Part shown: piece by piece, positions 1 through 64,000 of the stretch
How positions within the stretch are numbered: position 1 is the first letter of the stretch
Layout: each line of letters opens with the position of its first letter
Assembly (NCBI RefSeq): GCF_023238445.1
Contig: NZ_CP096658.1
Location: 2,170,001-2,234,000, forward strand
DNA: 64,000 nucleotides
Source of the DNA: Halorussus gelatinilyticus
GTDB taxonomy: Archaea; Halobacteriota; Halobacteria; Halobacteriales; Haladaptataceae
Direction: 5' to 3'
The notes under the pieces: model-generated
The model's input: the letters and a program-made list of their open reading frames with translations, nothing else
What the model was told of the DNA's origin: nothing
Databases searched by the model: none
Program-made: the position numbers and the translations under genes

Positions 1-1613
1 TAGCCCGTCATGCCGGGGCGAGCGTCCACGATGCCCAGCAGTTTCGAGGCGTCGCCGTCGAACTCGCCGTCGAAGTCGGGTTCGAGCGCGAGAATCGACC
101 CCTCCGGCACGTCCGAGAGGTCGCCGTCGTCGGTTCGAGCGACCGGCCCGGCGACCCGGCCGCGGACGACGCTCCGACCCGTGCCGATGGTCTCGGCCGC
201 GACGTGGACCTTCAGCATGTTGGTCGTGCTGGTCCCCTCCAGTTCCGACATCATGCCCGAGACGACGACCACCGTGTCGCCGCTCTCGGCCACGCCGGCG
301 TCGAGCGCGGCCTGCACCGAGTCGTCGATGATGGTATCGACGCCCTCCGCGAGCGGCGTGTACTGGGCGTTGACGCCCCACGAGAGCGCGAGCTGGCGGC
401 GCACCTCGTCGTTGGGCGTCGTGGCGACGACCGGGACTTGCGGCCGGAACTTCGAGACCTTGAGCGCGGTGTAGCCGGATTCGCTGGCCGCGACGATGGC
501 CGCCGCGCCGATGTCGCGCGCCAGATAGCGCGCCGACCGCGCCAGCGCGTCGGTCCGGGCGTCCTCGGCGGCTGGGACGCGCTGTTCTCGAATCTCGTCG
601 TACTCGTCGCTCTCCTCGACCTCGCGGACGATGCGGTCCATCGTCTCCACGACCCGCACCGGGTCGTCGCCGATGGCGGTCTCGCCCGACAGCATCACCG
701 CGTCAGTGCCGTCCAACACCGCGTTCGCCACGTCGGAGGCCTCCGCGCGGGTGGGCCTGCGGGCGTGGACCATCGAGTCGAGCATCTCTGTCGCGGTGAT
801 GACCGGCGTCCCGGTCTGCTGGCACTCGCGGATGATACGCTTCTGAATCATCGGCACGTCTTCGAGCGGACACTCGACGCCGAGGTCGCCGCGCGCGACC
901 ATCACACCGTAGGCCGCGTCCACGATTTCGTCCAGATTCTCCACCGCACCGCGGCGCTCTATCTTGGCGACGATGGGGATGTCCGCGCCCAACTCCTCCA
1001 GTACTTCGTTGACCGCCAGCACGTCCTCGGCGCTCCGGACGAAACTCGCGGCCACGAAGTCGGCCTGCTTCTCGGCGGCGAGTTCGAGGTCACGGCGGTC
1101 CTTCTCGGTCACCACGTCGAGGTCCAAGTCCACGCCGGGGACGTTGACGCCCTTCCGACTGCTCAGGTCGCCGCCGCTCACGACGCGCGCGACGACGACG
1201 CCCTCGCCGTCTCCGTCCTCGACTTCCTCGACGACCGTCTCGATGCGGCCGTCGTCCAACAGCACCTTGTCGCCGGGTTCGACGTTCGTGATGGAGTAGC
1301 TCAGGCCGACTTCCTCGGGCGTGGCGGTGTCGCCCTTCACGAACCGGACCGTCGAGTCGGTTTCGAGGTGGACGGGTTCGTCGGTCTCGGCGGTCCGAAT
1401 CTCGGGACCTTGCAGGTCTACCATCACCGCGAGGGGGTCGGCGGTGGTCTCGTCCACGTCTCGGACGTGGTCTACGATCTCCTCGCGGTCCTCTCGCGTG
1501 CCGTGACTCGCGTTGAGGCGCGCGACGGTCATCCCGGCGTCGGCCAACTCCCGAATTGTCCGCCGGGAGTCCGATGCCGGACCCAGGGTACAGACGATCT
1601 TCGCGTTTCTCAT
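1..1613 (-). CDS. pyk: Pyruvate kinase, C-terminus cut by window edge
   Basis: Last step of glycolysis: phosphoenolpyruvate plus ADP to pyruvate plus ATP, cytoplasmic. The frame opens with MRNAKIVCTLGPAS at ATG 1611-1613 and stays open for 537 codons to the left edge. Family landmarks are the lysine motif VAKIERRGAVEN near residue 215, the Mg-binding MVARGDLGVE near 239 and ITATEMLDSM near 269. After the C domain, from about residue 480, the chain continues into a swivelling PEP-utiliser-like segment (VRGRVAGPVA, then GIVDARPGMTG), the extra C-terminal domain of archaeal and some bacterial kinases. The stop lies outside the window. Its upstream neighbour is the divergent GYD gene, 155 bases away. 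Function is certain; total length is unknown. Confidence 0.96.
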   Translation of the reverse strand, partial: MRNAKIVCTLGPASDSRRTIRELADAGMTVARLNASHGTREDREEIVDHVRDVDETTADPLAVMVDLQGPEIRTAETDEPVHLETDSTVRFVKGDTATPEEVGLSYSITNVEPGDKVLLDDGRIETVVEEVEDGDGEGVVVARVVSGGDLSSRKGVNVPGVDLDLDVVTEKDRRDLELAAEKQADFVAASFVRSAEDVLAVNEVLEELGADIPIVAKIERRGAVENLDEIVDAAYGVMVARGDLGVECPLEDVPMIQKRIIRECQQTGTPVITATEMLDSMVHARRPTRAEASDVANAVLDGTDAVMLSGETAIGDDPVRVVETMDRIVREVEESDEYDEIREQRVPAAEDARTDALARSARYLARDIGAAAIVAASESGYTALKVSKFRPQVPVVATTPNDEVRRQLALSWGVNAQYTPLAEGVDTIIDDSVQAALDAGVAESGDTVVVVSGMMSELEGTSTTNMLKVHVAAETIGTGRSVVRGRVAGPVARTDDGDLSDVPEGSILALEPDFDGEFDGDASKLLGIVDARPGMTG

Positions 1614-1738
1614 GGGTCCGAGTAGGTCCGACCGCGCCAAAAACCCCCGGTGATTCGTTCCGATTCACTCGTCCGCGAGTTGTTCCCGACTGTCCGAACG
1701 CACCGTGTGGCCGGCCGTCGTTTCGAGAGCCACAATCC

Positions 1739-1747
1739 CTTATTGTA
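1739..1747 (+). promoter_or_regulatory. TATA-like box for the GYD gene
   Basis: The AT-rich stretch cttattgta is centred about 26 bases before ATG 1769. This is the spacing of a leaderless haloarchaeal promoter, so the transcript probably starts at or within a few bases of the start codon. Confidence 0.5.
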
Positions 1748-1768
1748 TCGCCCCCGAATGGGTGATAT

Positions 1769-2053
1769 ATGCCAGAATACGCCTCTCTCGTGGACGTGCG
1801 GACGGACTTCCAGAACGCACAGGACCTCACGTCCGTCTGGGGAGACATCCGGTCGGACCTCGAAGAACAGGACGCCGACCTCAAACACACCTACGCCATC
1901 CTCGGCGAGTACGACTTCCTCGTGGTCATGGAAGCGCCCGACCGAGACGTGGCGTACCAGGCCGGAGTCGCGCTGGAGCGTCACGGACTCGACGCCCAGA
2001 CGATGGAGATAATCCCGACCGAGGAACTCGCGCAGGTCGTGGACGACCTCTGA
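1769..2053 (+). CDS. GYD domain protein
   Basis: A 94-residue protein that is a single GYD domain, a small ferredoxin-like alpha/beta fold of unknown biochemical role. The family signature is visible as LGEYDFLVVMEAPD near residues 47-60 followed by a helix and the strand TMEIIPTEEL. There is no signal peptide or membrane segment, so it is probably cytoplasmic. It stands alone, divergent from pyruvate kinase and convergent with metG. The start is supported by the TATA-like box 26 bases upstream. These folds resemble Lrp/AsnC effector domains, so ligand binding is possible but not shown. Confidence 0.8.
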   Translation: MPEYASLVDVRTDFQNAQDLTSVWGDIRSDLEEQDADLKHTYAILGEYDFLVVMEAPDRDVAYQAGVALERHGLDAQTMEIIPTEELAQVVDDL

Positions 2054-2107
2054 ACCGGTTTCGGTTTCGCTCTCGCTCTCACGTACCGACGGAGACGAAT
2101 AGGGGAA

Positions 2108-2154
2108 ACCGAGATGGCGTGAGGGATAACTCACGCGATAACCGCCATCTCGGT
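2108..2154. terminator. Long stem-loop after the GYD gene
   Basis: A perfect 12-base inverted repeat (accgagatggcg at 2108-2119, cgccatctcggt at 2143-2154) encloses a second short one (gtgag/ctcac). It sits 55 bases after the GYD stop in the region where GYD and metG converge. About 90 bases further on there is a T-rich run (gatttttg, 2247-2254). Together they may end or stabilise transcripts. The rest of 2054-2309 shows nothing else recognisable. Confidence 0.45.
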
Positions 2155-2309
2155 GCGCGGGGAGCGGCGTTGCGCTACCGGTAGCTTCGTTCGACAGGGA
2201 CGACCGCAATCCGCCGCAGCACAGTGTTTCTGGTTCGGCGTAAAATGATTTTTGACTAACTATTCTGTCACTGGTTTTATAGGAGTCGTCGGTCAGTTCG
2301 GGGGCGTCG

Positions 2310-4442
2310 TTACTTGACCTTCGTGCCCGGCCCGCTGTCGCCGTGGGTCGTCAGCAGGTCGGCGTCCTCGCCCGCCGCCAGCACCATCCCGTTGCTCTCG
2401 ACGCCGAACAGTTCGGCCTGTTCGAGATTCGCCACGACGACGACCTTCGTGCCCGGAAGCGCGTCGAGGTCGTGGAGTTGCTTGATGCCAGCGACGATTT
2501 GGCGGGTCTCGACGCCGATGTCCACTTCGAGGCGCGCGAGGTCGTCGGCCCCCTCGATGGGTTCGGCGACCTCGATTTCGCCGACGCGAACGTCGAGGTC
2601 CTGAAACTCTTCGAAGCTGATGCGGTCGTCGTCGATGGGTTGGATGTCGGTGTCGCTCATGGATTCGTCGTCCTCGGTCTCGTCGGATTCGTCGTCTTCG
2701 TCCGTAGCCGCTTCGATTCGCTCGTTCAACTTCTCGTTCAGTTCCTCGACGCGCTCGTCCTCGATCTTCTCGAGCAGTTCGTCCGGTTCGCCGAACTCGT
2801 CGGCCGGCGCTTCGAGGGTGGCGTCGAGGTCGGCGTCGTGGACTGACCCGTCTTCGCCCAACTGCTCCCACAGCGCTTGGGCCTTGCCGGGGAGGATGGG
2901 TGCCGAGAGGACCGCGACCGCCTTCGCCAACTGGACGCAGTCGTAGATGACCTGCGCGGCGCGCTCGGGGTCGTCGTCGGTCAGGTTCCACGGTTCGTTG
3001 CGCTGGATGTACTCGTTGCCGAACCCGGCCAGCGACACCGAGGCCTCGCCCGCCTTCTTCAGCGAGTAGTCGTTGACCGCGTCCTCGAAGTCCTCGACGG
3101 CCTCCTCGATTCGGTCGGCGACTTCCTCGGAGGTGTCGGCATCGGGCGTCCCGTCGTAGTTCCGGGCCGCGAACAGCAGGCTCCGGTAGGCGAAGTTGCC
3201 GAGCGTGCCGACCAACTCGCCGTTGACGCGCTCCTGGAACTTCTCCCACGAGAAGTCAACGTCCTGCTGGAACCCGCCGGTCGTGGTCAGGTAGTAGCGC
3301 ACGAGGTCGGGGTCGAAGCCCTCGTCGAGGTAGTCGTCGGCCCAGACCGCGCGGTTGCGACTGGTCGAGAACGCCTGTCCGTCGAGGTTGACGAAGCCGC
3401 TGGCCATGACCGCGCGCGGTTCGTTGTAGCCCGCACCTCGCAGCATCGACGGCCAGAAGACGGTGTGGTGCTGGATGATGTCCCGGCCGATGACGTGGAC
3501 GATTTCGCCGGTGTCGGCGTCTTCCCACGTCTCGTCGTCGGCGGCCGCAGAGTCGTCGGCCGCGGGCGCGCCGTCCTTCCAGACCGCCTCCCAGTCGTAG
3601 GTGTCCGCGCCGACGCGCTCGGTGTACTGCTTCGTTGACGCGACGTACTCGACGGGCGCGTCCACCCAGACGTAGAGGACGAGGTCCTCTTTCCCCTCGC
3701 CGGGGTAGTCGATGCCCCAGTCCATGTCGCGGGTGATACAGAGGTCCTGTAGCTCGCCTTCGATCCACTCCTTGGGCTGGTTGCGCGCGTTGGAAGTCCC
3801 TTCGAGGCGGTCGATGAACCCTTGGAGGTACTCCTGAAAGTCAGCGAGACGCAGGAACTCGTGTTCTCGGGTACGGTACTCGGCGGGGTTGCCGGTGATG
3901 GTACTCACGGGGTCCTCGATTTCGCCGGGTTCGAGGTGGCGCTGACATCCCTCGTCGCACTCGTCGCCTCGGGCCTTCGCGCCGCAATACGGACAAGTGC
4001 CCTCTACGAAGCGGTCGGGCAGGGGAGTGTCTGCCTCGGGGTCCCACGCGACCTGAATCTCCTTCTCGAAGACGTGGTCGTTCTCTATCCACGACCGGAC
4101 GAACTCCTGCGTGAGTTCGGTGTTGGTCTCGTCGTGGGTGTGGCCGTAGTTGTCGAACTCGACGTTGAATCGGGGGAACGTCTCGGCGTACTTCTCGTGG
4201 TGTTCGAGGGCGAACTCCTCGGGCGAGACGCCCTCCTTCTCGGCGTTGACCGCGACCGGGGTCCCGTGCATGTCCGACCCGGAGACGAACGCGGTCTCCT
4301 GGCCGAGTTTCTCCAGCGAGCGCGCGAAGGCGTCGCCGCTGATGTACGTCCGGAGGTGGCCGATGTGCAGGTCGCCGTTGGCGTAGGGCAACCCGCAGGT
4401 CACCACCGCTGGCTCGTCCGTGGGGAAGTCGTCGTGGCTCAT
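2310..4442 (-). CDS. metG: Methionyl-tRNA synthetase
   Basis: Charges tRNA-Met with methionine. The 710-residue protein starts at ATG 4440-4442; a TTG three codons earlier is less likely. The HIGH motif is at residues 26-29 (DLHIGHL). A zinc knuckle of the CPYCGAK type lies near 150. The KMSKS position near 360 reads AFSTSRN, a variant. From about residue 565 a very acidic linker leads into a C-terminal OB-fold tRNA-binding domain (about 600-709, with VRVGEIEVAEPI and VVVANLEQAELFG) like that of MetRS beta/EMAPII. The catalytic and OB domains are fused here; some archaea encode them separately. The gene is monocistronic with an open region of about 550 bases upstream. Confidence 0.97.
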   Translation of the reverse strand: MSHDDFPTDEPAVVTCGLPYANGDLHIGHLRTYISGDAFARSLEKLGQETAFVSGSDMHGTPVAVNAEKEGVSPEEFALEHHEKYAETFPRFNVEFDNYGHTHDETNTELTQEFVRSWIENDHVFEKEIQVAWDPEADTPLPDRFVEGTCPYCGAKARGDECDEGCQRHLEPGEIEDPVSTITGNPAEYRTREHEFLRLADFQEYLQGFIDRLEGTSNARNQPKEWIEGELQDLCITRDMDWGIDYPGEGKEDLVLYVWVDAPVEYVASTKQYTERVGADTYDWEAVWKDGAPAADDSAAADDETWEDADTGEIVHVIGRDIIQHHTVFWPSMLRGAGYNEPRAVMASGFVNLDGQAFSTSRNRAVWADDYLDEGFDPDLVRYYLTTTGGFQQDVDFSWEKFQERVNGELVGTLGNFAYRSLLFAARNYDGTPDADTSEEVADRIEEAVEDFEDAVNDYSLKKAGEASVSLAGFGNEYIQRNEPWNLTDDDPERAAQVIYDCVQLAKAVAVLSAPILPGKAQALWEQLGEDGSVHDADLDATLEAPADEFGEPDELLEKIEDERVEELNEKLNERIEAATDEDDESDETEDDESMSDTDIQPIDDDRISFEEFQDLDVRVGEIEVAEPIEGADDLARLEVDIGVETRQIVAGIKQLHDLDALPGTKVVVVANLEQAELFGVESNGMVLAAGEDADLLTTHGDSGPGTKVK

Positions 4443-4584
4443 ACTATCCAATCCTCTTTGGCGGGTGTAAAACCCGCCGATTTCCGTGTTCGTGCATGGC
4501 TATCGTCGCGCGATTTCGGGAAACGGTTGGCAGGCGATTCGGCCGAACAGTCGAGTTTCGCCACCGCAGAAACCGTCCGCGAGC

Positions 4585-4692
4585 CACGGTCCGGGCGACT
4601 CCTCCCGACGCTACGCGTCGCTCCGCATGCGCATAGCGCGGGCAAGTGCCTGCGACCGCGTGCGGTCCCGGTGTGGGACGCCTCGGACCGTG
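4585..4692. other. Intergenic stretch bounded by a 9-base inverted repeat
   Basis: The segment cacggtccg (4585-4593) has its exact complement cggaccgtg at 4684-4692, 90 bases apart, in the gene-free interval 4443-4996 between metG and the coiled-coil gene. No protein-coding frame in this interval looks real. The arrangement could close a long-range stem in an untranslated RNA, but a repeat of this length can also arise by chance in high-GC DNA. Confidence 0.25.
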
Positions 4693-4719
4693 CGTGGCAC
4701 GAGTCTGGATTTGGCGGCT

Positions 4720-4860
4720 CGGTATTTAAGCATTCGTCCGGGTCGGTACTCCGTCACACACCGACCGCAATCGATTGGGGAGGGTGTGGCCCGCGATTGC
4801 GGTGGCGGTGCTGTGCGGTGGCGGTGTTGTGCGGTGGGCTCCGTTGCTCAAGCCCGAGGA
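4720..4860 (+). ncRNA. Candidate structured RNA with its own TATA-like box
   Basis: A promoter-like tatttaag at about 4722-4730 is followed by dense complementarity. The repeat cacacc (4757-4762) pairs with ggtgtg (4783-4788), and ccgcaatcg (4765-4773) pairs with cgattgcgg (4794-4802), an interleaved order typical of an H-type pseudoknot. Then come two and a half tandem copies of a 16-base unit beginning tgcggtggcggtg (4798-4838) and a gggct/agccc hairpin (4836-4855). No reading frame here looks coding. I do not recognise it as RNase P, SRP or tRNA. The RNA call is inference from structure and promoter only. Confidence 0.3.
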
Positions 4861-4996
4861 TAGCCTCTTCTCGCCAATTCTCGTGTAGAAAACGTCGCGA
4901 CCTTCCTCCCGGCAACTCTCCTACCGAACGATTCCGTACCCGACGCTACTCACGACTCGAAACCGCAGAAACGAGAATCGCAGAACTACGAACGGA

Positions 4997-5860
4997 TTAG
5001 AGCAGCCCCGTCTTCTGGAGCTTCATGAGGTCCTCGGTGTCGAGGGTCTCGCCTTCCTTGAACTGCTGGTAGATCTCTTCGGCCTCTTCCTTGGCCTCTT
5101 CGCGCTCCTTCTCCTTCTCGGACTTGCGCTCTTCCTCTTCCTGCTTGTCGAGTTCGCGTAGGCGCTTCTGGACGCGCACGAAGTCCTCGTGGTGCTGGTC
5201 GGCCGACTCCTGAGCTTCCACGAACTTCTCGTGCATCTCGTCGGCCTCGTCGCGGATTTCGTCGGCTTCGCGGTAGGCCTCGATCATCTGGTTGTGATGC
5301 TCTTGGGCCTTGTCCGCGAGTTCCGTGACCTTCTCGTGGTGGCGGCTCGCCTCGGCGCGGACCTCTTCGGCTTCCTCGACGAGTTCGTCGAGGTCCTCGC
5401 TGTCGTCGAGCTTCTCCTTGCGGGCCTGAAGCTTCTCGCGCTTCTCCTCGATCTTCTCGATGAGTTCGCGCTCGTCCTCGGTCGAGAGGACCTCGGTCTG
5501 CTGCTTAAATTCGAGGTCTTCGATCTCGGATTCGAGCTCCTCGATGTCCTTGCCCTCGTCGAGTTCGAGGTCTGACTTCTTCTCCTCGACCTCGTCGAAC
5601 AGCTCGTTGGCCTTCGCGTTGAGGTCGTTGCGCTTCTCCTTGTGTTCCTGAACCTGCTCGTTGAGCTCGTCGCGCTTCTCGCGGTGTTCCTGCGCTTCGT
5701 CGACCTTCTCTCGGGTCTCGGCGTTCAGGTCGTCACGCTTGGACGCGCGCTTGCTTGCCTTCTGGTTCAGCTCGTTTCGTCGGTCTCGGAGCTGGCCCGC
5801 GAGTTTGATCAGTTCGCCTTTCGACTTGTTCTGGAGTTCCTCTTCTGTTACACTTACCAT
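4997..5860 (-). CDS. Long coiled-coil protein
   Basis: A 287-residue, extremely charged protein that is almost wholly alpha-helical coiled coil. Glu, Lys, Asp, Arg and Gln dominate from residue 5 to 270, with heptad-like spacing of Leu, Ala and Val (QLRDRRNELNQKASKRASK, EELESEIEDLEFKQ). It has no signal, membrane segment or enzymatic motif. The C-terminus (DTEDLMKLQKTGLL) is conserved-looking and less charged. Proteins of this appearance are widespread in haloarchaea as uncharacterised coiled-coil or SMC-like proteins; a structural or chromosome/cell-shape role is only a guess. Start ATG 5858-5860 follows a leader of about 150 bases with a GAGG ribosome-binding site. Confidence 0.85.
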   Translation of the reverse strand: MVSVTEEELQNKSKGELIKLAGQLRDRRNELNQKASKRASKRDDLNAETREKVDEAQEHREKRDELNEQVQEHKEKRNDLNAKANELFDEVEEKKSDLELDEGKDIEELESEIEDLEFKQQTEVLSTEDERELIEKIEEKREKLQARKEKLDDSEDLDELVEEAEEVRAEASRHHEKVTELADKAQEHHNQMIEAYREADEIRDEADEMHEKFVEAQESADQHHEDFVRVQKRLRELDKQEEEERKSEKEKEREEAKEEAEEIYQQFKEGETLDTEDLMKLQKTGLL

Positions 5861-6008
5861 GCTTAGTTAAACCTCGATTCCATGCCCGCCGTGGCGTTCG
5901 GCAGTCCAGCGAGGGACAGCAACCGCTGTATACAACTGGCAATCGACCGGTGACAATAGTCCCATGTCATTTGTCGCACGATGCTTGCCGAACGCTCGTG
6001 GCGTTCTG
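5861..6008 (-). promoter_or_regulatory. Long structured 5' leader of the coiled-coil gene
   Basis: On the minus strand a strong TATA-like box (atttatatag, around 6031-6040) predicts a start near 6008, leaving about 150 untranslated bases, unusual among the leaderless genes here. Inside is a hairpin (gaacgc, five-base loop, gcgttc) near 5993-6009, and gccgaacgc near 5989 is complementary to gcgttcggc near 5893. A possible 35-codon upstream frame runs from ATG 5970 to TAA 5863, ending two bases before the main start. The remaining 6041-6220 shows nothing recognisable. Confidence 0.4.
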
Positions 6009-6220
6009 GTATCAGCAAATATTCGCTGTGGCTATATAAATGTTCCGTCTAGTTGCGTAGTGGAAACGGTTCACACGCCCGCTAACGGCCGTGTAAGCCG
6101 TTCCCACACTTCTCAAGGGGTTATAAAGAACGTCGTCGAGCTTGCGAATAAATCGCCCGCCGACGGGAACCCCGCGAGCGTCCGGGCGACGGCGAGTCGG
6201 CCAACGACGGTCGCGCCGAC

Positions 6221-8125
6221 CTACAGCGGGTAGACGTTCTGGACGCCTCCGTCCCGTCCACCGAACGAGAGTTCGACGCTCTCGGCGTCGGCGGGCACGG
6301 TCAGGGTGCCCGCACGCTCGGAATCGAGGGGACCGACCTCCACGTCGCTCCCGCCGGTCTGCCCGTCGGCGGTCCACGAGACGGTGCCCGAGACGGCCTC
6401 GGGCGTGTCGTTGACCACGACGAGTTCTCGGGTGTCCCCGGCCGCCGGGTACGCGTCCAAGACGACCTGGACGGGTTCCAGCGAGGCGGCCATCGCCTCG
6501 TAGCCCGCCTTCTCGGTCCCGTCGGCCGACAGCACGCCCATGCCCGCGCCCTCGTCGGCGTCGCGGAGCGCGTCGGCCGCGAGCAGACCGCTCCCCCGGC
6601 GGCGAAGCGTCTCGGTCACGCTCTTGAGGACGCGGGCTTGATACGCCTGCGAGGCCTCGACGGCGGACTCGTCGTCCGACCCGCCACTCGACCCGACGTA
6701 CGCGGCGTGAGCGTCGGCGTCGAACCCGGCCGCGTCGCGGCCCTCATCGGCGACGAGCGACCCCGCGCCGAACGCGCCGACCGGGCCGTCGCAGTCGTAC
6801 TTGTCGAGGAGCCAGTCGGCGTCGCCGGGCGTGCCGAACTGCCAGCCGGGGTAGAGGTGCGTCGCGTCGGCGTCGATGCCCGGCCCGCCCGAGACGGGGA
6901 AGACCGGCGTTCCGTCGGGGAACGCCGCGGCGACCTCGCGGTCCGCGGCGGCGTCGTAACTCGCGCGCCACGCCCGCCAGCGGACTTTGTAGCGCGCGAG
7001 CCGGGACGGACCGACGCCCGCGAGGTGGTCGGTCGGGTCGGCCCGGACGCCGAACGCGGCCACGCAGGGGTGGCGCTCGACCGACGAGGCGACCGTCTCG
7101 GCCAGCGCCGCCGCCCCGTCGGAGTCGGTCTCGCTACTTCCGACCAGCGGGAGGTCCTGCCAGACCAGCAGTCCGGCGTCGGTCGCGGCCTCGTAGAACT
7201 CCGCTGGGGGGACGTGACCGTACGCGCGTACGAGGTTCGCGTTCGCGTTCGCGGCGCGCTCGACGTCCCACGTCGGGTCGCCCGTCGGGAGCAGGGAGAA
7301 TCCGCGGGCCGGGACGCGCTGACCGTTGACGACCAGCGCGTCGTCCGCGCCGCGCTCCCCGCCGTCTGCTCCCGCGCGCTCGATTTCGCAGAGGCCGGTC
7401 TCCACGACCGCTTCGGAGTCGCCGAGTTTCGCCCGGACCGCGTACTGGTGTTGCGGTCCGAACCCCGCGGGCCACCAGTAGGCCGGGTCTCGGAGTTCGA
7501 GCGTCTTCGAGACCGTCGCGCGCTCCGCGCCGTCGGTCTCGACCCTCGCGCGCTCCATCACGCCGCCGCCCCGGAACCCCTGCGGGCGCACCGACAGCGA
7601 GATGCGGTCGTCCAGCGGTTCGCCCGCCTCGACCGCGATTTCGGCGTCGACGACCGCGCCGTTCTCGGTCCGGCGCGGCGTCAGCGAGAGCGCGTCCACG
7701 AACGTCTCGGGATGGGTCTCCAGTTGTGCGCCCCACCAGATGCCGGGGACCGCGCGCTCGTCGGGCACGCGGTCTGTCGCGTAGACGCCGGCGAACTCGT
7801 CGGGGGCGCGACACTCCACGACCAACTCGTTGTCCGCGTCGAGGTCCAACTCGTATCTCGCGGGGCGGAAGTGCGCGTCGTGTTCGCCCAACTGCTCGCC
7901 GTTGAGCCAGATACGGGCCCGCGCGAACAGGCCGCGGAGTTCGAGGGTCGCGCGCTCGTCGCCGTCGCGGGGGTCGCCGAACTCGGTTCGGTACGCCACG
8001 CAGTCGGCGTCGGCGAACCGCTCGGGGCGGCCGGGCACGTCCACGGGGTGCCACTCGTCGGGGGAGGGCGGCTCGTCGCCCGCGGACGGGTCCACTGCCG
8101 CACCCGTCCAGTCGGTCAGAGACAT
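6221..8125 (-). CDS. Glycoside hydrolase family 2-fold protein, apparently catalytically inactive
   Basis: A 634-residue protein laid out like GH2 beta-mannosidases and beta-galactosidases: N-terminal jelly-roll (about 10-170, ARIWLNGEQLGEHDAHFRPARYEL), immunoglobulin-like domain (about 175-270), TIM barrel (from about 280, ANANLVRAYGHVPPAEFYEAATDAGLLVWQDLPL in pieces) and a C-terminal beta domain. The acid/base 'NE' position near residue 360 reads FGVRADPTD, and the nucleophile 'EFG' position near 455 reads GAFGAGSL. Both glutamates are therefore missing, so it probably binds sugar rather than cleaving it. No signal peptide is visible. ATG 8125 is preceded by TATA-like taaaacctat (minus strand) at 8151-8160, so it is leaderless. 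Confidence 0.75.
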   Translation of the reverse strand: MSLTDWTGAAVDPSAGDEPPSPDEWHPVDVPGRPERFADADCVAYRTEFGDPRDGDERATLELRGLFARARIWLNGEQLGEHDAHFRPARYELDLDADNELVVECRAPDEFAGVYATDRVPDERAVPGIWWGAQLETHPETFVDALSLTPRRTENGAVVDAEIAVEAGEPLDDRISLSVRPQGFRGGGVMERARVETDGAERATVSKTLELRDPAYWWPAGFGPQHQYAVRAKLGDSEAVVETGLCEIERAGADGGERGADDALVVNGQRVPARGFSLLPTGDPTWDVERAANANANLVRAYGHVPPAEFYEAATDAGLLVWQDLPLVGSSETDSDGAAALAETVASSVERHPCVAAFGVRADPTDHLAGVGPSRLARYKVRWRAWRASYDAAADREVAAAFPDGTPVFPVSGGPGIDADATHLYPGWQFGTPGDADWLLDKYDCDGPVGAFGAGSLVADEGRDAAGFDADAHAAYVGSSGGSDDESAVEASQAYQARVLKSVTETLRRRGSGLLAADALRDADEGAGMGVLSADGTEKAGYEAMAASLEPVQVVLDAYPAAGDTRELVVVNDTPEAVSGTVSWTADGQTGGSDVEVGPLDSERAGTLTVPADAESVELSFGGRDGGVQNVYPL

Positions 8126-8150
8126 ACTCGGGGAACGAAACCCACACCAG

Positions 8151-8160
8151 ATAGGTTTTA
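8151..8160 (-). promoter_or_regulatory. TATA-like box for the GH2-fold gene
   Basis: Minus-strand taaaacctat lies 26-35 bases before ATG 8125, matching the other leaderless promoters in the window. Confidence 0.5.
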
Positions 8161-8203
8161 CGTCCCGCGGACGACCACTTTCACTTTCACCGCGCCCTTG
8201 GAA

Positions 8204-8212
8204 CAATTTAAG
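8204..8212 (+). promoter_or_regulatory. TATA-like box for the small Cys-rich gene
   Basis: The stretch caatttaag sits 26-34 bases before ATG 8238. This favours that start over the ATG at 8217, which would lie upstream of the expected transcription start. Confidence 0.5.
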
Positions 8213-8237
8213 TAGGATGGCGGGACCAGCCTACGTC

Positions 8238-8390
8238 ATGCTCGAAGACCTACGGTGCGTCTGCGACGGTCGGAACTGCGAGCGCGCCCTCGGCGAGAAC
8301 GACCTGATGCTCCGGATGACGACCGACGCGGGCGAGCGCCGCGCCTACGAGTGCGCCTGCGGCGCGGTCACGGTGACGGTCGTTCGGTAG
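8238..8390 (+). CDS. Small cysteine-rich protein
   Basis: A 50-residue protein beginning MLEDLRCVCDGRNC. It carries two Cys-X-Cys pairs, near the N-terminus (CVC, with another Cys shortly after) and near the C-terminus (CACGA), a pattern that suggests one zinc or metal site. It has no membrane segment. The start is chosen by promoter spacing; an ATG seven codons earlier gives 57 residues. It lies 60 bases before a flavin reductase-like gene on the same strand, so joint transcription is possible. I do not recognise a named family. Small zinc proteins of this size are common in haloarchaea. Confidence 0.65.
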   Translation: MLEDLRCVCDGRNCERALGENDLMLRMTTDAGERRAYECACGAVTVTVVR

Positions 8391-8450
8391 CGCTCCGACG
8401 CGGACGCCGCAGTCGCAGACTCTTTGTTCTCGCCTCGGCAAGCAGTTGCC

Positions 8451-9092
8451 ATGGACGGAATCGAAGTCGCGGTTCGTTCGGTCGAGACGGTCGGAACCGA
8501 CACCATCGCGCTGACGCTGGAGACGCCCCCGGAGTTCGACGCCCGACCCGGCCAGTTCGTCCAGTTGGCCGCGACGGTAGACGGCGAGGAGGTCACGCGC
8601 CACTACACGCTCTCGTCGCCCGACGCCGACGAGACCTTCGAGACGACCGTCGAGGTGGACCCCGACGGAACGCTCGGACCCTTCCTCGCCGACCTCGAAC
8701 CCGGCGACACCGTCGAAATCGCCGGTCCGTTCGGCGATTCGTACTACGAGGGCGAGGACAGCGTCGTCGTCCTCGCTGGCGGGCCGGGCGTCGGCCCCGC
8801 GGTCGGTATCGGCGAGCGTGCGAGTCGCGACGGCGCGACCGTCACGGTCGTCTACGAGGACGACGACCCGGTCCACGAGGAGCGCCTGACCGCGCTCGCC
8901 GACGCGGGCGCGACGGTCGTCGTCACCGACGACGTGAGCAGTGAAGACGTACTGGAGGTCCTCGCCGACGCGCAGGGCCAGACGTTCATCTACGGCTTCG
9001 CGGAGTTCCTCGACCGCGCGACCGCCGCGCTCGACGCGGCGAACGTCGACGCCGAGGACGCCAAGGCCGAGAACTTCGGCCCCGCGCCCTGA
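8451..9092 (+). CDS. Ferredoxin-NADP reductase-like FAD/NAD(P)-binding protein
   Basis: A 213-residue protein with the two-domain plan of ferredoxin-NADP reductases. The N-terminal FAD-binding barrel (about 1-98) contains RHYTLSS, the variant of the RxYS motif that binds the flavin phosphate, and a GPFGDSYY loop. The C-terminal NAD(P) domain (about 100-213) begins with the dinucleotide-binding LAGGPGVGPAVGI. It is short because the last NAD-binding elements are reduced. It probably moves electrons between NAD(P)H and a protein or quinone partner in the cytoplasm; the partner is not encoded nearby. A similar protein lies at 63018. ATG 8451 is preferred over an in-frame TTG nine codons earlier. 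Confidence 0.82.
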   Translation: MDGIEVAVRSVETVGTDTIALTLETPPEFDARPGQFVQLAATVDGEEVTRHYTLSSPDADETFETTVEVDPDGTLGPFLADLEPGDTVEIAGPFGDSYYEGEDSVVVLAGGPGVGPAVGIGERASRDGATVTVVYEDDDPVHEERLTALADAGATVVVTDDVSSEDVLEVLADAQGQTFIYGFAEFLDRATAALDAANVDAEDAKAENFGPAP

Positions 9093-9156
9093 CGCGTAGC
9101 GACTCCCCGAGCCGAACCCGAAAACGTATCAATGACCGATACATTCTCGCGAATCT

Positions 9157-9765
9157 ATGCGGACCGAAATCAACGAGCGGACCGTCGAGCGTCGGACGGA
9201 CCGCCTGCTCGACGAGTACGGCGACGTGCCCGTCGAAGAGCGAACGTGGAACCGTTCGCCCGAGCGATTCGAGCGCGAAGTCGAGCAGGCGAGAAACGGC
9301 TACGTCGGCGGTGCCTACGCGTGGGTCGTCCGGCGACCGGACGAGACCGCCGCGCTCACCGAGTCGATGCCGCCCGAGGCCGAGGACGACCGAAAGCGCG
9401 CGCTGATGATTCTCGGTCGCGGGGCCGACCGGTGGGGCCTCGCTGGCGGTGGATTGGAGGGCGACGAGACCCACGAAGCGGCCGCGCGCCGCGAGGTTCG
9501 CGAGGAGACCTCCGTCGAGTGCGAACCGACCGACCTGTTCCTGTTGCGCCACGTGACCGTCGTCTCGGAGGCCGAAGACGACCGCCGAATCCACTTCCTC
9601 TACGCGTTCTTCGACGCGACCTACGAGGGCGGGTCGATAACCGTCCAACCGGGCGAACTCGACGGCGCGGCGTGGTTCGCCGAACCGCCCGAGCGCATGC
9701 TTCCCGCCAACGAGCGCCGGGCCGAGTCGTGGTCGCCGGAGACGACGACCGCGCCGTCCGAGTGA
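9157..9765 (+). CDS. Nudix hydrolase
   Basis: A 202-residue Nudix protein. The Nudix box is complete: GGGLEGDETHEAAARREVREETS around residues 100-125, holding the REVREE metal-binding glutamates. A leader of about 45 residues precedes the fold (INERTVERRTDRLLDEYGDV). Substrates are nucleoside diphosphates linked to another moiety; which one cannot be read from the sequence. A leaderless start at ATG 9157 is plausible. It is convergent with the methylmalonyl-CoA epimerase gene, four bases apart. Confidence 0.85.
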   Translation: MRTEINERTVERRTDRLLDEYGDVPVEERTWNRSPERFEREVEQARNGYVGGAYAWVVRRPDETAALTESMPPEAEDDRKRALMILGRGADRWGLAGGGLEGDETHEAAARREVREETSVECEPTDLFLLRHVTVVSEAEDDRRIHFLYAFFDATYEGGSITVQPGELDGAAWFAEPPERMLPANERRAESWSPETTTAPSE

Positions 9766-9769
9766 CAGG

Positions 9770-10153
9770 CTAGTGTTCGACGAACTCGATTAGAACGCCA
9801 CCCGTCGATGTTGGGTGGAGGAAAGCGACGTCGTGGCCCCAAGCGCCGGGCCGCGGGTCGTCGTCTATCAGTTTGACGCCGTGGTCGCGGGCGGTGTCGA
9901 GCGCCGCCTCGACGTCCTCGGTTTCGAGGGCGACGTGGTGGATGCCCGGCCCGTTGCTGTCCAGATACCGCGAGATAGTCCCGTCTTCGAGCGGTTCGAG
10001 CAACTCGAAGTAGCTGTCGTCGAATTCGAGGAAGACGACCCGGAGTCCGTCGAACTCCTCTTCGTGTGCGACAGGCGCGTCGAACAGGTCGGCGTACAGG
10101 TCCGCGAGGTCACCGGCTTCCTCGGTGGCGATTCCGACGTGGTCGATGTGCAT
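9770..10153 (-). CDS. mce: Methylmalonyl-CoA epimerase (VOC family)
   Basis: Interconverts (2S)- and (2R)-methylmalonyl-CoA in propionyl-CoA metabolism, feeding the mutase at 23873. The 127-residue protein is two linked beta-alpha-beta-beta-beta modules of the vicinal oxygen chelate fold. Likely metal ligands are His4 of MHIDHVGI, the glutamate of FELLEPL, the histidine of GIHHVALE near residue 71 and the terminal glutamate of LIEFVEH. Length and these motifs match epimerases rather than glyoxalases. It has its own leaderless promoter and is not in an operon with the mutase, 14 kb away. Confidence 0.9.
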   Translation of the reverse strand: MHIDHVGIATEEAGDLADLYADLFDAPVAHEEEFDGLRVVFLEFDDSYFELLEPLEDGTISRYLDSNGPGIHHVALETEDVEAALDTARDHGVKLIDDDPRPGAWGHDVAFLHPTSTGGVLIEFVEH

Positions 10154-10178
10154 GTGCGGGGGTATCGCGTCGGCGGAG

Positions 10179-10187
10179 TATAGTTTT
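10179..10187 (-). promoter_or_regulatory. TATA-like box for the epimerase gene
   Basis: Minus-strand aaaactata is centred about 30 bases before ATG 10153. It separates this gene's expression from the mini-gene further upstream. Confidence 0.45.
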
Positions 10188-10312
10188 CGCGGTCCCGTGA
10201 TACCACTGGCGTCGGTGGGTCGAACGACGGCGGAACGCGCCGACGGACCGGTCGAAAAATGCTCGCAGTTCGGGTCGCCACGTGCGCTGCGTCGAAAATT
10301 GGTGTTCGGTCG

Positions 10313-10375
10313 TTACGCGAGGAAGCACTGGTTGTATCCACACACGATTACGGACGGGTCGAATCTAAGCATCAT
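10313..10375 (-). CDS. 20-residue peptide with a strong Shine-Dalgarno site
   Basis: ATG 10373-10375 opens a frame of 20 codons ending at TAA 10313-10315; the product starts MMLRFDPSVIV and ends CGYNQCFLA. Immediately before the start is GGAGGTGA (minus strand, 10377-10384), fully complementary to the 16S rRNA tail and rare in this mostly leaderless genome. A TATA-like tttatac (10410-10416) lies about 27 bases before the predicted start. The peptide has two cysteines and no hydrophobic segment. It could be a tiny protein, a leader peptide or a precursor for modification. No known family is recognised. The case rests on expression signals. Confidence 0.5.
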   Translation of the reverse strand: MMLRFDPSVIVCGYNQCFLA

Positions 10376-10406
10376 CTCACCTCCGTCATTTGGTAATGCC
10401 CTATCA

Positions 10407-10433
10407 CCGTATAAATTTAATAATTTTAAGTAA
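10407..10433. promoter_or_regulatory. Divergent promoter region between mini-gene and HAD gene
   Basis: A 27-base AT-rich patch holds minus-strand tttatac (10410-10416) for the mini-gene and plus-strand ttttaagtaa (10424-10433) for the HAD gene. The two boxes are less than 10 bases apart, so the transcripts probably compete for factor binding. The remaining gap 10154-10312 holds only the epimerase promoter. Confidence 0.45.
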
Positions 10434-10459
10434 CTATAATTGTCGCAAGCGGTTCTGCG

Positions 10460-11269
10460 GTGTTCGGTCTCGTCGCACCCGGAGCTTTTTCGCGGTCGGA
10501 CGCGAACTCCGGCGGCGTGCGAGCGATATTCTTCGACCTCGACGGCACGCTGGTCGCGCTCCCCGACAGTTTCGCCGAACTCTTCGCGGCGGCGCTGGCC
10601 GACCACGGCGTCCGGGCCGACGACGAGCGCCACGAGTTCTTCACCGAGGCGTTCTTCGAGCGTCTGGACGACTGTCACCCCGAACCGTACCGCGCGGCGA
10701 TGAGCGACCTCGGCGAGGCGTTCGGTCTCGACGCGCCCGCCGAGGAGTTGGCCGAGAGCTACGCCGAGCGCGAGGCGGCCGCGATCGAACTTCGGGTGGG
10801 TGCCCGCGAAACCCTCGACGCGCTCGCGGCGGCCGAGTCCGCGGAGTCGGCCGCCGCCGACTCGACCGCCACAGATTCGACCGCCGGCCCGACCGACACC
10901 GCCGTCGCGCTCGGCGTTCTGACGAACGGCGGCGGGCGCGGCCAACGCCGGAAACTCGCCGTCCACGGACTCGCCGACTACTTCGAGGCGGTCGTCGTCT
11001 CGGCGGAGGTCGGCGCGGGCAAGCCCGACCCGGAAATCTTCGCGGCCGCGCGAGACGCGGTTCCGGCCGACGAGTACGTCTTCGTCGCCGACGACCGCGA
11101 CCGCGACGTGCGTCCCGCCCAGCGCGCCGGCTTCACCGGCGTCTACGTGGGCGAAAGCGAAACGGAGGATGCGAACGTGGACGACGCGGAGCGACCCGAC
11201 CACTGCGTCGAGTCGCTCCGCGAGGTTCCCGCGCTGTTCGAGTACGGGTCGGGGTCGCTCGGCGGTTAA
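10460..11269 (+). CDS. HAD-superfamily phosphatase
   Basis: A HAD hydrolase with the nucleophile motif FFDLDGTLV. Motif II is the LTNGGGRGQR stretch, motif III lies in GAGKPDPEIF and motif IV in FVADDRDRDV. The helical cap (roughly residues 40-130 of the long form) includes a low-complexity Ala/Asp/Thr loop (ESAAADSTATDST). The substrate is unknown; phosphoglycolate-like small phosphates are usual. GTG 10460 fits promoter spacing and gives 269 residues; GTG 10517, directly before RAIFFDLDGTL, fits the usual family N-terminus and is the main alternative. It is convergent with the solute-binding protein gene, whose stop overlaps this one by four bases. Confidence 0.82.
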   Translation: MFGLVAPGAFSRSDANSGGVRAIFFDLDGTLVALPDSFAELFAAALADHGVRADDERHEFFTEAFFERLDDCHPEPYRAAMSDLGEAFGLDAPAEELAESYAEREAAAIELRVGARETLDALAAAESAESAAADSTATDSTAGPTDTAVALGVLTNGGGRGQRRKLAVHGLADYFEAVVVSAEVGAGKPDPEIFAAARDAVPADEYVFVADDRDRDVRPAQRAGFTGVYVGESETEDANVDDAERPDHCVESLREVPALFEYGSGSLGG

Positions 11270-13338
11270 CTTCCGCCGGTAGAGTTTCCGCCCCCGCCGC
11301 TGGTACTGTTTCCGCCGCCCGACTGGTGAATCTGCATCAGTTGCACCGAGAGGTTCGCGGCTCCCGGACCGGGAATCTCGGGGACGAATCCGCCGAACTC
11401 CGCGCCGTTGACCGGCCACATCAGTTTGTCGTAGCCGATGACCATGTACGGGAAGTCGAGGTAGATGCGCTCTATCGCCTTCCGCGCGAGTTGGTTGCGC
11501 TTCTGGGACTCCATGGTCGAGCGAGCGCGCGAGATGAGGTCGTCGGCCCCGGCGTCGACCAGCCCGTACCCCATCGCGTTGTTGAGTTGGGTCGTGGTGT
11601 TCTTCTGGTCGTAGCCCTCCTTCTTCGAGTGGTCGTCGGCGTTCTCGCTGTGGAAGATGTTGTAGAGGGTCCCCGTGGCGAACGGCGAGAGGTCGCTCCA
11701 CGCCATCGGGTAGATGTCGAAGTCCTCCTGAGAGTACACCCGGCCGAGCATCGTGTTGAACGTCATGACCTTCGTGACCGCCGGGATGCCGAGCTTCTGC
11801 ATCATATCCACCCATCGGGCCGCCATCTTGGACAGCTTCGGCGTGTCCTTGGCGGGGTAGATGAACACCTGCAGCGGCCCGCCATTGATTTCGGGGATGG
11901 TCTTGCCGTTGACCCGAATCTCCTCTTCGACGCCCTGCTTCTGGCGGAGGACCTGCGACTGGACCGGACCGTAGCTGTAGTCGTGCTTGGCCTTCGACTG
12001 GCCGCCCGTGACGCCCGTTAGCGTGCCGGGGTACTGCTTGCCGACGTAGTTGCCCTTGTCGCCGTCGATGACCTTCCCCTCGGTGAGGAACGACTTGATG
12101 CCGTCGTAGTCCGGTACGCCCGGTTCCTTCTGGCGGAACTCGAAAGCGTTCGTCGCGGGCGATTCGAGGAGCTTGGCGTTCTTCGACGCCTTCTCGGGGC
12201 GGACCGCCGAGAAGCCCGGCGGCATCACGAAGTCGCCCATGTACTCGTAGCCCTCTTGCAGGCGCTCGGTCCAGTAGTAGTCGTCGAACACCATCGACGT
12301 CGCCTGCCGGAACGTCGCGTCGTCCAGCGGCTGGCGACGCATGTTGTACGCGAAGTAGTTGTACCCCGTGTCGTAGCCGGGCACCAGCTTCTGGCCCTGA
12401 TTGTTCTTGACCTTCGAAATCTTCGAGACGTTGATGGTACTGTAGATGCTGTCGATGTTGCCCCGGAGGAACGCCTGCTGGAGCGCCGAGTCGCTCCCGA
12501 ATATTTTGAACCGGACCGCGTCGAGGAACGGTCCGCCCGACCTCATCTTCTCCACCTCGTCGCGCCACTTCAGCTCGCCCAGCGGGTAGTCGTCGCGGAA
12601 CTCGACCTCTATCGCGGTCGCTTCGGCGTACTTCGTGACCGTGCCCGGCCCGGTGCCGACCGGCCCGCCGTTCTCCGTCGGGGCGTAGTCACGATAACTG
12701 TTCACGTCCGACCAGATGTGCTTCGGTAGGATGGGCAGCGCGAGCTGGTTGCTCGCGTAGGTCCCGATGGGCTTCTTGAGCTTCATGTGAACGTCCCAGT
12801 CGCCCTTCGAGGCCTTCTGAACCGACTTGATGGGCTGGATGGTCGAAGCGTAGCGCCCCGGCTCCTGTTCTTTCATGTAGTCGTACGTGAACACCACGTC
12901 CTCGACGGTCAGCTTCTCGCCGTCGGTCCACGTCAACCCGTCGCGGACGTTGAAGTACACGTCGGGCTGGGGATTCGCCTTCCCTTCAGGCACTTCGACC
13001 GTCCAATCGGTGTAGACGTTCGGCCGAACCTTGAACTCCACCGGGTCCACCACGGTTCCGGCGTCGTACACCATGTCCAGAATCGCCCACGAGTACGCCG
13101 ACGAGGTAGAGAGCGGATTCAACCCCTTCGGCTGTTGGCCCATCCCCATCGTGAAGATACCGCCGTCCTGTACGTTCTGGGCCGTCGCGTCGGTCGATTC
13201 GACTACCGTCGAACTCCGCTCGGTCGCTCCGTCCGCGGCGTCCGCCGCGCCGGGGAACGAGAGCGCCACTGCTCCTGCGCCGCTTGCTTGAAGAAACTTG
13301 CGCCGACCGGAATCGAACTCTGGGTTGTCCTCACCCAT
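11266..13338 (-). CDS. ABC transporter solute-binding protein, family 5 (peptide type), orphan
   Basis: A 690-residue exported protein of the DppA/OppA class. The N-terminus has a twin-arginine signal (SGRRKFLQASGAGAVALSF) with no lipobox cysteine. Family 5 features follow: YDAGTVVDP, the DGLTWTDGEKLTVEDVVFTYDYM hallmark (residues about 110-132) and an ATSMVFDDYYW segment near 330. The C-terminus ends in a low-complexity Gly/Asn/Ser tail from about 670. Ligands of this class are peptides, nickel or oligosaccharides. No permease or ATPase genes adjoin it, so it must work with components encoded elsewhere. ATG 13336-13338 gives the expected short run before the arginines. Confidence 0.88.
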   Translation of the reverse strand: MGEDNPEFDSGRRKFLQASGAGAVALSFPGAADAADGATERSSTVVESTDATAQNVQDGGIFTMGMGQQPKGLNPLSTSSAYSWAILDMVYDAGTVVDPVEFKVRPNVYTDWTVEVPEGKANPQPDVYFNVRDGLTWTDGEKLTVEDVVFTYDYMKEQEPGRYASTIQPIKSVQKASKGDWDVHMKLKKPIGTYASNQLALPILPKHIWSDVNSYRDYAPTENGGPVGTGPGTVTKYAEATAIEVEFRDDYPLGELKWRDEVEKMRSGGPFLDAVRFKIFGSDSALQQAFLRGNIDSIYSTINVSKISKVKNNQGQKLVPGYDTGYNYFAYNMRRQPLDDATFRQATSMVFDDYYWTERLQEGYEYMGDFVMPPGFSAVRPEKASKNAKLLESPATNAFEFRQKEPGVPDYDGIKSFLTEGKVIDGDKGNYVGKQYPGTLTGVTGGQSKAKHDYSYGPVQSQVLRQKQGVEEEIRVNGKTIPEINGGPLQVFIYPAKDTPKLSKMAARWVDMMQKLGIPAVTKVMTFNTMLGRVYSQEDFDIYPMAWSDLSPFATGTLYNIFHSENADDHSKKEGYDQKNTTTQLNNAMGYGLVDAGADDLISRARSTMESQKRNQLARKAIERIYLDFPYMVIGYDKLMWPVNGAEFGGFVPEIPGPGAANLSVQLMQIHQSGGGNSTSGGGGNSTGGS

Positions 13339-13463
13339 GGAGGGTGATAGCTATTCACAGGAAAAAGGCGCATGGCCATCAAAGAACGTCTTTATATCGA
13401 ACAGATGTGGCGAACGGCGTGCGAAATCTCCCCGAGAACCGTCCCGCGAGTGGGGTGCCGAAA

Positions 13464-13473
13464 GGTTGTTATC
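13464..13473 (+). promoter_or_regulatory. TATA-like box for the zinc-finger gene
   Basis: The stretch ggttgttatc is centred about 27 bases before ATG 13496, supporting leaderless transcription. Confidence 0.4.
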
Positions 13474-13495
13474 GCGGGACTTCGACCACCCGCTA

Positions 13496-13801
13496 ATGAG
13501 CGACTGGGAGTGCGGCATCGACGGTTGCGGCGAGGCGTTCGACGACGTGGAGGAAGCTATCGTGCATCAGACGACCGACCACAAGCGCCGCGAGTGCAAG
13601 GTCTGTGGCTCGGTGGTTCCGGACGGCTACTTCGCCATCCGACACGCCTTCGACGAGCACTCGCGCGCGGAGTACGTCCGCGCCTACGGCGCGAGCGCCG
13701 CGGAGGTCCGCCAGCGCGAGCGCGTCCGCGACGCCATCGAGGACGACGCCGACCTTCAGCAGGTCGTGAACCGACTGGACGAAGTGACGGGCGGTCTCTG
13801 A
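13496..13801 (+). CDS. C2H2-like zinc-finger protein
   Basis: A 101-residue protein with two putative zinc fingers in its first half: C-X4-C with H and H further on (WECGIDGCGEAF then IVHQTTDHK), and C-X2-C with H-X4-H (CKVCGSVV then IRHAFDEH). The second half (about 55-101) is an amphipathic, acidic helical region (VRQRERVRDAIEDDADLQQ). Short proteins of this plan are frequent in haloarchaea; nucleic-acid or protein binding is inferred. The start is supported by the upstream TATA-like box. There is no obvious operon partner. Confidence 0.75.
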   Translation: MSDWECGIDGCGEAFDDVEEAIVHQTTDHKRRECKVCGSVVPDGYFAIRHAFDEHSRAEYVRAYGASAAEVRQRERVRDAIEDDADLQQVVNRLDEVTGGL

Positions 13802-13882
13802 CGCCGCAGACGGAGTTTCCGATACACCGAAGCGACCGGTTTCGCGCTAGTTCGACAACGAACGTCCGGATGGACGAAGGGG

Positions 13883-13917
13883 CCGCGCGCCGGCGGTCGC
13901 CGACCGCCGGCGCGCGG
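13883..13917. terminator. Perfect 15-base GC-rich stem-loop
   Basis: The 15-base arm ccgcgcgccggcggt (13883-13897) is perfectly complementary to 13903-13917 around a five-base loop. It begins 81 bases after the zinc-finger stop, inside the gene-free stretch 13802-14046, ahead of the GNAT gene. It may stop read-through or stabilise the 3' end; a protein-binding palindrome is the alternative. Confidence 0.45.
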
Positions 13918-14046
13918 GGCTTCGAGAGCAGAACTCGAATATTCGTTCGCTCCGGTCGATGCTCCGCGACGACGGCGTCGGCCGCGAACGACCGCGCTGC
14001 CTCCTCGCGCCACACCTTTTTACGCTCTGACGGCGAAATCACGCCC

Positions 14047-14628
14047 ATGTACGTCCGGGACGCGAAAAACAGGGAGGAAGTCTGGCTGTTGGACCACATC
14101 GAGGAGATGGGTCTCGACGACACCGCGTTCCGCTCCCGCGATTACGTGGTCGCCATCGACGAGACCTCCGGCGAGAAGGCGGGATTCGGTCGCATCCGCA
14201 TCCACAAGACCGACGACCGGGAACTCTGCGAACTCACCAGCATCGGCGTGCTGGAGTCGTGGCGCGGACAGGGCGTCGGCGCGCACGTAATCGAGCGACT
14301 GGTCGAGCAGGCCCGCGACCACGGCTTCGACGCCGTGTTCTCGCTGACGGGCGCGACCGACTACCTCTCGCAGTTCGGCTTCCGGGGCGTCGAGTCGAGC
14401 GACCTCCCCGAGAAACTGCGCGAGCGCATCGACGCCAAGCGCGAGGAGACCGACCCCGACGCGGTCGGGATGGTGCTGGACGCGGACGAGTTCGTGATGC
14501 CCGACCGCCTGCGCGAGCGGTTCAAGCGCGCCCGGCCTCACGAGGAAGAACCCGAACCCGAGGAGTCCGCCGAGGACTTCGGCATCGACCCCAACAGCGC
14601 GACCTACAAGTACGACACCGGGGACTGA
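14047..14628 (+). CDS. GNAT-family N-acetyltransferase
   Basis: A 193-residue protein carrying a GNAT domain. The acetyl-CoA loop is IGVLESWRGQGVGAHVIERL (residues about 70-89), the R/Q-X-X-G-X-G/A motif. Preceding strands contain KAGFGRIRI. The fold ends near 125 (TDYLSQFGFRGV). The last 65 residues are an acidic, likely flexible tail (PHEEEPEPEESAEDFG). The acceptor substrate is unknown. The T-rich TATA-like sequence cacctttttacg about 26-38 bases upstream suits ATG 14047. Confidence 0.85.
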   Translation: MYVRDAKNREEVWLLDHIEEMGLDDTAFRSRDYVVAIDETSGEKAGFGRIRIHKTDDRELCELTSIGVLESWRGQGVGAHVIERLVEQARDHGFDAVFSLTGATDYLSQFGFRGVESSDLPEKLRERIDAKREETDPDAVGMVLDADEFVMPDRLRERFKRARPHEEEPEPEESAEDFGIDPNSATYKYDTGD

Positions 14629-14682
14629 ATCCCCGTCTCTGGTCGTTCGCCGATAGCGAAGGGAATCCTCCGTGACGGACAG

Positions 14683-15693
14683 TTAGGACTTCCCACCGCT
14701 GAACGACGCGAGAACGTCGAGATACGCGGAACCGTGATTCTCACTCCGGAACCGACCGCGTTCGATGTGCGTTCCTTCCGTCCAATCGTTGAACGTCGCG
14801 ACGCTCACGCGGTCGCTGTACCGTGTAGCTAACGCGAGTAGCTCGCGGAAGTGCTCCGGCGAACGCGGAATCCGGCGGTCTAACCCCCAGCACTCGTTAT
14901 GTAAGTCGTCGAATCCCGGAATCACGGTCGGGAAGAAAGCGAGATCGTTCTCGTCCGCGTACGACGAGAGCGCGTCGTAGTTCGTCTCGATGTGGTCGTA
15001 CGCTTCGTCCCAATTGGCGGCGGGGTTGGCAGGATTGTATCCCACCCAATAAGTTACGCCGTCGAGTCGTTCGAGAGCGGGGTCCGCCCAGTCCGGGAAC
15101 CCTCCCACTGCGGCGTTGAACACGTCGCCGACGAGGAAGGGTTCGAGACCGTCGACGGTCAACTCGGACCGGACGAACTCGACGAGTTCGCCGAACCCGC
15201 CGTAGCGGTCTCGAACGTAATCTCGAACGGTTCGTCGTCCCTGCATTCCCGCCCAGTGGAGGCACAGAACGTCCCAGAGCGTGACGACCGGACGTCCGTC
15301 GAATCGGCCGATGTTAGGTCGTCCGAGGAAGTGTTCGCGGACGAACGCCAAGTCCGTTTCGAGGTCGCGGTCGCGACGCAGCGCCTGTCCGACGACGTAG
15401 AACGGTTCGAGGTCGAGTTCGTCGCTCGATTCGGCGTCGTCGTACGCGCGGAATCGTTCGTGGTCGTCGTCCCCCTCGCCGAAGTTGAACATCACCGTGG
15501 ACGCGCCCGCCTCCAGCAGTTGACGGACGTGTTCGTCGGTGACCTCCGGCGGAATCGGGTCGCCGTACCGCCCCACTGCGGGATGAGCGACCGTCGTACA
15601 CTCGCCGAACTTGTCGCCAACGAAGGGAACGTACACGACGCCGACGTCGAGCGACGGCTCGCCCCGTCCCGACGTTCCTCGTCTTTCTGTCAC
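14683..15693 (-). CDS. GH99/GH71-like glycoside hydrolase-fold protein
   Basis: A 336-residue TIM-barrel protein resembling GH99 endo-mannosidase and the related WbsX-type domains. The start VGVVYVPFVGDKF, a middle VVTLWDVLCLHW and the end VSVATFNDWTEGTHIERG fit that group, whose members act on mannan-type or glycan substrates. Catalytic residues cannot be assigned surely. GTG 15691-15693 is the first possible start after an in-frame stop. No signal peptide is seen. Its G+C and codon use look lower than in neighbouring genes, which suggests recent acquisition. It may belong to surface-glycan metabolism. Confidence 0.62.
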   Translation of the reverse strand: MTERRGTSGRGEPSLDVGVVYVPFVGDKFGECTTVAHPAVGRYGDPIPPEVTDEHVRQLLEAGASTVMFNFGEGDDDHERFRAYDDAESSDELDLEPFYVVGQALRRDRDLETDLAFVREHFLGRPNIGRFDGRPVVTLWDVLCLHWAGMQGRRTVRDYVRDRYGGFGELVEFVRSELTVDGLEPFLVGDVFNAAVGGFPDWADPALERLDGVTYWVGYNPANPAANWDEAYDHIETNYDALSSYADENDLAFFPTVIPGFDDLHNECWGLDRRIPRSPEHFRELLALATRYSDRVSVATFNDWTEGTHIERGRFRSENHGSAYLDVLASFSGGKS

Positions 15694-15812
15694 GTATCGA
15701 TTCGTACGCTAGTGCGTTCCCCACATGTAAGTCCGTGTTCGTACCGTGGGCGATTCGGCGAGTCGAAACCGGCGCACACCGGAAAATAGGGTCGAATCGT
15801 CGGCGACGGAGT

Positions 15813-16301
15813 CTACGTCAACTGGTCGTAGTCGTAGTTCTCGGTCAGGTCCACGAGGCGGTCGAGGAACTCCTCTTCCTCTTCGAGGTTCTCGTGGAGG
15901 AGGTCGCCCGCCTCGTCCATGCCGAGTCTGTCGGCGAGTTTGGCGAGGTTGCCGTAGGTCGCTATCTCGTAGTGTTCGGTCTTCTGGCCCGCCGTCACGT
16001 CGAACACGTCGATTTCGCCCTGCTCGGGGTTCGAGCTGACGAACTCGTCGTGTTCCTCGATCATGCCCTGCGTGGCCTCGCACTCCTCGTCGCCGGGCGA
16101 GGCGTCGATCATGTCGAAGACCTGCTCGAGGCGGTCTATCTGGCCCTCGGTCTCCTGCTGGTGGTCGCGGAACGCCTGCGCTATCTCGTCGTGTTCGACC
16201 TCGTCGGCCATCTCGCCGAGCGCCTCGTCGATGCGCTGCTCGGCGTCGTAGATGTCTTTCAGTTCGTTCTGGAACAGGTGACTAAGCGAGTTCGTGCTCA
16301 T
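15813..16301 (-). CDS. YciE/YciF-type ferritin-like protein (DUF892)
   Basis: A 162-residue four-helix-bundle protein of the DUF892 family. It begins LSHLFQNELKDIYDAEQRI, the conserved opening of the family, with metal-ligand candidates in ELKDIYDAE, HDEIAQAFRDHQQETE and QKTEHYEIATYG. The family resembles ferritins and is induced by stress in bacteria; iron or manganese binding is inferred. The protein is very acidic and cytoplasmic. It stands alone, with about 120 bases on one side and 220 on the other. Confidence 0.88.
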   Translation of the reverse strand: MSTNSLSHLFQNELKDIYDAEQRIDEALGEMADEVEHDEIAQAFRDHQQETEGQIDRLEQVFDMIDASPGDEECEATQGMIEEHDEFVSSNPEQGEIDVFDVTAGQKTEHYEIATYGNLAKLADRLGMDEAGDLLHENLEEEEEFLDRLVDLTENYDYDQLT

Positions 16302-16435
16302 GATACGAGAGAAAGTAGGCCATCGACGCGGGTAAACTCGGTGGCTCCCTTGTGAGACTGTCGTCTAAGACTGCAGTTTTCGGGCTTTTCAGCGTTCGTA
16401 GCGTGAAAACCGTCAAATCGAAGTCGTCGAGACGA

Positions 16436-16454
16436 CGCGGGTCTTCGACCCGCG
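16436..16454. repeat. Three-base-loop palindrome
   Basis: The arm cgcgggtc (16436-16443) and its complement gacccgcg (16447-16454) surround the loop ttc. It lies in the gap 16302-16523 between the DUF892 gene and the end of the sugar operon, so it could act at the operon's 3' end. The same arrangement recurs elsewhere in this window. Confidence 0.45.
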
Positions 16455-16523
16455 GGCGGACGACTCCTTCATCTCGCTCGTAGTCCGTTTCACGGAGCGG
16501 TCGCCGCGGTCAGTTCGCGCCGG

Positions 16524-17495
16524 TCACTCCGCCCAGTACGCCTCGCCGGGTTGCTCCCGGAACACCGCGCGCCGGAGGAGGTCCACGGCCTTCTCCAGTC
16601 CCTCGCGGGAACTGGTCAGCGCGTCCTCGTGTTCGATGGAGAGCGCGCCGTCGTAACCGACCATCCGGAGCGTGCTGACCACGTCCTTCCAGTGTTCTTC
16701 GCCGTGGCCGTACCCGACCGACCGGAACAGCCACGAGCGGTCCTCGACTTCGTCGTAGGACGTCGTGTCGAGGACGCCCTTCGTCCGGGCCTCCGCGTCG
16801 TAGATTCGGGTGTCCTTCGCGTGGACGTGGTGGATGGCGTCGCGCTCGCCGAGGAACCGAATCGCCTCCGTTACGTCGATGCCCTGCCAGTAGAGGTGCG
16901 AGGGGTCGAAGTTCGCGCCGACGCGCTCGTTGGTCGCCTCGCGCAGGCGGGCCATCCCCGACGGTTCGTACACCAGCATGTTGGGGTGCATCTCGATGGC
17001 TACATCGACGCCGTGGTCCGCCGCGTGACCCGCGAGGTCCCGCCAGTAGGGGATGGCGACCTCCTCCCACTGGTACTCGTGGGCTTCGGCGTGTTCGCCG
17101 GGCCACGGTGCCGTAATCCAGTTGGGCGTCTCGTCGTTCGGACTCCCCGCCGGAAGCCCCGAGAAGCACGTGACCGTGTTCACGTCCAACTGGTCGGCGA
17201 GTTCGATTGCCTCCCGGAGTTCGGCGTCGGCCTGCTCGGCGATTGCATCGTCGGGATGGAGCGGGTTGTTGTGCGTCGCCAGCGCCGAGACGCGCATCCC
17301 GTATTCGTCCAGCAGGTCCGAGAGGCGGTCCTGGGCCTCGTCGTCGTCCAGATACGCCTCGCGCGCGAGGTGGTCCTCGCCGGGGTGGCCCCCGACGCCG
17401 AGTTCCACCGCATCGACCCCGATGTCGGCGAGGTAGTCGAGTGTCGATTCGAGCGAGTCGTCTCCGAACGGAACGGTGAGTACTCCTACGTCCAT
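16524..17495 (-). CDS. Sugar phosphate isomerase/epimerase (xylose-isomerase-like TIM barrel)
   Basis: A 323-residue AP-endonuclease-2/xylose-isomerase-like TIM barrel. Metal-site residues are visible as DVAIEMHPNMLVY (Glu and His near 165), VGANFDPSHLYWQG (Asp-His near 193), HHVHAKDTRIY (His-Asp near 224) and the late glutamate in LSIEHED. Members isomerise or epimerise keto-sugars, inososes or sugar phosphates, or act as dehydratases in inositol breakdown. It is last in the sugar ABC operon, 22 bases after the Gfo/Idh dehydrogenase, a pairing common in inositol and keto-glucoside pathways. The exact substrate is unknown. Confidence 0.85.
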   Translation of the reverse strand: MDVGVLTVPFGDDSLESTLDYLADIGVDAVELGVGGHPGEDHLAREAYLDDDEAQDRLSDLLDEYGMRVSALATHNNPLHPDDAIAEQADAELREAIELADQLDVNTVTCFSGLPAGSPNDETPNWITAPWPGEHAEAHEYQWEEVAIPYWRDLAGHAADHGVDVAIEMHPNMLVYEPSGMARLREATNERVGANFDPSHLYWQGIDVTEAIRFLGERDAIHHVHAKDTRIYDAEARTKGVLDTTSYDEVEDRSWLFRSVGYGHGEEHWKDVVSTLRMVGYDGALSIEHEDALTSSREGLEKAVDLLRRAVFREQPGEAYWAE

Positions 17496-17517
17496 GGTTC
17501 TGGAAGTCGGGGCGTCG

Positions 17518-18633
17518 CTACTGGCGCACTCTCTCGGGCGTCGCGGCGTCGGTCTCGTCGGCGAGTTCGACCGCGCGACCGGTCTCGGCCGACCGGTAGA
17601 TGGCGTCGATGACGCGCTGGACGGTCAGGGCCTCCTCGACCGTGTTGCGGTCGGGTGCCTCGCCGGCGCGGACCGCCTCGAAGAACGCCCGCTGTTCGCG
17701 CTTGTGGGTGTCGTTGGTCCGGGTCTCGACTTCGGTGTCCGTGAAGTGGGGCGCGCCGGTATCGCTCACCTGATGGACCGTCAGGTCGCCGGACTCGCGG
17801 TCGAAGGTGGCACCGCCGTCGGTCCCCTGCACCACGAAGTCGTTGGTCGGCGGGCGGTTGGTCGCCCACGCGACTTCCAGCGAGACGGACTTGCCGTCCG
17901 CGGTCCGGATGTACGCCGAGGCGTGGTCGTCCACGTCGAAGTCGGCGTCTTCCACGTCCTCGCCGTACATTTCGAGGTAGGTGTAGTCGTCGCGGTCGCC
18001 GAACTCCGAGCGGGTGTCGCCCGTGACCTCGACCACCTCGGGGAAGTCGAGGAAGTGGAGCGCGAGGTCGATGGCGTGGACCCCGATGTCCAGCAGGGCA
18101 CCGCCGCCCGAGACCTCCTCGGAGGTGAACCACGACCCGCGGCCGGGGATGCCGCGCCGCCGGACCCAGTTGGCCTCGACGTGGGTCAACTCGCCGAACC
18201 GGCCCTCCCGTTGGTAGGACTTGAACACCTCGACGGCGGGGCTGAACCGGTTGTTGAACCCGACCATGCAGAACGCGTCGGCGTCGCGGGACGCCTCGGC
18301 GATGCGCTCGGCGCTCTCGAGCGTGTTGGCCAGCGGTTTCTCCAAGAGGACGTCGATGCCCGACTCCAAGGCTTGGACGGCGTACTCCTCGTGGAACTTG
18401 TTCGGCGTCGTGACGATGGCCGCGTCGATGCCCTCGTCGTAGAGGGCGTCGAAGGTCTCGAACGTGGGAACGCCGTAGGCCGACGCGAAGCGACTCCGAG
18501 CGTCGGGGCTGATATCGACGCCCCCGACGAGCTGTGCCGGCGCGTCCGCGATGCGTTCCGCGTGGTGATGGCCGATGCCACCCAGTCCGACGATACCGAC
18601 TCGAATCGTACGTTGTGAAGTATCTCCCGTCAT
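17518..18633 (-). CDS. Gfo/Idh/MocA-family oxidoreductase
   Basis: A 371-residue NAD(P)-dependent sugar or polyol dehydrogenase. The Rossmann domain starts at VGIVGLGGIGHHH (residues about 12-24) and holds the family motif EKPLANT (about 97-103). The C-terminal alpha/beta substrate domain (about 130-345) includes GALLDIGVHAIDLALHFL, whose D-X3-H supplies catalytic residues. It probably oxidises the sugar brought in by the neighbouring transporter and hands the product to the isomerase. Minus-strand TATA-like aaaatatac at 18656-18664, in the 30-base gap behind the small membrane gene, could drive it separately from the transporter. Confidence 0.9.
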   Translation of the reverse strand: MTGDTSQRTIRVGIVGLGGIGHHHAERIADAPAQLVGGVDISPDARSRFASAYGVPTFETFDALYDEGIDAAIVTTPNKFHEEYAVQALESGIDVLLEKPLANTLESAERIAEASRDADAFCMVGFNNRFSPAVEVFKSYQREGRFGELTHVEANWVRRRGIPGRGSWFTSEEVSGGGALLDIGVHAIDLALHFLDFPEVVEVTGDTRSEFGDRDDYTYLEMYGEDVEDADFDVDDHASAYIRTADGKSVSLEVAWATNRPPTNDFVVQGTDGGATFDRESGDLTVHQVSDTGAPHFTDTEVETRTNDTHKREQRAFFEAVRAGEAPDRNTVEEALTVQRVIDAIYRSAETGRAVELADETDAATPERVRQ

Positions 18634-18655
18634 CTCGTATAATTCTCAAATGGTT

Positions 18656-18664
18656 GTATATTTT
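18656..18664 (-). promoter_or_regulatory. Internal TATA-like box before the dehydrogenase
   Basis: Minus-strand aaaatatac lies 23-31 bases before ATG 18633 and overlaps the stop of the preceding small gene. Its spacing would give a leaderless transcript for the dehydrogenase and isomerase. Confidence 0.45.
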
Positions 18665-18864
18665 CAATAGAGCTGTTTCTCGCGCTGTTCGCGCTCCTCC
18701 TCGTCCGTCCGCTCGCGCCGACGCGCTCGCCAGTTGGCGACCAACCGCGCGGCCGCCGGGAAGAACCTGTTCTTGCAGTCGAGCGCGAACGACACGATGC
18801 CGTACGCCCAGAAGACGAACAGGAGCGACCCCGCACCGAAGTAGACCAGCGCCGCCTCCGACAT
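18664..18864 (-). CDS. Small membrane protein of the sugar ABC operon
   Basis: A 66-residue protein with one strong transmembrane helix (residues about 5-27, LVYFGAGSLLFVFWAYGIVSF) followed by a basic then acidic tail (RARRRERTDEEEREQREKQL). Its ATG overlaps the ATPase stop as ATGA, which signals translational coupling. Similar one-helix proteins follow some haloarchaeal sugar ABC loci. A role in assembling or regulating the transporter is inferred from position only. The length and charge pattern put the N-terminus outside by the positive-inside rule. Confidence 0.7.
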   Translation of the reverse strand: MSEAALVYFGAGSLLFVFWAYGIVSFALDCKNRFFPAAARLVANWRARRRERTDEEEREQREKQLY

Positions 18865-20057
18865 CAGTCGTCGCCCTCCGCCGGCGTCGCCTCGCCGTCG
18901 CCCGCCGCGTCGGTCTCGTCGGCGACCAGCGAGTGCGTGATGGCCTCGCCGGTCCTCGTGTCGAAGAGGTGGACGCTCTCGCGGTCGAAGACGACTTCGA
19001 CGGACTCGTCTTCGTCTAGGTCGCTGTCGGGGGCGACCGACATGAGCAACTGGTCCACGTCGGCGGCGTCGCCGCCCATCGCGGTGTCCTCGCCGCCCTC
19101 GCCCGTGAGCAGGTAGACGAATATCTCGTCGCCCATCGGCTCCAACACGTCCGTCTTCGCGTCGATGGGTTGGGTCCGTTCGGGGACGCCCGCCGCGGTG
19201 TCGGCGAGATGCACGTCTTCGGGCCGGATGCCCAGCGTCACGCTGTCGCCGGGTTCGACGCCGACAGCCTCGGGGTCGAACGCCACGTCGAAGTCGGGCG
19301 TCGAGAGACCGGACGACGTGACTTCGCCCTCGACGAAGTTCATCGAGGGCGAGCCGATGAAGCCGGCGACGAAGAGGTTAGCGGGTTCGTTGTAGCAGAC
19401 CAGCGGCGGGGCGATCTGCTGGAGTTCGCCGCCGTCGATGACGGCGATGCGGTCGGACATCGTCATCGCTTCGGCCTGGTCGTGGGTGACGTAGATAATC
19501 GTCGTGTCCAGTTCCTTGTGGAGGCGCTGGAGTTCCGTCCGCATGTGGACCCGCAACTTCGCGTCGAGATTCGCCAGCGGTTCGTCCATCAGGAACACTT
19601 CCGGTTCCCGGACGATGGCTCGCGCAATCGCCACGCGCTGGCGCTGGCCGCCCGACATCTCGTCGGGCATCCGGTCCAGCATCCCTTCTAACTGCACGAT
19701 GTCCGACGCGCGCTCGACCCGACGGTCGATTTCGTCTTTCGGGTAGTCGCGCAGTCGCAACCCGAAGCTGATGTTGTCGTAGACGTCCATGTGGGGGAAC
19801 AGCGCGATGTTCTGGAACACCATCGCTATCCCTCGGTCCTTCGGCGGCAGGTCCGTCACCTCGCGGTCGGCGATGGAGATGGTACCGGAGGTCGGTTTCG
19901 TCAGTCCGGCGATGGTCTCCAGCGTCGTGGACTTCCCACAACCCGACGGGCCGACCAGAGTGACGAACTCGCCGTCCTCGATTTCGAGGTTCATATCGTT
20001 CACTGCGACCACGTCGCCGTACGCTTTCGTCACGTCGTCTAAGTTTACGTCTCCCAT
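18864..20057 (-). CDS. Sugar ABC transporter ATP-binding protein (MalK/UgpC type)
   Basis: A 397-residue ATPase that powers sugar import. Walker A is GPSGCGKSTT near residues 36-45, the signature MSGGQRQRVAIAR near 133, Walker B FLMDEPLANLDAKLR near 155 and the switch histidine in YVTHDQAE. After about residue 235 comes the MalK-type regulatory OB domain (GIRPEDVHLADTAAG, FVYLLTGEGG), here carrying an acidic insertion. The acidic C-terminal tail (TDAAGDGEATPAEGDD) is typical of haloarchaea. It is followed with overlap by the small membrane gene and preceded by the MalG-like permease. Confidence 0.95.
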   Translation of the reverse strand: MGDVNLDDVTKAYGDVVAVNDMNLEIEDGEFVTLVGPSGCGKSTTLETIAGLTKPTSGTISIADREVTDLPPKDRGIAMVFQNIALFPHMDVYDNISFGLRLRDYPKDEIDRRVERASDIVQLEGMLDRMPDEMSGGQRQRVAIARAIVREPEVFLMDEPLANLDAKLRVHMRTELQRLHKELDTTIIYVTHDQAEAMTMSDRIAVIDGGELQQIAPPLVCYNEPANLFVAGFIGSPSMNFVEGEVTSSGLSTPDFDVAFDPEAVGVEPGDSVTLGIRPEDVHLADTAAGVPERTQPIDAKTDVLEPMGDEIFVYLLTGEGGEDTAMGGDAADVDQLLMSVAPDSDLDEDESVEVVFDRESVHLFDTRTGEAITHSLVADETDAAGDGEATPAEGDD

Positions 20058-20064
20058 CGTGGAA

Positions 20065-21060
20065 TCACTCCTTGAGCGCTCCCGCGGTCAGTCCGCTCAC
20101 GATCTTCTCCTGTGCGATGACGACCAGCACCGCGACCGGAAGCACGCCGACGATGCTCGCGGCCGCCATCAAGTTGTACATCTGCGAGTACTGGCCCTGA
20201 TAGGCCAGAATGCCCTGTACGAGCGGTGCCCAGTTGTTCTGCGACGCGAAGAACTGGGCGAGTTTGGACGCTACCTGTCCGTCGTTCATCAGGAACGAGA
20301 AGAAGAACTCGTTGTACACCGAGATGAACGTCAGCACGCCCGCCGTCGCCACGCCGGGTGCCGACAGGGGCATGATGACTCGGAACAGCGCGCCGAGTCG
20401 CGTCGTTCCCTCGATGCGCGCGGCGTCCTCCAGCCCGTCCGGAATCTGGCCGTAGAACGTCGTCAGGATGAAGATGGACAGCGGCATGAACAGCGCCGTG
20501 AACGGCATCACCATCGGGACCGGCGTGTTGTACAGGTTCGGGCTCGACACCGAGACGCCGAACAGCCCGATGCTGACGTTCCCGGTGAACAGCTGGAACA
20601 GCGGCAACAGGAACGCCGCCGGCGGGAAGTACGACACCGCCAGTATCACCAGCATCAGGGGCCGCCGTCCGGGGAACTCGAGTCGGCCGAACACGTAGCC
20701 CGTGAGGCTGGCGACGACCAGCACGATGGCGGTCGTGGCGAGACCGAGGACGAAGCTGTTCAGCACGTAGATGTGCAACGGCACCGTCTCGAAGATGGTG
20801 ATGAACGCCTCGGGGTTGAACCCGTGGGGCACCGGCGGGAAGCCGAAGCTGGTGATGGCCTCGTTGGGCGTCACCGCCAGCACCAACAGCCAGTAGAACG
20901 GGAACAGCGTCGTGAACAGGAAGAAGGCCGTCACGACGTAGAACATCGCCCGGTAGACGCGCTTGGGGTTCTGGATGGCCTTGGACGCCCACCGCGAGAA
21001 CGGTCCCTGCGAGGTGTCGCCGTCGGCGTCGAGTCCGACGGTGTCGGACTGCTGAGCCAT
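20065..21060 (-). CDS. Sugar ABC transporter permease (MalG type)
   Basis: A 331-residue inner-membrane protein, six predicted helices, forming half of the CUT1-class channel. The cytoplasmic coupling loop is recognisable as LEDAARIEGTTRLGALFRVIMPL (residues about 205-227), the EAA motif. The protein ends with the family-like KIVSGLTAGALKE. ATG 21058-21060 overlaps the stop of the MalF-type gene as ATGA, so the two permeases are translated together. A polar N-terminus of about 35 residues precedes helix one. Confidence 0.94.
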   Translation of the reverse strand: MAQQSDTVGLDADGDTSQGPFSRWASKAIQNPKRVYRAMFYVVTAFFLFTTLFPFYWLLVLAVTPNEAITSFGFPPVPHGFNPEAFITIFETVPLHIYVLNSFVLGLATTAIVLVVASLTGYVFGRLEFPGRRPLMLVILAVSYFPPAAFLLPLFQLFTGNVSIGLFGVSVSSPNLYNTPVPMVMPFTALFMPLSIFILTTFYGQIPDGLEDAARIEGTTRLGALFRVIMPLSAPGVATAGVLTFISVYNEFFFSFLMNDGQVASKLAQFFASQNNWAPLVQGILAYQGQYSQMYNLMAAASIVGVLPVAVLVVIAQEKIVSGLTAGALKE

Positions 21061-22091
21061 CAGGCACCACCTCCCTGAACGTCGGCGAACTTGGCGATGT
21101 ACACCGACACCGCGACGGCGATGATGCCCGCGGTGATGAACGCGATCGCGGCCGCGGTCCCGTACTGGCGCGAACTGAACGCCGAGACGACCAGACACGA
21201 CAGCGACGGCACCGTGCTACAACTCGTCACGGTCTCGATGAGACCGAATATCCGGAGCGCGCCGATGGTGCGGAACAGCATCGCGACCAGCACCGTCGGC
21301 AGGACCAGCGGCAAGGTTATCATCTTGAACTGCTGCCACTTGGTCGCGCCCGTGACGCGGGCCACGTCGTAGAGGTTGCGGTCGATGCTCTGGAGGCCCG
21401 CCAGAATGAGCAGGGCCATGAACGCAGAGGTCTTCCACACGTCCGCGACCACGAGGATGAGCAGCGAGTCCACGCTGTTCGACAACGGCGTCGCCGAGAA
21501 GATGCCCAGGTTCTGGAGCGGGTCCACGAGGAACCCGATGTTGGGCTGGAACAGCAGGAAGAAAATCATCCCCTGAATCACGATGGGCACCGCCCACGGC
21601 AGGATGATGGCGACCCGGACCCAGCGTCGGCCCCGGAAGTCCTGGTCCAGCACCAGCGCCTGTCCGAACCCGATGACCGTCTCTACCAGGACGCTGACGA
21701 TGGTGAAGATGAACGTCACCGTCAGCGCCGCCGTGAAGGGGTTCTGGATGCCGTGGAGGAACGGGAACTGGGAGTTCCACACCACGGTCGGGAGCAGGGG
21801 CCGCACCAACAGCGCCGACCGCTGGCCGGTGAGCAACTCGACGTAGTTCGTCAGGCCGACGTACTCGCCGACGGTGGCGGCCCCGACGAGTTGGTCGGCG
21901 TGGAGCGACAGCTCGAACGTCCTGATGAGGGGCCAGAACGCGATGACGCCGAGGATGAGCAGCGCCGGAATCAGGAGCAGGTACGCGAACGCCGTGTCGC
22001 CGAGATTCTCCATCCAGCGGACGGCGCGAACGTACGGGCCGCTCCGGCGACTCTCGCGTTCGAAGTCGTCGCTCGATTGTTCGGTGGCCAT
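21060..22091 (-). CDS. Sugar ABC transporter permease (MalF type)
   Basis: A 343-residue membrane protein, the other half of the CUT1 importer. About 30 charged residues precede helix one (FAYLLLIPALLILGVIAFWPL), followed by a periplasmic-type loop (about 60-120). The EAA coupling loop is NLYDVARVTGATKWQQFKMITLPL (about 237-260). It starts ten bases after the binding-protein gene and shares an ATGA with the MalG-like gene. Substrate choice is made by the binding protein and is not readable here. Confidence 0.94.
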   Translation of the reverse strand: MATEQSSDDFERESRRSGPYVRAVRWMENLGDTAFAYLLLIPALLILGVIAFWPLIRTFELSLHADQLVGAATVGEYVGLTNYVELLTGQRSALLVRPLLPTVVWNSQFPFLHGIQNPFTAALTVTFIFTIVSVLVETVIGFGQALVLDQDFRGRRWVRVAIILPWAVPIVIQGMIFFLLFQPNIGFLVDPLQNLGIFSATPLSNSVDSLLILVVADVWKTSAFMALLILAGLQSIDRNLYDVARVTGATKWQQFKMITLPLVLPTVLVAMLFRTIGALRIFGLIETVTSCSTVPSLSCLVVSAFSSRQYGTAAAIAFITAGIIAVAVSVYIAKFADVQGGGA

Positions 22092-22101
22092 TCTGAGTGT
22101 C

Positions 22102-23580
22102 TTAGACGCTGTCCTCGATTTGCTTGAGCGTCTTCTTCAGACCCGTCATGGCCTTCTTCGGGGCCTTCTGACCGGCGACGGTGGCGTTGGCCGACTGTGC
22201 GATTTTGCTGCGCTCCTGTGGCCACACGACCGTCACCGGCCGGGGAATCGCGTTCTCGCCCGCGAGGCGGAACGTCTCCATGTGCCGCCCCATCACGGGG
22301 ATGTTCTTCGCGGTGTCCGAGTCCAGCATCGACGGTCGCGGCGGCATCCAGCCGATCTCTTCGAGGAGGTTGAACTGGACCTGCTTGTTCGTCATCGCCT
22401 TGAGGACCTCCAGCGCGGCCTCCTTCTTCGTCGTGTTCGGGTTGACCGCGGTGTGCCACCCGCCGAGCGCGGCGGTCGTGCCGCCGGTCCCCTCGTACTT
22501 GGCGTTCTCCGGGGAGACGCCGTGCGGGATGGGCATGACGCCGAGGTCCTTCCCGAGATTGTCCTCCGAGCCGCTGATGTTGACGGCGTACGGCCAGTTA
22601 CGGTGCATCACCGCGTTCCCGTTCGTGAACGGTTTGCGCGACGGCTCCTCGGACCACTGGAGGACGGCCTGCGGCGAGATGTTACCCGTGACGCCGTCGA
22701 GACCGTGTTTGTCGCTCTCGCCGTTGACGAAGGTCCGGAGCATGCGGAGCGAATCGACGACCGGTTTCTCGTCGACCGTGATGGGTCGGTCGCCGACCGG
22801 CCCGAACAGGTTGTCGAGACCGCCGAAGTAGGTACCGCCGTAGCTCGACAGGAACTCGTTGAAGGTACAGCACGACAGGCCCGCGTAGGACTTGAACTGG
22901 AACGTGAACCCGTAGTCCACGTCGCTCTGTTTTTTCACGTCGGCGGTAATCTTCGAGAAGCGCTCCCACGTCATCGAGGAGGTAGCCCATCCGGAGGTGT
23001 CGTATCCGGCGTCCTGCACGAGGTCCTTCCGATACTGCATCGTCGGGAAGTCGGGGTACATCGGGACCGCGAACAGGTCGTCGTTCGGACCCTTGGCGGT
23101 ACCGACGCTCGCGTTGAAGTACTCGTCTTCGACCATCTTGGCCGTGTCCGGAATCTCCTCGCTCAGGTTGAGCAGTTGGTCGCGCACGATGAACGGGAGC
23201 GTCCAACCGTTGTCCATCATCAGCAGCGAGGGCTTCTTGCGACCCGAGGAGAGCCACTGGGTGTACTTGCTCTGTCGTTTGTTCGTTATGTCTGAGCCGG
23301 CGATAGGTTCGACTTCGATGTCCTTCGAGAGGCCGGCGTCGTGGAGCCACGAGTTGAACTTCGACTTGATTTCCTTCAGGTCGGCGTCCGTCGCGAGCTG
23401 GACCGTCGTCTTCCCACCGCCGTCGCCCGACGACGTGGTCGTCGCGGTCGAATCGCCACCGCCGCCGCCACCACCGGTACAACCGGCGAGGCTAGCGGCT
23501 GTGCCGGTCGCTCCGGCCGCTTGAACGAAGCGTCGTCGTGAAACTGAACTAACTGCTTTCTCGGATTGGTCGTCCGCCAT
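22102..23580 (-). CDS. Sugar ABC transporter solute-binding lipoprotein
   Basis: A 492-residue family 1 solute-binding protein (MalE/UgpB type) that captures the sugar outside the membrane. The N-terminus is a Tat lipoprotein signal: SRRRFVQAAGATGTAASLAGC, lipid-modified Cys near residue 34, then a Gly/Ser/Thr tether. The mature part has family features such as FPTMQYRKDLVQDAGYDTSG and the hinge region near NWPYAVNISG. It heads the operon. Its ATG at 23580 follows minus-strand TATA-like attatttatag (23604-23614), so the mRNA is probably leaderless. The ligand is a sugar, polyol or glycerol-phosphate-like compound. Confidence 0.93.
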   Translation of the reverse strand: MADDQSEKAVSSVSRRRFVQAAGATGTAASLAGCTGGGGGGGDSTATTTSSGDGGGKTTVQLATDADLKEIKSKFNSWLHDAGLSKDIEVEPIAGSDITNKRQSKYTQWLSSGRKKPSLLMMDNGWTLPFIVRDQLLNLSEEIPDTAKMVEDEYFNASVGTAKGPNDDLFAVPMYPDFPTMQYRKDLVQDAGYDTSGWATSSMTWERFSKITADVKKQSDVDYGFTFQFKSYAGLSCCTFNEFLSSYGGTYFGGLDNLFGPVGDRPITVDEKPVVDSLRMLRTFVNGESDKHGLDGVTGNISPQAVLQWSEEPSRKPFTNGNAVMHRNWPYAVNISGSEDNLGKDLGVMPIPHGVSPENAKYEGTGGTTAALGGWHTAVNPNTTKKEAALEVLKAMTNKQVQFNLLEEIGWMPPRPSMLDSDTAKNIPVMGRHMETFRLAGENAIPRPVTVVWPQERSKIAQSANATVAGQKAPKKAMTGLKKTLKQIEDSV

Positions 23581-23603
23581 AGGTAGAGTTAGACAAACAT
23601 AGC

Positions 23604-23614
23604 CTATAAATAAT
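23604..23614 (-). promoter_or_regulatory. Promoter of the sugar ABC operon
   Basis: Minus-strand attatttatag lies 24-34 bases before ATG 23580. It is the strongest TATA-like match near the operon. The remainder of the 292-base divergent gap 23581-23872 has only the mutase promoter. Confidence 0.55.
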
Positions 23615-23838
23615 TTTGGTGTTTTTACTACAAGTGTTGTAGCCCAATTAGTCGCACGTTATACACATTCGTCAAATAGACAACCCTTCGAACCGAAAGG
23701 GAATTTACAAAGATTCGAGCCGAGAAGGTTCGACTCCGATAATCGGGTTTGACGACGCTTTGGACCGCATACGACGCACGATCTCGCGGACGCCGCGTCG
23801 CGTGGGACTTCGCCGCGCGACCCGCGACCAATCCGACA

Positions 23839-23848
23839 ATTGTTAAGA
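23839..23848 (+). promoter_or_regulatory. TATA-like box for methylmalonyl-CoA mutase
   Basis: The stretch attgttaaga is centred about 29 bases before ATG 23873. The spacing selects that ATG over in-frame alternatives upstream. Confidence 0.45.
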
Positions 23849-23872
23849 CCGACCCGACCGTCGATCTACACA

Positions 23873-25555
23873 ATGTTCGACGCCGACGACCTCGAAGAGA
23901 TACGCGAGGCATGCGAGGAGTGGGACGAAGAGACGGTCGGTCCCACGGTCGAGCGGTTCGGCGAGCGCAAGGAGGAGTTCACCACCGACACGGGTGGGCA
24001 GGAGGTAAAGCGCATCTACACCCCCAACGACGTGGGCGACTTGGACTACGACGAGGACTTGGGATTCCCCGGCGAGGAACCCTACACCCGCGGCCCGTAC
24101 TCCACGATGCACCGCGGGCGACTCTGGACGATGCGCCAGTACGCGGGGTTCGGGACGCCCGAGGAGACCAACGACCGGTTCCACTACCTCATCGAGAACG
24201 GGTCGTCGGGCCTCTCGATGGCGTTCGACCTGCCGACCCAGATGGGTTACGACTCCGACGCCGACATGGCCGCGGGCGAGGTCGGTAAATCGGGCGTCGC
24301 CATCGACTCGCTACACGACATGGAGACCGTCTTCGACGGCATCCCGCTGGACGAGGTGTCCACGTCGATGACCATCAACGCGCCCGCCTCGGTCCTGTTG
24401 GCGATGTACGTCGCGGTCGGCGACAAGCAGGGCGTCGATAGGGAGGAGCTTCGGGGGACCATCCAGAACGACCTGCTCAAGGAGTACATCGCGCGCAACA
24501 CCTACATCTACCCGCCGGAACCCTCGATGCGCATCATCACCGACATCTTCGAGTTCTGCGCGGACGAGACGCCGAAGTTCAACACCATCTCCATCTCGGG
24601 CTATCACGTCCGCGAGGCGGGCGCGACTGCGGCCCAAGAGTTGGCGTTCACCCTCGGCAACGGCATCGAGTACGTCGAGGCCGCGATGGACGCCGGACTC
24701 GACGTGGACGACTTCGCGCCGCAGCTCTCCTTCTTCTTCAACGCCCACAACAACATTCTGGAGGAAGTGGCGAAGTTCCGCGCGGCCCGCCGGATGTGGG
24801 CTCAGATTATGGAGGAGCGATTCGGCGCGGAGAACCCCAAGTCGAAGCAACTCAAGTTCCACACCCAGACCGCCGGTTCGACCCTGACCGCCCAGCAGGT
24901 GGACAACAACATCGTCCGCGTGGCGTATCAGGCGCTCGCGGCGGTCCTCGGCGGGACCCAGAGCCTCCACACCAACGGGAAGGACGAGGCGCTCGCGCTC
25001 CCGACCGAGGAGAGCGTCCGGACCGCGCTGCGAACCCAGCAGATTCTGGCCCACGAGTCGGGCGCGGCCGACACCATCGACCCGCTGGCGGGGAGCTACT
25101 ACGTCGAGAGCCTGACCGACGGCGTCGAGGAGGAGGCCTTCGACATCCTCGACACCGTAGACGAGAAGGGCGGCATGCTGCAGGCCATCGAGGACCAGTG
25201 GGTCCAGCGCCAGATTCAGGACGTGGCCTACGAGCGCCAGCGCGAAATCGAGGAGAAAGAGCGCGTCATCGTCGGCGTCAACGAGTTCGAGGTGGACGAG
25301 GAACCCGAGGTCGATATTCAGGAAGTGACCGAGGAGGACGAACAGCGCCAGATAGACCGCCTGAACGATGTCAAGGACGACCGCGACGACGAGGAAGTCG
25401 AGGCGAAACTCGACGCGCTCCGGGAGGCCGCCGAGGGCGACGACAACGTGATGCCCTACATCGTGGACGCGGTGAAGGCCTACGCGACCGTCGGCGAAAT
25501 CTGCGGCGTGATGCGCGACGTGTTCGGGGAGTACCAGCCCGGCGCGGCGGTGTGA
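23873..25555 (+). CDS. Methylmalonyl-CoA mutase, large (substrate-binding) subunit
   Basis: Rearranges methylmalonyl-CoA to succinyl-CoA with adenosylcobalamin, completing propionyl-CoA assimilation. The 560-residue chain is the CoA-binding TIM barrel only; the cobalamin domain is a separate subunit in archaea and is not in this window. Family landmarks are [27 protein letters not shown] in pieces (about 45-70), [17 protein letters not shown] (about 105-121), [13 protein letters not shown] and [19 protein letters not shown]. The acidic tail (about 490-510) is haloarchaeal. The epimerase is at 9770. The start is chosen by promoter position and the [10 protein letters not shown] opening. Confidence 0.94.
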
Positions 25556-25596
25556 GCCGGTTCGCGGACACCTTTCGACCGACTTTCTGACTCCTC

Positions 25597-26499
25597 TCAG
25601 CCCGTCTCTCGCCGACCCGCCGCGCCGAGCGTCAATGCGTAGACCGGGAGCGCGGGGAGGACAGTCTCTATCGGACCGCGGTTGAACGTCTCGAACAGTT
25701 CCCGCAGCTCGCTCACCGCCTCGTCGTCCATCCCTCTCGCCCGGAGGTCGTCCGGCGAGAGCCGGGGCGGGTACGCGAGCGAATCGACGAACGCCGCGGT
25801 CTCGTCGCTCGACCGCTCGCAGGCCCGGTCGAACGCCGCCGACTCCAGCGTCGGTTCGAGGTCGTCCCACGCGGTCCGGAGGTACGGGGGCCACTGCGCG
25901 AGACACCGGTAGATGCTCGGCAGATTGTCGTCCAGTCCGTGGAACGTCCGGATTCGCTCGACGGTGTCGTCCAACTCGTCCGGGGGTGCGTCCACCATCG
26001 TCGGCGAGCGGCCGCGGCCACGGTCGAGCCACGAGGGCATCGGCTCGGTCGCCGCCGAGTCGTCGACCGGGGCTGACCCGACCGACCCGTCCTGTAACGA
26101 CCGGTCGACTATCTCGAACAGGGCGGCGAGGCGCGGGGCGACCACGTCGAACGTCGCCACCTGCCCGCGAAGTTCCCGAAACTCGGCGGGTCGCAGGTCA
26201 AGGTCGGCGCGGCGGTAACGGGTAACCTCCGGGCCGTCACCGTCCGCGTGGCTGGTGGACTCCTCTATCGCCGAGAGGACCGCGTCGCGGTACACCACCG
26301 AGTACCGACCGAAGGCTCGCGTCTCGAACGCAGGTTTGACCTGCCCCCAGAGGTACCGGGTGAAATCGGGGTCGTTGGCCATCAGCGTTCGGAAAATCCA
26401 ATTGACGACCGGGGCGCGGAACGTCGCCGTCACGTCCTCGTAGACGCCGCGTCGCCACCCCTCGGCCTCGTGTTCGTACAGTTGCTTGTCGGTGTCCAT
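25597..26499 (-). CDS. DehI-like halocarboxylic acid dehalogenase-family protein
   Basis: A 300-residue all-helical protein resembling group I 2-haloacid dehalogenases (DehI), which hydrolyse D- and L-2-halo acids and are built of two similar helical halves. Here TATFRAPVVNWIFRTLMAN opens the first half and TFHGLDDNLPSIYRCLAQWPPYLRTAWDDL in pieces (about 190-219) matches the conserved second-half helix. I cannot confirm the catalytic Asp and Asn by eye, so activity is uncertain. It converges with the mutase (41-base gap). No transporter or regulator for haloacids adjoins it. Confidence 0.62.
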   Translation of the reverse strand: MDTDKQLYEHEAEGWRRGVYEDVTATFRAPVVNWIFRTLMANDPDFTRYLWGQVKPAFETRAFGRYSVVYRDAVLSAIEESTSHADGDGPEVTRYRRADLDLRPAEFRELRGQVATFDVVAPRLAALFEIVDRSLQDGSVGSAPVDDSAATEPMPSWLDRGRGRSPTMVDAPPDELDDTVERIRTFHGLDDNLPSIYRCLAQWPPYLRTAWDDLEPTLESAAFDRACERSSDETAAFVDSLAYPPRLSPDDLRARGMDDEAVSELRELFETFNRGPIETVLPALPVYALTLGAAGRRETG

Positions 26500-26606
26500 G
26501 CAGAGGGTGCGACTGGGCCGCCAATTAGTCTTTTCGCGCGGGTCCTCTCCGTCATCCGAAACTCGGCTTATCCCGGACTCGCCCGGTCAGGTCGAACGGG
26601 CCGATG

Positions 26607-27740
26607 TCAGAGCCACGCGACCAGTTCGTCCACGTCGTCCTCGGTGTTGAAGACGTGAACCGACGCCCGAACCGCGTTCTCCGGGAAGGGGAGCGACCGA
26701 ATCCGGATTCCGTCCTCCGCCAACTCCTCGACGAACGCCTCGGAGTCGGGGTCCTCGACGGCGAAGGTCACCAGTCCCGACTCGTACTCGCGGGGACTGA
26801 GCAGGCGTGCGGTCTCGGAGTCCGCGATACCTTCTTTGAGCCGGTCGGTCAGGTCTTCGACGCGGCGCTGAATCGTCTCGTACCCCACGCTCTCGATGGT
26901 CTCGATAGCTTCCGACAGGCCCGCGTACGGCGCGGGCGAGACCGTCCCGACCTCCAGTCGGTGCGCGCCGGGTTCGTAGGCGTACTCCTCGGCGTTGGGG
27001 TCCTCGACGCTCCGGTAGCCGATGTGGGCCGGGTCGAGGCGGGTCTCTGCGCCCGGAGCGACGTGAACGAACCCCGCGCCGAAGGGGCCGAGCAACCACT
27101 TGTGGCCCGCGCCCGCGACGAAATCGGCACCCCACTCCCGGAGGTCGATGGGCATCTGACCGGGGCACTGCACGGCGTCCACGAGGACGAGCGCGTCGGC
27201 GTCGTGGGCCAGTTCCACGACCTTCGAGACCGGCAGGCGCGTGCCGTGGCTCCACGTCAGCGAACTCAGGCAGACGAGCTTCGCGTCGCGCACGGCGGAT
27301 TTCATCTGGTCCATATCGAGGCGTCCGGCCTCGCTCCCGACCACTTCGACCTCGACGCCCCGACGCTTCAGGCGCTTCCACGGCAGGATGCCCGACGAGT
27401 GTTCGAGGTCGGTCCGGACCACGGTGTCGCCGGGGTCCCAGTCGAGGGCGGCCGCGACGCGGTTGATGCCGTCGGTCGTGCTCTGGGTGAGCGCGATCTC
27501 CTCGCTCCCCACGTCGAAGTGGTCGGCTATCGTCTCTCGCGTCTCGTCGAACACGTCGAACGCGGCGGGGTACATCCCTTCCGCGGCGGGCGCGTCGTAC
27601 TCGTGGCGCTCGACGCAGGACTCGACGGCTTCGACCACGTTGGTCGGACTCGGTCCCGCGGCCCCAGTGTTCATGTACGTCGTGCGGTCGAGCGCGGGCA
27701 TCGCGGCCCTGAGTTCGGTCGGAGTCACGGCTTCTCCCAC
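26607..27740 (-). CDS. Class V aminotransferase / cysteine desulfurase-like protein
   Basis: A 377-residue PLP enzyme of fold type I. The PLP lysine is in GADFVAGAGHKWLLGPFGAG near residue 213; the aspartate contacting the cofactor is in LVLVDAVQ near 190, and the N-terminal YMNTGAAGPSP plus HSSGILPWKRL are family marks. The flexible Cys loop of true desulfurases is absent, and the C-terminus (RIRSLPFPENAVRASVHVFNTEDDVDEL) resembles the isopenicillin-N-epimerase/desulfurase-like subgroup. The substrate is therefore open. GTG 27738-27740 has a TATA-like ggttatcg (minus strand, 27765-27772) upstream. Confidence 0.87.
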   Translation of the reverse strand: MGEAVTPTELRAAMPALDRTTYMNTGAAGPSPTNVVEAVESCVERHEYDAPAAEGMYPAAFDVFDETRETIADHFDVGSEEIALTQSTTDGINRVAAALDWDPGDTVVRTDLEHSSGILPWKRLKRRGVEVEVVGSEAGRLDMDQMKSAVRDAKLVCLSSLTWSHGTRLPVSKVVELAHDADALVLVDAVQCPGQMPIDLREWGADFVAGAGHKWLLGPFGAGFVHVAPGAETRLDPAHIGYRSVEDPNAEEYAYEPGAHRLEVGTVSPAPYAGLSEAIETIESVGYETIQRRVEDLTDRLKEGIADSETARLLSPREYESGLVTFAVEDPDSEAFVEELAEDGIRIRSLPFPENAVRASVHVFNTEDDVDELVAWL

Positions 27741-27827
27741 GGCGGACAGTCGGATAAGCGCTGCCGATAACCAACTCTACATTTGGAAAAGATTGCTATA
27801 AAAACTTCTAGAGGCGATATATCTGTC

Positions 27828-28982
27828 TCAGGACTGCCTATAAATGAGATTCCGCTGAATCTCGTTGGCCCCTTCGTAGACCACCGGGATGCGAACGTCG
27901 CGGTAGACCCGCGCGATGCGCCGGTCGGTCAGAATCGAGCGCCCGCCGTGGAACTGCATCCCCTGCTCGGCGCAGTCGGTCGCGACCTCGGTCGCCTTCG
28001 TCTTCGCCATCGCGGCCCACAGTCCCGCGTCGTCGCCGTCGCGGACCTTCTCGGCGGCGCGGTAGGTCAGCGCGCGGGCCGACTCGAACTCCATGCGCAT
28101 GTCGGCGAGGCCGTGCTGGACCGCCTGAAAGTCCGCGATGGTGCGTCCGAACTCCTCGCGGCCGTGGACGAACTCCCACGCCTCCTCGATGGCGGCCGCG
28201 GCGAGACCGAGGCCGTGCCCGGCCACGACCGTCCGGCCGTGGTTGAAGAACTCCGCGAGGAGCATGAAGCCGGCGCCCTCGTAGCCCACCAGATTCTCGT
28301 CGGGAATCCGGCAGTCGTCGAAGACGATGTGGGCCTGCTTGCTCGCGCGCATCCCCATCTTCTCGGGGATGTGTTCGGCGTCGTACCCCTCGGTGTCCGT
28401 GGGCACGATGAACAGCGAGTGGTTGCCGTAGCGGTTGTCCTCGTCGTCGCCGGTCCGGGCGTAGACGGTCAGCCAGTCGCCCTCGACGCCGTTTCCGATC
28501 CAGTACTTCTCGCCGTTCAGCACCCACTCGCCGGTCTCCTCGTCCTTCTCCGCCGTCGTCTGCATCCCCGACAGGTCGCTCCCCGTGTCGGGTTCCGAGA
28601 CGGCGAGGCCGGTTATCTGGTCGCCCTCGGCGACCGGGCGCAGGTACTCCTCTTTCTGGTCGTCGGTCCCGTGGGCCTCCACGATTTCCGCGCCGAAACT
28701 GGCGAGTTGGAGCGTGAGCGCGATGCCGGCGTCCGCGCGGAACCACTCCTCGGCGACGGCGAGCATCTGCACCACGTCGAAGCCGCGGCCGCCCAAGTCC
28801 TCGCCGAGGTCTTGCGCGACGAGTCCGGCGTCCTGTCCGGCTTCGAGGATGTCCTCGGGGTACGTCGCCTCGCGGAAGTACTCCTCGGCGTTGGGTGCGA
28901 TGTACTCCTCGGCGAACTCTCGGGCTTCGTGCTTGACGTCGCGGGCGTACTCCGGAACGATGTCGTCTGCGAGGAGTTCCAT
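27828..28982 (-). CDS. Acyl-CoA dehydrogenase
   Basis: First oxidation of fatty acyl-CoA: FAD-dependent introduction of a 2,3 double bond. The 384-residue protein has the normal three domains. Signatures are TGLAVSEPDTGSDLSGMQT (about 124-142), YEGAGFMLLAEFFNHGRT, FGRTIADFQAVQHGLADM and the end VYEGANEIQRNLIYRQS, where the glutamate at about 364-368 is the expected catalytic base. The electron acceptor would be ETF, not encoded here. Minus-strand TATA-like aaatataacc (29005-29014) gives a leaderless start. The acyl-CoA ligase upstream on the same strand probably supplies its substrate. Confidence 0.94.
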   Translation of the reverse strand: MELLADDIVPEYARDVKHEAREFAEEYIAPNAEEYFREATYPEDILEAGQDAGLVAQDLGEDLGGRGFDVVQMLAVAEEWFRADAGIALTLQLASFGAEIVEAHGTDDQKEEYLRPVAEGDQITGLAVSEPDTGSDLSGMQTTAEKDEETGEWVLNGEKYWIGNGVEGDWLTVYARTGDDEDNRYGNHSLFIVPTDTEGYDAEHIPEKMGMRASKQAHIVFDDCRIPDENLVGYEGAGFMLLAEFFNHGRTVVAGHGLGLAAAAIEEAWEFVHGREEFGRTIADFQAVQHGLADMRMEFESARALTYRAAEKVRDGDDAGLWAAMAKTKATEVATDCAEQGMQFHGGRSILTDRRIARVYRDVRIPVVYEGANEIQRNLIYRQS

Positions 28983-29004
28983 ACGGAGTGCAAGGACTGT
29001 ACGG

Positions 29005-29014
29005 GGTTATATTT
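29005..29014 (-). promoter_or_regulatory. TATA-like box for acyl-CoA dehydrogenase
   Basis: Minus-strand aaatataacc lies 23-32 bases before ATG 28982. It shows the dehydrogenase need not depend on read-through from the ligase gene. Confidence 0.5.
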
Positions 29015-29116
29015 CGGGGCTGTCGGGTGGTACGGTTTCACAGAACCGGCGGAGTAGCGAGAAATCGCAGACTCACTCCTCGGTGCAACCGGAGAGTCGG
29101 CAGGAAGCTAGCTTCA

Positions 29117-29139
29117 GGCGAGACGCGTCGCGTCTCGCC
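29117..29139. terminator. Ten-base palindrome with a three-base loop behind the acyl-CoA ligase
   Basis: The arm ggcgagacgc (29117-29126), loop gtc and arm gcgtctcgcc (29130-29139) form a perfect stem 13 bases beyond the ligase stop, inside the 169-base gap before the dehydrogenase. Next to it is the 12-base palindrome gaagctagcttc (29104-29115). The position fits a 3'-end structure of the ligase mRNA. Confidence 0.4.
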
Positions 29140-29151
29140 GCCTCGTCTCCC

Positions 29152-30807
29152 TTACTCCTCGTCCGGCGCGGCTTCCTCGGGCACGCGGCCCTCGACCAGC
29201 GATTCGTCGCTGTACTCCTCGCGCAGAACCTTCTTGTCGAACTTCCCGGTCGCGGTCTTGGGCACCTCGTCGATGAAGACGAGTTCGTCGGGCGTCCACC
29301 AGCGCGGGTACTCGGCCTCGATGTCGGCCAAGATTTCCTCGCGCAGGGCTTCCTCGTCGGCCCCTTCGACGGGGACGACGAAGGCGACGGGGCGCTCCTG
29401 CCAGCGCTCGTGGGGCACGCCGATGACCGTCGCCTCGGACACGTCGTCGTGGGCCATCAGCGCGTTTTCGAGTTCGAGCGAGGAGATCCACTCCCCGCCG
29501 CTCTTGATGACGTCCTTCGCTCGGTCCACGATTTTGATGTAGCCGTCCGTATCGACCGTCACCACGTCGCCGGTCTTGAGCCACCCGTCCTCGAACTCCT
29601 CCTCGTTGGCTTCCGGGCGCTCGAAGTACGATTGGGTCACCCACGGACCCCGGATGTAGAGTTCGCCGAAGTCCTCGCCGTTCCACGGCACCTCGTTGCC
29701 GTCGTCCTCCACGACCTTGAACTCCAAGCCGGGCACGATGAGGCCCTGCTTGCCGCGCTTCTCGTAGCGAGCGTCGGCGTCCCAGTCCTCCATGCCGGCC
29801 TTGAGGTGCGAGACGCTCCCGATGGGAGCGGTCTCGGTCATGCCCCACGCGTGAAGCACGTCCACGTCGTACTCCTCGTCGAAGCGCCGGATGACCGCCT
29901 CGGGCGCGGCGCTCCCGCCGATGACGATGGTCTCCAGCGACGAGAGGTCGGCGTCGTTCTCGTCCAGATACTCCAGCAGACCGAGCCACACCGTGGGTAC
30001 GCCCGCGGTGAACGTGACGCCCTCCTCCTCGATGAGCGTCGCCAAGTCCGCCGGTTCGGGTGCCGGGCCGGGGTAGACGTGCTTGGCTCCCGCCGCGGTC
30101 GCGGAGTAGGGCATCCCCCACGCGTTGACGTGGAACATCGGCACGACCGGCATGATGACGTCCGACTCGTCGAATTCGAGACCTTGAGGCGTCAGCGTCG
30201 CCATCGTGTGCGACCAGAGCATCTGCTGGGTGTACTCGACGCCCTTCGGCTTGCCGGTCGTCCCGGAGGTGTAGCACATCCCGGCCTTCGTGTCGGCCGA
30301 GAGGTCCGGCCAGTCGTACTCCGTGGATTCGTCACCGACGAACGACTCGTAGTCCGTAATCGGTTCGAGCGACGTGTCAGGCACCTCCTCGCCCATCACG
30401 ACGAACTGCTCGACGGCCTCGAAGGCCTCGGAGTCGGCGGGACCCTCTAACTTCTCCACCAGAGAGGGGTCCACGAAGATGAGCCGGTCGTCCGCGTTCT
30501 CCACGATGTACTCGATGTGATGGTCGGGAAGGAGCGGGTTGATGGTGTGCAGTTGCGCGCCGGAGTTGGGTACGCCGAAGTACGTCTCGAAGTGGCGGTG
30601 GTGGTTCCAACAGAACGTCGCTACCCGGTCGCCCGACGCGACGCCCGCCGAGTCGAGCGCGTTCGCTAACTTGCCGGTCCGGTCCTCGAACTCGGCGTAG
30701 TCGTATCGCTCGATTCCTCGTCCGGTCCGAGAGACGATTTCGGTGTCCGGGTACATCTTGGCCGCGCGCCAGAGAAACGGTCGAAGCGTGGGGTCAGTTC
30801 CGCCCAT
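29152..30807 (-). CDS. Fatty-acid--CoA ligase (AMP-binding enzyme)
   Basis: Activates a medium- or long-chain fatty acid to its acyl-CoA at the cost of ATP to AMP. The 551-residue enzyme has the ANL plan. The P-loop-like motif YTSGTTGKPKGVEYTQQ lies near residues 180-196, HAWGMTETAPIGSV near 330, the hinge region GDVVTVDTDGYIKIVDRAKDVIKSGGEWISS in pieces near 410-440, and the C-terminal catalytic lysine in KTATGKFDKKVLREEY near 520. The chain length preference cannot be read. It lies upstream of the acyl-CoA dehydrogenase on the same strand and divergent from a PHP gene. Confidence 0.93.
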   Translation of the reverse strand: MGGTDPTLRPFLWRAAKMYPDTEIVSRTGRGIERYDYAEFEDRTGKLANALDSAGVASGDRVATFCWNHHRHFETYFGVPNSGAQLHTINPLLPDHHIEYIVENADDRLIFVDPSLVEKLEGPADSEAFEAVEQFVVMGEEVPDTSLEPITDYESFVGDESTEYDWPDLSADTKAGMCYTSGTTGKPKGVEYTQQMLWSHTMATLTPQGLEFDESDVIMPVVPMFHVNAWGMPYSATAAGAKHVYPGPAPEPADLATLIEEEGVTFTAGVPTVWLGLLEYLDENDADLSSLETIVIGGSAAPEAVIRRFDEEYDVDVLHAWGMTETAPIGSVSHLKAGMEDWDADARYEKRGKQGLIVPGLEFKVVEDDGNEVPWNGEDFGELYIRGPWVTQSYFERPEANEEEFEDGWLKTGDVVTVDTDGYIKIVDRAKDVIKSGGEWISSLELENALMAHDDVSEATVIGVPHERWQERPVAFVVPVEGADEEALREEILADIEAEYPRWWTPDELVFIDEVPKTATGKFDKKVLREEYSDESLVEGRVPEEAAPDEE

Positions 30808-30912
30808 ACACCTCGTCCGTACTTCGATACCTTATGGCTTGTTACAATATCTCAACCAAAGTCTCGGAAATCAGAATCGTTAACCGCAGGGTGTAGCAAC
30901 CAACAGATAGTC

Positions 30913-31671
30913 GTGACAGAGGGCGAGTCGTTCCGCGTCGATATGCACGTCAAGGTGCTGGACCAGCGAGTCGTCGAACGAGCGAAGGCCCGCGGACTGG
31001 ACGCGCTGGTCTACGCGCCCCACTTCGAGCGCCTGCCGAGCGTCCGCGAGGCGGCCGCCCGGTACTCCGACGACGACCTGCTCGTCGTCCCCGCCCGCGA
31101 GGTGTTCACCGGGACGTGGCAGAACCGCAAGCACCTGCTGGCGCTCGGCCTCGACGACCTGGTGCCCGACTTCATACCTCTCGACGCCGCGCTCGACGAG
31201 TTCGACCGGCAGGACGCCGCCGTCCTCGCGCCTCACCCCGAATTCCTCAACGTCAGCGTCTCGCGCGAGGACCTCGCGGCCTACGCCGACCGCATCGACG
31301 CGGTCGAGACCTACAACCCGAAACACTGGCCGCACCACAACCAGCGCGCCCGCGAAATCGCGGCCGAGTTCGACCTCCCGTCGTTCACCTCGTCGTACGC
31401 TCACCTCCGGACCTCCGTCGGCGAGGCGTGGACCGAGTTCGACCGGGCGCTCGACTCGGCGGGCGAACTGGTCGCCGCGCTCAAAGAGGGCGTTCCGCGC
31501 AGAATCGTCCGCCGATCGGGGTGGCGCCACGAACTCCGCTGTGCCGCGGAGTTCGCCCACCTCGGCTGGGAGAACTCCTACGAGAAGATAGACCGCCTCT
31601 TCCTCTCGGGGACGGAACCGACCCACCCCGACCACATCGCCTACGACGACCGCTTCGAGGGCGTCTACTAA
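30913..31671 (+). CDS. PHP-domain protein with altered first motif
   Basis: A 252-residue member of the PHP phosphoesterase superfamily. Recognisable metal-site motifs are VYAPHFE, VPAREVF, APHPEFL and late SYAH. The opening motif, normally HxH, reads DMHVKV, so one usual metal ligand is replaced by Lys. The C-terminal 60 residues (KEGVPRRIVRRSGW and after) form the PHP-associated part. It could hydrolyse a small phosphorylated metabolite or be a reduced-activity relative. GTG 30913 is supported by a TATA-like cgttaacc about 30 bases upstream. It is divergent from the acyl-CoA ligase. Confidence 0.75.
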   Translation: MTEGESFRVDMHVKVLDQRVVERAKARGLDALVYAPHFERLPSVREAAARYSDDDLLVVPAREVFTGTWQNRKHLLALGLDDLVPDFIPLDAALDEFDRQDAAVLAPHPEFLNVSVSREDLAAYADRIDAVETYNPKHWPHHNQRAREIAAEFDLPSFTSSYAHLRTSVGEAWTEFDRALDSAGELVAALKEGVPRRIVRRSGWRHELRCAAEFAHLGWENSYEKIDRLFLSGTEPTHPDHIAYDDRFEGVY

Positions 31672-31694
31672 ACTCCCCCGACCGTCGTCGGTCG

Positions 31695-32177
31695 CTACAC
31701 CAACCCGCTCACGGTCGCCGAGAGGTCCTGAATCGGAAGTTGCAGGTGGACGACTGCGGCGACGAGCGCGACCTCCAGAACCGAGATGGCGACCGTGACG
31801 ATGCCGGCGCGCTCGCTGGAGACCGCGACGCCGACCGGCAGGCCGTACTCCTTCGTGTAGGGGTAGAACAGCGCGATGCCGCGCTTGCTCCCCACCACGT
31901 CCAGCACGTAGTGAGTCGCCACGCCTATCCAGACGAAGTGGAGGTTGTTGAAGAACACCGTGTAGCCGTAGATTATCGCCAGCACGGGCAGGTTGTGGAG
32001 CGTCTTGCGGTGCTTGCCGAACGCGGTGTCCACGTCCGGGAACAGCGCCCCGAGGATTATCGGCACGGACATCTCGGCGATGGCCCGGAACGTCGGCACG
32101 TCGCCCGCGGGATAGAAGACGTACCCCAACCCGATACTCAACAGCACGGCGTTCAGAACGTGTCCCTCCTTGTTCAT
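31695..32177 (-). CDS. YdjM-like membrane-bound metal-dependent hydrolase family protein
   Basis: A 160-residue integral membrane protein with about four helices. The family marks are MNKEGHVLNAVLL (N-terminal His), GALFPDVDTAFGKHRKTLHN (the Asp/His cluster near 45-64) and THYVLDVVGSKRGIALFYP (His/Asp near 89). These resemble YdjM and phospholipase C-type metal sites, though no reaction is proven for the family. It starts at ATG 32175-32177 and is preceded by a 479-base gene-free stretch rich in small palindromes. Confidence 0.8.
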   Translation of the reverse strand: MNKEGHVLNAVLLSIGLGYVFYPAGDVPTFRAIAEMSVPIILGALFPDVDTAFGKHRKTLHNLPVLAIIYGYTVFFNNLHFVWIGVATHYVLDVVGSKRGIALFYPYTKEYGLPVGVAVSSERAGIVTVAISVLEVALVAAVVHLQLPIQDLSATVSGLV

Positions 32178-32278
32178 GGCTTGTCCTCGGTCACGTCCGA
32201 CTGTTCGCTGGCGGTGACTCAAACGTTTCCGTCGAGTGTCTGACGCCCGTCTTGCGCTCGACTCGACCGACCCACGGC

Positions 32279-32343
32279 GAACGCTCTGCGACGCCAACCA
32301 CCAGCAGACGCTCGGTGACGCAGACCACCAGCGAACGCTCGGC
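32279..32343. repeat. 27-base tandem repeat, about 2.4 copies
   Basis: Two near-identical 27-base units at 32290-32316 and 32317-32343 (both ending in acgctcgg plus one base) follow a partial copy at 32279-32289. The block lies just upstream of the YdjM-like gene in the gene-free interval 32178-32656. The unit length is a multiple of three, so open frames through it are a by-product and not good evidence for a gene. Confidence 0.55.
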
Positions 32344-32419
32344 GAAACACAGAACTCGTCTGGGTGGACTGAAAGGGGCCGCGCGGTCGCGGTCACGCGA
32401 GCGAAGCGAACGAGATCCT

Positions 32420-32536
32420 CGAGAATCGGAGATTTTCGGGCTGTGGCGAATCTTCGATTCGCAACACCTCGGAAGACGCACGCCTGCGTGGTTCGAGAGC
32501 AACGCTCTCGTCATCCCGGAAATCGAAGATTTCCGG
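32420..32536. repeat. Cluster of short palindromes with three-base loops
   Basis: In 117 bases there are four stems with three-base loops: cgagaatc/gattttcg (32420-32438, one wobble), gcgaatc-ttc-gattcgc (32446-32462), cgagagc-aac-gctctcg (32494-32510) and ccggaaatc-gaa-gatttccgg (32516-32536). A fifth stem, acgca/tgcgt (32476-32489), has a four-base loop. No credible reading frame is present. The packing is far denser than elsewhere in the window. Confidence 0.55.
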
Positions 32537-32656
32537 AGACAACGGAGTGAGCAGGAACGTCTTCCGGTGGCGAGCGCGCGGGGGCTTTCTACAACGTTCC
32601 AGTCCCTCGTCTCTCTCGATTCCTACTCGCCTCGATTGAAACACAGAACGTACCAA

Positions 32657-33172
32657 CTACTCGGATTCCACTTCACCCAGCACGTCGAGAAGCGCCTGCC
32701 GAGCGATTTGGGCTTTAATCGCCGCCCTGTCGCCGTCGAACTCGTAGCGCGAGACCGCGCTGTAGGACTCCTGCGTGCCCCAGTCGCCGGCGTAGGCCAC
32801 GCCCACGAACACCGTGCCGACCGGTTTCTCGTCGCTCCCGCCGGTCGGTCCGGCGATGCCGGTGGTCGCCACGCCCCACGTCGTTCCGGCGGCGTCGCGG
32901 ACCCCGCGGGCCATCTGGCGCGCGACCGGTTCGCTGACCGCGCCGTGCTCGTCCAGTTCTTCGCGGGCGACGCCGAGGTCCTGCAACTTGGCGTCGTAGG
33001 AGTAGGTCACGAACCCGCGGTCGAAGTAGTCGCTCGACCCCGGCACGTCGGTCAGCATCGACCCGACGAGTCCGCCCGTGCAGGACTCGGCGACGGCGAC
33101 GGTCTGGTCGCGCTCGCGCAGGGCGTCTCCGATGCGCTCCTCGACTGGTGGCTGGTCGGCCTCCTCGCTCAT
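32657..33172 (-). CDS. pncC: CinA C-terminal domain protein (nicotinamide-nucleotide amidase)
   Basis: A 171-residue stand-alone CinA C-terminal domain. It deamidates nicotinamide mononucleotide to nicotinic acid mononucleotide for NAD recycling. The family signature is VAVAESCTGGLVGSMLTDVPGSS (about 25-47), SYDAKLQDLGV, GAVSEPVARQMARGVR and the glycine-rich TTGIAGPTGGSDEKPVGTVFVGVA in pieces. The acidic N-terminal 20 residues are extra. The start is ATG 33170-33172. It is divergent from the class IV aminotransferase gene with 108 bases between the starts. Confidence 0.93.
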   Translation of the reverse strand: MSEEADQPPVEERIGDALRERDQTVAVAESCTGGLVGSMLTDVPGSSDYFDRGFVTYSYDAKLQDLGVAREELDEHGAVSEPVARQMARGVRDAAGTTWGVATTGIAGPTGGSDEKPVGTVFVGVAYAGDWGTQESYSAVSRYEFDGDRAAIKAQIARQALLDVLGEVESE

Positions 33173-33280
33173 ACGGGAACCGAGGGCGCCCACTCGAAAG
33201 AAGGCAGCGGGAGACGCGAGCGTCCGGCCCGAGAGCGCGTTTCCGAAGGTTTCTCGACGCCGAGCACCGACGAGACGCAC

Positions 33281-34177
33281 ATGCAGTACCACGTGGACGG
33301 CGAGTTGGTGCCCGTCGAGGAGGCCACTGTCAGCGTCCGGAACCGCGGATTCATGTACGGTGACGCCGCGTTCGAGACCGTTCGAGTCTACGGCGGCGAG
33401 GTCTTCGAGTGGCGGGCCCACGCCGACCGACTCCGCCGGACCTGCGACGCGCTCGCGCTCGACCACGGTCTCTCGGACGACGAGTTGCGGGACCGAATCC
33501 GCGAGACGCTCCGGGCGAACGACCTCGACGACGCCTACGTCAAACTCTCCGTCTCGCGGGGCGTCCAACCCGGCAAACTCTCGCCCGGCCCGGTCGAGGA
33601 CCCCACCGTGGTCGTCTACGTCGCCGACCTCCCGCGCGGCGGGCGACCGGACCGGGGCAAGGAACCGGTCTGGGACGGCCCGGCGACCGCCGCGGTGGTC
33701 GAGACCCGCCGGATTCCCGACGCCGCGCTCCCGGCCCACGCCAAGACTCACAACTACCTGAACGGGATTCTCGCGCGACTCGAACTCGGCGACGAGGTTG
33801 ACGAAGCGGTCGTGCTCGACTCGGACGGCAACCTTGCGGAGGGCGCGACCAGTAACCTGTTCTTCGTGCGCGACGGCGTCCTGCACACGCCGAGCCTCGA
33901 CGGGCCGATTCTGCCGGGCGTGACGCGCCGAGTCGTCCTCGAACTCGCCGAGTCGAAGGGGATTCCCGTCGAAGAAGGCACCTACGACCCGGCCGACCTC
34001 CGGAGCGCGGACGAGGCGTTCCTGACGAACTCGACGTGGGAGCTTCGGCCGCTCGCGGCGGTCGAAGGGACGGACGGCGAGTCGGGAGACGATTCCGCCG
34101 AACTCGGCGCGGGACCCGTCACCGAGCGACTCACCGACGCCTTCGACGCGCGAGTCGAGAGCGAACACTACGAGTGA
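33281..34177 (+). CDS. Class IV aminotransferase / aminodeoxychorismate lyase family
   Basis: A 298-residue fold type IV PLP enzyme, either a branched-chain aminotransferase-like protein or 4-amino-4-deoxychorismate lyase (folate or p-aminobenzoate supply). The opening VSVRNRGFMYGDAAFETVRVYGG is typical. The PLP lysine is in AHAKTHNYLNGILARLE near residue 150, EGATSNLFFV near 192 binds the phosphate, and LPGVTRR lies near 217. Length and the D/E-rich tail suit haloarchaeal PabC-like proteins, but no pabA/pabB genes are next to it, so substrate assignment stays open. ATG 33281 is the family start. Confidence 0.85.
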   Translation: MQYHVDGELVPVEEATVSVRNRGFMYGDAAFETVRVYGGEVFEWRAHADRLRRTCDALALDHGLSDDELRDRIRETLRANDLDDAYVKLSVSRGVQPGKLSPGPVEDPTVVVYVADLPRGGRPDRGKEPVWDGPATAAVVETRRIPDAALPAHAKTHNYLNGILARLELGDEVDEAVVLDSDGNLAEGATSNLFFVRDGVLHTPSLDGPILPGVTRRVVLELAESKGIPVEEGTYDPADLRSADEAFLTNSTWELRPLAAVEGTDGESGDDSAELGAGPVTERLTDAFDARVESEHYE

Positions 34178-34214
34178 GGAAGTACCGGGGCGGGACGAGA
34201 CGTGCCGGGCCGGG

Positions 34215-35603
34215 TCAGAGGTAGTCGAACTCGCGGCCGGCGTCGGTCCCGTAGCCCTCTCGCTCGTGTGCCCACTCGAAGGGGTGTTCGTCGCGGCGCT
34301 CGGCGAGGAACTCCACGATTCGGTCGGCCACGTCGTTTCCGTAGAGGTTCGGTCCCGCGGCCATCCGTCGGCGGGTCTCGTCGTCCTCGTAGACGTGTTC
34401 GACCATCTCGCGTACGAAGCGCCCCGAAATCGGCGGGACGAGCAGGTTGGTGTTCGCGTCGAAGACCGTCTCGGGTCGGTCGGTGTTGAACCGCAGGGTG
34501 AAACACAGCGCCTCGTCGATGTGGTTCAACTCCTCTTGCATGCTCCCGGAGTCGGTCACCTCGGCGAAACACTGACCGGATTCGAGGAACTCGTAGACGT
34601 GGGCGTGCTTCTTCCAGAGGCCGGTGAACAGGAAGTTGTCGTTCCCGTCGGCGAGTTCGAGGAGTTTCTCGCGGAGACCGTACTCCCGGAGTGCGACCTC
34701 GGTCGCGTTCAGTTCCACGAAGTTGACGTTGTGGCCGTCCTCCACGAGACCGACCACCGCGTCCACGATACTCTCGAAGCGCTCGGGCAGGAGGTTCGCC
34801 CGCCTGTGTACGTCCACCCGAATCCAGTCGTCGCGCTCCTCCAGTACGGGGTACACGTCGAAGACGCTCTCGTCTACGTCGGCGTCTTTCTTCATCTCGA
34901 TGGCGTCCACTACGGAGTTGCCGACGACCGGAATTCGCTCGCGGCCCGCGACCGACTCGGGGTACCCCTCGTCGCGGAGGTGGTCGCGGTTGAGTTCGGT
35001 CGGCGCGAAGTGGTAGAGCGAGGCCGCCGACCCGACGAACGTGTCGTACTGCTCGGGGAACGGTTCGGCGCGGTTGCGCTCCCACTCGCCGTCCCACTGC
35101 CGGGCGACGACGGTCGCGGGGTCGGCGTCCGCGTCGAGCGAAACGGGTGCCATCCCGCGGAGTCCCGCCTCGTTGTGGGCGACGCGCTGGTTCGTGGCGA
35201 ACAGCCACGCCTGCGGGACGACCCCCGCCGCCAGCGTGTCGCCGTGGACTATCGGCAGGACGGTCGTGTCGGGATAGCGGTCGTCCAGCACCTCCGCGAA
35301 TCGCTTTATCCGGGTCATGACCTGCGCGGTCTTCTCCGAGAGGTCGCCGCGAATCCCGAGGTCCACGGCGACGCGCTCCTCGATGCCGTACTCCGCGAGA
35401 CCGTGACCCAGCAAGTCGTCGTAGTGCTGGCCCGTGTGCAGGACGAAACACGGCAGGTCGCGCTCGTCGGCCGCGGGGACCAGCGGCGCTTGCTTGTAGA
35501 AGTCCGGTTTGGTGGCGGTCACGACAGCCAGAGCGTAGTCGCCCCGCTCCATCTGGGTGGCGAGGCGGTCGTCGTGTATCTCCATCTCCGTCGGTTCGCT
35601 CAT
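34215..35603 (-). CDS. UDP-N-acetylglucosamine 2-epimerase family protein
   Basis: A 462-residue GT-B-fold enzyme of the WecB type, which converts UDP-GlcNAc to UDP-ManNAc for glycan building. Visible marks are the N-terminal VVTATKPDFYKQAPLV, LHTGQHYDD, VHGDTLAAG near residue 122, VDVHRRANL near 265 and CFAEVTDSGSMQEELNHI (the Glu/Ser UDP-binding loop) near 345. At 462 residues it is longer than typical bacterial enzymes (about 375), with extra length before and around the HxR segment, so the actual sugar may differ. It is divergent from the Rieske gene. It may serve surface-glycan synthesis with the nucleotidyltransferase at 39014. Confidence 0.82.
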   Translation of the reverse strand: MSEPTEMEIHDDRLATQMERGDYALAVVTATKPDFYKQAPLVPAADERDLPCFVLHTGQHYDDLLGHGLAEYGIEERVAVDLGIRGDLSEKTAQVMTRIKRFAEVLDDRYPDTTVLPIVHGDTLAAGVVPQAWLFATNQRVAHNEAGLRGMAPVSLDADADPATVVARQWDGEWERNRAEPFPEQYDTFVGSAASLYHFAPTELNRDHLRDEGYPESVAGRERIPVVGNSVVDAIEMKKDADVDESVFDVYPVLEERDDWIRVDVHRRANLLPERFESIVDAVVGLVEDGHNVNFVELNATEVALREYGLREKLLELADGNDNFLFTGLWKKHAHVYEFLESGQCFAEVTDSGSMQEELNHIDEALCFTLRFNTDRPETVFDANTNLLVPPISGRFVREMVEHVYEDDETRRRMAAGPNLYGNDVADRIVEFLAERRDEHPFEWAHEREGYGTDAGREFDYL

Positions 35604-35691
35604 CGTGTCAGACGTTCAGACGACCCCGGTTAGTAGCTTCTCATCTCCGAACGGAAGCGTTCTTGAGTACCGACCGACTACCGGCGAGTCG

Positions 35692-36105
35692 ATGGACGAG
35701 GACAGCGCGATTTCGGACGTGACCGAGGTCCCCGCCGACTCGACGCTCCTGTTCACTGTCCGGGACGGCTTGGACGAGCGCGAGGCTATCCTGACGAGAA
35801 ACAGCGAGGGCGAGGTGACTGCATTCGAGAACTACTGCCAGCACTGGACCGACGTGCGACTCGACAGGGGGAGCGGCGCGACCAAGCGCGACGGCGAACT
35901 TGTTTGTGGCAAGCACGGCGCGCTCTTCGAGGCAGATTCGGGCTGTTGCACCTACGGTCCCTGCGAGGGCGCGGTCCTCGAAGAGGTCGCGGTGGCCGTC
36001 GAGAACGGCACGGTCTATCTCACCGACGACGACTACGAGTTCGTGGAACTCGGCTCCACCAAGGAGTACGACCTGTCCTCGAACCGCTCCTTGGGTTTCG
36101 ATTGA
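35692..36105 (+). CDS. Rieske [2Fe-2S] protein
   Basis: A 137-residue soluble Rieske-type electron carrier. The cluster ligands are CQH near residue 46 (NYCQHWTDV) and CGKH near 70 (LVCGKHGALFEADSG), matching C-X-H and C-X2-H with a 21-residue spacer. A further CCTYGPC just after the second box gives three extra cysteines that could form a disulfide. No signal or membrane helix is visible, so it is not the cytochrome bc type and more likely belongs to a small ferredoxin or oxygenase-type system. No oxygenase subunit lies nearby. Confidence 0.88.
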   Translation: MDEDSAISDVTEVPADSTLLFTVRDGLDEREAILTRNSEGEVTAFENYCQHWTDVRLDRGSGATKRDGELVCGKHGALFEADSGCCTYGPCEGAVLEEVAVAVENGTVYLTDDDYEFVELGSTKEYDLSSNRSLGFD

Positions 36106-36118
36106 AACTTTTGTTGCT

Positions 36119-36149
36119 GGAGAAATCGCGGCGAAACCGCGGTTTCTCC
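36119..36149. terminator. 13-base stem-loop behind the Rieske gene
   Basis: Starting 14 bases past the Rieske stop, ggagaaatcgcgg (36119-36131) pairs with ccgcggtttctcc (36137-36149), one wobble, loop cgaaa. The following ctgacaaactttta is T-rich. This is a plausible transcription or mRNA-stability end, though intrinsic hairpins are not obligatory in archaea. Confidence 0.5.
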
Positions 36150-36173
36150 CTGACAAACTTTTACGAAAATCGC

Positions 36174-36194
36174 CGTCAGAGCGAAGCTCTGACG
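36174..36194. repeat. Nine-base palindrome with a three-base loop
   Basis: cgtcagagc (36174-36182), loop gaa, gctctgacg (36186-36194). It has the same shape, including the gaa loop, as the palindrome at 32516-32536, but different stem letters. Confidence 0.5.
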
Positions 36195-36277
36195 AGCAGT
36201 CGGTGACTCGGTTCCCGGTGACACTGCGGTCACTTCGGTTTCTCGCTTACGGTCGGAACGCCGGTACTCACGGCACC

Positions 36278-36367
36278 CAAACCGCGCCAGCGCCGCAAAC
36301 CACAACAGCGCCGCAAACCACAACAGCGCCGCAAACCACAACAGCGCCGCAAACCGCGCCAGCGCCG
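36278..36367. repeat. 18-base tandem repeat, five copies in a symmetric order
   Basis: Five exact-length 18-base units run without gaps. Copies 1 and 5 (36278-36295, 36350-36367) both read caaaccgcgccagcgccg; copies 2-4 (36296-36349) read caaaccacaacagcgccg. It lies between the Rieske gene and the HTH/Zn-ribbon gene, which converge. Plus-strand frame reads as repeated Thr/Ala/Pro/Gln but has no start or promoter. Confidence 0.75.
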
Positions 36368-36381
36368 TAACTGTAACCTCT

Positions 36382-36675
36382 TCACCCGATTCTGAATTCG
36401 GGTTCCTCGATGGCCTCGTTCTTGCAGTCGGGGCACCGCGACGGGCGGTTAGCCGGGTCGTCGAAGTCGCTGAAACCGCACTCCCGACACTCCGGGGGCG
36501 CGACAAGCAGTTGCTCGTCGTCGCCGGCCGACAGCGACTGCGCGACGTGGCGGACGTGGTCGATGGCGGCGCTCGCGGTCACGTCGAACTCGACGGCCAG
36601 CGCGCTCGGCGAGGCGGCCGTCTCGCGGAGGTGGGCGGCGATTCGCTCGCGGGTGGTCTCGTCGGCCTCACGCAT
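36382..36675 (-). CDS. HTH plus zinc-ribbon transcriptional regulator
   Basis: A 97-residue predicted DNA-binding protein. Residues 1-60 form a winged-helix-like domain (TTRERIAAHLRETAASPSALAVEF, ASAAIDHVRHVAQSL). Residues 62-90 are a rubredoxin-type zinc ribbon, C-X2-C then C-X2-C (CRECGFSDF and CPDCKNE). This matches a small archaeal family with an HTH fused to a Zn ribbon whose target genes are not known. Minus-strand TATA-like ggttatattc (36697-36706) precedes ATG 36675 by the usual distance. It is divergent from the PAS-GAF-BAT regulator. Confidence 0.85.
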   Translation of the reverse strand: MREADETTRERIAAHLRETAASPSALAVEFDVTASAAIDHVRHVAQSLSAGDDEQLLVAPPECRECGFSDFDDPANRPSRCPDCKNEAIEEPEFRIG

Positions 36676-36696
36676 GCAGTTGCGTCGCCGCTGGTC

Positions 36697-36706
36697 GAAT
36701 ATAACC
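36697..36706 (-). promoter_or_regulatory. TATA-like box for the HTH/Zn-ribbon gene
   Basis: Minus-strand ggttatattc lies 22-31 bases before ATG 36675, in the 89-base region shared with the divergent PAS-GAF gene. Confidence 0.5.
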
Positions 36707-36764
36707 CTTTCCCGCGGGGGTGGCTTTATGTACTCGGGGTGACTAATTTCCTGCGGACTGCCGC

Positions 36765-38393
36765 ATGAGTGAACCTGACACACGAACGCCGCTCCCCGAG
36801 TACACTCGGCAACTGGAGGCTATCGTCGAGAGCAGTACCGACGCCATCCTCGTCAAGGACGTCGAGGGGCGGTACCGGTTCGCCAACGAGGCCGCGGCGG
36901 AGTTCCTCGGTCGCGACGCCGACGACCTGATCGGCAAGACCGACCGCGAACTCTTCGGCGAGGAGACCGCCGCGGAACTTCGGGACCACGAACGCACCGT
37001 CCTCGACGGCGAGGAGACCGCAACCTTCGAGGAGTCGCTTCCGATGGACGACGGCGAGCGCGTCTTCGAGACGACGTGTTCACCGTACTACGACCGCGAG
37101 GGCGACCTCGCCGGGACCGTCTCCATCTGCCGGGACGTGACCGAGCGGACGGTCCGCGAGCGCACGCTCGAAGACCAGCGCGACGAGTTGGCGACCCTCG
37201 ACCGCATCAACGAGGTCTCTCAGGGGATAATCCGGGCGCTCATCGGCGAACCCGGCCGCGAGGAGATAGCACAGGCGGTCTGTGACCGGCTCGTGGAGAC
37301 CGAACTCTACCAGACGGCGTGGGTCGGCGAACCCGACCCCGCCAACGAGAAGATGGCCGACGTCGTCGGCGCGGGACTGAACGACGAGATTCGCTCGCTC
37401 GTCGAGATAATCGACGCGAGCGAGGGGAGCGGCGAACCCGCGGCCATCGCCTACCACGAGGGCGAACCGCAGGTCATCGACGACGTGGAAAACGACGAGA
37501 CGCTCCCGCCGGAGATGCAGCGAGGCCTGCTCGACCTCGGCTACTACTCGGGCATCATCGTCCCGATTCGGTACGGCGACACGACCTACGGTCTGCTCGG
37601 CGTCGGAACCGAACGCAGGTCGGCGTTCAGCCAGCGCGAGGTGGACGCCTTCGACGTGTTGGGCGACGTCATCGGTTTCGCCATCGGCGCGGTCAAACAC
37701 CGACGACTCGCGCTGTCGGACACGGTGGTCGAACTCACCTTCCGACTCACCGACAGCGACTCCTTCTACGTCGCCGCCTCCGAGCAGTTGGGCTGTACCC
37801 TCCGACTCGAAGGCATGGCCGCGGGTCCCGACGGGAGCCTCCTGTTCTACGACGCGGTTTCCGGCGTGGACTCCGAGGCCGTCTTCGAGTTCGCCGAGGA
37901 CTGGGACGCCATCGAGAACGTCCGCCTCGTCAGCGACCACGGCGACGAGGCGCTGTTCGAGTTCACGGTCACGGGGTCGTCGGTCGTGCTGACCCTCTCG
38001 GAGTTCGGCGCGAAGACCAAAGACGCGACCAGCGAAGGCGGCGAGGCGACCGTCGTCGCGGAACTCCCCTCGGACGCCGACGTTCGGAGCGTGGTCGAGC
38101 GCGTCCGGGCGAAGTACCCCGGCGCCGAACTCGTCGCCAAGCGCGAGACCGAACGGGACTTCCAGTCGGCCCGCGAGTTCCGGCGGGACTTCGACCAGCG
38201 ACTCACCGACGCACAGCGGACCGCGCTCCGGGCCTCCTACTTCGCGGGCTACTACGAGTGGCCCCGCGACAGCACCGCCGAGGACGTGGCCGAAGCGCTC
38301 GGCGTCTCATCGCCGACGTTCCACCAGCACATCCGGAAGGCGCAGCGCGAACTCCTCGGCGCGTTCTTCGACCGAAACGGCGACCGACCCTAG
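36765..38393 (+). CDS. PAS-GAF-BAT regulator (bacterio-opsin activator HTH type)
   Basis: A 542-residue soluble sensor and regulator. Residues about 12-130 form a PAS domain (IVESSTDAILVKDVEGRYRFANEAAAEFLGRD in pieces), about 145-310 a GAF domain (RNG-like PIRYGDTTYGLLGVG), about 320-465 the beta-rich BAT/GAF-associated domain, and 475-530 the C-terminal HTH_10 (LTDAQRTALRASYFAGYYEWPR, then EDVAEALGVSSPTFHQHIRKAQREL). No heme or flavin-binding cysteine is evident, so the signal is unknown. It should sense a small ligand or redox state and control promoters by its HTH. A shorter relative is at 60523. Confidence 0.92.
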   Translation: MSEPDTRTPLPEYTRQLEAIVESSTDAILVKDVEGRYRFANEAAAEFLGRDADDLIGKTDRELFGEETAAELRDHERTVLDGEETATFEESLPMDDGERVFETTCSPYYDREGDLAGTVSICRDVTERTVRERTLEDQRDELATLDRINEVSQGIIRALIGEPGREEIAQAVCDRLVETELYQTAWVGEPDPANEKMADVVGAGLNDEIRSLVEIIDASEGSGEPAAIAYHEGEPQVIDDVENDETLPPEMQRGLLDLGYYSGIIVPIRYGDTTYGLLGVGTERRSAFSQREVDAFDVLGDVIGFAIGAVKHRRLALSDTVVELTFRLTDSDSFYVAASEQLGCTLRLEGMAAGPDGSLLFYDAVSGVDSEAVFEFAEDWDAIENVRLVSDHGDEALFEFTVTGSSVVLTLSEFGAKTKDATSEGGEATVVAELPSDADVRSVVERVRAKYPGAELVAKRETERDFQSAREFRRDFDQRLTDAQRTALRASYFAGYYEWPRDSTAEDVAEALGVSSPTFHQHIRKAQRELLGAFFDRNGDRP

Positions 38394-38452
38394 CTGTTTA
38401 GGTCCACTGTTCTTTGTGGTCGGGTAGAAAGTATTCGTCGGCGCGCCGCAAC

Positions 38453-38857
38453 ATGAGTAACGAACACGCATCGACGGGAGGAGAGGGGGCAACGATGGAC
38501 GGGAACCCGTCCGTTTCCGACCAGCAAACAGTAGTCGCGGACTTGGACGAACTTTTCGAAGTCCTCGCGGACGGGAACCGTCGTCGGCTCCTCGGCTACT
38601 TCGACGACAACGCCGACGACGTTGCGGCGTTTTCTGACCTCGTCGAACACGTCGCCGACGAGTCAGTCGCGGTATCGAACGACGACCACAAGCGAGTCGC
38701 AGTGAAGCTCCATCACACTCATCTGCCGAAGTTGGAGGACGCGAACCTCGTGGAGTACGACCCGCGAAGCGAGACGGTCCGATACCGAGGCGGCCCGGCC
38801 GTCGGCGAGTGGGTCGAGATGGCCCGCGCCTACGAGTCGGGGTCGGACCACTCGTAA
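38453..38857 (+). CDS. DUF7344-type winged-helix protein
   Basis: A 134-residue protein whose residues about 28-115 form a predicted winged-helix domain: DELFEVLADGNRRRLLGYFDDN, then HKRVAVKLHHTHLPKLEDANLVEYDPRSETVRYRG in pieces, the usual recognition and wing region. It belongs to a haloarchaeal-only family of putative transcription regulators (DUF7344). The first 28 residues are a flexible, polar extension. It starts 60 bases after the PAS-GAF-BAT gene on the same strand and may be co-transcribed with it. Confidence 0.8.
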   Translation: MSNEHASTGGEGATMDGNPSVSDQQTVVADLDELFEVLADGNRRRLLGYFDDNADDVAAFSDLVEHVADESVAVSNDDHKRVAVKLHHTHLPKLEDANLVEYDPRSETVRYRGGPAVGEWVEMARAYESGSDHS

Positions 38858-39013
38858 CTGATTCTACCACCGCCGTTTGCCGTCGGACGACCGAACCCGG
38901 GTTCCGCCTGCCAAGACCGCGTTCCGCCTGTCGGGACCGACCGTTCCCGACGCCAGCGGCGACCAATCGCGGAAATGAAAAAGGACTTACCGCGCGGGGC
39001 CGACGCTCGTCGT

Positions 39014-39982
39014 ATGAAAGCCGTCGTTCTTGCGGGCGGGTACGCGACGCGACTCTGGCCGATTACGAAGCACCGCCCCAAGATGTTCCTGCCGGTCGGT
39101 GACTCGACGGTCATCGACCAGATATTCGCAGAACTGGAAGCCGACGACCGCATCGACGAGGTGTACGTCTCTACCAACGAGCGGTTCGCCGAGGACTTCC
39201 GGGACCACCTCGCGGAAAGCGAGTTCGACAAGCCGCGCCTCACGGTCGAGGACACGACCGAGGAGGACGAGAAGTTCGGCGTCGTCGGCGCGCTCGCCCA
39301 ACTGTTCGACCGCGAGGACATCACCGAGGACACCCTCGTCATCGCGGGCGACAACCTCATCAGTTTCGGCGTCAGCGACTTCGTGGACTTCTTCCAAGAG
39401 AAGGATTCGCCGACGCTCGCGGCCTACGACGTCGGGTCGCGCGAGCGGGCCAAGTCCTACGGACTGGTCGAACTCGACGGCGACGAGGTCGTGGACTTCC
39501 AAGAGAAGCCCGACGACCCCAAGAGCACGCTGGTCTCCATCGCCTGCTACGCCTTCACCGCCGAGACCATCCCGCTGCTGGAGGAGTACCTCGAAAGCGG
39601 CAACAACCCCGACGAACCGGGCTGGTTCGTGCAGTGGCTCCAACAGCGCGATTCGGTGTACGCCTACACCTTCGACGAGGCGTGGTTCGACATCGGGACG
39701 CCCGAGAGCTATCTGGAGGCGGTCGGCTGGAAACTCGACGGCGAGAACCAGATTGCCGACTCCGCGACGGTCGAGAACACGACGCTCGGCGACAACGTCC
39801 ACGTCATGCCGCGCGCGGAGGTCGTCAATTCGAGCGTCAACAACTCCATCGTCTTCCCGAACGCGACGATTCGGGACTGCGACATCCGCGACTCCATCAT
39901 CGACGAGAAGACCCGCGTCGAGAACATGGATTTGGCGGGCGCGCTCATCGGCGCGCACACACAGATTCTGAACGGGGAGTAG
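39014..39982 (+). CDS. Sugar-1-phosphate nucleotidyltransferase
   Basis: A 322-residue enzyme that joins a sugar-1-phosphate to a nucleotide for glycan synthesis. The N-terminal signature is MKAVVLAGGYATRLWPITKHRPKMFLPV in pieces, with the Gly-rich loop, active-site Arg and Lys. FQEKPDDPKSTLVSIACYAF lies near 160-180 and WFDIGTPESYLEA near 225-237. The last 80 residues are a left-handed beta-helix of hexapeptide-like repeats (DSATVENTTLGDNVHVM and after) that could mediate oligomer formation. dTDP-, GDP- and UDP-specific members look alike, so the nucleotide is not assigned. Confidence 0.92.
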   Translation: MKAVVLAGGYATRLWPITKHRPKMFLPVGDSTVIDQIFAELEADDRIDEVYVSTNERFAEDFRDHLAESEFDKPRLTVEDTTEEDEKFGVVGALAQLFDREDITEDTLVIAGDNLISFGVSDFVDFFQEKDSPTLAAYDVGSRERAKSYGLVELDGDEVVDFQEKPDDPKSTLVSIACYAFTAETIPLLEEYLESGNNPDEPGWFVQWLQQRDSVYAYTFDEAWFDIGTPESYLEAVGWKLDGENQIADSATVENTTLGDNVHVMPRAEVVNSSVNNSIVFPNATIRDCDIRDSIIDEKTRVENMDLAGALIGAHTQILNGE

Positions 39983-40000
39983 AACGCTCTTTCCCTCGGT

Positions 40001-40570
40001 TTACTCGCAGTACCGCGCCGCCATCGACAGGCCGAACTCCTCGACGTTGTCGGGGACGATTCCCTTCGCCGTGTAGAGGTCCGGTTTGTAGAGCAGTTCC
40101 TTCGTCACGCCGTACTCCTCGCGGAGGTGGTCTCGAACTCGGTCCACGTCGCGTTTGGCGAAGTAGTTGGGCGTGTAGACGGTTATCATGTACTCGTCGT
40201 ACATCGGCAGGTTCTCGTAGCCGAACCCGGTCATCGCCTTCGCGGCCCAGAGAACCTCGTCGGCCGCATCCGCGACGAGTTCCGGCCACAGTTCCTCGAT
40301 TCGCTCGGCCGACCCAGTGAGTTGCCACTTGCCGATGAACTTCGCTTCGTCAAGCGCCTCCCGGTCGAGTTCCCGGACCGCCTCGTCGGAACCGACCGCG
40401 ACGTCTTCCGCGGGCGGCAGGTTCTCGGCGGTCGTCTCCTCCGGAAACGGTACGTCGTGGCGCTCGAAGTAGCCGTCACCGGCGACGTTCGGCGAGTCGC
40501 TGACGGCCTGACTCCGGAGCCAGTAGGTCTCTTCGTCGGTGATGTCGGTCGGGGACTTGTCGAGCGTCAT
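40001..40570 (-). CDS. DUF1917 / Bles03-family protein
   Basis: A 189-residue protein resembling the DUF1917 (Bles03) family, an alpha/beta fold of unknown function found in archaea and eukaryotes. The best match is the stretch EAKFIGKWQLTGSAERIEELWPEL (about 72-95), then the VLWAAKAMTG and MITVYTPNYFAKRDVDRVRDHL strands and helices, and the end YKPDLYTAKGIVP. There is no signal or membrane segment. It converges with the nucleotidyltransferase, 18 bases apart. Its physiological role is unknown. Confidence 0.75.
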   Translation of the reverse strand: MTLDKSPTDITDEETYWLRSQAVSDSPNVAGDGYFERHDVPFPEETTAENLPPAEDVAVGSDEAVRELDREALDEAKFIGKWQLTGSAERIEELWPELVADAADEVLWAAKAMTGFGYENLPMYDEYMITVYTPNYFAKRDVDRVRDHLREEYGVTKELLYKPDLYTAKGIVPDNVEEFGLSMAARYCE

Positions 40571-40688
40571 ACCACAACCAGAAACGGGTCCATCGTCAAC
40601 CTTGGCCGCGGACCGAAAGTAAACTCGAACGACTCTCTCGCCGGGTCTTACGGCGTTTCGTCACGTCTCGCCTCCTTCGTCTCTCGGA

Positions 40689-41252
40689 CTACTCCCGAAC
40701 GCCCAGATACACCTCTTGTCCCTCGAACTCGCCGCCACGCAGGAGATAGAGGACGTGGGCCACCGTGCGGTGGTTTCCGTCTGCGACGTAGGCCGGGTCG
40801 TCGCCCTCTTCGAGGACGACGAGTCGGCTCTCGGGTCCTCCGTCCTCGATGTCGTCGGCGAGTTCCACCACCTCTTCGAGGTCCTTGCTCGTCTCGGACT
40901 CCAGCGCCGCTACGTCGTCGGCATCGCGGATTCGCTCGGCGATACTCTCGACGCGATTGTCGTCGGCGAGTCCGCGCCACCCCTGCTCGGGTTCGCCGAC
41001 GACGACCCGGAGGTCCCGCAGCGCCGCCTCCGAGAGGTCGGCTCGGTACCAGTCGGCCGGTTCGGGTGTGAACACGCGCTCGGCGATGGGCTTGCGCTCG
41101 AAGAGTTCCTCGCGGAGCGCAGGTTCGGTGTCGAGCGCGTCGGGGTCCGGGTCGCCCTCCTCGTCTTCGATTTCCTGGTCGAGCCAGTAGCGCATCACCT
41201 GCTCGGGGGAGACCGGTTCGGGGTCGTCGCGGAGACGGTCTCGAATGGTCAT
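40689..41252 (-). CDS. ParB-like domain protein, uncharacterised
   Basis: A 187-residue acidic protein. The C-terminal part carries the motif AYVADGNHRTVAHVLYLL (about 157-174), the DGNHR box of ParB-like and sulfiredoxin-like folds that bind or hydrolyse a nucleotide. The N-terminal two thirds (RYWLDQEIEDEEGDPD, ERVFTPEPADWYRADL) match nothing I recognise. It is not placed near a ParA gene or centromere-like repeats, so chromosome partition is unlikely. It precedes a membrane protein gene in the opposite-end position on the same strand. Function unknown. Confidence 0.6.
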   Translation of the reverse strand: MTIRDRLRDDPEPVSPEQVMRYWLDQEIEDEEGDPDPDALDTEPALREELFERKPIAERVFTPEPADWYRADLSEAALRDLRVVVGEPEQGWRGLADDNRVESIAERIRDADDVAALESETSKDLEEVVELADDIEDGGPESRLVVLEEGDDPAYVADGNHRTVAHVLYLLRGGEFEGQEVYLGVRE

Positions 41253-41292
41253 GGGTGAGGTCGAAGGCGACCCACGGTCAGAAGGGTTGTGG

Positions 41293-41799
41293 CTATTCCT
41301 CTCGCGGGTCCTCGGGCGTGAACCAGTCGGCGAGTCCGCCGGGGTCCGGTTCGCGGTGCGCCCAGAACCGGGACCACTCGACGGCGAGCATCGCGGCGAC
41401 GACGACGAGCGCGTAGCAGAACGCGATGACTCCCCCGGTCAACACCGTGTCGAACACCGCCGGGCCGAAGGCCTCGCGTATGGCGAGGAGCAGGAGGACG
41501 CCGAACACGTGCAGGAGCAGTACCACGGCGCTCACGAACACGATGATTCGAATCGGGATTTCCAGCACCATGTGGACCGACAGTTCCTCGTACCGGCGCT
41601 TCTCGAAGAACTCGCGGCGTATCTCGACGAGTTGCGAGAGGACGATGCCCGAGGCGGCCAACAGCACGGTCGGGGAGACCGCCGACGCGACCTCCCAGTC
41701 GAGGACGAGGACGCCGCCGAGCGGCAGGAGGTTCGAGGCGAGGACGGGAACGAACTCGCGGCAGTCGGCCGGCGCGTCCGGTCGCTGGTCGGAGTCCAT
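41293..41799 (-). CDS. Four-helix membrane protein, DUF6498-like
   Basis: A 168-residue integral membrane protein with about four hydrophobic helices: ASNLLPLGGVLVLDW (about 21-36), SAVSPTVLLAASGIVLSQL, IPIRIIVFVSAVVLLLHVFGVLLLL (about 82-106) and VIAFCYALVVVAAMLAVEW (about 127-145). It ends in a charged tail. It resembles haloarchaeal DUF6498-type proteins but the match is not secure. The gene lies between the ParB-like protein and the Dph6-like gene, all on the minus strand with short gaps. Confidence 0.6.
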   Translation of the reverse strand: MDSDQRPDAPADCREFVPVLASNLLPLGGVLVLDWEVASAVSPTVLLAASGIVLSQLVEIRREFFEKRRYEELSVHMVLEIPIRIIVFVSAVVLLLHVFGVLLLLAIREAFGPAVFDTVLTGGVIAFCYALVVVAAMLAVEWSRFWAHREPDPGGLADWFTPEDPREE

Positions 41800-41856
41800 C
41801 GAACTGACGTGTTCGACAGCGGTCGATAAGCGTACTGTTCTCCCGCCGCCCGGCGG

Positions 41857-42627
41857 TCACTCGCCGAGTCGCGCGTCCGTAATCCGCAGGGTTCCGCGCG
41901 TCCCGTCCCACTCCGTCTCGTACTCCAGCTCGATGGGTCGGTCCATGTGCGGACCGTCGGTCACGAGCGTCTCGAACTCGCCGCCCTCGCCGAGGATGTG
42001 GACGCCGTGGCTCTCGTGCAACTCCTCTAGCTCGGCGATGGCTTCCCTATCCAGCGTCCGCCCGAGCCACGGCTCGTCCAGTCCGTAGGCCGCGACCCGG
42101 ATGATGGTAATCTCGAAGCCCGCGTCGAGCATCGCGTCGGCGAGTTCGCGGGGGTCCTCCTGCCAGAGCGGCGCGAACACCTCGGCGTCGAGTCGGTCGG
42201 CCATCGCCTCGATGCGGGAGGTCTGGTACTCGCTCTCGACCGCGCCCGCCGTCACGCCAGCGAGACCGCCCGGCAGTTCGGAACCGAGTTCTCCCAGCGC
42301 GGCCTCCAACGGTCGGAGTTCCGCGTCGCCCTGCGCGCCCGACTCCTCGGCGTCCTCGGCCCCGAAGTCGTCCGGTTCGACCTCCACGAGCGGGATACCG
42401 ATGCTCTCGGCGGCGAGCGAGGCGAGGCGCGTCGCCGGGACGTGGTACATGTAGGAGTCGCCCTCCGGGTGGACGGTGACGAGTCGGGACACGTCGAGAC
42501 CCGCCTCGAGGGCCCGGTAGAGCGCCCACGACGAGTCCTTGCCGCCCGAGAAGAGGCTGACCCACGAGCCGTCGCCCGCGGCGTCGGCGGCAGGCACGTC
42601 GTCGGTCGTACCGGTGTCTTCGGTCAT
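41857..42627 (-). CDS. Diphthine--ammonia ligase (Dph6 type)
   Basis: Last step of diphthamide synthesis on elongation factor 2: ATP-dependent amidation of diphthine. The 256-residue protein has the N-terminal PP-loop SLFSGGKDSSWALYRAL near residues 24-40, VHPEGDSYMYH, AGAVESEYQTSRIE near 130 and the family's C-terminal GVHILGEGGEFETLVTDGPH near 213-232. The first 20 residues are an acidic tail. The ATP-PPase motifs and the GEGGEFE box distinguish it from tRNA thiolases. Confidence 0.9.
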   Translation of the reverse strand: MTEDTGTTDDVPAADAAGDGSWVSLFSGGKDSSWALYRALEAGLDVSRLVTVHPEGDSYMYHVPATRLASLAAESIGIPLVEVEPDDFGAEDAEESGAQGDAELRPLEAALGELGSELPGGLAGVTAGAVESEYQTSRIEAMADRLDAEVFAPLWQEDPRELADAMLDAGFEITIIRVAAYGLDEPWLGRTLDREAIAELEELHESHGVHILGEGGEFETLVTDGPHMDRPIELEYETEWDGTRGTLRITDARLGE

Positions 42628-42741
42628 GACGGTGTATCGGAAGCCTCCGGGTTTAGGTCCGACGGATTCGGTCTCCTCGCCCTACAGATGAGTGGAGGAC
42701 GCTCTACGGAGGAACTTTCTCGAAGCAGTACCGAGACTCCC

Positions 42742-43899
42742 TCAGTCCACAAACTCTTCGTCTTCGAACTCCTCGCCGAGCGACGCCCCGGTGACGTACG
42801 TCGAGACGCGCACGCCCAGCAGACTCACGACCACGCCCGCGACGACGAACAGCGCCATCCGCGTGCCGGGGTCGAGTTCGATGCGTTCGACCGCGAGACT
42901 CCCGAGTTCCATCTGTGGCACGACCAGCGGGGGCACGTACTCCTCGCGCTGGAGGAAGTACGCCGAGAACCCGCGGACGACGAGTCCGACCGCCAGCACG
43001 CCGAACGGGAGATTGAGATAGGAGTTGCGCAGGTCGTCGTTGCGGATGACCTCGTCCAACAGGCGGCCGGTCGAGGCCGTCACCGCCGCGGCGGCCAGCC
43101 ACGGCACGCTGGCGAACGCGAACGCCATCGCGGGCATCAGGACGCCCCCCGCGGGCGCGGTGGGGTCCGAGACCCGGAGTGCCCCGGCGAAGACGCCGAT
43201 GAGCGAGAGGCCCGCCGCGACGACGTACGTGACGATGGAGACCCGGCCGGAGTACAGCGCGTCCTTGGCCTCGCCGGGCACGTCGGCCACGTAGTCGTCC
43301 ACGCCGAGTCCCTTGTAGAGGACGAACAGTCCGATGACGGCCGTGATGGAGGCGACGGCCATCGCCGGGCCGAACGCCATCAGCAGGATGGGGAAGGCGA
43401 GCATGGCGAGACCGGTCGGGACGAGGACGGTCTGGCGCAGTTCCTCGTCGGCGAGGAACTGCTTCATCAGGTAGTAGGTCGATTCGATGTCGCGGGCCTG
43501 CCGGACGACCACCCTGTCGACCGCATCGACTCGTACGCGGCTCTCGATGATGGGGACGAGTCGTTCGTCTTGGGCGCTGTCGATGACGACCACTGCGGAG
43601 TCGGGGTCGTACTCGGCGATGAGCGAGTCCATCTGGTCGGCGACCGCGCGGTCCCGGCCGACCATCGTCTCGGCCGCGCCGGAGATGACCGCCACCGAGA
43701 CCTCCTCGTCGCCGTCCCGCAGGTCGCGGGCCACGCGCAGGGATTCGAGCAGACAGTTGACGCTGGCGTCCTCGGGGTCAGCGAGACCGACCTCGGTCAC
43801 GAGCGACCGGACGGCCTCCCAGCCCGCGACCGGCGTGTCGAGGCCGGTCTTGGTCCCGATGTCGTCGTCCCGGTCTACGCACACTACCAGCGTACTCAT
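42742..43899 (-). CDS. DUF373 family multi-pass membrane protein
   Basis: A 385-residue archaeal membrane protein. Residues 1-145 form a soluble alpha/beta domain (LVVCVDRDDDIG, VAVISGAAETMVGRDRAVADQMD) with conserved Asp/Gly motifs; residues 150-375 hold about eight transmembrane helices, starting TVLVPTGLAMLAFPILLMAFGPAM. DUF373 is nearly restricted to archaea and has no known activity. The soluble part resembles nucleotide- or metal-binding Rossmann-like domains, which hints at a signalling or transport role but does not prove it. It is monocistronic. Confidence 0.9.
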   Translation of the reverse strand: MSTLVVCVDRDDDIGTKTGLDTPVAGWEAVRSLVTEVGLADPEDASVNCLLESLRVARDLRDGDEEVSVAVISGAAETMVGRDRAVADQMDSLIAEYDPDSAVVVIDSAQDERLVPIIESRVRVDAVDRVVVRQARDIESTYYLMKQFLADEELRQTVLVPTGLAMLAFPILLMAFGPAMAVASITAVIGLFVLYKGLGVDDYVADVPGEAKDALYSGRVSIVTYVVAAGLSLIGVFAGALRVSDPTAPAGGVLMPAMAFAFASVPWLAAAAVTASTGRLLDEVIRNDDLRNSYLNLPFGVLAVGLVVRGFSAYFLQREEYVPPLVVPQMELGSLAVERIELDPGTRMALFVVAGVVVSLLGVRVSTYVTGASLGEEFEDEEFVD

Positions 43900-44046
43900 G
43901 TCGCGTATCTGAATCCAGACGGTCGGGCGTTAAAAACCCTCGTGCTTGCCCGCTTCCGGCCGGAATCGGGTCCGTAGCGCGTCCGGCCCGCGGCCGTCGA
44001 ATCGCCGGCTTCCGCTCCGATGCGGTGCGAGCGTAGAATCCGCAAC

Positions 44047-44772
44047 TCACAGTCCGGTCAGACTCGTCAGACTCGCGGTGACGCCGTGGCCGACCTTCCG
44101 ACCGGCACCGCGGACATAGTGGCGGACGCTCCGGTGGAACGGCTGTCGCCGGCCGTAGACCTCGGCGTCGCCGCCGGCCAGCGCCGACACGATGGTCTCG
44201 CTGTCGATGTCGCGCTCCGAGTCGGCCTCGACCGCGAGTTCGGTGTACGCGCGGCCGATGTACTTCGCGGAGTGGGCGTCGCTGGCCGCGACGCCGGGGT
44301 AGCCGTGGCGGACAGCGAACTGGCGAGCGCGGCGGTTCCGGTAGCCCGTGAATATCCACGCGTTGTAGACTTCGATGGCGTCGCAGTCGGTGATGCGGCC
44401 TCGGCGGACGCCGTGGCGGGTCCGCTGGAACGGGTGGGGCACGACCGCGACGCCGCCCGCCTCGCGGACCTCCGCGACGGTCTCGTCGAGCGGACGGTGG
44501 GGTTCCGGGCGCTCGGTGACGCCGATGGCGAGCAGGTGGCCCGCGGCGGTCGAGACCTCGACGCCGGGGATGCCGACGAGACCGTACTCGGGGGCGAGTT
44601 CGGCCGCGCGGAGCGACTCTCGGATGGTGTCGTGGTCGGTCACGACGATGCCGTCGAGACCGATGTCGCTGGCCTGCGCCAGCAGCATCTCGACCGGCTC
44701 GTGGCCGTCGTAGGACCCCTCCGAGTGGACGTGGGGGTCGATTGTCACCGAGAGTTCGGAGGACATTTTCAT
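44047..44772 (-). CDS. PHP-domain phosphoesterase
   Basis: A protein of about 241 residues with a complete PHP metal site: IDPHVHSEGSYDG (HxH, near 12-18), IVVTDHDTIRE (D-H-D), PGVEVS, VVPHPFQR and GVAASDAHS near 180. It probably hydrolyses a phosphorylated metabolite or nucleotide. The usual fold length (about 200) leaves a basic, non-enzymatic C-terminal tail (VRHYVRGAGRKVGHG). The start could be ATG 44772 or ATG 44766, two codons apart. Gene-free stretch 43900-44046 contains nothing recognisable. Confidence 0.87.
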   Translation of the reverse strand: MKMSSELSVTIDPHVHSEGSYDGHEPVEMLLAQASDIGLDGIVVTDHDTIRESLRAAELAPEYGLVGIPGVEVSTAAGHLLAIGVTERPEPHRPLDETVAEVREAGGVAVVPHPFQRTRHGVRRGRITDCDAIEVYNAWIFTGYRNRRARQFAVRHGYPGVAASDAHSAKYIGRAYTELAVEADSERDIDSETIVSALAGGDAEVYGRRQPFHRSVRHYVRGAGRKVGHGVTASLTSLTGL

Positions 44773-44826
44773 GCCCTTACGCCCGAAACACCAAAAGCAC
44801 GGCCCTCGAAGAGTTGACAGAAGGGG

Positions 44827-45300
44827 ATGAACGGGAGGACGATGGACGAGACGCAGACGGACGACGCCGCCGGGCCGACGGTAGCGGTCACGCTCGAATC
44901 CGAGGAGTGGTACGTCCTGACGAACTGGCTCCGCGAGCGCGAGAACCGCCTCCAGTACGCGCTCCGGTCGAAGTCCGACGAGTGGGCGTTCGTCCACGAC
45001 CTCCGGCGGGGAGTCGAGCGCCAGCGCGACGGCGACTCGGAAGCGGCGGACGACCCCGAAACCGCGGGCGTCACGGAGACCGTCGCGCTCACCGACCGGC
45101 AGGTGCGCTATCTCTCGTCGTTCCTCCGCAAGCGAGCGCGGAGGCTCCGATTCCTACCGTGGCGTGACCGCGAGCGCCGGGACGTAGTTCACCTCCGGGA
45201 CCACCTGCACGCCGCCGCCCGCGCGACGAGCGCCACGAATCGGAGCGAGACCGGCGAGGAATCGAACGGGGCCGACGAGGAACCGAACGAGGCCTGTTGA
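44827..45300 (+). CDS. Haloarchaeal protein with an internal duplication
   Basis: A 157-residue charged, helical protein that I do not recognise. Two similar segments are visible: EEWYVLTNWLRERENRLQ (about 23-40) and RQVRYLSSFLRKRARRLR (about 93-110), each after a short beta-like VAVTL or VALTD stretch. This suggests a duplicated helix-turn unit. There is no signal peptide. The Ser/Glu/Asn-rich tail is typically haloarchaeal. Alternative start ATG 44842 would shorten it by five residues. It is divergent from the PHP gene with 54 bases between them. Confidence 0.65.
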   Translation: MNGRTMDETQTDDAAGPTVAVTLESEEWYVLTNWLRERENRLQYALRSKSDEWAFVHDLRRGVERQRDGDSEAADDPETAGVTETVALTDRQVRYLSSFLRKRARRLRFLPWRDRERRDVVHLRDHLHAAARATSATNRSETGEESNGADEEPNEAC

Positions 45301-45345
45301 TTACTGCGGTAAGCTACTTCCAATTACGTCCGGTACAAGATAGTA

Positions 45346-45834
45346 GTGGGTTCTGACAAACTCGACGACGTCGATAAAGGTATCCTATACCTCATCCAGC
45401 AGAACGCTCGGACCAGTACGACGGCCGAGATCGCCGAGAAGTTGGGCGTCTCTTCCAGTACGGTGGGTAATCGTATCCAGAAACTCGAAGAGAGAGGCGT
45501 TATCTCCGGGTATCATCTAACCGTCGACTACGAGAAAGTCGGTCTGGACCAACACCTGCTCGCCATCGGGACGGTTCCCTACGAGCGTCGAGAAACGCTG
45601 AGCGAACAAATCCTCGAGGCCTCGGGCGTCGTGAGCGTCCGGGAACTGCTGACTAACAAACAGAACGTAGCTATCGAATTGGTAGGCTACTCGCGGAAGT
45701 ACATCGAATCCGCCATCGACGAACTAAACGATATCGGGGTTGCTATCGAACGAATCGAGATGATGAAACGAGAGCGGACCCAACCGTTCGACGACTTCGG
45801 CAAACAGTACACGAACGAGGAAGATACTGGGTGA
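45346..45834 (+). CDS. Lrp/AsnC-family transcriptional regulator
   Basis: A 162-residue Lrp-type regulator. The N-terminal HTH is DDVDKGILYLIQQNARTSTTAEIAEKLGVSSSTVGNRIQKLEERGVI in pieces (about 7-54), a strong match. The C-terminal RAM-like half (about 66-150, HLLAIGTVPYERRETLSEQIL) would bind an amino acid or small effector. A basic-acidic tail follows. G+C of the gene is lower than the flanks. GTG 45346 sits about 30 bases after a ggtaagct TATA-like box. The target genes are unknown; a nearby HalOD1 gene may be under the same control. Confidence 0.9.
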   Translation: MGSDKLDDVDKGILYLIQQNARTSTTAEIAEKLGVSSSTVGNRIQKLEERGVISGYHLTVDYEKVGLDQHLLAIGTVPYERRETLSEQILEASGVVSVRELLTNKQNVAIELVGYSRKYIESAIDELNDIGVAIERIEMMKRERTQPFDDFGKQYTNEEDTG

Positions 45835-45915
45835 TTCGCAACCGGCCTTAAGCCCCCTGTGGGAATTGTCCAAACACCGATAAGTTAAAGAAGAGGTGGA
45901 GGCAACAGTGGTCTA

Positions 45916-46179
45916 ATGAGTCAGGCACAGACCGCAGCAGCAGGGACCAGTACCATCAGTCAGTCGGTAGTCGAAGCAGTGGCCGAAGCAGAGGATGTAG
46001 ACCCGATGGAACTCTCCCCGCCGCTGTACGAAGTGATCGACCCTGACGCCTTAGACCAGGTCTTTGCCGCCTCGCCGACCAACGGTCGGATGGACGGCCA
46101 AGTCACCTTCACCTACAACGGATACGAGGTCACGGTCTCCGGCGACGGCTACGTATCCGTCGAAGAGCGAGGGGAGTAG
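45916..46179 (+). CDS. Single-domain HalOD1 protein
   Basis: An 87-residue protein that is one HalOD1 domain (residues about 15-85), a haloarchaeal signalling output domain: VVEAVAEAEDVDPMELSPPLYEVIDPDALDQVF in pieces, then VTFTYNGYEVTVSGDGYVSV. In other proteins it is attached to response-regulator receiver domains. Here it is alone, so it may be a mobile partner of a two-component system. A TATA-like ataagttaaag at about 45880-45890 supports the start. It uses GCA alanine codons more than its neighbours. A second copy is at 61418. Confidence 0.88.
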   Translation: MSQAQTAAAGTSTISQSVVEAVAEAEDVDPMELSPPLYEVIDPDALDQVFAASPTNGRMDGQVTFTYNGYEVTVSGDGYVSVEERGE

Positions 46180-46356
46180 AGCGACAGTCCCGCGGTCTTT
46201 TGCTCCCCTGACTGGCGATTCCACGGCGAGTTACTCATCGTCGCCGGTCTCGACGGCGTGTCGGCGTGAATCTCCTCGGACTCTGCCCCTCCGCACTGTG
46301 GCGCGGGATTCTCCCGCTATCCGGATTAACTGTTCTCAGGCGAAGCCCAGCCCTCG

Positions 46357-46370
46357 TATTTAAAATAAAA
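46357..46370 (-). terminator. T-rich downstream tract behind nth
   Basis: On the minus strand, 17 bases past the nth stop, the RNA would read a run of U with few other bases (ttttattttaaata). Archaeal transcription termination depends on such oligo-U tracts, so this is a likely end for nth. Upstream 46180-46356 has nothing recognisable. Confidence 0.5.
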
Positions 46371-46386
46371 CGTTGCCTTACGGCCT

Positions 46387-47268
46387 CTACGTCGGTTTAT
46401 CGTCCGGTACTGCCTCCGAAGGGTCGACGACCTCGCCGGATTCGAGGTCGACACCGACCCTGTCGCAAACGTCGAAGAGCGGGCAGGCGTCCGGACCGTC
46501 GAGACACGCCGGCTTCCGAGCGGTACAGTACTCCCGGCCGAACTGGATGGTCGCCGTGTGACCGAACCCGCACTTCTCGGCGGGGACCTCCCGCTCAAGC
46601 ACCGCCCGAACCGCCTCGTGGTCGGCGTCGGCGGGCGCGATACCCAGTCGCCGGTAGATGCGGTGGACGTGGGTATCGACCGGGAAGACGCCCGCCTGCC
46701 CGCCGGCGAACAGCAGCACGCAGTCGGCCGTCTTCGGTCCGACGCCGTCCATGCCGAGGAGCGCCGAGCGGACCTCCGACGGGTCGCCCTCGCGGACGAA
46801 GGCGTCGAACGCGGCCGCGCTCCCGTACTCGTCTAACACGCGGTCGGCGACCGCGACCAGCACCTCCGACTTCCGGTTGTAGAGGCCCGCGGGCCGAATC
46901 GCGTCCGCGAGTTCGTCGCGGTCGGCGCGAGCTAGCGCCGCCGCGAGGTCGGTGTCCGTGTCGTCGTCGTTCCCGCTCTCGTCGTCCGCGCCGTACTTCT
47001 CCATCAGCGCGTCGTAGGCCGGCTGGCTCGCCACGTCGCTGGTGTTCTGGCTCAGTATGGTCCGGACGAGACACTCGAAGGCGTCCCGCCCGCCGTAGGT
47101 CTTCTGCCAGTACCGCTCGCCGAGTCGGTCCACGACCTCCTCGGCGCGCGTGGCGGCCTCGCCGGGCGCGAACTCCGCGGCCGCGCTCACCGCGGCGTCG
47201 CCGCCGCTGATGTTCTCGGCGGGTTCGGCGCGCTCGGCCTCCCCGGTCGCGTCGGACTCCTCGGACAT
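46387..47268 (-). CDS. nth: Endonuclease III family DNA glycosylase/lyase
   Basis: Removes oxidised pyrimidines from DNA and cleaves the abasic site. The 293-residue protein has the helix-hairpin-helix ALLGMDGVGPKTADCVLLFAGG near residues 168-189 with the Schiff-base lysine, the catalytic aspartate in VFPVDTHVHRIYRRLG near 197, and a [4Fe-4S] cluster box C-X6-C-X2-C-X5-C spanning ARKPACLDGPDACPLFDVC near 246-268. An unusual 60-residue acidic N-terminal extension and an acidic insertion (YGADDESGNDDDTDTD) near 95 are haloarchaeal. It is monocistronic. Confidence 0.94.
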   Translation of the reverse strand: MSEESDATGEAERAEPAENISGGDAAVSAAAEFAPGEAATRAEEVVDRLGERYWQKTYGGRDAFECLVRTILSQNTSDVASQPAYDALMEKYGADDESGNDDDTDTDLAAALARADRDELADAIRPAGLYNRKSEVLVAVADRVLDEYGSAAAFDAFVREGDPSEVRSALLGMDGVGPKTADCVLLFAGGQAGVFPVDTHVHRIYRRLGIAPADADHEAVRAVLEREVPAEKCGFGHTATIQFGREYCTARKPACLDGPDACPLFDVCDRVGVDLESGEVVDPSEAVPDDKPT

Positions 47269-47312
47269 GGACGGGAGTCGGGTCCGAATCGGATTAAAAC
47301 GGTCGGCTGTCG

Positions 47313-47744
47313 CTACTCGCGCTCGACGGTCAGCGTCACCGTCAGGTCGGCCCCGTCCGCGAGCGCCGCGACGAGTACCTGGTCGAAGCCCTCCGCCGCG
47401 AACTCGGCACCGACCAGAATCGTCCGGTCGTCCACGTAGTCGCTGGTCCGCCCGACCGCGCTCCGGTCGCTATCGAAGGTGAGGTCGGGGTCGCCCCGGC
47501 CCGTGACGGTCTGGCGATGGGTCCCGTCGTCGCCGGCGACCTCGAACTCCGCGGTAATCGTCGCGTCGGCCCGCTGGCAGGCCGCGACGAACTCCGGGTC
47601 GAAGTCGGCGGGCGCGCGGTCGGCCTCGATACCGAGGATGCAGTCGCCCGCGGGCGTCAGGTAGTCGTCGGTCGTCACCTCGAAGGTACTCGCGTGGGCG
47701 GCCGAGACGTTCTCGTGGCCCTCGGCGCGGATGACTTCTTCCAT
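47313..47744 (-). CDS. DUF371 family protein
   Basis: A 143-residue archaeal protein of the DUF371 family. It opens with EEVIRAEGHENVSAAHASTFEVTTDDYLTPAGDCILGIEAD in pieces, the conserved start of the family, and includes one conserved Cys in each of the CILGIE and AACQRADA segments. It is predicted to be mainly beta. No function is known. It lies between nth and korA, monocistronic. Confidence 0.85.
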   Translation of the reverse strand: MEEVIRAEGHENVSAAHASTFEVTTDDYLTPAGDCILGIEADRAPADFDPEFVAACQRADATITAEFEVAGDDGTHRQTVTGRGDPDLTFDSDRSAVGRTSDYVDDRTILVGAEFAAEGFDQVLVAALADGADLTVTLTVERE

Positions 47745-47920
47745 GCGAGCGGGTTTCGGGACGAGGCACTTCAGGGTCGCCTTTCGGACCGACGGCGAGA
47801 AGTCGTTCCGTCGTTTACCGTCTCAGGGACGACTTCGGCAAGACTCTCCGGAGGTTGCCGTTCGAGACGGGGGCGCTTCAGAAGGCTTTTGATTTGGCAT
47901 GGGTTACCGGCTAGTTAGGA

Positions 47921-49681
47921 ATGCCAGACGACCTGAACTGGGCCATCGGCGGAGAGGCCGGCGATGGGATCGACTCTACCGGGAAAATCTTCGCGCAAGC
48001 GCTTTCCCGCGCAGGACGGCACGTGTTCACTTCAAAGGACTTCGCGTCTCGAATCCGCGGCGGTTACACCGCCTACAAGATTCGGAGTTCGACCGACCGC
48101 GTCGAGAGCGTCGTGGACCGCCTCGACATCCTCGTCGCGCTGACAGAGCGCACTATCGACGAGAATCTGGACGAACTCCACGACGATTCGGTCATCATCT
48201 ACGACGGCGAGCGCACCGAGATGGAGGACGTCGAGATTCCGGGCGACATGACCGGGCTGTCGGTACCGCTCCAGCGCCTCGCCGAGGAGGCCGGCGGTGC
48301 CATCATGCAGAACATCGTCGCGCTCGGTGCGGCCTGTGAAGTCACGAACTTCCCCATCGAGAACCTCGACTCCGCGCTGGAGAAGAAGTTCGGCAACAAG
48401 GGCGAGTCCATCGTCTCGAACAACAAGGAGGCCGCCCGCAAAGGACAGGAGTTCGTCGCCGAGGAGTACGACTACGAGTTCGACTACGACCTCGACACGA
48501 CGGACAACGACTACGTCCTGCTGAACGGCGACGAGGCCATCGGGATGGGCGCTATCGCGGCCGGCTGTCGCTTCTACGCCGGCTACCCCATCACGCCCGC
48601 GACCGACGTGATGGAGTACCTGACCGGCCGCATCGAGCAGTTCGGCGGCGAAGTCGTCCAAGCAGAGGACGAACTCTCGGCCATCAACATGGCGCTGGGT
48701 GCCGCCCGCGCCGGGGCGCGCTCGATGACCGCGACCTCCGGGCCGGGCATCGACCTGATGACCGAGACGTTCGGTCTCGTGGCGACCAGCGAGACGCCGC
48801 TGGTCATCGCCGACGTGATGCGCTCCGGGCCCTCGACCGGGATGCCGACCAAGCAGGAGCAGGGCGACCTCAACATGACGCTGTACGGCGGCCACGGCGA
48901 GATTCCGCGGTTCGTCGTCGCGCCGACCAACGTCGGCGAGTGCTTCCAGAAGACCGTCGAGGCGTTCAACCTCGCCGAGAAGTACCAGACGCCCGTCTTC
49001 CTGCTGGCGGACCTCTCGATGGCCGTCACCGAGCAGACCTTCGAGCCGGAGGTCTTCGACATGGACGCCGTGGAAATCGACCGCGGAAAGATCGTTGACG
49101 ACGACGAGGTCGAGGCGTGGACCGACGAGCGCGACCGCTTCCAACCCCACTTCTCGACGGCCGACGGCATCAGTCCGCGCGCGCTCCCCGGCACGGAGAA
49201 CGCCGCCCACATGTCCACCGGTCTCGAACACAACGCCCTCGGTCGTCGGACCGAGGACACCGACGTCCGCATCGAGCAGGTGGACAAGCGAAACCGGAAG
49301 GTCGAGACCGCCAAGGAAGAGGAAGACTGGAGTCCCCGAGAGTTCGGCGACCCCGATTCGGACAACCTCGTCATCTCGTGGGGCTCGAACGAGGGCGCGA
49401 TGCGCGAAGCCCTCGACTACCTCGACGAGGAGGACATCGACGTGCGCTTCCTCTCGGTGCCCTACATCTTCCCGCGGCCCGACCTCAGCGACGAGATCGA
49501 CGCCGCCGACGAGGTCATCGTCGTCGAGTGTAACGAGAGCGGACAGTTCGCCGACGTCCTCGAACACGACGCCCTTACCCGCGTCAAGCGCGTGAACAAG
49601 TACAACGGCGTCAGGTTCAAGGCCGACGAACTGGCAGACGAAATCGAGGCAGCACTCCAGAGCGAGGAGGTCAGAGCATGA
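47921..49681 (+). CDS. korA: 2-oxoacid:ferredoxin oxidoreductase subunit alpha (KorA-like)
   Basis: Oxidatively decarboxylates a 2-oxoacid to its CoA thioester with ferredoxin as acceptor; haloarchaea use it for 2-oxoglutarate in the TCA cycle and a sister enzyme for pyruvate. The 586-residue chain fuses the gamma domain (residues 1-190, IGGEAGDGIDSTGKIF) to the alpha domain (about 195-580, FYAGYPITPATDVMEYL, TATSGPGIDLMTETFGLVA, SGPSTGMPTKQEQGDL). Length and the ATGA overlap with a 287-residue beta subunit match KorA; PorA of haloarchaea is longer. It has no ferredoxin-type cluster domain. Confidence 0.85.
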   Translation: MPDDLNWAIGGEAGDGIDSTGKIFAQALSRAGRHVFTSKDFASRIRGGYTAYKIRSSTDRVESVVDRLDILVALTERTIDENLDELHDDSVIIYDGERTEMEDVEIPGDMTGLSVPLQRLAEEAGGAIMQNIVALGAACEVTNFPIENLDSALEKKFGNKGESIVSNNKEAARKGQEFVAEEYDYEFDYDLDTTDNDYVLLNGDEAIGMGAIAAGCRFYAGYPITPATDVMEYLTGRIEQFGGEVVQAEDELSAINMALGAARAGARSMTATSGPGIDLMTETFGLVATSETPLVIADVMRSGPSTGMPTKQEQGDLNMTLYGGHGEIPRFVVAPTNVGECFQKTVEAFNLAEKYQTPVFLLADLSMAVTEQTFEPEVFDMDAVEIDRGKIVDDDEVEAWTDERDRFQPHFSTADGISPRALPGTENAAHMSTGLEHNALGRRTEDTDVRIEQVDKRNRKVETAKEEEDWSPREFGDPDSDNLVISWGSNEGAMREALDYLDEEDIDVRFLSVPYIFPRPDLSDEIDAADEVIVVECNESGQFADVLEHDALTRVKRVNKYNGVRFKADELADEIEAALQSEEVRA

Positions 49682-50541
49682 GTTCAGAGGTTAGATTCAC
49701 CGACTTCAAATCCGACAAGCAGCCGACGTGGTGTCCGGGTTGCGGGGACTTCGGCACGATGAACGGCATGATGAAGGCGCTCGCCAACACGGGCAACGAC
49801 CCCGACAACACCTTCGTCGTGGCGGGCATCGGCTGTTCCGGCAAAATCGGCACCTACATGCACAGCTACGCGCTCCACGGCGTCCACGGCCGCGCGCTCC
49901 CCGTGGGCACGGGCGTGAAACTCGCCAACCCCGACCTCGAAGTGATGGTCGCGGGCGGCGACGGCGACGGCTACTCCATCGGCGCGGGCCACTTCATCCA
50001 CGCGGTCCGCCGCAACGTGGACATGACCTACGTCGTCATGGACAACCGCATCTACGGCCTGACCAAGGGGCAGGCCTCGCCGACCTCCCGGGAGGACTTC
50101 GAGACGTCCACGACCCCCGAGGGTCCCAAACAGCCGCCGGTCAACCCCCTCGCGCTGGCGCTCTCGGCGGGCGGAAGCTTCATCGCCCAGTCGTTCTCCA
50201 CGGACGCCCAGCGCCACACCGAAATCGTCCAGAAGGCCATCGAGCACGACGGCTTCGGCTTCGTGAACGTCTTCTCGCCGTGCGTGACGTTCAACGACGT
50301 GGACACCTACGACTACTTCCGGGACTCCATCGTGGACCTCGCCGACGAGGACCACGACCCGACCGACCGCGAGGCGGCCAAAGAGCGGATTCTGGACGCC
50401 GACAAGGAGTATCAGGGCATCCTCTACCAGAACGAGGAGAGCGTCCCGTACTCGGACCTTCACGGCCTCGACAGCAACATGGCCGACATCCCGGACGGCG
50501 CGCCCGAGGGCGCGATGGACCTCGTCCGCGAGTTCTACTGA
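49678..50541 (+). CDS. korB: 2-oxoacid:ferredoxin oxidoreductase subunit beta (KorB-like)
   Basis: The thiamine-diphosphate and [4Fe-4S]-cluster subunit. Of 287 residues, the first Cys pair is in QPTWCPGCGDFGTMNGM (about 16-32) and a third Cys in VAGIGCSGKIGTYM near 53; the fourth is in NVFSPCVTF near 202. The TPP site is VAGGDGDGYSIGAGH (about 97-111) with VVMDNRIYGLTKG near 120. Its ATG overlaps the korA stop by four bases. The pair forms an alpha2-beta2 complex. Substrate choice between 2-oxoglutarate and others is inferred from subunit lengths. Confidence 0.87.
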   Translation: MSSEVRFTDFKSDKQPTWCPGCGDFGTMNGMMKALANTGNDPDNTFVVAGIGCSGKIGTYMHSYALHGVHGRALPVGTGVKLANPDLEVMVAGGDGDGYSIGAGHFIHAVRRNVDMTYVVMDNRIYGLTKGQASPTSREDFETSTTPEGPKQPPVNPLALALSAGGSFIAQSFSTDAQRHTEIVQKAIEHDGFGFVNVFSPCVTFNDVDTYDYFRDSIVDLADEDHDPTDREAAKERILDADKEYQGILYQNEESVPYSDLHGLDSNMADIPDGAPEGAMDLVREFY

Positions 50542-50705
50542 CGTAGCGGTTCTCGGTCTCGACTCTCGGTTTTCGGATTCTCTCTTCGTTTTCGTCGCTC
50601 GCGTAGCCGCGACCACTGCCAGCGACAGTGCTACCGTCGGCGGCGCGGTCGAGCTAAATCCGGGACCCCACAAAGCGTAACTTCGGATGCGTCGTGACGT
50701 CGGAC

Positions 50706-51695
50706 ATGCATCGACGGGAGCTACTGGGGGCAGTAGGCGCGGGAGCGGCCGGGACGGCGGGGCTGCTCGGCGCGCGAGCGCGGGGCGCGGGACAGGACAC
50801 GGAGACTACCACGAGTGGAACGACGACGAGCGACGGCGGCGGGTTCGACGGCATCGCGTCGTCGGCCGACCAGTCGTTCGCCACGATTTCGGTCGGGACG
50901 CGGACGGGCGTCCCGAACCCGGAGAACAACCGACCGCACGCGATTCACGTCTGGAACGACAGCGACTCGTCGCGGACTATCCGCCTCCGACTGACGCGGC
51001 GCGGCGAGTCGGGAGCGGCGCTCGACCGGCGGGTCGAGTTCCCGGCGGACGGCTACCTGACGCTTCGACTGCTCGAACCCGGCAATTACGCGCTGAGAGT
51101 GAATCCTGCGGGCAGCGCCGGCGACGGCGCGACGACCGGGACGTCCGCGACGACGGCAACTGCGACGACCGCAGGAGGGTCGGGAGGTGCGACGGGCGAG
51201 ACCGTCGAGGTTCCGCGGTCGCGCTTCGACTGCAACGACTCGTGGACGGACGTGCGCGTCGCGCACGACGGTACCGTCCAGTCGGTCACGGTCACGACCG
51301 AGGAGGGATGCCCGCCGGAGGTGGTCGGCCGGACGTTCACCGCCTTCCGGGGGACCTGCGGGTCCGCCGACGACGCCAGCGTCGCGTTCGCCGACGAGTC
51401 GGTCGAGGTCTCTGGGTCGATTCGGGTGCCCAACCCCTGCTACGGCGCGCGACTGGCCGACGTATCGACGCCCGACGCCGACACTCTCCGCGTCACGGTC
51501 GCCGCCACCGACCCGAGTGGCGGCGTCTGCGTCCAGTGCGTCGGGACCGTCGAGTACGCCGCCGACCTCCGGTTCCGCGACAGCGTGCCCCGGACCGTCG
51601 AAGTGGTCCACCGACGCGACGGCCAGTCCGCGGTGGTCGCGACGGCGACCCGTGGCGGAACGTCGGGCGGTGAGACTACGACCGGGAAGACGTGA
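50706..51695 (+). CDS. Exported twin-arginine protein of unknown function
   Basis: A 329-residue secreted protein. The N-terminus MHRRELLGAVGAGAAGTAGLL is a Tat-type signal, cut probably near residue 27. The mature region starts with a Thr/Gly linker, then a predicted beta-sandwich (AIHVWNDSDSSRTIRLRLTRRG, DGYLTLRLLEPGNYAL), a second Thr/Ala linker and a further beta domain with paired cysteines (SRFDCNDSW, EEGCPPEVVG, GTCGSADD, NPCYGARL, GVCVQCVG). Disulfides outside the cell are likely. The family is unnamed to me. GTG 50694 is an alternative start four codons earlier. A T-rich tract follows the stop. Confidence 0.72.
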   Translation: MHRRELLGAVGAGAAGTAGLLGARARGAGQDTETTTSGTTTSDGGGFDGIASSADQSFATISVGTRTGVPNPENNRPHAIHVWNDSDSSRTIRLRLTRRGESGAALDRRVEFPADGYLTLRLLEPGNYALRVNPAGSAGDGATTGTSATTATATTAGGSGGATGETVEVPRSRFDCNDSWTDVRVAHDGTVQSVTVTTEEGCPPEVVGRTFTAFRGTCGSADDASVAFADESVEVSGSIRVPNPCYGARLADVSTPDADTLRVTVAATDPSGGVCVQCVGTVEYAADLRFRDSVPRTVEVVHRRDGQSAVVATATRGGTSGGETTTGKT

Positions 51696-51727
51696 GGAAA
51701 ACCTAAACCGACCAACCACAACCACTT

Positions 51728-51736
51728 AATTTTTCT
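51728..51736 (+). terminator. Oligo-T tract after the Tat protein gene
   Basis: The stretch aatttttct begins 33 bases past the stop at 51695. Such T-runs are the usual archaeal termination signal. Confidence 0.4.
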
Positions 51737-51740
51737 AACA

Positions 51741-51752
51741 ATTTATATAAGG
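51741..51752 (+). promoter_or_regulatory. TATA-like box for the start-less exported protein
   Basis: The sequence atttatataagg is one of the best TATA-like matches in the window. It predicts transcription from about 51770-51775, upstream of the Tat signal codons of the next gene, which has no ATG, GTG or TTG there. Confidence 0.6.
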
Positions 51753-51850
51753 AAATTATAAGCTGAATTAATCAGAACCTAGGACAGTATACCGGAGAAA
51801 GAGCGAGCAGACACGAAGAGAGTAGCATCGGTCGGCGAAACGTTCTCCGG

Positions 51851-52492
51851 TTGGCCGCGCTTGCGGGACTCCCGCTCGCCGCGTCGGGGACCGCCTCGGC
51901 GGCCACCGACCACAACCATCTCGGCGATTTCTGGAAGAACACGAGCCTCGGCGACACCGGCCTCACAATCGAGGTTGGAAGCTCCAACACGATGATCCTG
52001 CGGAACGATTACTACGGAAACAACATGCAGGTCATCAACAACGATGGGGACGCTATCTTCGCCTACTCGGCCAACAAGAAGGCCATCGACGCGAGTGGGA
52101 AGGTGTACGTGGACGGCAACCTCGAAGTAACCGGTCAGAAGAACTTCGTCCAGACGGTCCAGACGGCCAACGGCGAGAAAGGGGTCGCGTACACCGCAGT
52201 CGAGGCCGACCAAGCCCAGACCGAGACGACTGGCGTCGCCGAGTTCGACGGCGGTCGCGCCGAAATCGACCTCCCGGAACGCTTCGGCATGGTCACCTCC
52301 GACGACGAGGACCTCGTCGTGCAACTGACGCCCTACGACGTGGACGTCCCGGGACTCGCCGTCACCGAGCGCACGACCGACCACATCGTGGTCGAGTCCC
52401 GCGACGGTACCGGCGATTTCGAGTTCTCCTATACGGTCCGGGGCGTCCGCGAAGGCTTCGAGGACGCCGATGTCGTCCGGGACTCCGCGTGA
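51851..52492 (+). CDS. Exported beta-rich protein; true N-terminus lies upstream without a standard start
   Basis: Coordinates give the first ATG/GTG/TTG (TTG 51851), 213 residues, but the coding frame is open from 51767 and encodes an intact twin-arginine signal just upstream: ESSIGRRNVLRLAALAGLPLAASGTASA spans about 51818-51901 in pieces. Starting at TTG would lose both arginines. The mature part is beta-rich (NTMILRNDYYGNNMQVINNDGDAIF), then VYVDGNLEVTGQKNFVQTV, VTSDDEDLVVQLTPYDV and a C-terminal FSYTVRGVREGFEDADVV, like tail or surface-associated domains in bacteria. Whether translation begins at a rare codon or the gene is damaged is open. Confidence 0.6.
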   Translation: MAALAGLPLAASGTASAATDHNHLGDFWKNTSLGDTGLTIEVGSSNTMILRNDYYGNNMQVINNDGDAIFAYSANKKAIDASGKVYVDGNLEVTGQKNFVQTVQTANGEKGVAYTAVEADQAQTETTGVAEFDGGRAEIDLPERFGMVTSDDEDLVVQLTPYDVDVPGLAVTERTTDHIVVESRDGTGDFEFSYTVRGVREGFEDADVVRDSA

Positions 52493-52587
52493 CCTCGGCG
52501 CCGACCGACCGAAAAAGCAACTGACACGTACGCTTCTTTTGCCCGCGCCGGGTCAACAGAATTCCCGCGCGAGAGCGTTTGCGTCCG

Positions 52588-52597
52588 ATTTTTAAGG
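52588..52597 (+). promoter_or_regulatory. TATA-like box for the 77-residue gene
   Basis: atttttaagg is centred about 29 bases before ATG 52622. It supports that small gene as genuine and the first of a two-gene unit. Confidence 0.5.
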
Positions 52598-52621
52598 GAG
52601 AGGTGAATACACGCAGTAGAG

Positions 52622-52855
52622 ATGACTGCGGACGAATACGACACCGGCGAGCGGGCGTCGCCGAGCGACCGGCCAGCGGCCGGTCGCGACCGCGCCGTCG
52701 GGGGCGACGCGGGGCGCGACGCGGCCCGACCGGTCGATTCGCGCGACTGTTTGGACGCCGACCGACCCCGCGGGCCGAGCGACGACGCACCGGACAGCGA
52801 GTTCGGGACAGCAACGCCGTCTGCGGAGACCGCCGAGGAGCTACTCTATGTCTGA
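52622..52855 (+). CDS. 77-residue disordered protein coupled to the downstream reductase
   Basis: A short hydrophilic protein rich in Asp, Arg, Ala and Pro (YDTGERASPSDRPAAGRDR and onwards) with one Cys near residue 43 and no recognisable fold. It has its own TATA-like box and probably starts leaderless at ATG 52622. Its last eight bases overlap the start of the geranylgeranyl-reductase-like gene, whose ribosome-binding site (gaggag) lies inside its end. The order suggests translational coupling or a coding-dispensable leader. I do not recognise a family. Confidence 0.55.
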   Translation: MTADEYDTGERASPSDRPAAGRDRAVGGDAGRDAARPVDSRDCLDADRPRGPSDDAPDSEFGTATPSAETAEELLYV

Positions 52856-54077
52856 CCACTTCGACGTCGTGATTGCGGGTGCGGGACCGGCGGGCGCACA
52901 GTGCGCGCGGGACTTGGCCGAGCGCGGCTACGACGTCGTCGTCCTCGAAACCGAGGCGGAAGACGAGTTCCCCGCCCAGAGCAACAAGTCTACGGCCGGG
53001 ACCTTCCCCTCGATGATGGGATCGTTCGGCATCCCGGACGACGTGGTGATGAACTACACCGACGACGTGGTGCTGGAGTCGCCCAACAACCACTACGTCC
53101 GCCACCAGCCCGGTGCGGTCCTCGAATTCGCGGACTTCAAGAACTTCCTCGTGGAGGACGCCCGCGAGGACGGTGCCGAGTACTGGTTCGACGCTCGCGT
53201 CTCCAAGCCCATCATGGACGACGGCGACATCGTCGGCGTCCGGTTCAACGGCGACCGGGAGGTCTACGGCGACATCGTTATCGACGCGACCGGTCCGGCC
53301 GCGCCGCTCGCCAAGGCCCTCGACGTGACCGGACTCGAACGCGAACATCAGGCCATCGGCGTCGAGTACGAACTGGAGGGCATCGACGTCGATGCCGACG
53401 GCTACGCCGACCTCACCGACGCGATGATGCTCCGTCTCGACCACGAACTCGCGCCGGGCGGCTACTCGTGGATATTCCACACGGGCGAGGACACCGCGAA
53501 GGTCGGTCTCTGCTACATCCAGAACGAGGCCCACCGCGACTACGCCAAGGACGGCGTGAGCATCGACGGCTACCTTCAGTACTGGCTCGACAACGACCCC
53601 CGCTTCGAGGCGGCCGAACGCATCGAAGGAAAGCAGCACCGCGGGTCGGCCCACATCCAGATGCCCGATAGCTTCAGCACGGACAACTTCATGGCCGTCG
53701 GCGACACGGTGCCGACCATCGACCCGCTCTGGGGCGAGGGTATCCACACCTGCATGAAGTCGGGCCGGATGGCCGCGGTCACGGCCGACCGGTGTTTCAT
53801 GTCGAGCGACCGCGACACCTCCGCCGAGAAGCTGTCCATCTACGACGACCTCTGGCACGAACGCGTCGCCCCGAAGATGCGGCGGCGACTCCTGATGACC
53901 CAACTGCTCTATCTCGTTCCGAACGAGCGCTACGACACGCTCATCCGGGACCTCAACCGCGTGGACGCCGACGCGCTCCGGAAGGCCAATGCGGGGAGCG
54001 TCCGCGGCATTCTGAAACTCTTCCACAGCGGGGACATCCCGACGCTGGCGCGGTTCGTCAAGGAACGACTGCTGTAA
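52848..54077 (+). CDS. Geranylgeranyl reductase-family FAD-dependent oxidoreductase
   Basis: A 409-residue flavoprotein of the GGR family, which saturates double bonds of isoprenoid chains such as those of archaeal lipids and menaquinone. The FAD-binding dinucleotide motif is VVIAGAGPAGAQCARDLAERGYDVVVLE in pieces at residues 7-34; the substrate-side segment RLDHELAPGGYSWIFHTGEDTAKVGL in pieces and the second FAD motif MAVGDTVPTIDPLWGEGIHTCMKSG near 283-307 follow. Tail helices at 345-409 may hold it at the membrane. Which isoprenoid it reduces is not readable. Its ATG overlaps the small gene upstream by eight bases. Confidence 0.87.
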   Translation: MSDHFDVVIAGAGPAGAQCARDLAERGYDVVVLETEAEDEFPAQSNKSTAGTFPSMMGSFGIPDDVVMNYTDDVVLESPNNHYVRHQPGAVLEFADFKNFLVEDAREDGAEYWFDARVSKPIMDDGDIVGVRFNGDREVYGDIVIDATGPAAPLAKALDVTGLEREHQAIGVEYELEGIDVDADGYADLTDAMMLRLDHELAPGGYSWIFHTGEDTAKVGLCYIQNEAHRDYAKDGVSIDGYLQYWLDNDPRFEAAERIEGKQHRGSAHIQMPDSFSTDNFMAVGDTVPTIDPLWGEGIHTCMKSGRMAAVTADRCFMSSDRDTSAEKLSIYDDLWHERVAPKMRRRLLMTQLLYLVPNERYDTLIRDLNRVDADALRKANAGSVRGILKLFHSGDIPTLARFVKERLL

Positions 54078-54110
54078 GAGTCCGGTCGTCGAATCGACTT
54101 CACGTCGAAT

Positions 54111-55724
54111 CTACTCCTCGCCGAACTCCGCCTTCACAGCCTGTCGGTCTATCTTCGAGGGACCGGAGGTCGGCATCTCGTCCACGAAGGCCAGATGGCG
54201 CGGGCGCTTGAACCGCGCCAGTTTCCCGTCCAAGAAGTCGGTCAGTTCGTCGAGGGTCAGCGACTCGTCGCCCTGCACGACCGCCATGCCGACCTGTCCC
54301 CACCGGTCGTCGGGCACCGGCACGACGACGACCTCCTCGACCTTCGGGTGGTCGGCGATGCGGTCCTCGACGGCGGCGGGATAGACGTTCTCGCCGCCCG
54401 AGACGTACATGTTCTTCTTCCGACCCTCGATGTAGAAGTAGCCGTCGTCGTCGCGGCGCGCGAGGTCGCCGGTCGAGACCCATCCGTCCCCGAACGTCTC
54501 GGCGGTCTCCTCGTCGTTGCGCCAGTAGCGGTCGGCGGCGTGGGGACTCGCCAGTTCGAGTTCGCCGATTTCGCCCGCCGGCAGTTCCTCGCCCTCGCCG
54601 TCGGCGATCCGCGCGTCGGCGTGCATGACCGGCACGCCCACGCTGTCGGCTTTCTCGCGGGGCCAGCCGTCGGGCATCGTGAAGTTGTTCGGGCCGCACT
54701 CGGTCAGGCCGTAGCCCTGCGAGAGGTCCACGCCCCTGTCCCACCACGCCTCCATGACCGACTCGCGGCAGGGGCCGCCGCCCGACTTGGCGAACCGCAG
54801 GGTCGAGAGGTCGGTGTCCGCCCAGTCGTCGTGGTGGGTCATCATCCGGAGGACCGCCGGGACCGCGACGAGGACGGTCGCGCCCTCCGACTCCACGAGG
54901 TGCAGGACCTCGCTCGGTTCGAACTCGCGGGCGAGGACGACGGTCGCGCCGAGGTGGAACATCGGGACCGTCAGGACGTTCCACCCGCCGGTGTGGAACA
55001 TCGGGAACACCATCGGCGTCACGTCCTCGGGGCGCAGGCCCCACGCCGTGATGGTGTTGAACGAGTTCCAGAGGATAGAGCCGTGGGTCAGGACGGTCTC
55101 CTTCGGAACGCCGGTCGAACCGCCGGTGTGGAGAAAGAGGTGGGGGTCGTCCATCGACGCGTCGGCGGTCTCGACCGGCGAGTCGTCGTCGGGGAGCGCG
55201 TCGGTCCACGGTTCGGCCGCTATCGCGGAGGAGTCGGACGCGGATTCGGACGACGCGGACGCCGAGTCGTCCGCGTCGTCCGCGGACAGCGCCAGTACCG
55301 AACAGTCGAACCCGCAGGCCTCGTGGTCGAGGATTCGCGCCGCGAGGTCGGCGAAGGGTTCTTCGACCACGAGAAGGGCTGGCTCGACCTCGTTGAGCAT
55401 CTCGACCAGCTCGCCAGCGGCGAGGCGATGGGAGAGCGGCGCGAGAACCCCGCCGGTCTTCGCCGTGGCGAAGAAGAGGTCCACGAGTTCGGGGCGGTTG
55501 CGCGAGAGGACCGCGACGCGCTCGCCGTCTCCCTCCCCGTCGCCCGTCACGCCCTCCGCTCGGAGCAGGCGCGCGGTCCGATTAGCTCGCCGGTCCAACT
55601 CGGCGTAGGTGTACCGCTCGCCCGTCGTCTCGTCCACCAGTCCGACTTTCTCGGGCGAGAGTTGCGCGCGCTTCTCGCTCCACGCGCCCACCCAGTCGTA
55701 GGGGCGCTCGGGGTGGCTACGCAT
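54111..55724 (-). CDS. Acyl-CoA synthetase (AMP-binding enzyme)
   Basis: A 537-residue ANL-superfamily ligase activating a carboxylic acid to its CoA ester. The ATP-binding P-loop reads FLHTGGSTGVPKETVLTHGS (about 198-217), altered from the usual TSGTTG. QGYGLTECGPNNFTMPDG follows near 333, GDGWVSTGDLARRDDDGYFYIEGRKKNMYVSGGENVYP in pieces near 413-450, and a conserved late lysine is in TSGPSKIDRQAVKAEF. A low-complexity Asp/Ser/Ala stretch (about 148-170) is unusual. It overlaps the alpha/beta hydrolase gene by eight bases, so the two are co-translated. Confidence 0.9.
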   Translation of the reverse strand: MRSHPERPYDWVGAWSEKRAQLSPEKVGLVDETTGERYTYAELDRRANRTARLLRAEGVTGDGEGDGERVAVLSRNRPELVDLFFATAKTGGVLAPLSHRLAAGELVEMLNEVEPALLVVEEPFADLAARILDHEACGFDCSVLALSADDADDSASASSESASDSSAIAAEPWTDALPDDDSPVETADASMDDPHLFLHTGGSTGVPKETVLTHGSILWNSFNTITAWGLRPEDVTPMVFPMFHTGGWNVLTVPMFHLGATVVLAREFEPSEVLHLVESEGATVLVAVPAVLRMMTHHDDWADTDLSTLRFAKSGGGPCRESVMEAWWDRGVDLSQGYGLTECGPNNFTMPDGWPREKADSVGVPVMHADARIADGEGEELPAGEIGELELASPHAADRYWRNDEETAETFGDGWVSTGDLARRDDDGYFYIEGRKKNMYVSGGENVYPAAVEDRIADHPKVEEVVVVPVPDDRWGQVGMAVVQGDESLTLDELTDFLDGKLARFKRPRHLAFVDEMPTSGPSKIDRQAVKAEFGEE

Positions 55725-56538
55725 GGCGCAGGAACTCCACGAGTTTGTCGTTCACGGCGTCGGCCTGCTCGACGAAGAAGAGGTGCGACCCGTCCTCGAA
55801 GACGGCGAGTCGAGCGTTCGGCAGGGCCTCGGACAGCAGGTCGGCGTTCCCGACCGGAAGCACTCTGTCGGCGGTCCCGTGAGCGACGAGGACCGGAACC
55901 TCGATTTCTCCCAGTCGGTCGCTCGCGTCGAACCCGGCGACGGCGGCGGCCTGCGCCTCGCGGCCCGCGTCGCTCGCGTCGCCCTCGAGTCGCCAGTCCA
56001 CGATGTCCGAAATCAGGTCGTCGTTGTCCGCCCAGAACTCGTCGGTCATCGCGGGCCGCATCTTGTACCGGATGGCCTCGCGCTCGTCGGCGTCCTCGGG
56101 CACGCCGAACATCCGGGCTCGGGTCTCCTCCGGAGTCGGCACCGCCCCGTCGCCGCCGGGACTGGTGCAGAGCAGCCCCAGACTCTCGGCGCGGTCGTAG
56201 TCGAGCGCGTACTGCTGGGCTATCATGCCGCCCATGCTCGCGCCGACGACGTGAGCGCGTTCGACGCCCGCGGCGTCGAGGACCGCTTCGAGGTCGCCGG
56301 CCATCTCCGCCACGGTGTACGGGCCGTCCGGTTCGTCGGAGTCGCCGGTGCCGCGGTTGTCCCAGACGACGACGCGGTAGCCCTCCTCGGCGAGCCTGTC
56401 TCTCTGCCAGCGCCACATCCACCGGCCGTAGCCCAGCCCTTCGACGAGGGCGACGGTGTCCGCGTCGCCCGCCGGGTTCTCGGCCGGGTCGGTAGTCTCG
56501 TAGTAGAGTGAAACCCCGTCGTTGTCCGCGTAAGGCAT
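55717..56538 (-). CDS. Alpha/beta hydrolase
   Basis: A 273-residue alpha/beta-fold hydrolase. The nucleophile elbow is GASMGGMIAQQYAL (about 97-110), the oxyanion-region VALVEGLGYGRWMW is near 28-41, the acid residue in VLVAHGTADRVLPV (Asp near 223) and the His in FEDGSHLFFVEQ near 250 complete the triad. Likely an esterase, lactonase or acyl-CoA/thioester hydrolase. It is first in a two-gene minus-strand unit with the acyl-CoA synthetase, suggesting it releases the acid the ligase then activates. It is divergent from the MaoC gene. Confidence 0.88.
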   Translation of the reverse strand: MPYADNDGVSLYYETTDPAENPAGDADTVALVEGLGYGRWMWRWQRDRLAEEGYRVVVWDNRGTGDSDEPDGPYTVAEMAGDLEAVLDAAGVERAHVVGASMGGMIAQQYALDYDRAESLGLLCTSPGGDGAVPTPEETRARMFGVPEDADEREAIRYKMRPAMTDEFWADNDDLISDIVDWRLEGDASDAGREAQAAAVAGFDASDRLGEIEVPVLVAHGTADRVLPVGNADLLSEALPNARLAVFEDGSHLFFVEQADAVNDKLVEFLRHA

Positions 56539-56626
56539 GGCCGAAGCAACGAACGAAGCCGCCTTGAAATCCCCGTTTCACATGTTAACCTCCGGATTGA
56601 TTCACCGGCGGGCGCGACGTTCGACC

Positions 56627-57043
56627 ATGCCAGTCGCGACCGTCGAGGACACCGCCGAGGCGAGTCTGACAGTGACCGAGGAGACCATCGACGCCTACGC
56701 CGACCTGACCGGTGACGACAACCCCATCCACCGCGACGACGAGTACGCCGCCGAGACGTTCTTCGGCGGCCGCGTCGCCCACGGGATGCTCTCGGCGGGC
56801 GTCGTCAGCGCCGCGCTCGCGGACCTCCCCGGCGACATCGTCTACCTCTCGCAGGACCTCGACTTCGAGAACCCGGTCCGACCCGGCCAGACCGTGACCG
56901 CGACGGTGACGGTCGAGGCGGAGTTGGGCGACGACAGGCTTCGTGTAGAGACCGTCGCGGAGGCCGAGAGCGAGGACGGGGCGACCGAGCAGGTCCTCTC
57001 GGGCGAGGCGGTCGTCATGTCGGTGCCTCACGAGACCGAGTAG
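56627..57043 (+). CDS. MaoC-family (R)-specific enoyl-CoA hydratase
   Basis: A 138-residue hot-dog-fold protein that hydrates trans-2-enoyl-CoA, used in fatty-acid or polyhydroxyalkanoate pathways. The hydratase 2 motif is YADLTGDDNPIHRDDEYAAETFFGGRVAHGML in pieces (about 24-55), containing the catalytic Asp and His. The rest is the usual sheet-forming sequence (LDFENPVRPGQTV). A single-domain form acts as a dimer. It is divergent from the hydrolase/ligase pair and may belong to the same acyl-CoA pathway. ATG 56627 is the family start. Confidence 0.9.
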   Translation: MPVATVEDTAEASLTVTEETIDAYADLTGDDNPIHRDDEYAAETFFGGRVAHGMLSAGVVSAALADLPGDIVYLSQDLDFENPVRPGQTVTATVTVEAELGDDRLRVETVAEAESEDGATEQVLSGEAVVMSVPHETE

Positions 57044-57056
57044 GTAACACAAGATA

Positions 57057-57066
57057 CTTTTTATAT
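57057..57066 (+). promoter_or_regulatory. TATA-like box for the surface protein gene
   Basis: The stretch ctttttatat lies 19-28 bases before ATG 57085, so leaderless transcription is likely. Confidence 0.5.
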
Positions 57067-57084
57067 GAATTCCGACCCGAGAAC

Positions 57085-58863
57085 ATGCAGTCAGCCCTCC
57101 CTTCCGAGAGACTACTGTCTCGAGTGATAGCCGCGTTACTGGTGGTCGCCGCAGTCCCTCCGGCCGCGGTTTCGGCGACGCCAGCGACGCAGGTCGCGTT
57201 CACCGACAACGTCGTGAGCGAACAGCGCGGCGACGTGGCCGAAATCGGCGTCGCGTTCGAGGACGGCGATACCGCCACCGTCCGAATCGGCTCCGAGGCG
57301 TCGCACGTCGCGACCGTCACGGTTCGAGACCGGGACGGCGACGGCCGCGCGCTACTTCGGCTCAACACCTACGACGGGAGCGTCGCCGCGAGCGACGGAG
57401 ACGCGACGACCGTTCGCTCACGATCGAACGTCACGACGCCGCTCGCCACCGGCACGTACGACCTCGCGCTGTGGTCCGGGAACGACACCGACGGGGACCA
57501 GCGGTCGGTCGCTACGCTCTCACTCAGCGAGCGTTCGACCGACAACCTGTTCGCCCGAGCCGCCCCGAGCTCGGCGGACCTGTCGAACCTGAGCGAGGTG
57601 AACGCCGCGCTCCGGTCGGATAACCTGACGCGGAGCGGCGTCCTCGTCCGAAACGGAACGCTCGTCCTCGAACTCCTGGCTTCGGGCCTCACCGGTGCAG
57701 TCGCCGCGCAGGACGGCCGGAACGTCACGGAGCGCTTCGTCCGGTTCTTGGAGCAAGAGAACGCCTCGCTGACGGTCTACGACGTGCCCGGTACCGAACA
57801 GGAGCGGGCCTACCTCGACCTGACGAACGAGAGTGCGGTGACCGTCGTCCGGGACGCGCGGAACGATTCGTACTACGTCGTCGCCGAACTCGACGAGGTA
57901 GCGATGACGGACGGCGACGACGGCGACCCCGCGAACAACCACCGCGGGTGGGGCGACCACCGCGCCAACTTCAGTCTCGCGGCCGACTCGTCGCTGACGA
58001 CCGACGGCCGGGAGACCGCCACCGCGGAGTTCGAGGTAGACGAGGCCGAAGCGACGCTGTCCACCCCGCCGGAGACCGACAAGGTGTACCTCGCGCCCGC
58101 GCCGAACCAGACGGTCTGGGGAACGACGACGCTCGCGCCCGGAAGCAGGGTGGCCGTCCGGATTCGAGACGGAGACGGCCTTCGGCGCTCGGAGACCGTT
58201 CGCGTCGAGAACCGGACCGACGCGCCGGGCGGGTCGTTCGCCGCGAACTTCGACCTCGGTGAAGTCGCTCCCGAGACCGAACTCGGCGTGACGGTACGCG
58301 CCGCGGGGGAGTCGTCGCTCACGCACGGCGAGGAGACCGACGGAGTCGTCCTCGAATCGAACGCCGCGTTGAACCTGACCGGGCGAGAACCAACCGACCA
58401 GGGCGTCGGCGTGTCGTACGCGACGCTCTCGCACGGCGGGTACGTCGCGGTCCACCGGGGGTCGGCCGACGGTCCGGTCGTCGGCCGGTCCAGCCGACTC
58501 GCTCCCGGCGAGGCGTTCAGTCACGCTATCGAACTCGGCTCTAAATCCGGCGGAGACGCGACGCTGGTCGCCGTCGCGCACCGCGCCGAACCGGGCGACG
58601 AACTCGGCCGACCGTACACCGAGAACGGGAACGTCGTGGCAGAAGCGGTGGAGCGCACCGGCGCGACCACTACCGACGACGAGACGGCGACGGTGCGGAC
58701 GACTGCGACCGCGACGACGCGGACGACCGAGACGACCGTCGAATCGACACCGACGGCGGGGCCGTCGGCCGAGACCGGGATTCCGGGCTTCGGGGTCGGC
58801 GCGGCGACGGTCGGCGCGCTGGTCGCACTGCTGGCGGGTCTCGCGCTTGCACGGAGAGAATAA
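57085..58863 (+). CDS. Surface protein with BGTF-like domain and PGF-CTERM anchor
   Basis: A 592-residue secreted cell-envelope protein. The N-terminus is a Sec signal (VIAALLVVAAVPPAAVSA, cut near residue 32). The mature part is beta-rich and Ser/Thr/Asp-heavy, with the TQVAFTDNVVSEQRGDVAEIGVAF opening in pieces typical of haloarchaeal BGTF surface domains, and Asn-X-Ser/Thr sites for N-glycans (e.g. SNVT, NDTDG, NDSYY). The C-terminus has a Thr-rich spacer then IPGFGVGAATVGALVALLAGLALARRE in pieces, the PGF-CTERM signal handled by archaeosortase A before lipid anchoring. Function likely structural or adhesive. Confidence 0.87.
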   Translation: MQSALPSERLLSRVIAALLVVAAVPPAAVSATPATQVAFTDNVVSEQRGDVAEIGVAFEDGDTATVRIGSEASHVATVTVRDRDGDGRALLRLNTYDGSVAASDGDATTVRSRSNVTTPLATGTYDLALWSGNDTDGDQRSVATLSLSERSTDNLFARAAPSSADLSNLSEVNAALRSDNLTRSGVLVRNGTLVLELLASGLTGAVAAQDGRNVTERFVRFLEQENASLTVYDVPGTEQERAYLDLTNESAVTVVRDARNDSYYVVAELDEVAMTDGDDGDPANNHRGWGDHRANFSLAADSSLTTDGRETATAEFEVDEAEATLSTPPETDKVYLAPAPNQTVWGTTTLAPGSRVAVRIRDGDGLRRSETVRVENRTDAPGGSFAANFDLGEVAPETELGVTVRAAGESSLTHGEETDGVVLESNAALNLTGREPTDQGVGVSYATLSHGGYVAVHRGSADGPVVGRSSRLAPGEAFSHAIELGSKSGGDATLVAVAHRAEPGDELGRPYTENGNVVAEAVERTGATTTDDETATVRTTATATTRTTETTVESTPTAGPSAETGIPGFGVGAATVGALVALLAGLALARRE

Positions 58864-58882
58864 AGAGCGGAACTCGACTCGC

Positions 58883-60340
58883 TCAGTACGACTTGGCGAA
58901 GTAGGCCGTCTCGCAGGCCTCGTCGCCGCAGACGCCGCACTCGTCGCCGATGGGTTCCTCGTCGCGGTCCATCGGGACCATCACGATTTCGGCGGCGATC
59001 TCCTCCTTGATGACCTGCTCGCAGGCCTGGTCGCCGCACCACGGCGTCTTGACGTAGCCGCCGTGTTGGCCGATGGTGCCCAGAATCTGGGACGTCTCGT
59101 AGGCCTCGCGGACGTTCTCTTCGAGGTTCTCCTTGGCCGCGTCGTAGAGTTTCGCGTACACCTTGTCGAAGTGGTCCTCGACGGTCTCGCCGACGTTCTC
59201 GCGGCCCTCGACCGCGTTCTCGCCGTCGGGCCGGTGGACCACGGTCAGTTCCTCGTCCTCGACCTCGTTGGGACCGATTTCGATGCGGACGGGGACGCCC
59301 TTCAGCTCCCACTCGTTGAACTTGAAGCCGGGGTTGCGCTCGTCGCGGTCGTCCAACTCGACGCGCACGTCGGCGGCTTCGAGGTCGTCGGCGACGCCCT
59401 CGGCGTAGTCCAGCACCTCCTCGCGGTTGTCCTCGTTCCAGATGGGGACGACGACGACCTGCTCGGGCGCGATTCTGGGCGGGCAGACGAACCCCTGGTC
59501 GTCGGAGTGGGTCATGATGAGTGCGCCGAGTGCGCGCCACGAGAGACCCCACGAGGTCGTGTGCGCGACGGCTTCCTCCTCGTCCTCGTCGGTGTAGGTC
59601 AGGTCGTAGGCCTCGGCGAAGCCCTGCCCGAGGTAGTGGGAGGTCCCGCCCTGCACGGACTTGCCGTCGGGCATCAGCGCCTCGACGGTCGTGGTGGTGT
59701 CCGCGCCGGGGAACTTGTCGTGGGGCGGCTTCCGGCCGCGCATGACGGGGATGGCCAGCACGTCCTCGTAGAGGTTCTCGTACTGGTCGAGGCGGGTCAT
59801 CGTCTCGTCCCACGCCTCGTCCTCGGACTCGTGGGCGGTGTGGCCCTCCTGCCAGAGGAACTCCTTGGTCCGGAAGAACGGCTTGGTCTCGGTCGCCTCC
59901 CACCGGATGACGCTACACCACTGGTTCAGGCGCAGGGGCAGGTCGCGGTGGCTCCGGACCCAGTCGCTCATGAACGGCGTGATGATGGACTCGCTGGTGG
60001 GTCGGAACGCGAGGCGCTCTTCGAGTTCCTCGTGACCGCCGTGGGTCACCCACGCGACTTCGGGGTCGAACCCTTCCACGATGTCGCTCTCGCGTTCGAG
60101 GAAGCTCTCGGGGATGAGGGCGGGGAAGTAGGCGTTCTGCGCGCCCGTCTTCTTGAACTTCTCGTCCAGGTGGTCCTGAACGCCCTCCCAGAGGGCGTAG
60201 CCGCGGGGCCGGGTGACGATGAACCCGCCCATGGGCGCGTAGTCGGCGAGTTCGGCCTTCTGGACGACCTCCGCGTACCACTCGCCGGGGCTGTACTCCT
60301 TTCGCTCGGTGATGCCGAGTTCTTGCTCGTCGTCGCTCAT
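58883..60340 (-). CDS. proS: Prolyl-tRNA synthetase, archaeal type
   Basis: Charges tRNA-Pro with proline. The 485-residue class II enzyme is of the archaeal/eukaryotic form, with no bacterial editing insertion. Class II motifs: motif 1 around YAPMGGFIVTRPRGYALWEGVQ, motif 2 LRLNQWCSVIRWEATETKPFFRTKEFLWQEGHTAH in pieces near 137-171, and motif 3 GLSWRALGALIMTHSDDQGFVCPPRIAP in pieces near 270-298. The end carries a zinc-binding pair set (CGVCGDEAC) and the terminal Tyr of YFAKSY, which in this subtype reaches the active site. Minus-strand TATA-like catttaaga near 60365-60373 sets a leaderless start. Confidence 0.96.
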   Translation of the reverse strand: MSDDEQELGITERKEYSPGEWYAEVVQKAELADYAPMGGFIVTRPRGYALWEGVQDHLDEKFKKTGAQNAYFPALIPESFLERESDIVEGFDPEVAWVTHGGHEELEERLAFRPTSESIITPFMSDWVRSHRDLPLRLNQWCSVIRWEATETKPFFRTKEFLWQEGHTAHESEDEAWDETMTRLDQYENLYEDVLAIPVMRGRKPPHDKFPGADTTTTVEALMPDGKSVQGGTSHYLGQGFAEAYDLTYTDEDEEEAVAHTTSWGLSWRALGALIMTHSDDQGFVCPPRIAPEQVVVVPIWNEDNREEVLDYAEGVADDLEAADVRVELDDRDERNPGFKFNEWELKGVPVRIEIGPNEVEDEELTVVHRPDGENAVEGRENVGETVEDHFDKVYAKLYDAAKENLEENVREAYETSQILGTIGQHGGYVKTPWCGDQACEQVIKEEIAAEIVMVPMDRDEEPIGDECGVCGDEACETAYFAKSY

Positions 60341-60522
60341 TGGGTAGGAGTTTCTTCGATGTGGTCTTAAATGCGATGAAGCCTTGGTAGCGTGTCAGTC
60401 GGTCCTCGAACGGAGTCGGCCCGCCCAGAACGCGGTCGCTATCGGCGACTCTCCGCGCCGACTCGGTCACAGCAACCGAGAGGCCGAAAAGACGATAGTC
60501 GTCGGTTGGATACCGACAACGC

Positions 60523-61257
60523 ATGAACGAGGACGGGGAGTCGCGAGTAGGGCGGTCTGTCGTGGAACTCGAGTTCGAGATGTCGGACTCGGAGCTACTG
60601 TTCGTGGCGGCGTCCGACGCCGAGCAGTGTCTGATCGAGCTCGAGGAGATGATTCCCCGCGGCGAGGGCCAGTACGCGGAGTTCTTCAGCGTCGCCGACA
60701 CCGACCCGGCCGACCTGCTCGACCTGGCCGACGACCACGGGGCGGTCGAACCCCACCTCATCGAAGCGTCCGAGGACGACGGACTCGTCGAGTTCTCGGT
60801 TTCCGCGGACTGTCCCGCGGTGTCGCTGGCCGAGTCGGGAGCGCTTCCGAGGGTGGTGCGCGCCGAGACAGGAGACGGCCGCATCGTCGCCGAACTCCCG
60901 CCGCGACACGCCCCGGCGGAGGTCGTCGAATCGTTCCTCGACGAGTATCCGAGCGCGGAGTTCGTCGCCAAGCGCGAGAAGGAGTCCGTCACCACGCCGT
61001 TCGGCAGCGAAGGGTTCGAACAACTGCTCCGGGAACACCTCACCGACAGGCAACGCGAGGTGCTCCGGGCCGCCTACGAGGCCGGGTACTACGACTGGCC
61101 GCGGGACTGCACCGGCGAGGAGGTCGCCCGAGAACTCGACATCACGTCGGCGACCTTCTCCCAGCACATCCACGCCGCCGAGCGGAAGCTTCTGGCGGCC
61201 CTGTTCGAGGGTTCGCGAACCGAGTCGAACTCCACGGGAATGCAGGAGAGTTGGTGA
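60523..61257 (+). CDS. BAT-type HTH regulator without sensor domains
   Basis: A 244-residue regulator containing only the last two parts of the bacterio-opsin-activator plan. Residues about 12-160 form the BAT/GAF-associated beta domain (VVELEFEMSDSELLFVAASDAEQC, VEFSVSADCPAVSLAESGA), and 170-230 the HTH_10 (LTDRQREVLRAAYEAGYYDWPRDC then ARELDITSATFSQHIHAAERKLL). It lacks the PAS and GAF sensor regions of the protein at 36765, so it may be controlled by level, by a partner or by a ligand in the BAT domain. It is divergent from proS. A Ser/Asn/Glu tail ends the protein. Confidence 0.9.
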   Translation: MNEDGESRVGRSVVELEFEMSDSELLFVAASDAEQCLIELEEMIPRGEGQYAEFFSVADTDPADLLDLADDHGAVEPHLIEASEDDGLVEFSVSADCPAVSLAESGALPRVVRAETGDGRIVAELPPRHAPAEVVESFLDEYPSAEFVAKREKESVTTPFGSEGFEQLLREHLTDRQREVLRAAYEAGYYDWPRDCTGEEVARELDITSATFSQHIHAAERKLLAALFEGSRTESNSTGMQESW

Positions 61258-61417
61258 CGACCCTACGCCCCAATCGGTGGAGACGGGGTGTCGAGAGGCG
61301 GTACGCCGCGGTCGGTGGTGGCGCGGTTCGGCCGGTCCCGGCGCGAGTTGAACGATAGTGGCGCAAGTCGGTCGCAGGACGATTCGCCAGTTGTAGTGCG
61401 GACCGGCGTCGCCCCAC

Positions 61418-61777
61418 TCACCCGTCCTCCGAGGGCCTGACGACCACGCGGCCGTCCGAACCGATGTGGACCGAACAGCCCTCGTACGAGAAGACGACGC
61501 GACAATCGCACGTCGTCTCCGCACCGGTAGCGCTCCTCGGACCGAGAATACGCTCGAGGGCGTCGGGTTCGACGACCTCGTAGAGCGGACGCAACTCCCT
61601 GGGGTCGGTTCCGGTCACCGCCGCGACGGCCTCGGTGACGGCGCTCGTGATGGGAGTGTCGGACGCCGGGTCGTAGCGAACTTCGTACGGTTCTTCCCCG
61701 AGTTCGCCACTCGTCGAGTCTCCAGCAGATGAGGTGTCTTTTGGCGTCATGAGATTACGAAACGGCTCCGTGTCCAT
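61418..61777 (-). CDS. HalOD1 domain protein with N-terminal extension
   Basis: A 119-residue protein. The first 40 residues are a hydrophilic, probably flexible region (TPKDTSSAGDSTSGELGEE); the rest is a HalOD1 output domain (TPITSAVTEAVAAVTGTDPREL, LYEVVEPDALERIL, VVFSYEGCSVHIGSDGRVVV). It contains a Cys pair (CDC) near 90 and a further Cys in the last strand that the copy at 45916 lacks. Start could be ATG 61777 or ATG 61750. There is no linked histidine kinase gene. Interval 61258-61417 has nothing recognisable. Confidence 0.82.
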   Translation of the reverse strand: MDTEPFRNLMTPKDTSSAGDSTSGELGEEPYEVRYDPASDTPITSAVTEAVAAVTGTDPRELRPLYEVVEPDALERILGPRSATGAETTCDCRVVFSYEGCSVHIGSDGRVVVRPSEDG

Positions 61778-61866
61778 ACGAAGGATTCGACGCTCTTAGT
61801 CTGAGTACCTCCAACTCAAGGTGTGGGTGACCGTCCCGGTCTCCAACGGCGACGAGAACGAAGAAA

Positions 61867-62355
61867 TCAGCGCTCTGCGGTCGCTTCCAGTTCTCTCACG
61901 CCCGTCTCGACCGTCCACTCGCGCAGTTCGTCGCCGTCCGAGTCGAAGACGAACTCCCCGGCGAAGGTCTCGCCGTCGAGCAAGTGGGGCAGCCAGTGGC
62001 GGTCGTCCTCCCACATCTCGTCGTAGGGCACCGACTCGTAGTCGAACCACGCGGGGTCGGCCTCCGGGGTCGATTCCGGCTCTCCGGCGAACTCCTCGGT
62101 GCGGAAGACGTGGACGAACATCCGCGGTTCCTCGCCGAAGACGAAGCGGAACTCGCCGACCTTCTCGGGGTCGCGGGGCATCACGCGAATCTCCTCTTCG
62201 ACCTCGCGGACGACGCACTCGCGGGGCGTCTCGCCGTCCTCGACCTTCCCGCCGGGTCCGACGAACTTTCCTTCGCCGAGGCCGCGCTTCTTCCGGATGA
62301 GCAGGACCTCCTCGCGCTCGGGCCGCAGGAGATAGCAGAGCGTCGCGGACTGCAT
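61867..62355 (-). CDS. MutT/MTH1-like Nudix hydrolase
   Basis: A 162-residue Nudix enzyme, probably clearing oxidised nucleotides such as 8-oxo-dGTP. The Nudix box is GPGGKVEDGETPRECVVREVEEEIRV (about 33-58, in pieces) with the REVEEE glutamates. The second half, WFDYESVPYDEMWEDDRHWLPHLLDG in pieces (about 104-128), matches the substrate pocket of MTH1-like members, where Asp and Trp read the purine. The protein begins MQSATLCYLLR at ATG 62355 and overlaps the opposite upstream region of the second Nudix gene. Confidence 0.87.
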   Translation of the reverse strand: MQSATLCYLLRPEREEVLLIRKKRGLGEGKFVGPGGKVEDGETPRECVVREVEEEIRVMPRDPEKVGEFRFVFGEEPRMFVHVFRTEEFAGEPESTPEADPAWFDYESVPYDEMWEDDRHWLPHLLDGETFAGEFVFDSDGDELREWTVETGVRELEATAER

Positions 62356-62402
62356 GGTCGTCCGGTCGGACTACGCCGAGATAGAACTGTCGGAGGCTTG
62401 TG

Positions 62403-62411
62403 GTTTATATC
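62403..62411 (+). promoter_or_regulatory. TATA-like box for the zinc-ribbon Nudix gene
   Basis: gtttatatc is centred about 28 bases before ATG 62435. It selects that start over in-frame codons closer to the edge of the divergent gene. Confidence 0.5.
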
Positions 62412-62434
62412 GGTTCGATTCGACCGTCCAGACG

Positions 62435-62953
62435 ATGATAGGCGTCTCCGCCGACTACTGTCCGGACTGCGGCGCGGAACTGACGACAGTCGAATTCGAG
62501 GGGAGAGACCGGAACCGCTGCTCGTCGTGCGAGCGGACGTGGTGGCACCAATCGGTGCCGACGACGAGCGTGACCGTTCGGGACGGGGACCGCGTGTTAC
62601 TCGTCCAGCGCGGCGGTGGCCGAGACGCCGGTCGGTGGGACCTCCCGGCGGGACACCCCGAGTACGACGAACCCGCGCGCGAGGCGGCCGCCCGCGAACT
62701 CCGGGAAGAGACCGGACTCGTCGCGGACCCCGACGCGCTGTCCCTCGTCGGAACGGTCCTCTCGGAGGGACCGAGGGCGACCTATCGCTCGATAAACTAC
62801 CGCATCGACCGCGCTTCGACCGAGGGCGAGGTAGCGGCCGGGTCGGACGCGGCCGACGCCCGCTTCGTCTCGGTCGAGTCGGTCCGAGCCGGAGACGTGT
62901 ACGTTCGGAAACTCGGCCGCCAGCGACTCCGGGACAGCGCGGTCTTAGAGTAG
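62435..62953 (+). CDS. Nudix hydrolase with N-terminal zinc ribbon
   Basis: A 172-residue protein joining a Zn ribbon (CPDCGAEL and CSSCERTW, residues about 9-34) to a Nudix fold. The Nudix box is DLPAGHPEYDEPAREAAARELREETGL in pieces (about 70-96). The zinc-ribbon arrangement is shared with NADH-pyrophosphatase-type and other archaeal Nudix enzymes, so NAD(H) or another nucleoside diphosphate is possible. The start comes from the promoter position. It is divergent from the MTH1-like gene, and the two may clean related nucleotides. Confidence 0.85.
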   Translation: MIGVSADYCPDCGAELTTVEFEGRDRNRCSSCERTWWHQSVPTTSVTVRDGDRVLLVQRGGGRDAGRWDLPAGHPEYDEPAREAAARELREETGLVADPDALSLVGTVLSEGPRATYRSINYRIDRASTEGEVAAGSDAADARFVSVESVRAGDVYVRKLGRQRLRDSAVLE

Positions 62954-63017
62954 CCCGCGATGTGTCTATCGGCCACCCGAATTATCGGGGCGTCGGTCGT
63001 AGCATCTCCGACTCACG

Positions 63018-63779
63018 ATGACCGACACTCACGACGTCACGGTCACGTCCGTCCACCAGATGACGCCGACTGTCAAGCAGTTCGTTCTCGAATCCGACGG
63101 CTACCAGTTCGACTTCGACCCCGGCCAACACACCCACGTCCACTTCCCCCGTTCCGAGAGTCCGGCGGCGGACGGGACCTCGGGCGACGAAGACGACGAG
63201 GTGGTCCGGCCCTACACCGCGACGGCGATGCCCGGAAGCGACACGATTACGCTCGCCATCAAGCGCTACCCCGACGGCATCGCCTCGACGTGGATGCACG
63301 AGCGGACGCCGGGCGACACCGTCGAAATCGAGGAGCTGGGCGGGAACCTCTACCTCCGGGACCTCGACAGGGACGTGGCGTTCGTCTCGACCGGAACCGG
63401 CATCACGCCGATGATAGCGATGGCCAAGCAGTACGTCCGGGAGGGGACCGGCCGCGCGCACTTCTTCTTCGGCGAGAAGGACGAGGAACACGTCGTCTAC
63501 CGCGAGACGCTGGACCAGATGGCGGCCGACTATCCGGACTTCGACGTGACCTACGTCCTCTCGGAGGCCGACGAGGGCTGGCCGGGACCGGAGGGCCACG
63601 TGCAGGACCACCTCGCCGACTATCTGGACGACTTCGACGGTCGGGACTTCTACGTCTGCGGGGTGCCCCAGATGGTCGTGGACACGCAGGACTACCTCGA
63701 CGAGCGGGGCGTGGACGACGACAGTGTGTACGTCGAGGGCTGGGAGGGCGACGAAGTGTCCGACGACGAGGAGAGTTAG
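63018..63779 (+). CDS. FAD-dependent ferredoxin/NAD(P)H reductase-like protein
   Basis: A 253-residue flavoprotein. The FAD barrel spans about 1-105 with GQHTHVHFP near 35-43, RPYTATAMPGSD near 63-74 (FAD phosphate motif) and LAIKRYPDGIASTWMHE; the NAD(P) domain spans about 110-235, opening at VAFVSTGTGITPMIAMAKQYV and with VLSEADEGWPGPEGHV, then FYVCGVPQMV near 215. The opening TSVHQMTPTVKQFVLESD is typical of the family. It has no Fe-S domain of its own and would need a separate partner. It resembles the protein at 8451. It overlaps the next gene, on the opposite strand, by four bases. Confidence 0.87.
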   Translation: MTDTHDVTVTSVHQMTPTVKQFVLESDGYQFDFDPGQHTHVHFPRSESPAADGTSGDEDDEVVRPYTATAMPGSDTITLAIKRYPDGIASTWMHERTPGDTVEIEELGGNLYLRDLDRDVAFVSTGTGITPMIAMAKQYVREGTGRAHFFFGEKDEEHVVYRETLDQMAADYPDFDVTYVLSEADEGWPGPEGHVQDHLADYLDDFDGRDFYVCGVPQMVVDTQDYLDERGVDDDSVYVEGWEGDEVSDDEES

Positions 63780-64000
63780 TCGTCAGCGCGTTCGACGGCG
63801 AACGGACTCTCGCTCTCCCGCCAGTCCCACCCCGGCAGTCGCGTCTGGAACCCGGCCGCCAAGGCGGCGTCCAAGTCGTCCTCGCCCGCGGTCTCGCGGG
63901 CGTCGCCCGCTCGTTCTCCCGAGGCGCTTCGCGCCTCGCCGCCCTCGTCGGCGTGGACGCTCACGTCGGCGTAGTGGAACGTCGCCTCGCCCAGCAGTCG
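63776..64000 (-). CDS. Unknown protein, C-terminal end only
   Basis: An open minus-strand frame runs off the right edge and ends at TAA 63776-63778, overlapping the reductase stop by four bases. About 74 residues are visible: LLGEATFHYADVSVHADEGGE, an acidic low-complexity middle (GERAGDARETAGEDD), then ALAAGFQTRLPGWDWRESESPF. A GTG at 63962-63964 could start a 62-residue protein, but sequence quality upstream looks coding, so it is better read as the end of a longer gene. No family is recognisable. Confidence 0.55.
   Translation of the reverse strand, partial: RLLGEATFHYADVSVHADEGGEARSASGERAGDARETAGEDDLDAALAAGFQTRLPGWDWRESESPFAVERADD

Follow-up and report, generated by a model that had tools for sequence, protein, structure and literature searches.

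A haloarchaeal family of GH2-fold proteins with repeated loss of catalytic glutamates and its probable pseudoglycosidase member in Halorussus gelatinilyticus

Known pseudoglycosidases are mainly a few eukaryotic examples. The Klotho proteins (GH1-like), YKL-39 (GH18-like) and CyRPA (GH33-like) have kept a glycosidase fold and retained binding, whereas catalysis is lost (PMC7828330). These eukaryotic proteins belong to other GH families, whereas the family described here is archaeal, derives from GH2 and is eroding repeatedly across an order; that it binds is what we infer. No report of a haloarchaeal, other archaeal or GH2-derived pseudoglycosidase was found in the open-licence literature, which is no proof of novelty.

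In retaining glycosidases, replacement of the nucleophile by alanine abolishes normal hydrolysis. The PDB titles for the GH2 beta-mannosidase XacMan2A name Glu477 as the acid/base and Glu575 as the nucleophile, and the deposited E575A and E477A structures of XacMan2A are mutants of this kind. The protein studied here resembles XacMan2A (6byc) in its whole domain plan and fold, and XacMan2A is its best match both by sequence profile and by Foldseek, but it is more than 200 residues shorter, Asp and Ala replace the catalytic glutamates, and the strand-8 motif 'WQLND' reads 'ADALRD'. The GH2 beta-glucuronidase-like structures 8dhe and 7kgz align cleanly with it across both catalytic motifs ('GLFNE' and 'SEYGAG'), although the catalytic glutamates themselves are missing from it. 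The same order also contains a separate and longer family of haloarchaeal GH2 enzymes (L025 and its relatives, with frames of about 900 aa) that shares the GH2 fold; used as a control, this family keeps Asn, Glu and Glu, that is the Asn-Glu pair and the nucleophile, in 31 of 31 sequences, unlike the family described here.

Gene, fold and catalytic positions

The gene is located on the minus strand of the window, i.e. the whole stretch of 64,000 nucleotides of H. gelatinilyticus DNA that was analysed (Table 1). Translation of the window gives a 634-residue frame free of internal stops, and the first-pass annotation was correct in its coordinates as well as in calling the frame complete and unbroken. 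No signal peptide was seen by eye in the 634-aa protein, which is probably cytosolic. The same window also encodes a GH99-like protein (14683-15693, minus strand), which matches PF16317 above the cut-off in its C-terminal third.

The GH2 domain order of beta-sandwich, immunoglobulin-like domain and TIM barrel was found by Pfam, by modelling and by structure comparison. PF00703 scored above its curated cut-off and PF22666 just below, and the barrel model PF02836 fell short of its cut-off. The AlphaFold2 model, computed from an alignment of 58 sequences (A2), reached a mean pLDDT of 94.5 and a pTM of 0.94, with barrel strands at residues 273-278, 298-301, 320-324, 355-362, 408-413, 421-424, 449-452 and 514-517. 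The best matches in a single-sequence search of the PDB were GH2 beta-mannosidases and an exo-beta-glucosaminidase, a PDB profile search matched the beta-mannosidase XacMan2A at E about 1e-30, and the top Foldseek match of the model was again XacMan2A, as GH2 exo-beta-mannanase 6byc (E 3e-37). When residues 1-634 of the model were compared to GH2 enzymes using VIA-align 2, Z scores of 30.7 (9npf), 28.5 (5n6u) and 28.5 (6bye, 603 residues) were obtained. The GH2 domain plan, first proposed from the letters by eye, was thus borne out by PF00703, by the XacMan2A profile match and by the end-to-end alignment of the model with GH2 beta-mannosidases, and the beta-mannosidase comparison suggested at that time (6bye and 5n6u, both Z 28.5) gave a full-length GH2 beta-mannosidase-like fold.

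The catalytic positions were located using a barrel profile (A3) of 26 relatives, some of which still carry 'EFGAGS'. The profile alignment is gapless at both motifs, with 'GVHDDP' opposite 'GLFNEL' and 'GEFGAG' opposite 'SEYGAG' in 8dhe, and likewise in 7kgz; Asp363 is therefore at the acid/base place and Ala451 at the nucleophile place. In 358-FGVRADP-364, Asp363 is opposite the Glu of 'GLFNE' (8dhe) and 'GLSNE' (7kgz), and in 450-GAFGAGS-456, Ala451 is opposite the Glu of 'SEYGAG' and 'SEYGAD', respectively. Thus, Ala362-Asp363 is found where GH2 enzymes have Asn followed by Glu at the end of strand 4, and Ala451 where they have the strand-7 nucleophile Glu. The early claim that both glutamates are replaced stands for both positions, but the residue at the acid/base place is an Asp and still acidic, so that only the nucleophile place is fully devoid of a carboxylate.

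Table 1. Coordinates of the features in the window
Feature	Coordinates	Strand	Basis
GH2-fold probable pseudoenzyme CDS, 634 aa (P0002)	6221..8125	-	ATG at 8125; stop codon 6221-6223
N-terminal beta-sandwich, residues 1-127, GH2 sugar-binding-domain-like	7745..8125	-	PF22666 weak, just below cut-off; all-beta in AlphaFold2 model
Immunoglobulin-like domain, residues 128-250 (PF00703 Glyco_hydro_2)	7376..7744	-	27.3 bits against a cut-off of 23; strands in model
TIM barrel, residues 262-550	6476..7342	-	Eight barrel strands in model; PDB profile matches
C-terminal beta domain, residues 551-634, Mannosidase_ig-like	6224..6475	-	PF17786 very weak; all-beta in model
Asp363, codon GAC, at GH2 acid/base glutamate position	7037..7039	-	Alignment to 8dhe/7kgz; barrel strand 4 ends at 362
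Ala451, codon GCG, at GH2 nucleophile glutamate position	6773..6775	-	Alignment to 8dhe/7kgz; barrel strand 7 is 449-452
Putative shared divergent promoter region, 112 bases	8126..8237	-	Conserved over 10 Halorussus loci; promoter predicted from conservation and spacing
DUF7121 coiled-coil protein, 287 aa, conserved downstream neighbour	4997..5860	-	PF23435, 465 bits

Variation in Halorussus and across haloarchaea

The gene was detected at full length in 17 of 18 Halorussus genomes, the genome without a match being 62% complete. Fifteen of these copies are intact and two, in G022 and G026, contain a single frameshift; these frameshifts (L024/L028 and L023/L029, respectively) are possibly assembly errors. 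The start of the protein (MSLxxW) is kept throughout the genus, and Nei-Gojobori dN/dS values of 0.20-0.26 between Halorussus pairs indicate purifying selection. A chance frame or frame artefact was rejected on the grounds of the presence of the gene in 17 of 18 genomes and a dN/dS of about 0.2. The nucleophile Glu is absent from all 17 copies, intact and frameshifted, and is replaced by A, G or S. The strand-4 motif reads RAD, RSD, HAD, HVD, HDE or HDG in Halorussus, and mostly HDDP or HDEP in the other haloarchaea. The conservation of 'RAD' and 'A' that the first-pass annotation had suggested looking for in haloarchaeal homologues was not observed, since both vary even inside Halorussus, and selection for these specific letters was therefore rejected.

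Full-length relatives were identified by profile search (E <= 1e-10) in 153 of 392 haloarchaeal genomes, in 37 of 95 genera, a few of the weakest matches being other GH2 proteins. The gene is missing from about 60% of the haloarchaeal genomes sampled and is thus dispensable. Full-length intact ORFs are present in eight family-level groups, and no full-length member was found outside the order among 247 genomes drawn from the phylum. The catalytic states were scored on 134 distinct aligned members, five of which contain both glutamates (L055, L061, L094, L103 and L108), 31 only the acid/base Glu, 42 only the nucleophile Glu and 56 neither. Judging from these residues, the five two-glutamate relatives could be active. 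A tree was built with both catalytic columns left out, and at least 10 changes of the nucleophile state and at least 11 of the acid/base state (Glu versus any other residue) are counted on it; these counts give no direction. We also considered whether the two glutamates exclude each other (Fisher p = 0.002), but the association fails once relatedness is taken into account using independent pairs. Rather than an oddity of a single genome, the H. gelatinilyticus protein is one of a family that is spread through the haloarchaea and whose members have repeatedly lost one glutamate or both.

When the 634 positions were ranked by conservation, position 363 was 402nd and position 451 was 390th, and both thus vary more than the median residue. 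High ranks were found for the pocket residues Arg300 (12th), Gly416 (14th), Gly413 (22nd), Trp428 (24th) and Asp522 (29th), with Arg300, Gly413, Trp428 and Asp522 almost invariant, and the residues flanking the catalytic places, Val360, Val449 and Gly453, are also kept (79th-88th). Mean pairwise identity is 49% in the barrel compared to 48-50% in the N-terminal beta domains. The members of one clade, f6 (L081, L082, L083 and L154-L157), lack about 70 barrel residues, including the nucleophile strand region, and their beta domains are well conserved. In the model of one f6 member the beta domains are of high confidence, and pLDDT drops to 40-65 in places in the second half of the barrel. This short, low-confidence barrel counts against the pocket as a universal binding site, and function, at least in f6, is independent of the old active site.

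Promoter region and neighbouring genes

Upstream of the gene, the conserved TATA-like element GTAAAACCTA lies about 30 nt from the GH2-like ATG. A second one, CAATTTAAGTAGG, precedes a small divergent gene, and both elements are found about 25-30 nt before the starts. They are consistent with leaderless haloarchaeal promoters. As conserved elements precede both starts at this distance, the description of the gene as promoter-bearing is plausible. The divergent ORF (8238-8390, plus strand) codes for 50 residues, is Cys-rich and zinc-ribbon-like, and weakly resembles DUF7871.

Among 41 loci that cover several family-level groups, 38 have a same-strand DUF7121 gene directly downstream, at a distance of about 42-358 bases. 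DUF7121 is a haloarchaeal core gene and was found in 389 of the 392 haloarchaeal genomes sampled. Because DUF7121 is near-universal, the pairing indicates an old, vertically inherited location and not a proven partnership, and the adjacency may reflect vertical inheritance only. A functional tie deduced from co-occurrence was considered but is unsupported beyond the adjacency, as practically every genome has DUF7121 whereas many lack the GH2-like gene.

Alternative explanations and likely function

It is very improbable that the alignment is wrong and that other acidic residues occupy the catalytic positions. Overall sequence identity with GH2 enzymes of known structure is low, at about 15-22%, and PF02836 stays below its cut-off, but relatives with 'SEFGAGS' and 'RNEP' or 'HDEP' in exactly these columns anchor both motifs. 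In the high-confidence barrel the two motifs lie where strands 4 and 7 end, and their alignment with those of the solved enzymes is gapless. The gene might otherwise be decaying, functionless and on its way to loss, its open frame being a matter of time and high GC content, as its absence from about 60% of haloarchaeal genomes, the two frameshifted Halorussus genomes and the shrinking barrel of the f6 clade could suggest. However, a dN/dS of about 0.2 over many pairs, intact full-length ORFs in eight family-level groups, a confident fold, a conserved 5' region and the kept position beside DUF7121 all argue against decay, which is already disfavoured and appears unlikely.

The protein may also still be an enzyme with a changed mechanism, in which Asp363 or an Asp-Asp or Asp-Glu pair on strand 4 would act as the acid/base and the nucleophile would come from the substrate, as in the GH20 and GH84 N-acetylhexosaminidases, or from water. 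In GH20 and GH84, two neighbouring acidic residues on strand 4 carry out substrate-assisted catalysis, and many nucleophile-less relatives hold Asp-Glu or Asp-Asp there (HDEP, QDEP), within a pocket whose surround is conserved. Nevertheless, in 13 of the 15 Halorussus copies this pair begins with Ala, Ser or Val, and in one its second residue is Gly. Position 363 is also one of the family's more variable positions, unlike any catalytic residue and unlike the invariant positions of the true GH2 control family. A changed mechanism is therefore rather unlikely, and substrate-assisted catalysis by such a pair is disfavoured in Halorussus.

A glycosidase fold, the loss of catalytic residues and a gene under selection are found together here, as in pseudoglycosidases, and the protein is probably a GH2-derived pseudoglycosidase, kept by selection and inherited vertically, that lacks the double-displacement mechanism and most likely binds a ligand or partner. 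Its ancestor would have been a beta-mannosidase-like GH2 enzyme that settled beside the DUF7121 gene early in haloarchaeal history, with vertical inheritance thereafter. Double displacement would have disappeared with Ala451 in place of the strand-7 nucleophile and the shorter Asp363 in place of the strand-4 acid/base. The two N-terminal beta domains are under purifying selection, as is the barrel pocket (Arg300, Gly413, Gly416, Trp428 and Asp522). Given this selection, binding is the most likely mode of action: the old pocket may accept a sugar or a ligand that contains one, or the beta domains may contact a protein partner; as the catalytic residues were lost many times and the rest was kept, binding is likelier than cutting.

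The sequence strongly suggests that hydrolysis by the GH2 mechanism has been lost, and more weakly that the protein binds either a sugar or other ligand containing sugar, or a protein partner. A weak or unusual activity of the Halorussus protein is formally conceivable, since Asp363 is still acidic. The first-pass annotation had proposed a pseudoenzyme selected for glycan binding, scaffolding or sensing. Its pseudoenzyme under selection is upheld by the intact ORF, purifying selection, the conserved 5' region, the confident GH2 fold and the absence of a nucleophile carboxylate in Halorussus, although nothing points to selection for those particular residues, and glycan binding, sensing or scaffolding would be its putative role.

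A more far-reaching possibility, which we consider doubtful, is that these proteins form an ancient pseudo-GH2 family, passed on vertically, and cooperate with DUF7121 in a core process, the former sugar pocket having become a sensor or docking site. If true, it would represent the first archaeal pseudoglycosidase family, in which the repeated loss of catalysis is visible as it happens.

When haloarchaeal genes of this kind are annotated as 'glycoside hydrolase family 2' or 'beta-galactosidase', sugar-degrading capacity is overstated. This GH2-derived family spans much of an archaeal order, its glutamates have been lost many times and few relatives keep both; because of these repeated losses and the few two-glutamate relatives, the step from enzyme to binder is open to comparison and testing.
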